DNA of 14,291 nt, taken from Comamonadaceae bacterium. GTDB lineage: Bacteria; Pseudomonadota; Gammaproteobacteria; Burkholderiales; Burkholderiaceae_C. The notes beneath the pieces are model-generated. The model was given only the letters and a program-made list of their open reading frames with translations. It was not told where the DNA came from and did no database searches. Within the stretch, counting starts at the first letter, position 1; each line of letters begins with the position of its first letter. Location of the stretch: NCBI GenBank assembly GCA_947457975.1, contig CANGYC010000029.1, positions 1 through 14,291 of the forward strand, given 5' to 3'. Both the position numbers and the translations under genes were made by a program. Positions 1-14,291 of the stretch are shown here, piece after piece.

Positions 1-417
1 CACCTGATCCGCGATGTGGCCCGCGCCCAGCAGCGCGCCCTGCAGCATCGTCTGGCAGGCCATGGGGTGTCCTTTGGGCACTGGACCTTCCTGCGCATTC
101 TGTGGATACGTGATGGCCTGACGCAAAAGGAGCTCAGCGATCTGGCCGGGGTGATGGAGCCCACCACCTTCAGCGCCGTCAAGGCCATGGAAGAAATGGG
201 TCTGATCGAGCGCCGGCACTTGGCAGGCAACCGCAAGAACATGCACGTGTTCCTCACCGCCTCTGGGCGGGCGCTTCAGAAAAAGCTGGTGCCTCTGGCC
301 GAGGAGGTCAATCGCCTGAGCGTGCAGGGCCTGCCCGAAAAAACCGTGGTCTTGATGCGCGAGGCCCTGCTCACCGTCATCGAAAACCTGGCCGCCGAAG
401 AGGCGGCGCAGGCCTGA
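1..417 (+). CDS. MarR-family transcriptional regulator, 5' end cut by window edge
   Basis: The reading frame is open from base 1 (a GTG at 16 is inside the frame), so the true start is probably upstream of the window; 138 residues are visible. The sequence shows the MarR winged-helix layout: an N-terminal helix, a W-x-FLR-x-L segment, then the recognition region (LTQKELSDLAGVMEPTTFSA, encoded about 118-177), a wing with E-R-R and G-N-R-K, and a C-terminal dimerisation helix. MarR proteins are dimeric DNA-binding repressors or activators that respond to small, often aromatic, ligands. It converges with the decarboxylase gene, with only 6 bp between the stops, so it is not in the operon it faces. 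I infer that it controls the aromatic-acid genes, possibly through the inverted repeat at 2772-2799; its own promoter is not visible. Confidence 0.88.
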   Translation, partial: HLIRDVARAQQRALQHRLAGHGVSFGHWTFLRILWIRDGLTQKELSDLAGVMEPTTFSAVKAMEEMGLIERRHLAGNRKNMHVFLTASGRALQKKLVPLAEEVNRLSVQGLPEKTVVLMREALLTVIENLAAEEAAQA

Positions 418-423
418 TGGCCC

Positions 424-1413
424 TCAGATGCTGAAGGACTCGTAGGTCGACGGATCAAACAACTCGTCCACAGGGACCTGTCGCGACGACAGGCCCTGGG
501 CGAAGTGGTGGCGGGTGAACGCCTCCAGCGTGCGACGGTTGGGCGCCACCCCATAAGACCAAAAGTCTGAGCCCAGGGTCTCGCGTGCCGCCTTGAGCTG
601 CTCTTCCACGAAGGGCAGTGTGACCTTGGTGGCCGAGGTGTCCGCCAGCAACTCCAAGGCTTTCGTCTTGGACTCGCTGAAGGCCTTGAAGACAGCGGCC
701 GGCAGCCAGCGGTGCTGCTGGGCCAGTTCCTTGCGAATGCCCACCACGTGCATGATGGGAAAAATCCCAGTGCGCTTGTAGTAGTCCTTGGCCACGGCGG
801 TGGGGTCATCGAACAGCCAGCCCACGTTGGGGTTGCTCATGGCCGCGCCACTGGGTGGGCGGGGGGCAATGAAGCCGTCAATGGCGCCTTCGTCCAGCAA
901 CTGCGAAATGGTCTTGTCCTCGGGAGCGCTTTCAATCTTCACACCAGGCGGCAGGTCCAGCTTGATCTTCTCAGGCCGGCCCGGGGTGTCGATGCCACCG
1001 CGCACCCAGGTCACGTCTTCGGGCGCTATCCCAAAGTCGTCCTGCAAGATCGAGCGCGCCCACACAATGGCCGTGAGCTGGTACTCCGGAATGCCGATGC
1101 GCTTGCCGCGCAGGTCTTGCGGCTGCTTGATGCGGTCTTTGCGCACATAGATGGACGTGTGGCGGAACGCGCGTGAGAGAAACACCGGCACCGCGATGTA
1201 GGGGCACTCGCCGCGCGAATGCTTGACCAGGTAGCTGGAGAAGGACAGCTCGGTGATGTCGAAGTCACGGCTGCGCATCGCACGAAAGAACATTTCCTCC
1301 GGGCTCAGCAGCATGTACACCGGGTCACAGCCATCGATCTGCACGCGGCCATCGAAGAGCGCGCGGTTGCGGTCGTAGTCGCCCATGGCGACGGAGAGTT
1401 GAAGTTTGCTCAT
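424..1413 (-). CDS. 4,5-dihydroxyphthalate decarboxylase (Pht5)-like protein
   Basis: The product has 329 residues, the usual size for the 4,5-dihydroxyphthalate decarboxylase family, whose fold resembles periplasmic binding proteins but which acts in the cytoplasm. No signal peptide is present (it begins MSKLQLSVAMGDYDRNRALF). Family signatures are PVFLSRAFRHTSIYVR (residues 76-91), the LRGKRIGIPE strand (101-110), TGIFPIMHVVGIRKEL (215-230) and WSYGVAPNR (286-294 approx.). Pht5 removes a carboxylate from 4,5-dihydroxyphthalate to give protocatechuate; many homologues are simply labelled ABC substrate-binding proteins. The gene lies 9 bp downstream of the Rieske oxygenase on the same strand, the partner expected in phthalate degradation, so both are probably on one mRNA. 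The ATG is preceded by an A/T-rich stretch without a clear Shine-Dalgarno, so translational coupling is likely. The substrate is not proven. Confidence 0.85.
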   Translation of the reverse strand: MSKLQLSVAMGDYDRNRALFDGRVQIDGCDPVYMLLSPEEMFFRAMRSRDFDITELSFSSYLVKHSRGECPYIAVPVFLSRAFRHTSIYVRKDRIKQPQDLRGKRIGIPEYQLTAIVWARSILQDDFGIAPEDVTWVRGGIDTPGRPEKIKLDLPPGVKIESAPEDKTISQLLDEGAIDGFIAPRPPSGAAMSNPNVGWLFDDPTAVAKDYYKRTGIFPIMHVVGIRKELAQQHRWLPAAVFKAFSESKTKALELLADTSATKVTLPFVEEQLKAARETLGSDFWSYGVAPNRRTLEAFTRHHFAQGLSSRQVPVDELFDPSTYESFSI

Positions 1414-1422
1414 AGGATTTTT

Positions 1423-2739
1423 TCAGTTTTTCACCACATAGGCCTGGTCCACACCGGCCTGGGCCTCACCCAGCCACACGGGCGCAGCCGCAAAAGCGCG
1501 CCAGTCGGTGGTCTTGGGAATCACACTCTGGAAAGAGCACACCTCGGCAGGCACGGCCTGCGCCCCTGTGCCAATGGCAGGCGCGCCCTGGGCCACCGCA
1601 CGCACCGCCTCCACCATCTGCTTGCGAAACTCGACCACAGCCAGGTCGCTGGCGCCCAGCCGGTCCTTGGTGCGGTCGGCGATCGGGCCCATGGTCACCC
1701 ACATGGCGATGTCCTGATTGGGAAAGCCGGTGATGCCGGTGAAGTTGCCGGCCTTCATGGCCTTGCGGTCCTGCCAGAAGCGGTTGTCGTGGTTGCGCAG
1801 CGGGCGGTAGCGGTCGTCCAGGTCCACGCCCACGGTCTGGCCCAGGAATTTGCGCCAGGTCTCGGTCTCGGGCGTGCGCGAGGGATGGCCCCAGGCGATG
1901 AAGTAGAAGTTCGTGGTGGTGTCATCGGCCGGCACGTTGACGTTGGCCACGTTGTAGAGGTTGTTGGGCGGCACGAGTACCGTCCAAGGCGCCACGAACA
2001 CGGTGGTGCGCACGTACTCGTGCGTCTGTGCGTTCATGATGGGCCGGCGGATGGCGGCATACCGGAACCCGTAGCCGCCGCGGTCGACCTGCATGCGCGG
2101 CGCCTTGTCAGTCGAGGGCCTGAGCCAGTTGTTGGCCGTGGCCTCGCCACTTTGCACCCGCGCCGGCACCATGTCCGAGCTGTGCAGGCTGGAACTGTGC
2201 GCCGAGTCGATGGCGCCTTCGAGTATTTGAGCCCAGTTGGCCGGCACCATCACCTTAACAATGGCCACCCGCGCATCGGCCGTGGGCGCCCAACGGGGCG
2301 GCACGAACTCAGGCATCGCCTGCGCCTCGCCCATCCAGGCCCAAATCATGCCGCCCCACTCTTTGGTCGGGTAGGCCTTGTGCTGGACCTTGTCGGCAAA
2401 GCCGCTGGAGGCCGGCTCAGACACCATTTCAGTGACTTTGCCGGTCACGTCCATTTTCCAGCCGTGGTACAGACAGCGCAGGCCACCCTCTTCATTGCGG
2501 CCATACACCAAGGAGACGCCCCGGTGCGGACAGGCCTCGTCCATCACGCCAACCTGACCGTCGCTGTCCCGGAAGACCACCAGACTCTCGCCCAGGACGT
2601 GGGCACTCACCGGATCACCATCAGGCTCGGCGACTTCTTCGCTCAGGCAGATGGGGACCCAGTGCTGGCGCATCAACTGGCCCATGGGCGCCTTGTTTTC
2701 AACGCGGGATAAAAGTTCGTTCTCTTCGCGGGTGATCAT
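1423..2739 (-). CDS. Rieske [2Fe-2S] aromatic oxygenase, phthalate 4,5-dioxygenase type
   Basis: This 438-residue protein is the terminal oxygenase component of a Rieske non-heme iron system. The Rieske cluster ligands are visible as C70-P-H72 and C89-L-Y-H92, within DEACPHRGVSLVYGRNEEGG. The mononuclear iron site is the expected N168-W...E174-G-x-x-D178-x-x-H181-x4-H186 pattern. The N-terminus (MITREENELLSRVENKAPMG) is characteristic of the phthalate 4,5-dioxygenase/O-demethylase branch, which works as homo-oligomers without a small subunit. Such enzymes need an electron-donating reductase (Pht2/OphA1 type), and none is encoded in this window. The gene is followed after 9 bp by the Pht5-like decarboxylase. 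Upstream lies a strong inverted repeat overlapping a TATATT -10-like element. No Shine-Dalgarno is obvious before the ATG. Assignment to the family is secure; phthalate itself as the substrate is inference. Confidence 0.93.
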   Translation of the reverse strand: MITREENELLSRVENKAPMGQLMRQHWVPICLSEEVAEPDGDPVSAHVLGESLVVFRDSDGQVGVMDEACPHRGVSLVYGRNEEGGLRCLYHGWKMDVTGKVTEMVSEPASSGFADKVQHKAYPTKEWGGMIWAWMGEAQAMPEFVPPRWAPTADARVAIVKVMVPANWAQILEGAIDSAHSSSLHSSDMVPARVQSGEATANNWLRPSTDKAPRMQVDRGGYGFRYAAIRRPIMNAQTHEYVRTTVFVAPWTVLVPPNNLYNVANVNVPADDTTTNFYFIAWGHPSRTPETETWRKFLGQTVGVDLDDRYRPLRNHDNRFWQDRKAMKAGNFTGITGFPNQDIAMWVTMGPIADRTKDRLGASDLAVVEFRKQMVEAVRAVAQGAPAIGTGAQAVPAEVCSFQSVIPKTTDWRAFAAAPVWLGEAQAGVDQAYVVKN

Positions 2740-2771
2740 GGTGAATATGGGCTCGGTGCAGAAGATGCCAA

Positions 2772-2799
2772 GAATATACTTTGTCGCCTAAGTATATTC
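2772..2799. promoter_or_regulatory. Perfect 10-bp inverted repeat, probable operator of the oxygenase-decarboxylase genes
   Basis: The arms gaatatactt (2772-2781) and aagtatattc (2790-2799) are exact reverse complements separated by the 8-nt spacer tgtcgcct. The repeat is AT-rich in otherwise GC-rich DNA and lies 33 bp upstream of the oxygenase ATG. The arm nearer the gene contains TATATT (2778 to 2773 on the minus strand), usable as a -10 box that would place the transcript start about 25-30 nt before the ATG; no convincing -35 is present. AT-rich palindromes overlapping promoters are typical MarR-family sites, and a MarR gene lies at the other end of these two genes. The binding partner is inferred. 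Confidence 0.65.
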
Positions 2800-2804
2800 C
2801 CCTG

Positions 2805-2824
2805 GGAAAAGCCCTAGGCTTTCC
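2805..2824. repeat. Short inverted repeat (hairpin) between the aldehyde dehydrogenase remnant and the operator
   Basis: The arms aaagcc (2808-2813) and ggcttt (2817-2822) flank cta; adding gg/cc outside them, with one bulged A (2807), extends the stem to eight pairs. It lies where leftward transcription from the thiamine-diphosphate enzyme would end before the oxygenase promoter. It may be a weak transcription terminator, but no T-run follows on either strand. It also contains CCTAGG, the same CTAGG core repeated in the 5859-5953 intergenic region, so a protein-binding role is an alternative. Confidence 0.4.
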
Positions 2825-2854
2825 TGTGCCGAGCCTGGCCAGACCCCACCCCTG

Positions 2855-3004
2855 TCAGCTGCGGCGCCTCAAGGACACGTTGATGTTCTTGACCTGAGTG
2901 AGCTCATGCATTTCCTGAAGACAATCTTCCCGGCCAGGGCCGGAGAGCTTGTAGCCCCCGAAAGGGGCGCCCGGCGCATCGAGGCCGGTGGTCTTCATTG
3001 ACAT
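2855..3004 (-). pseudogene. C-terminal remnant of an aldehyde dehydrogenase
   Basis: Read leftward from an ATG at 3004, this short frame encodes 49 residues ending at 2855. It contains the conserved C-terminal signature of the NAD(P)-dependent aldehyde dehydrogenase superfamily, APFGGYKLSGPGRE (residues 13-26), followed by the family's terminal strand ELTQVKNINVSL (34-45). Full-length family members have roughly 480-500 residues; the Rossmann domain, catalytic Cys and Glu are all missing, and the sequence upstream is non-homologous and in-frame closed by the stop of the thiamine-diphosphate enzyme. It therefore looks like the tail left by an internal deletion. The parent gene would have lain directly downstream of the decarboxylase, the arrangement expected for oxidising the aldehyde that such a decarboxylase makes. 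Translation of the fragment is possible but unlikely to be useful. The rest of 2740-3037 holds only the two repeats described separately. Confidence 0.8.
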
Positions 3005-3037
3005 GCTAAAACAAGAAGGCACGGCAGACTCCGCTGG

Positions 3038-4840
3038 TTAATTTGAATCCTTGGCCGACCGCGTCATGCCCTGGGCCATCGCAGGCGAATAGCCCGTCTG
3101 CACGAGCACATCAATCACCACGGGCTCTCCACGGCCGAAGGCCGCCAGCGCCTGCGGCAGCACCTCGCGCAGTTGCTGGGCGTCTTGCACCGGGCCGAAG
3201 GCGGTCAGCCCCTGGGCCCGCGCCATGGCCGCGAGGTCGGGCGCGGGGTTATCGATGCGCTGACCTATCCAGCGGTTCTCGACGGGACGACCGCGCTCTT
3301 TGGCTACACGCTCCTGGTGCAATTCATCGTTGAAGAAGGAACGGTTGTTGGCGACCAGGCAGACAAAGGGAATCCTGGCGTTGGCCGCCGTCCAGAAGGC
3401 GGTGACGCCCATCAGGAAGTCACCATCGCCAATGATGGCCACGGGCAGGCGATCGCTGGCTTGAAGCGCCAAAGCACCACCGACCACCATCCCCGGCCCT
3501 GAGCCAATGCCGCCACCGCCGTCATAGCCCAAGAAATCCAGCGGGTGCTCAAAATCCCACAGGTCGCCAGCCCAGCTCAGTGGCAAGCGCAGAAGGCTCA
3601 CCTGTTTGTCTTGCAGGCATTCACGCAAAACGAAAGCCAAATCGGCCACCCGCATCCGCCCTGGCTCAGGCACAGCACGGGCAGCTTGAGCCACCACCCC
3701 GGCGTCACGCTGCGGTGGGGGCGTGTGAGACGACAGCGCTTGCAGCAAGGCACTGACGCCTGCTTCGGGCTCACAGCTGATGAAGCAATCGGCAGGGGGC
3801 AAGCTCTGGTGGTCCATGCTCCAGCCGTTGTGAATATGGTGATCCACCGACACCTGAATCACGCGGCTGTTCACGGGCTCCTCGCCCCAGGCCTGCTTGA
3901 GCGTTCCGCCCAGGTCCAGCCAGTCCAGGCTGAGCACGACGTCGGCGCTGCGCAAGACAGCGGCCACCGCAGGGGTCAGGAACATGCCGGCCGGCCCGGC
4001 ATGCAAGGCATGCGTGGTGGGAAAGGCCGCACCCAGCTTGAGATCGGTGATGACCTTGGCACCCAGGCGCTCAGCCAAGGCCACGCGCTCATGCCATCCC
4101 TCGAGGCTGCGTGAGACGCGTCCTGCCAGGATGACCGGATTCTTGGCCTGCCCCAGCCACTGTGCTGCGCGATTCAAATCGGCCACGGAGGGCGCGGGCG
4201 AGGCGGGTGGCTCGTAGCGATGCGGATCAGGCAGCGCCGGCAACTGAGGCAGGCGCGCTTCTTGAAGTGCGGCATCGAAGCAGACATACGTGGGCCCGCA
4301 GGGGGCGGTGCGCGTGATGCGCCATGCACGCAGCAGGTCCTCCTGTGCAGCTTTGACGGAGGCCGGCTGTGCATCCCATTTCGTGAAAGAGCGCACCAAG
4401 GCAGCCTGGTCAGCCGCCGTGTGCAACCAGTCGATCCAAGGCCTGCGTTTGGCCGCATCGACCGGCCCGGTGGCGCCAAGCACCAGGACCGGAACGCGGT
4501 CGCACCAGGCATCGAAGATGGCCATGGAGCCGTGCATCAAACCCACATTGCTGTGCAGGATCGCAGCCAGGGGCTGTCCAGACACCTTGGCATAGCCATG
4601 GGCCATGGCCACAGCGTGCTCTTCATGAAGCACCAGCAGCATTTGGGGATCGTCGTTCCCCAGATGATTGACCAAGCTGTCATGCAGGCCGCGAAAGCTG
4701 GCGCCTGGGTTGAGAAGCACATAGGGAATGCGCAGCGCCCGCAGCATGTCCGCGATGGCATCGCTGCCCCAATAGGTTTTGTCCGACGACGAAGGGACAG
4801 GCTCGTCGCGATGCAGCAGACGCGGTGGTGGGTTGCTCAT
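3038..4840 (-). CDS. Thiamine-diphosphate-dependent enzyme, benzoylformate decarboxylase/acetolactate synthase superfamily
   Basis: The 600-residue product has the three-domain organisation of the superfamily: an N-terminal Pyr domain (about 22-190), a central domain (about 215-370) and a C-terminal PP domain (about 395-585). The cofactor-activating glutamate is E73 in LHEEHAVAMAHGYA. The diphosphate/Mg motif runs from GDG (471-473) to NN (498-499). H96 in ILHSNVGLMHG occupies the position of the catalytic histidine of benzoylformate decarboxylase; the Glu-to-His distance, 23 residues, is the same as that enzyme's Glu47-His70. The benzoylformate decarboxylase Ser26 position (NPGS) reads NPGA-S here. 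It probably decarboxylates or carboligates a 2-oxo acid. It lies 22 bp after the TctC gene, with a weak GAG before the ATG, and precedes an aldehyde dehydrogenase remnant. The exact substrate cannot be read from sequence; oxalyl-CoA or sulfopyruvate-type decarboxylation are alternatives. Confidence 0.85.
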   Translation of the reverse strand: MSNPPPRLLHRDEPVPSSSDKTYWGSDAIADMLRALRIPYVLLNPGASFRGLHDSLVNHLGNDDPQMLLVLHEEHAVAMAHGYAKVSGQPLAAILHSNVGLMHGSMAIFDAWCDRVPVLVLGATGPVDAAKRRPWIDWLHTAADQAALVRSFTKWDAQPASVKAAQEDLLRAWRITRTAPCGPTYVCFDAALQEARLPQLPALPDPHRYEPPASPAPSVADLNRAAQWLGQAKNPVILAGRVSRSLEGWHERVALAERLGAKVITDLKLGAAFPTTHALHAGPAGMFLTPAVAAVLRSADVVLSLDWLDLGGTLKQAWGEEPVNSRVIQVSVDHHIHNGWSMDHQSLPPADCFISCEPEAGVSALLQALSSHTPPPQRDAGVVAQAARAVPEPGRMRVADLAFVLRECLQDKQVSLLRLPLSWAGDLWDFEHPLDFLGYDGGGGIGSGPGMVVGGALALQASDRLPVAIIGDGDFLMGVTAFWTAANARIPFVCLVANNRSFFNDELHQERVAKERGRPVENRWIGQRIDNPAPDLAAMARAQGLTAFGPVQDAQQLREVLPQALAAFGRGEPVVIDVLVQTGYSPAMAQGMTRSAKDSN

Positions 4841-4862
4841 GCTCTTGTGTCAGTTCAAAGGG

Positions 4863-5858
4863 TCATTCGGACTTGATGCCAGCCGTTCGAATCACTTCCG
4901 TCCAGCGCTTGAGGTCATCGGCGGCACGCTGGCGCATCTGCTCTGGTGTACTGGTCAGGATTTCAATGCCCTGCCCGTTCAGCCTCTGGGCCACATCAGG
5001 CTGGGCCATCACCCTGCGCACGGCCTGGTTGATCGTCTCGATCACCGGGGCCGGTGTGCCTGCGGGGGCGGACAGACCCAGCCAGATCTCACACTCATAC
5101 CCAGGAACGCCCGCCTCATTCAGGGTAGGCACATCGGGCAGCGTGGGAAGCCGCTTGCGGCTGGTAACAGCGAGGGTGCGCAGCCTGCCCGCGCGGGCAT
5201 GAGGAATGATTTGATTGACGATACTGATGGTCATCTCCACTTGCCCGCCCACCACATCTGCGACGGCAGGGCCTGCACCACGGTAGGGAATGTGCACCAC
5301 CCGAGTTTGGGTGGCAGCCTTGAACATTTCCATGGCCATGTGCTGCGGACTGCCATTGCCGCCTGAGGCATAACTGAAGCGGCCCGGCCTGGAACGCAAC
5401 AAGGCCACCAGTTCCTGCACGCTGTTGACCGGAACGCTCGGATGCACCGCCAAGGCCAAAGAAGTGGCGCCAAGCAGCGAGATGTCAGCGAGGTCCCGGA
5501 AGGGATCGAAGGGCATCTTGTCGATTAGCGCGGGGTTCATCGAGGTGATGTTGATGTTGTTGAGCAAGAGCGTGTGGCCGTCTGGCGCCGCCTTGACCAC
5601 CTCGGACGCCCCCAGATTGCCGGCCGCCCCCGGTTTGTTCTCCACCACCACCGGATGAGGCCAGGTTTCTTGCAGCTTCTGTGCGATCAGCCTGGCGATC
5701 ACATCGTTTGAGCCGCCAGGTGGGTAAGGCACCACGATGCGCACGGGGCGTTGGGGAAAGGCCATCGATTGCGCGCTGGCACCCAGCGGCATGGCCGCCA
5801 TCGCAGCGGCCCCGAGCAGCGTGCGCCGGCGCATTGAATGGTCGCGGTGGTCGTTCAT
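4863..5858 (-). CDS. TctC/Bug-family periplasmic solute-binding protein
   Basis: The 331-residue product begins with a twin-arginine-like export signal (RRRTLL at about residues 10-15, hydrophobic core, predicted cut after GASA near residue 29). The mature part carries family hallmarks: VRIVVPYPPGGSNDVIAR (39-56), VVENKPGAAGNLGA (71-84), a HIPYRGAGPAVADVVGG stretch, and the late segment VPTLNEAGVPGYECE. These proteins capture carboxylates in the periplasm for TctAB-type transporters; relatives such as TphC bind terephthalate. No TctA or TctB membrane gene is present here, as is common for the expanded Bug family of Burkholderiales, so it may share a transporter encoded elsewhere. A good Shine-Dalgarno (AAGGAGA on the minus strand, 5871-5865) supports the start at 5858. 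It is the first gene of the leftward series and diverges from the HTH-citrate synthase gene. Confidence 0.93.
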   Translation of the reverse strand: MNDHRDHSMRRRTLLGAAAMAAMPLGASAQSMAFPQRPVRIVVPYPPGGSNDVIARLIAQKLQETWPHPVVVENKPGAAGNLGASEVVKAAPDGHTLLLNNINITSMNPALIDKMPFDPFRDLADISLLGATSLALAVHPSVPVNSVQELVALLRSRPGRFSYASGGNGSPQHMAMEMFKAATQTRVVHIPYRGAGPAVADVVGGQVEMTISIVNQIIPHARAGRLRTLAVTSRKRLPTLPDVPTLNEAGVPGYECEIWLGLSAPAGTPAPVIETINQAVRRVMAQPDVAQRLNGQGIEILTSTPEQMRQRAADDLKRWTEVIRTAGIKSE

Positions 5859-5953
5859 GACAGGTCTCCTTGGTGGTTCTAGGCAAAGCAGTAAACCGGT
5901 GAATGCTAGGCAAGTCCCTAGAATTGATCAATCTTGATCGCGTAATCAACACC
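5859..5953. promoter_or_regulatory. Divergent regulatory region with repeated CTAGGCAA and TTGATC motifs
   Basis: This 95-bp gap serves both the leftward TctC gene and the rightward HTH-citrate synthase gene. CTAGGCAA occurs at 5879-5886 and 5906-5913, 27 bp apart, and the second copy forms an inverted repeat with cctag (5917-5921). Next to it lie a perfect 10-bp palindrome, ATTGATCAAT (5923-5932), and a second TTGATC (5934-5939) exactly 10 bp after the first (5924-5929). TAGAAT (5919-5924) resembles a -10 box for the rightward gene. The density of repeats suggests one or two DNA-binding proteins acting here; the HTH-citrate synthase product itself is the obvious candidate, by inference. Confidence 0.55.
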
Positions 5954-7195
5954 ATGTCCCAGGCCAAGGATTTCCTGAGCTCCAGTGAGGCGGCGCAGTG
6001 GCTGAACGTGCGGCGCCAGACCCTGTATGCCTACGTCAGCCGAGGACTGGTGCGCAGCGTGCAGTCCCCGAGCTCGCGCGAGCGCCTGTACGCACGAGAA
6101 GACCTCGAGCGCTTGCATCAACGCGCCATGGTCCGCGATGGACAGGCGGCGGTGGCGGCGTCCGCGCTCAACCTGGGACACCCGATCGTGGTCACCAGCA
6201 TCACGGAGATCACGCCCAGGGGTCCCAGCTACCGAGGGCGATTGGCGGTGGATTTGGCCGCCCAAGACGCCGGCTTTGAACAAGTGGCCGAGTTGCTCTG
6301 GAGCGGGATGTGGCATGACCAGGCGCTTGTCTGGCCCTCGGCCGAGCACAAGCCTGGCCTGAACACGGTGCTGCAGCCACTCACACCCACCATGGCCAGA
6401 GAACAGATGGCCGAAGTCTTTGCCCTGGCCGTGATGCAGATGGGGATGGGGCGCGGCACGGTACAAAGCCGGCTGGTTCAAGGCCGCCCCTTGGACGCCG
6501 CCCGTGAATTGATCCTGGCCTTGACCGGCTGCCTTGGTTTTCTTGCCAAGGGCGGCGCCTACCTGCCGCCCCAGCCCTCAAGCAGCGTGGTCAGCGCGGT
6601 GCTTCGCGCCCTCGGCAAACCTGGCGACCACCACGATCAGCGACTGCTCAACGCCATGCTGGTGTTGCTGGCAGACCATGAACTCTCACCCGGCACGTTT
6701 GCCGCTCGGATTGCTGCCTCCAGTGGCAGCGCCCTGCATGCCTGCCTGGCCGCGGCACTGGCTGCCAATTCGGGCATCGAAGTCACACGCCGATATGACC
6801 GCGTGGAGCAATTTTTGTCGGATGCCAATCCCCATGCGCAGACGCTTTCAGACATCAGCCGGCGTGTAGACGGTGGTCAAAGCGTCCCCGGATTTGAGCA
6901 CCCCTTGTACCCCTCGGGCGATCCTCGCGCGGCCTGGCTGCTCGAGCAGCTCCAGCAAAGACGGTTGCCACCGGCTGCCGAAAAATCACTGGCATTCATT
7001 GAAAAGATAGCCGCTCGCCACGCTTTACATCCGCGCCACGAGTTGGCCGTGCTCGTGAGCTGCCAGGCCATGCGCTTTCCTCCTGGAACAGCGGGCGGCT
7101 TGTTCATGCTGGCACGGCTGGCGGGCTGGGTGGCCCATGTGCTGGAGCAGCGCCTGTCCCCCACCCTCATTCGACCACGGGCGAAATTCGTCTAG
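5954..7195 (+). CDS. Citrate synthase-family protein with N-terminal helix-turn-helix, probably regulatory
   Basis: The start at 5954 (MSQAKDFLSSSEAAQWLNV) gives 413 residues; an upstream in-frame ATG at 5903 would overlap the promoter repeats and is less likely. Residues 7-53 form a MerR/excisionase-like helix-turn-helix (SSEAAQWLNVRRQTLYAYVS, then R-x-Y-x-x-EDLERL). Residues about 70-413 follow the citrate synthase fold, including ADHELSPGTFAAR with H242 (equivalent to pig His274), DPRA with D323 (Asp375), GWVAHVLEQ (391-399) and the terminal RPRA (407-410). The second catalytic histidine, normally in a GPxHGG loop (His320), is absent: the aligned stretch is SGIEVTRRYDRVEQFL, with V277 at that place. 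The GFGHR motif is also altered to GFEHP (313-317). HTH-citrate synthase fusions are known as an annotated family, but regulatory use is my inference from the fusion, the lost residue and the divergent position next to a catabolic series. A degenerate enzyme remains possible. Confidence 0.88.
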   Translation: MSQAKDFLSSSEAAQWLNVRRQTLYAYVSRGLVRSVQSPSSRERLYAREDLERLHQRAMVRDGQAAVAASALNLGHPIVVTSITEITPRGPSYRGRLAVDLAAQDAGFEQVAELLWSGMWHDQALVWPSAEHKPGLNTVLQPLTPTMAREQMAEVFALAVMQMGMGRGTVQSRLVQGRPLDAARELILALTGCLGFLAKGGAYLPPQPSSSVVSAVLRALGKPGDHHDQRLLNAMLVLLADHELSPGTFAARIAASSGSALHACLAAALAANSGIEVTRRYDRVEQFLSDANPHAQTLSDISRRVDGGQSVPGFEHPLYPSGDPRAAWLLEQLQQRRLPPAAEKSLAFIEKIAARHALHPRHELAVLVSCQAMRFPPGTAGGLFMLARLAGWVAHVLEQRLSPTLIRPRAKFV

Positions 7196-7201
7196 GCGTG
7201 T

Positions 7202-8464
7202 TCAACGCGCTGCGGCCCGTGTGAGCGCAGCCTCGCTCTGCATGCGGTCGCGTCCGGCCAGATCCGGGAACAGCCGCAACCAGGCCACGGCCACCAGCAC
7301 GGTGCCCGCACCGCCAAGCAGCACCGAGCCCACCGGCCCCAGCCAGGCGGCGGTCACGCCCGACTCGAATTCACCGAGCTGGTTGGAGGCGCCGATGAAA
7401 ATCGAATTGACCGCGCTCACGCGCCCGCGCATGGCATCGGGCGTCTCCAGCTGCACCAAGGTGCTGCGGATCACCACACTGACCATGTCCGCGGCACCCG
7501 AGACCACCAGCGCCAGCATGGACAGCAGCAGGCTGGTGGACAGACCGAACACCAGCATGCACAGGCCATAGGTGCCCACGGCCAGCAGCAGCTTGCGGCC
7601 CACCTGCCGCTCCACCGGCCAGCGGGTGAGCGCCGCAGACATCAGCAGCGCCCCCACGGCGGGCGCCGAACGCAGCAGGCCCAGACCCCAGGGACCGGTG
7701 TGCAGGATGTCCTTGGCAAACATCGGCAACAAGGCCGTGGCGCCCCCCAGCAGCACGGCAAACAGGTCCAGCGTGGTGGCGCCCAACAGGAGCTTGCTGC
7801 GCCATACAAAGCTCACACCGGCGAACACGCTCTCCAGCGTGACGGGCTCATGCGGCGGCGGGCGGTGCTCGTAGCGCACCAGTGCCATCAGTACGGTGGC
7901 CACCAGGAACAACGCCAGGCAGGTGGTGTACACCGCCGTGGCACCCGCCACGAAGATCAGCCCACCCAGGGCCGGACCGATGATGATGGCCGCCTGCGCG
8001 CCGGCAGAGTTGAAGGCCAGGGCCCGAGGCAAGAGCGCCGCAGGCACCAGCAGCGGGGCCAGCGCCTGCTGCGCCGGCATCTGAAAGGCACGCGCCAGCC
8101 CCAGCAGCAGAGACAGGCCCAGCAGCAGTTCCCGCGAAACCCAGGCCTCGGTCGCGCTCCAGCCCTCGGTACCCGCCACCAGGCTGAGGGCGGCCACCCC
8201 CTGGCCCAGGAGGCAAAGGGCCACGATGCGGCCGCGGTGCAGACGGTCGGCCGCGTGGCCGGCCACCAGGGTCAGCAGCAGGGCAGGCAGAAACTGGTAC
8301 AGGCCCACCAGGCCCAGGTCCCAGGCGCTGCCGGTGAGCTCGTACATCTGCCAGCCCACCGCCACCATCAGCATCTGCTGGGCGGCCGTGCTGATAACGC
8401 GGGCACCCCACATGCGCATGTAGCTGCGAAGCTGCAGGAGGTCCGAGACGCGCTGTTGGGGCAT
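7202..8464 (-). CDS. Major facilitator superfamily transporter, EntS-like (MFS_3 type)
   Basis: Starting at the ATG at 8464 the product has 420 residues, the normal length for a 12-helix MFS carrier. An early helix MLMVAVGWQMYELTG (31-45) is followed by the motif-A loop between helices 2 and 3, GHAADRLHRGR (69-79). Later segments are a long series of hydrophobic helices without soluble domains, and the C-terminus is cytoplasmic. The pattern matches the branch containing the enterobactin exporter EntS and related putative drug exporters; the transported molecule cannot be read from sequence. The leftward frame stays open for another 176 codons upstream, but that stretch is antisense to rluA, is proline/arginine-rich and is not part of the protein. 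It converges with the HTH-citrate synthase gene (6-bp gap) and diverges from rluA. No strong Shine-Dalgarno precedes the ATG. Confidence 0.88.
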   Translation of the reverse strand: MPQQRVSDLLQLRSYMRMWGARVISTAAQQMLMVAVGWQMYELTGSAWDLGLVGLYQFLPALLLTLVAGHAADRLHRGRIVALCLLGQGVAALSLVAGTEGWSATEAWVSRELLLGLSLLLGLARAFQMPAQQALAPLLVPAALLPRALAFNSAGAQAAIIIGPALGGLIFVAGATAVYTTCLALFLVATVLMALVRYEHRPPPHEPVTLESVFAGVSFVWRSKLLLGATTLDLFAVLLGGATALLPMFAKDILHTGPWGLGLLRSAPAVGALLMSAALTRWPVERQVGRKLLLAVGTYGLCMLVFGLSTSLLLSMLALVVSGAADMVSVVIRSTLVQLETPDAMRGRVSAVNSIFIGASNQLGEFESGVTAAWLGPVGSVLLGGAGTVLVAVAWLRLFPDLAGRDRMQSEAALTRAAAR

Positions 8465-8487
8465 GGGGCGGGACTTTAGCAGGGCCT

Positions 8488-8513
8488 CCCCGCCAGACGG
8501 GGCTGCCGATAAT
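8488..8513 (+). promoter_or_regulatory. Small hairpin and -10-like GATAAT just upstream of rluA
   Basis: GATAAT at 8508-8513 is a near-consensus -10 box only 10 bp before the rluA ATG, which would give a transcript with almost no 5' leader. Immediately upstream, CCCCG (8488-8492) and CGGGG (8498-8502) form a 5-bp stem around ccaga, where a spacer or -35 would be. No good -35 is visible, so the promoter call is tentative. Confidence 0.4.
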
Positions 8514-8523
8514 CCAGGCCACC

Positions 8524-9165
8524 ATGACCACGCCTGCGCTGCCTCTGCTTCACCTGGACGAGCACCTGCTGGCGGTCTCCAAACCTGCGGGGCTCCTGGC
8601 GGTGCCCGGGCGCGGCGAAGACAAGCAGGACTGCCTGAGCGCGCGGCTGCAGGCGCAACTGCCCGGCGCGCTGGTGGTCCACCGACTGGACATGGCCACC
8701 TCGGGCCTGATGCTGATGGCGCGCCAACACGCGGTGCAGCGCAGCCTGGGGCATGCGTTTGCGCAAAGCCAGGTGCGCAAGCACTACGAGGCCGTGGTGC
8801 ATGGCCACCTCCAGGCGCCTGGGGGCGAGGGCTGGGCCGAGATCGACCTGCCCGTGGGCCCCGACTGGCCTCAGAGGCCCCGACAGCAGGTGGACCACGT
8901 GCGCGGCAAGCCCAGCCGCACGCGCTGGCGTCTGCTGGCCCACGAAGGCGGTTACAGCCGGCTGCTGCTGGAACCCTTGACGGGGCGCACACACCAGCTG
9001 CGCGTGCACCTGCAGGCCCTGGGCCATGCCATTGTGGGCGACGCGCTCTATGCTCCCGACGGCGGAGCCTCTTCGCCCCGGCTGCTGCTGCATGCGCGCG
9101 AGCTGCAGCTGGCGCACCCGGTCACGGGCGAGGCGCTGCAGCTGCGGGATCCCACGCCCTTCTGA
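8524..9165 (+). CDS. rluA: Dual-specificity RNA pseudouridine synthase RluA
   Basis: The 213-residue product matches E. coli RluA in length and along its whole sequence. The catalytic motif is HRLDMATSG (53-61) with the essential aspartate D56. Other shared segments are VSKPAGLLAVPGR (18-30), the basic LTGRTHQLRVHLQALGHAIVGD stretch near 157-178 and the LLLHARELQLAHP ending. RluA isomerises uridine 746 of 23S rRNA and uridine 32 of several tRNAs in E. coli. Like that protein it lacks the S4 RNA-binding domain found in RluC and RluD. It diverges from the MFS gene with 59 bp between starts and converges with the universal stress protein gene. No Shine-Dalgarno is evident, which fits the possible near-leaderless transcript. 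Confidence 0.93.
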   Translation: MTTPALPLLHLDEHLLAVSKPAGLLAVPGRGEDKQDCLSARLQAQLPGALVVHRLDMATSGLMLMARQHAVQRSLGHAFAQSQVRKHYEAVVHGHLQAPGGEGWAEIDLPVGPDWPQRPRQQVDHVRGKPSRTRWRLLAHEGGYSRLLLEPLTGRTHQLRVHLQALGHAIVGDALYAPDGGASSPRLLLHARELQLAHPVTGEALQLRDPTPF

Positions 9166-9166
9166 A

Positions 9167-9180
9167 GCCCCTTAAGGGGC
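9167..9180. terminator. Palindromic hairpin between rluA and the universal stress protein gene
   Basis: GCCCCTTAAGGGGC is a perfect 14-bp palindrome starting 2 bp after the rluA stop and ending 8 bp before the stress-protein stop. As RNA it forms a 5-bp GC stem with a TTAA loop in either direction. It sits exactly where two convergent transcripts must end. Neither side has a T-run, so intrinsic termination would be weak. Confidence 0.45.
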
Positions 9181-9188
9181 CAGCGCGC

Positions 9189-9626
9189 TCAGTGGCGGAC
9201 CACCAGCACCGGCAGGTGGGCGTGCGATAGCACCTGGGAGGTGACGCTGCCCAGCACCAGTTTTTCCAGGCCGCGCTTGCCGTGCGATCCCATGACGATG
9301 AGGTCGGCCACCACCTCCTGGGCCTTGGCCAGAATGCCCTTGTGCACCGAGTGCGCCTCCACCAGGGCGGTGTCGATGGAAATGCCAGCGGCCTCGAAGG
9401 CGTCGCTGGCCAGCTTCAGGGCGATACGGGCCTCGGCGGCCGCAGCGCTGAGGTACTCAGCCTGGCCGTAGGCAAAGTCGGCGCCCACGCCGCTGAAGGC
9501 ATAGGGGTCGATCACGTAAATGGCCGTGACCCGGCTCTGGAAGGCCTGGGCCAGGCCCAGGGCTTTTTCAATGGCGCGCTGTGCGTTGTCGGAGCCGTCA
9601 GCGGGCAGGAGCAGGTGCTTGAACAT
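9189..9626 (-). CDS. Universal stress protein, UspA family
   Basis: The 145-residue product begins MFKHLLLPADGS, the standard UspA N-terminus with the nucleotide-binding aspartate, and ends with the ATP-binding pattern G-2x-G-9x-G-S (G113, G116, G126, S127 in GSHGKRGLEKLVLGS). This implies the ATP-binding type of single-domain Usp, which is cytoplasmic and usually dimeric, with a stress-tolerance role. A GTG at 9638 would add four residues (MSTA) and overlap the stop of the preceding DUF427 gene as GTGA. I prefer the ATG at 9626 because it gives the canonical N-terminus and has GAGGAG 11 nt upstream, whereas that same GAGGAG directly abuts the GTG. Either way translation is closely linked to the DUF427 gene. 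Confidence 0.93.
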   Translation of the reverse strand: MFKHLLLPADGSDNAQRAIEKALGLAQAFQSRVTAIYVIDPYAFSGVGADFAYGQAEYLSAAAAEARIALKLASDAFEAAGISIDTALVEAHSVHKGILAKAQEVVADLIVMGSHGKRGLEKLVLGSVTSQVLSHAHLPVLVVRH

Positions 9627-9634
9627 GGCGGTGC

Positions 9635-9916
9635 TCACTCCTCGATCGTCACGCCCTTCCAGAAGGCCACGCGCCCCCGGATCTGCTCGGCCTCGGGCTT
9701 GGGCTCGGGGTAGGTCCAGGCGGCGTCGGTGTTCATCTCGCCGTTGACCAGCAGCGAGTAGTAGCGGGCCTGGCCCTTCCAGGGGCAGGTGCTGCGGTGG
9801 TTGCTGAAGGTGACGTAGTCACGGTTGAGGCTGTCTTCGGGGAAGTAGTGGTTGCCTTCAACGAGCACCGTGTCCTCGCTTTGCGCGACCACAGCGCCAT
9901 TCCAGATGGCTTTCAT
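9635..9916 (-). CDS. DUF427 domain protein
   Basis: The 93-residue product shows the DUF427 (NTP_transf_9) signature: KAIWNGAVVAQSEDTVLVEGNHYFP at the N-terminus, the central STCPWKGQARYY (42-53) with its Cys-Pro-Trp-Lys-Gly core, and AWTYPEPKPEA (66-76). Proteins with this fold are small cytoplasmic beta-barrels of unknown biochemical role. The start at 9916 is supported by AGGAGA 8 nt upstream; the frame continues further up without homology. The stop overlaps or abuts the start of the universal stress protein gene, so the two are very likely one transcript. It diverges from yaeQ across a 155-bp gap in which I see no clear promoter or repeat. Confidence 0.88.
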   Translation of the reverse strand: MKAIWNGAVVAQSEDTVLVEGNHYFPEDSLNRDYVTFSNHRSTCPWKGQARYYSLLVNGEMNTDAAWTYPEPKPEAEQIRGRVAFWKGVTIEE

Positions 9917-10071
9917 GGGCAGTCTCCTGGGCAATCGAAAAAAGACCTGCCTGACTGTACGCCGTCGACCGCCCTGGTGGCACCCCCGAGAGAACCCTGC
10001 GGTGGTCCACGGCTGAGCGGACCGGCTGCAAAGCCTGTTCCAATAGACGGTTTTGCGAGACCGGATTGCCC

Positions 10072-10626
10072 ATGGCACTCAAAGCCACCATCTACAAAGC
10101 CCAGCTGCAGATCGCCGACATGGACCGTGGCCTGTACGCCGACCATGGCCTGACACTGGCCCGCCATCCGTCTGAGACCGACGAGCGCATGATGATCCGG
10201 GTGCTCGCTTTCGCGCTGAACGTGCTGGGCGACGACCATGCGGGCCAGCTGGAATTCGCCAAAGACCTGTGGGACGTGGACGAAGCGGCCCTTTGGCACA
10301 AAGACTACACCGACGCGCTGCAGCACTGGATCGACGTGGGCCAGCCCGACGACAAGCGCCTGCTGCGCGCAGCCAGCCGCTCAGAGCGGGTGAGCGTGTA
10401 CAGCTTTGCCCACAGCACGCCGGTGTGGTGGAAGGGCATCCAGAACAAGATCAGCCGGGTGGACAACATTGCCGTCTGGCAGGTCGAGGCCGAACAGAGC
10501 CAGGCCCTGGCCCGTCTGGCCGAGCGCTCCATGCAGTTGCAGGTGACGGTGCAGGACGGCACGGTCTGGATGAGCACGGGCAGCAACTCGGTGGAGATCA
10601 CGCCTCAGCGCCTCAACGGCCGCTGA
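10072..10626 (+). CDS. yaeQ: YaeQ family protein
   Basis: The 184-residue product matches E. coli YaeQ in length and in its conserved segments: MALKATIYKAQLQIADMDRG at the start, LTLARHPSETDERMMIRVLAFAL (23-45 approx.), WIDVGQPDDKRLLRAA, VYSFAH...VWWKGIQNKI, and the ending LQVTVQDGTVWMS. The family has a PD-(D/E)xK nuclease-like fold; in enterobacteria it was linked to suppression of RfaH loss, but no biochemical function is settled. The ATG at 10072 begins the family N-terminus; an in-frame TTG two codons earlier is not needed. It converges with the potassium channel gene, 14 bp separating the stops. Confidence 0.93.
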   Translation: MALKATIYKAQLQIADMDRGLYADHGLTLARHPSETDERMMIRVLAFALNVLGDDHAGQLEFAKDLWDVDEAALWHKDYTDALQHWIDVGQPDDKRLLRAASRSERVSVYSFAHSTPVWWKGIQNKISRVDNIAVWQVEAEQSQALARLAERSMQLQVTVQDGTVWMSTGSNSVEITPQRLNGR

Positions 10627-10640
10627 GCGATGCCCAGGCT

Positions 10641-11579
10641 TTAGCCCGCCTGAGACGTCGACGGGCCAGCTGGCTGGTGAGCGTAGTCCGGCAGCCGGGC
10701 GCCACAGTGCGCACAAAAAAGGGCCTCCGGGGCATGGCCTTCCGTGAGGCATTCATGGCAGGTGCGCGTGGTGGTGGCGGCCTGGGCCCGCGCGGCATTG
10801 CGCTGGGCGGCCATCTCTGCCGTGACGATGCCCGTGGGCACCGCCAACGTGCCCCAGCCCAGCAGCATCATGAAGGACGAAATCAGGCGCCCCAGGTCCG
10901 TCTTGGGCGTGATGTCACCAAAGCCCACGGTGGTGACCGTGGTGATGGCCCAGTACACCGATGTCGGGATGCTGGTGAATCCGTTGCCAGGGCCCTCCAC
11001 CACGTACATCACGGTGCCAAGGATCAGCACCAGCATCAAGACCGCCGACAAAAACACCAGGATCTTGCGTCGGCTGGCCGCCAGCGCCAGGGCCAGGCCC
11101 TGGTATTCGGCCACGTAAGCCGTGAGCCTGAAGATCCTGAACACTCTCAACAGACGCAGCACCCGCACATCGAGCAGGGCATGGATCTCCGGAAAAATCA
11201 ATGCCAGGTAGGTGGGCAACACCGAGAGCAGGTCAATCACGCCAAAAAAGCTGGTGGCATAGCGCCAGGGGTGCCGCACGCAGGCCAGACGGGCCAGGTA
11301 CTCCAGCGAGAAGACGATAGTGAAGAACCACTCCGCCGTGTCGAACCAGGGGCCAAAGCGTTCTCTCAGCGAGGCCACGCTGTCGGCCATGACCACGGCC
11401 ACGCTCAAGACAATGGCCAGAATCAGCCACTGGTCGAAGCGCCTGCCCGCCACAGTGTCGGCTTCAAAGATGATGGTGTAGCCGCGCAGGCGCCAACCCG
11501 ACAGCGGCCGCCCCAGGTCGGGGCTGGGTTGAGGCGGGTCGAAAGCATGGCCTGACCTGGAAGGAACGCGCTTGGACAT
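10641..11579 (-). CDS. Voltage-gated-type potassium channel with C-terminal zinc ribbon
   Basis: The 312-residue inner-membrane protein has six-helix channel architecture. After a cytoplasmic N-terminus it shows S1 (about 50-68), S2 (about 83-100) and S3 (about 112-130). A voltage-sensor S4 follows, with arginines at every third position (R139, R142, R145, R148, R151), then S5 (about 173-194), a pore helix and a selectivity filter TTVGFGD (216-222). S6 ends near 254. The filter predicts K+ selectivity and the S4 charges predict voltage sensing. The cytoplasmic tail is unusual: C274-H-E-C277 and C289-A-H-C292 form a double-CxxC zinc ribbon followed by a Pro/Ser-rich end. It converges with yaeQ and diverges from the TonB receptor gene. 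No clear Shine-Dalgarno precedes the ATG. Confidence 0.92.
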   Translation of the reverse strand: MSKRVPSRSGHAFDPPQPSPDLGRPLSGWRLRGYTIIFEADTVAGRRFDQWLILAIVLSVAVVMADSVASLRERFGPWFDTAEWFFTIVFSLEYLARLACVRHPWRYATSFFGVIDLLSVLPTYLALIFPEIHALLDVRVLRLLRVFRIFRLTAYVAEYQGLALALAASRRKILVFLSAVLMLVLILGTVMYVVEGPGNGFTSIPTSVYWAITTVTTVGFGDITPKTDLGRLISSFMMLLGWGTLAVPTGIVTAEMAAQRNAARAQAATTTRTCHECLTEGHAPEALFCAHCGARLPDYAHQPAGPSTSQAG

Positions 11580-11638
11580 GGCTTGAGCTTAGCGCCTGTC
11601 CAGGCAGAAAGCGCGGCAGTCGGGCAAGCACCCCGGCG

Positions 11639-11656
11639 GCGGCCAGTTCTGGCCGC
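11639..11656. promoter_or_regulatory. 18-bp perfect palindrome upstream of the TonB-receptor gene
   Basis: GCGGCCAG (11639-11646) and CTGGCCGC (11649-11656) are exact reverse complements around TT. The palindrome ends 6 bp before a -10-like CATAAT, so it covers the position of a -35 box, where a repressor or activator would act. It lies in the 146-bp gap between the divergent channel gene and receptor gene. It does not look like a Fur box, which is AT-rich. As RNA it could also form a stem, but its position argues for a DNA operator. Confidence 0.45.
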
Positions 11657-11662
11657 GCCTCG

Positions 11663-11668
11663 CATAAT
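11663..11668 (+). promoter_or_regulatory. Candidate -10 box for the TonB-receptor operon
   Basis: CATAAT stands out as the only A/T-rich hexamer in this GC-rich gap and is one mismatch from TATAAT. A start near 11675 would give a leader of about 50 nt to the ATG at 11726. No matching -35 is present; the palindrome at 11639-11656 occupies that place, which suggests a regulated promoter. Confidence 0.35.
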
Positions 11669-11679
11669 CATGCTCAGAC

Positions 11680-11706
11680 CCGTGCCACACCGTGCCCTGC
11701 CGTGCG
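11680..11706 (+). repeat. Three CCGTGC repeats at exact 10-bp spacing
   Basis: CCGTGC occurs at 11680-11685, 11690-11695 and 11700-11705, each copy starting 10 bp after the last, with unrelated 4-nt spacers between. The array lies in the presumed leader of the receptor gene. Face-of-helix phasing would suit cooperative protein binding, but a decayed 10-bp tandem duplication is equally possible. Confidence 0.5.
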
Positions 11707-11725
11707 CCAAACCCAGCTGACCGCC

Positions 11726-13837
11726 ATGTTTCTAACTGCCCCTCAACTGCCCTTTCACTTGAGCGCCCTGGCTGCCGCAGCCTTGCTGCTGGCCGCCGGA
11801 CCGGTGCGTGCCCAGATGGGCGGGGACGAGCCGGGCGCCGGGCCCACCCAGCAGCTGCGCGAGGTGGTGATCAGCGGCCGCCGTTCGCTGGAAGAGCGCT
11901 TCATGGCCACCGGCTCGCTGGTGGTGGTGGACCGGCAGGACATCGAGCGCATGGGCGTTGACTCGGCGGTGGACGCGCTGCGACAGCTGCCGGGTCTGCA
12001 GGTCAACACCAATGCCAGTGGCAACGTGGAAATCCGCATGCGAGGGCTCGACAGCAGCGCCACGCGCGTGCTGATAGATGGACAGCGCGCCGCCGGCCGC
12101 GGCCAGCTGCCCATCGACCAGCTGCCGGCCGACCTGATCGAGCGCATCGAGGTGGTTCGCTCGCCCAGCGCCGAATTCAGCGGCACCAGCGGCGGCACGG
12201 TCAACATCGTGCTGCGCCAGGCCAGCCCCCAGCGCATGCGCATGTTCCGCCTGTCCGACGGCGTGGCCTGGGGCCAGCACACGGGCAGGCTGTGGGCCGC
12301 GCGCAGCGGGCCGCTGGGCGGCAAAGCCGAAGAAGGCGAGGCGCCCAAGTGGTCGTCGTTCACGGGGGTGTGGTTGGCCGACCAGCTCACAGGCGCCGAC
12401 ATTGAGCGCCAACAGCTCACCGATGGGGTGCTCACCCAAAGCAGCGAGGCTGAAAACCGCGTGCGCCGCCAGGACTGGTGGCTGACGCAGCGGCTCAATG
12501 GCCGCATCGGCCGCGACCAGCTGGCGCTGCGCGGCGTGCTCAGCGGCTCCTCGGGCGACGGCCGCTACGAGACCCGCTCGAGCTCAGGCAACCAGCTGCA
12601 GACCACGGACACCCAGCGCCAGTCGTGGCAGCTCGGCGGCGACTGGACCCGGCGCCTGTCGCTGGGCAAGCTCGAGACCTCGCTCTCGGGCAACGCCCAG
12701 GACGACCAGCAGCGCCGCCAGGGTGGCACCAGCTACACCGAAGACCGCCAGGAGTCGACCTGGCAATTCAAGTCCAAGCTCACCGGCGCGCGCGAATCGC
12801 TGCTGTGGATGGCCGGCGTGGACTACGAAACCCGCAAGGGCAGCGGCACCAGCCAGCTGGGCTCGGCCGCTGCAGAGCAGCTGTCCTCGCACATCGACCG
12901 GGCCGCCGTCTGGGGCCAGAACGAATGGGCCCTGCCCTACCGCACCACCCTCACCCTGGGCCTGCGCGCCGAGTCGGTGCTGCTGCAGTCGGCCATTGAC
13001 GCCACCAGCGCCCGCCAACGCCTGAACTTCTGGCAGCCCTCGCTGCACACCCGCACCCCGGTGGGCGAGACCGCCCAGTGGCGGTTCAACGTGGCGCGCG
13101 TCTCGCGCCAGCCCAGCGTGTGGGACATCCTGGACCGCTCCGTGCCCAGCCAGGGCATCAACAGCATCAGCAACCCCGACACCAAGGGCAACCCGAACCT
13201 GCGCCCCGAGGTCACGCAGACCCTGGACGTGGGCTGGGAGCAGCGCCTCTCAGGCCAGGGCCAGATGGGCCTGACGCTGTTCACGCGCCAGGTCGAGGAC
13301 GTGATCGCCACGCAGGTCTTCCAGGAAAGCGGTGCCTGGGTGGAGCAGCGCCAAAACATCGGCAACGCCCGCACCGTGGGCCTGGAGGCCGACGTCAAGC
13401 GGCCACTCTCAAATCAAGGCTGGGGACGCGCCTGGATTCTCTCGGCCACCGGCACCGTGCTGCAGTCGCGCCTGACCAGCGGCACGCGCGAGGGCCAGGC
13501 CATTCCCGGCCAGCCCAATTACACCGCCAGCCTGAGCCTGGCCAAGCCCATGCGGCGCGGCGGCGGCCTCTTTGGCGGCGGCGCGCTCACCTTCAGCGGC
13601 CCCTCCAGCTTGAGCACCACCACCAGCACCGGCCACGAGCGTTCGCGCCTGACGCTGGACCTGCACGTGGGTCAGGCCCTGGCCTCGCGCGTGAACTGGC
13701 GCGTGGGCATTTACAACCTGGGCGATGCGCCGCTGAGCCGCAGCCGCCAGTACACCAGCAGCGGCCAGCAGATCACCGACCTGAGCAGGACCCTCACAGG
13801 CCCGCGGATCTTCGCCTCGGTGGGCGCACAGTTCTGA
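11726..13837 (+). CDS. TonB-dependent outer-membrane receptor
   Basis: From the ATG at 11726 the product has 703 residues with a signal peptide (hydrophobic LSALAAAALLLAAGPVRA, cut near residue 29). A short TonB-box-like segment LREVVIS (44-50) precedes the plug domain (about 55-165), which shows MGVDSAVDALRQLPGLQV, the RMRGLDSSATRVLIDGQR strand and IERIEVVRSPSAEFSGT...GGTVNIVLR. The remaining 530 or so residues form the beta barrel, with repeated amphipathic strands, IGNARTVGLEADVKR near the end and a C-terminal phenylalanine (SVGAQF) as the outer-membrane insertion signal. Such receptors import siderophores, haem, vitamin B12 or metal chelates using TonB energy; the ligand cannot be read. 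A GTG at 11702 would add eight residues and overlap the repeat array, so I chose the ATG, though no Shine-Dalgarno decides it. Two small genes follow closely. Confidence 0.93.
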   Translation: MFLTAPQLPFHLSALAAAALLLAAGPVRAQMGGDEPGAGPTQQLREVVISGRRSLEERFMATGSLVVVDRQDIERMGVDSAVDALRQLPGLQVNTNASGNVEIRMRGLDSSATRVLIDGQRAAGRGQLPIDQLPADLIERIEVVRSPSAEFSGTSGGTVNIVLRQASPQRMRMFRLSDGVAWGQHTGRLWAARSGPLGGKAEEGEAPKWSSFTGVWLADQLTGADIERQQLTDGVLTQSSEAENRVRRQDWWLTQRLNGRIGRDQLALRGVLSGSSGDGRYETRSSSGNQLQTTDTQRQSWQLGGDWTRRLSLGKLETSLSGNAQDDQQRRQGGTSYTEDRQESTWQFKSKLTGARESLLWMAGVDYETRKGSGTSQLGSAAAEQLSSHIDRAAVWGQNEWALPYRTTLTLGLRAESVLLQSAIDATSARQRLNFWQPSLHTRTPVGETAQWRFNVARVSRQPSVWDILDRSVPSQGINSISNPDTKGNPNLRPEVTQTLDVGWEQRLSGQGQMGLTLFTRQVEDVIATQVFQESGAWVEQRQNIGNARTVGLEADVKRPLSNQGWGRAWILSATGTVLQSRLTSGTREGQAIPGQPNYTASLSLAKPMRRGGGLFGGGALTFSGPSSLSTTTSTGHERSRLTLDLHVGQALASRVNWRVGIYNLGDAPLSRSRQYTSSGQQITDLSRTLTGPRIFASVGAQF

Positions 13838-13845
13838 GCCACGGC

Positions 13846-14130
13846 ATGGACAAGGCCCTGCTTGAACTCGAGGCCCTGCAGCAGGCGCTGGACCGCAGCC
13901 GCAGCGGACAGGCCAGCGTCCAGCAGCTGTGCGCCACCGCCCAGGCCGCCAGCGGCTTGCGGGCCGGCCTGCCCGAGCGCTTCGGTGCAGTGCTGGACGA
14001 CCTGCTCAACCGCATGGAAGCCGGCGCGCTCTTCAGCGAAGAAAGCTGCTCCTTCAGCCAGGGCGACCTGCTCGACAGCCTGCAACTGTGGCTGGACAAG
14101 GCCCATCAACGGCTGCAGCAAACACCCTGA
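13846..14130 (+). CDS. Hypothetical protein, 94 residues, in receptor operon
   Basis: I do not recognise this protein. The ATG lies 8 bp after the TonB-receptor stop, in a different frame from it, and gives 94 residues. It has no signal peptide or membrane helix, so it should be cytoplasmic. It is leucine/glutamine-rich and predicted largely helical from composition, with a heptad-like N-terminus (MDKALLELEALQQALDRS) and amphipathic helices at about 43-60 and 74-92. It has two cysteines (C29, C68), too few and too spread for a recognisable metal site. The tight spacing argues that it is real and co-expressed with the receptor. A longer frame running through this region from inside the receptor gene is not used. 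Confidence 0.72.
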   Translation: MDKALLELEALQQALDRSRSGQASVQQLCATAQAASGLRAGLPERFGAVLDDLLNRMEAGALFSEESCSFSQGDLLDSLQLWLDKAHQRLQQTP

Positions 14131-14191
14131 GGACGTCGGGGCTTGCACCCAGCCAAGCGCCGCAGGCCCTGAGCTGCCTATCATGGGCGCC

Positions 14192-14291
14192 ATGCAGCGA
14201 CGCCAACTCCTTCAACTCATGGCCGGCGGCCTCGCCCTGGCCGCAGCCGCCACCCCCGCGCAACAGCGCACGCTGGTCGAGGTCTGGAAAG
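14192..14291 (+). CDS. Exported protein, N-terminal fragment, possibly DUF411
   Basis: Only 33 codons are inside the window. The start MQRRQLLQLMAGGLALAAAA is a twin-arginine-like or Sec signal sequence, with a likely cut after ATPA or nearby; an in-frame ATG at 14183 would add three residues. The first mature residues QRTLVEVWK resemble the entry into DUF411 proteins, where VEVWK is usually followed by a cysteine-rich SPTCGCC motif, but that part lies beyond the window end. DUF411 proteins are exported, metal-associated and often near copper-resistance genes. Its position 61 bp after the 94-residue gene suggests it may belong to the receptor operon. The export signal is clear; the family call is a guess from nine residues. 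Confidence 0.6.
   Translation, partial: MQRRQLLQLMAGGLALAAAATPAQQRTLVEVWK

Follow-up and report, generated by a model that had tools for sequence, protein, structure and literature searches.

A putative one-component regulator with a citrate synthase fold beside a phthalate cluster of a Comamonadaceae bacterium

The helix-turn-helix–citrate synthase (HTH-CS) protein encoded in a 14,291-nucleotide stretch of DNA from a Comamonadaceae bacterium (the window, meaning here the whole stretch analyzed) is probably an autoregulated sensor-regulator of the adjoining phthalate cluster, that is, a one-component transcription factor in which a crippled citrate synthase (CS) would serve as the sensor. Computed evidence for this proposal comes from the domains of the protein, the residue changes in its active site, a single clade of relatives sharing these changes, a conserved promoter site, and a conserved gene cluster. 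A sequence-only reading of the same DNA had already suggested a possible transcription factor derived from CS; the notion of a DNA-binding protein in which catalytic residues have been lost has gained computed support, and its residue map had to be corrected. Regulation of the divergent operon and of the HTH-CS gene itself is probable in view of the held-out copies of the site, the genome scans, the clade-wide loss of two catalytic positions, and the linkage or fusion to a MarR-family regulator.

Regulators built on enzyme folds are a known kind, exemplified by the MocR/GabR proteins, in which a GntR-type HTH is fused to an aminotransferase fold. The HTH-CS protein shares with them the combination of an HTH and a whole metabolic-enzyme fold as the putative sensor of a catabolic operon, but it differs in the family of the HTH and in the use of the CS fold. 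It exhibits the layout of an enzyme-fold one-component regulator, with a putative DNA-binding domain and an enzyme fold in a single chain and a conserved site in the promoter.

Domains and active-site residues

The 413-residue frame is the 3' part of a listed open reading frame of 430 residues (5903-7195), and the start at 5954 is preferred as the true one because a start at 5903 would place the conserved promoter site within the gene. The N-terminal domain matches HTH_17 at residues 7-54 (29.0 bits versus a cut-off of 27) and MerR_1 (24.8 bits, above the cut-off of 21.6), and the predicted structure of residues 7-60 is a winged-helix layout composed of a strand, helices at 10-17 and 21-29, two strands, and a helix at 48-60. 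These features are reminiscent of MerR-type winged-helix regulators, although the protein falls below the cut-off of MerR PF00376 (17.1 versus 28.2 bits) and its effector part is an enzyme fold. The Citrate_synt profile scores 149.6 bits versus a cut-off of 27, which assigns residues 76-409 to the CS fold. Both the profile scores and the predicted structure bear out the N-terminal HTH joined to a full CS fold that had been read from the sequence (Table 1).

Table 1. Coordinates of the features discussed, as positions in the window
Feature	Position	Strand	Remarks
MarR-family regulator	1..417	+	PF01047, 39.1 bits; 5' end lost at contig end
4,5-dihydroxyphthalate decarboxylase relative	424..1413	-	574.6 bits to 9jp7
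Rieske oxygenase	1423..2739	-	774.8 bits to 7fjl/7v25/7v28; LigXa_C and Rieske domains
Thiamine-pyrophosphate (TPP) enzyme	3038..4840	-	distant benzoylformate decarboxylase relatives, 93 bits
TctC/Bug-type periplasmic binding protein (tctC)	4863..5858	-	PF03401, 237.6 bits; first gene of divergent operon
Candidate operator TTGATCAATCTTGAT-N5-AATCAA	5924..5949	+	kept in promoter alignment
HTH-CS fusion protein	5954..7195	+	413 aa
Winged HTH, residues 7-60	5972..6133	+	HTH_17 and MerR_1 matches; model m4873eddd427e
CS fold, residues 76-409	6179..7180	+	Citrate_synt (PF00285) match
V277 codon	6782..6784	+	column of E. coli His264 / pig His274
E363 codon	7040..7042	+	column of E. coli Asp362 / pig Asp375

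Residues were mapped by aligning the protein with the GltA of its own genome, using the E. coli GltA chain 1owb as the reference for numbering. Counted from Met1, the GPAHGG histidine, the GFGH histidine, and the NVDFYSG aspartate of 1owb occupy positions 265, 306, and 363, which we take to be H264, H305, and D362 by customary residue names. In pig CS, His274 and His320 are named as active-site residues in one paper (PMC4524684), and His274, His320, and Asp375 in another (PMC8455617). The motifs SGIEVTRR, containing V277, and GFEHP are present in the letters that the sequence-only reading gave, and the loss of a catalytic histidine at V277 is real. The column concerned, however, is that of pig His274 and not of His320 as had been claimed, a placement on which the alignments with GltA and Salmonella PrpC agree; the equation of V277 with His320 is ruled out by H316, a retained histidine that occupies the column of E. 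coli H305 and pig His320 in the GltA alignment. Likewise, D323, which had been equated with Asp375, falls together with R325 in a DPR motif in which both residues are kept, and the Asp375 column holds E363, an Asp to Glu change. Thus, two of the three catalytic positions (V277 and E363) are changed. H242 corresponds to the ADHE histidine and is kept, as is D323, in line with the retention reported for both. The proline of GFEHP is no defect, since Salmonella PrpC also reads GFGHP at this place. R325, R388, and R407 align with conserved arginines of GltA, presumably those that bind oxaloacetate.

Glu in the column of the catalytic Asp is also found in 23 of the 24 ordinary CS proteins encoded beside active-site-intact relatives of HTH-CS (whose HTH-CS partners have Asp) and in CitA of B. 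subtilis (2c6x), so that E363 alone is no proof of inactivity; the case for inactivity rests on the lost histidine. The retained residues H242, H316, R325, R388, and R407 point to the oxaloacetate or dicarboxylate side of the pocket. The protein resembles GltA and PrpC in its fold and oxaloacetate-side residues, but differs from them in the preceding HTH, the missing catalytic histidine, and the Asp to Glu change.

The same loss recurs among homologues. A search in which 8000 candidates were scored gave 5425 matches at E ≤ 1e-3, and in the best 120 of these 5425 the column of V277 holds Val (77) or Ile (43) and in no case His, while PF00285 is present in all 120; in this same set, H242 is His in 118, D323 is Asp in 119, R325 is Arg in 119, and E363 is Glu in 118.

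Gene cluster and candidate operator

The HTH-CS gene is divergent from tctC and the TPP enzyme gene, which are followed about 300 bases further on by the Rieske oxygenase and decarboxylase genes and then by the convergent MarR gene. Both the gene map and the promoter repeats uphold the earlier description of a gene that diverges from a catabolic series across a repeat-rich promoter. The relatives of TctC comprise Bug27 and terephthalate-binding proteins, and the PDB entries matched by the oxygenase bear the molecule name 'Rieske (2Fe-2S) domain protein' and are presumably phthalate dioxygenase. The oxygenase and the decarboxylase are close kin of phthalate-pathway enzymes of known structure. 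Some 300 bases (2740-3037) separate the TPP gene from the Rieske gene and may contain a further promoter, perhaps one meant for the MarR protein. A promoter belonging to the Rieske and decarboxylase genes themselves is possible, which counts against the regulator reading. Parts of this gene set also lie beside HTH-CS genes in the collected loci L009-L012, L014, L019-L021, L024, L026, L028, and L029.

Genes in these loci were called with a simple custom script, which left six loci without calls. Among the HTH-CS genes that lack the histidine (His-lost), the upstream gene is divergent in 35 of the 44 called. The neighbor tally covers 40 of 46 first-upstream genes, the window's included, after removal of six near-copies and with none from L026, L049, L050, and L052; it contains TctC (8), cupin (8), MFS (4), Fer2 (4), TPP enzymes (3), EamA (3), and single cases such as Aldedh, CoA_transf_3, and UbiD. 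Taken together, the His-lost HTH-CS protein seems to be a local regulator that adjoins numerous catabolic operons.

The 26-bp candidate operator stops four bases 5' of the HTH-CS ATG. It was derived from the divergent promoter of the window aligned with those of L009-L012, in which the block is conserved and its surroundings have drifted, and all other loci were held out. In each held-out locus, the best upstream match, for which the spacer could be one base longer, was compared with matches in 200 dinucleotide-shuffled versions of that stretch, and p ≤ 0.005, the lowest value reachable, was obtained in 24 of 45 His-lost loci (23 of 44 without L052, an invalid case with a truncated gene and a wrongly cut upstream stretch) and in 27 of 32 loci that retain the histidine (His-intact). 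With L052 left out, sites of at least 16/21 lie upstream of HTH-CS in 24 of 44 held-out His-lost loci and 24 of 32 His-intact loci, counts that include related species, are not independent, and hence overstate the number of events. Elsewhere in the same loci (1.32 Mb), there are nine sites at this threshold. The remaining 20 of the 44 held-out His-lost loci have no upstream site of at least 16/21, and some of them have a site downstream instead. Five of the nine other sites (L013, L014, L020, L029, and L030) are situated shortly after the HTH-CS stop, ahead of the next co-directional gene, and each is found on the opposite strand from the latter, which is also the orientation of the window's site relative to tctC; the one in L030 overlaps the called start of the next gene, and L014, L020, and L030 exhibit no notable site upstream of HTH-CS in the shuffle test. 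Thus, the site accompanies the neighboring operon as well as the regulator. Another of the nine precedes a second HTH-CS gene (L023), and the last three (L022, L031, and L045) have no explanation and are counted against the operator reading.

Genome scans took the pattern alone as their starting point. In the window's own genome (78% complete), the only match at up to three mismatches is the window's site. The exact pattern has two matches in 200 genomes of the family, the window included, both at HTH-CS genes, and the pattern with up to one mismatch has six in 150 genomes of the order; three of these six are at HTH-CS genes (the window, the second genome of the family scan, and one more) and three, which count against the operator reading, have no HTH-CS gene within 1.5 kb. 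The reversed control pattern has no match in the own-genome, family, or order scans. A chance palindrome was rejected as an explanation: no copy of the 26-base pattern with three or fewer mismatches arose when the window was shuffled 200 times, and the pattern is met again in the loci held out. The direct repeat CTAGGCAA (5879 and 5906) was set aside as the main operator, being intact in L009 and not in L010-L012. A simple scan of 5800-6000 found neither a terminator nor a sigma-70-like promoter pair, such as the widely spaced -35 and -10 elements that flank the site of a MerR-type regulator. Moreover, the putative recognition helix TLYxYxSRG is near-invariant in both the His-lost and His-intact groups, which fits a site common to the two.

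The winged HTH would bind this site within the promoter shared by HTH-CS and the divergent tctC-TPP operon. Judging from the position of the site in the shared promoter, four bases before the ATG, the bound protein would block transcription of its own gene, acting as its repressor, and would gate the divergent operon.

Family and proposed descent of the HTH-CS proteins

A scan of species genomes found at least 564 stretches encoding such proteins, of which the best 80 were kept together with a paralogue from the window's own genome, giving 81 genes (L052 without its 5' part and L028 without its 3' part). These split cleanly into 32 with both the catalytic His and Asp and 49 with neither. In the 49 His-lost genes, R325 is retained throughout and R388 and R407 in 48, one gene being truncated, so that this side of the pocket appears to be under constraint despite the disappearance of His and Asp. 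According to the record titles, the His-lost genes belong to Betaproteobacteria, except for two from Reyranella and one from a Deferrisomatales bin. The His-intact genes are distributed among Myxococcota, Alphaproteobacteria, Chloroflexota, one Gammaproteobacterium, some unplaced bins, and one betaproteobacterial bin (Ideonella, L058).

The two groups have both domains, the recognition helix, and the operator candidate in common, but His and Asp are kept in all 32 His-intact proteins, whose genes usually lie beside a CS gene and not beside a catabolic operon. An ordinary CS gene is located upstream on the opposite strand in 24 of the 32 His-intact loci (L053, L056-L058, L061, L062, L064-L066, L068, L070, L073-L077, L080-L083, and L085-L088, within the group L053-L088), versus none of the 49 His-lost loci. 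It is mostly adjacent, and lies about 1.0 kb away in L083 and 1.7 kb away in L088; some of the eight loci lacking it have a contig end nearby. An annotated Agrobacterium plasmid also carries such a divergent HTH-CS/CS pair.

A quick IQ-TREE analysis drew on the CS-domain columns, stripped of the four trait columns. It covered 87 of the 110 rows in the alignment; near-copies (19), the fragments L026, L028, and L052, and a citryl-CoA lyase were omitted. The 39 His-lost rows included group together as a single clade (SH-aLRT 100) placed among His-bearing HTH-CS proteins, and a single change of state suffices to explain the trait, many deeper forks being unresolved.

On balance, we lean towards a cross-phylum family of DNA-binding citrate synthases whose ancestor was His-intact, divergent to an ordinary CS gene, and in control of it through the conserved site TTGATCAATnTTGAT-N5/6-AATCAA, and from which His-lost regulators of catabolic operons later arose. 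In the ancestral state, the enzyme itself would have been the sensor controlling the neighboring CS gene. On one occasion, prior to the radiation of the Betaproteobacteria, the histidine would then have disappeared and the Asp would have been altered. The freed sensor may have kept the operator and spread to catabolic operons, here the phthalate cluster, and in some cases a fusion with a MarR partner may have produced a regulator with two heads.

Several members of the family depart from the common pattern. The diverged paralogue in the window's own genome (L002, 1498-2721 of contig 42; 38% identity) adjoins another TctC gene, has the active-site string HLLDRERR and GFGLP instead of GFGHP, and displays a weak operator match (15/21) in its promoter. 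In a Burkholderia-type group comprising Caballeronia, Pandoraea, Paraburkholderia, and others (L033, L034, L036, L038-L042, L044, L045, and L047), the ADHE histidine is replaced by Asn and the Asp position by Ala or Ser, the arginines are kept, and the AT-rich site remains with a spacer one base longer.

Possible sensing by the CS domain and alternative roles

The CS fold retains the residues H242, H316, R325, R388, and R407 that would grip a dicarboxylate, but it has lost the His and changed the Asp that would abstract the proton of acetyl-CoA. Phthalate, a pathway intermediate, an acid of the TCA cycle, or a similar carboxylate could thus bind without being consumed. As to the ligand, the pocket favors a di- or tricarboxylate, and the gene cluster suggests phthalate or one of the intermediates. 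Moreover, H262, Y281, R336, and R361 are present in 23, 24, 22, and 24, respectively, of the 25 members of the window's subclade and rare in His-intact kin, and they may tune the choice of ligand. Citrate synthases close around oxaloacetate; a comparable closure of the domains driven by a dicarboxylate would shift the pair of HTH domains in the dimer and allosterically alter DNA binding.

Alternatively, HTH-CS could be a regulator in which the CS domain is a mere dimerization scaffold that senses nothing, the signal arriving through a linked or fused MarR protein. Relatives of the window's MarR protein are encoded in the clusters of L009, L012, L014, L024, and L028, and in L010 such a relative forms the C-terminal part of the HTH-CS chain; a MarR domain is also carried by 8 of the best 120 of 5425 homologues, and some members have decayed further, with NTHDRARR in 10 aligned rows. 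However, most loci and most of these 120 examined homologues are without a fused MarR domain, and the carboxylate-binding arginines are near-invariant even where other active-site residues are lost, which makes this alternative unlikely. An Acidovorax plasmid has a MarR gene directly upstream of HTH-CS. The fused proteins (L010, 9995-11842, and P0019, P0021, P0023, P0025-P0027, P0029, and P0030) are about 600 residues long, carry HTH-CS at the N-terminal and MarR at the C-terminal end, and thus have two DNA-binding domains flanking the CS fold.

Quite improbable is a protein that has remained an enzyme despite its residue changes, either one resembling citrate or 2-methylcitrate synthase or a lyase, and in which the HTH is of minor importance. 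The CS fold and most pocket residues are kept, and Glu for Asp is known from ordinary CS proteins. Nevertheless, the absence of His from the column of V277, in the best 120 homologues and in all 49 His-lost genes alike, argues against turnover, as do the scores, which miss every synthase cut-off by far (90.4 bits versus 550 for 2-methylcitrate synthase, NF009006), the separate GltA encoded in the same genome, and the conservation of the HTH helix and operator candidate. A role as pseudoenzyme partner of a genuine CS subunit, which the protein would recruit or modulate, conceivable from the shared active sites of CS dimers and the CS gene in 24 of 32 His-intact loci, is very improbable given the lack of a CS gene in all 49 His-lost loci and the distant kind of the own-genome GltA.

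In the titles and abstract starts searched, no HTH-citrate synthase regulator was recognized, no published name for the His-intact group was seen, and a search on CitA found no paper. Relative to this literature, the regulator with a CS fold, the cross-phylum operator candidate, and the descent from a CS-paired form with an intact active site appear to be new. If the sensor-regulator proposal is correct, HTH-CS genes that now bear the label citrate synthase, as some do on plasmid records, would encode regulators, with consequences for pathway annotation and metabolic models, and the cluster would contain a candidate control point for the breakdown of phthalate and other carboxylates. Likewise, one could trace how an enzyme became first a sensor and then a transcription factor, the apparent intermediates (active-site-intact, CS-paired HTH-CS proteins) being extant. 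Finally, in one homologue (P0041), a 2-hydroxyacid dehydrogenase domain (PF02826) takes the place of the final third of HTH-CS, which represents either a further fusion or an assembly chimera.
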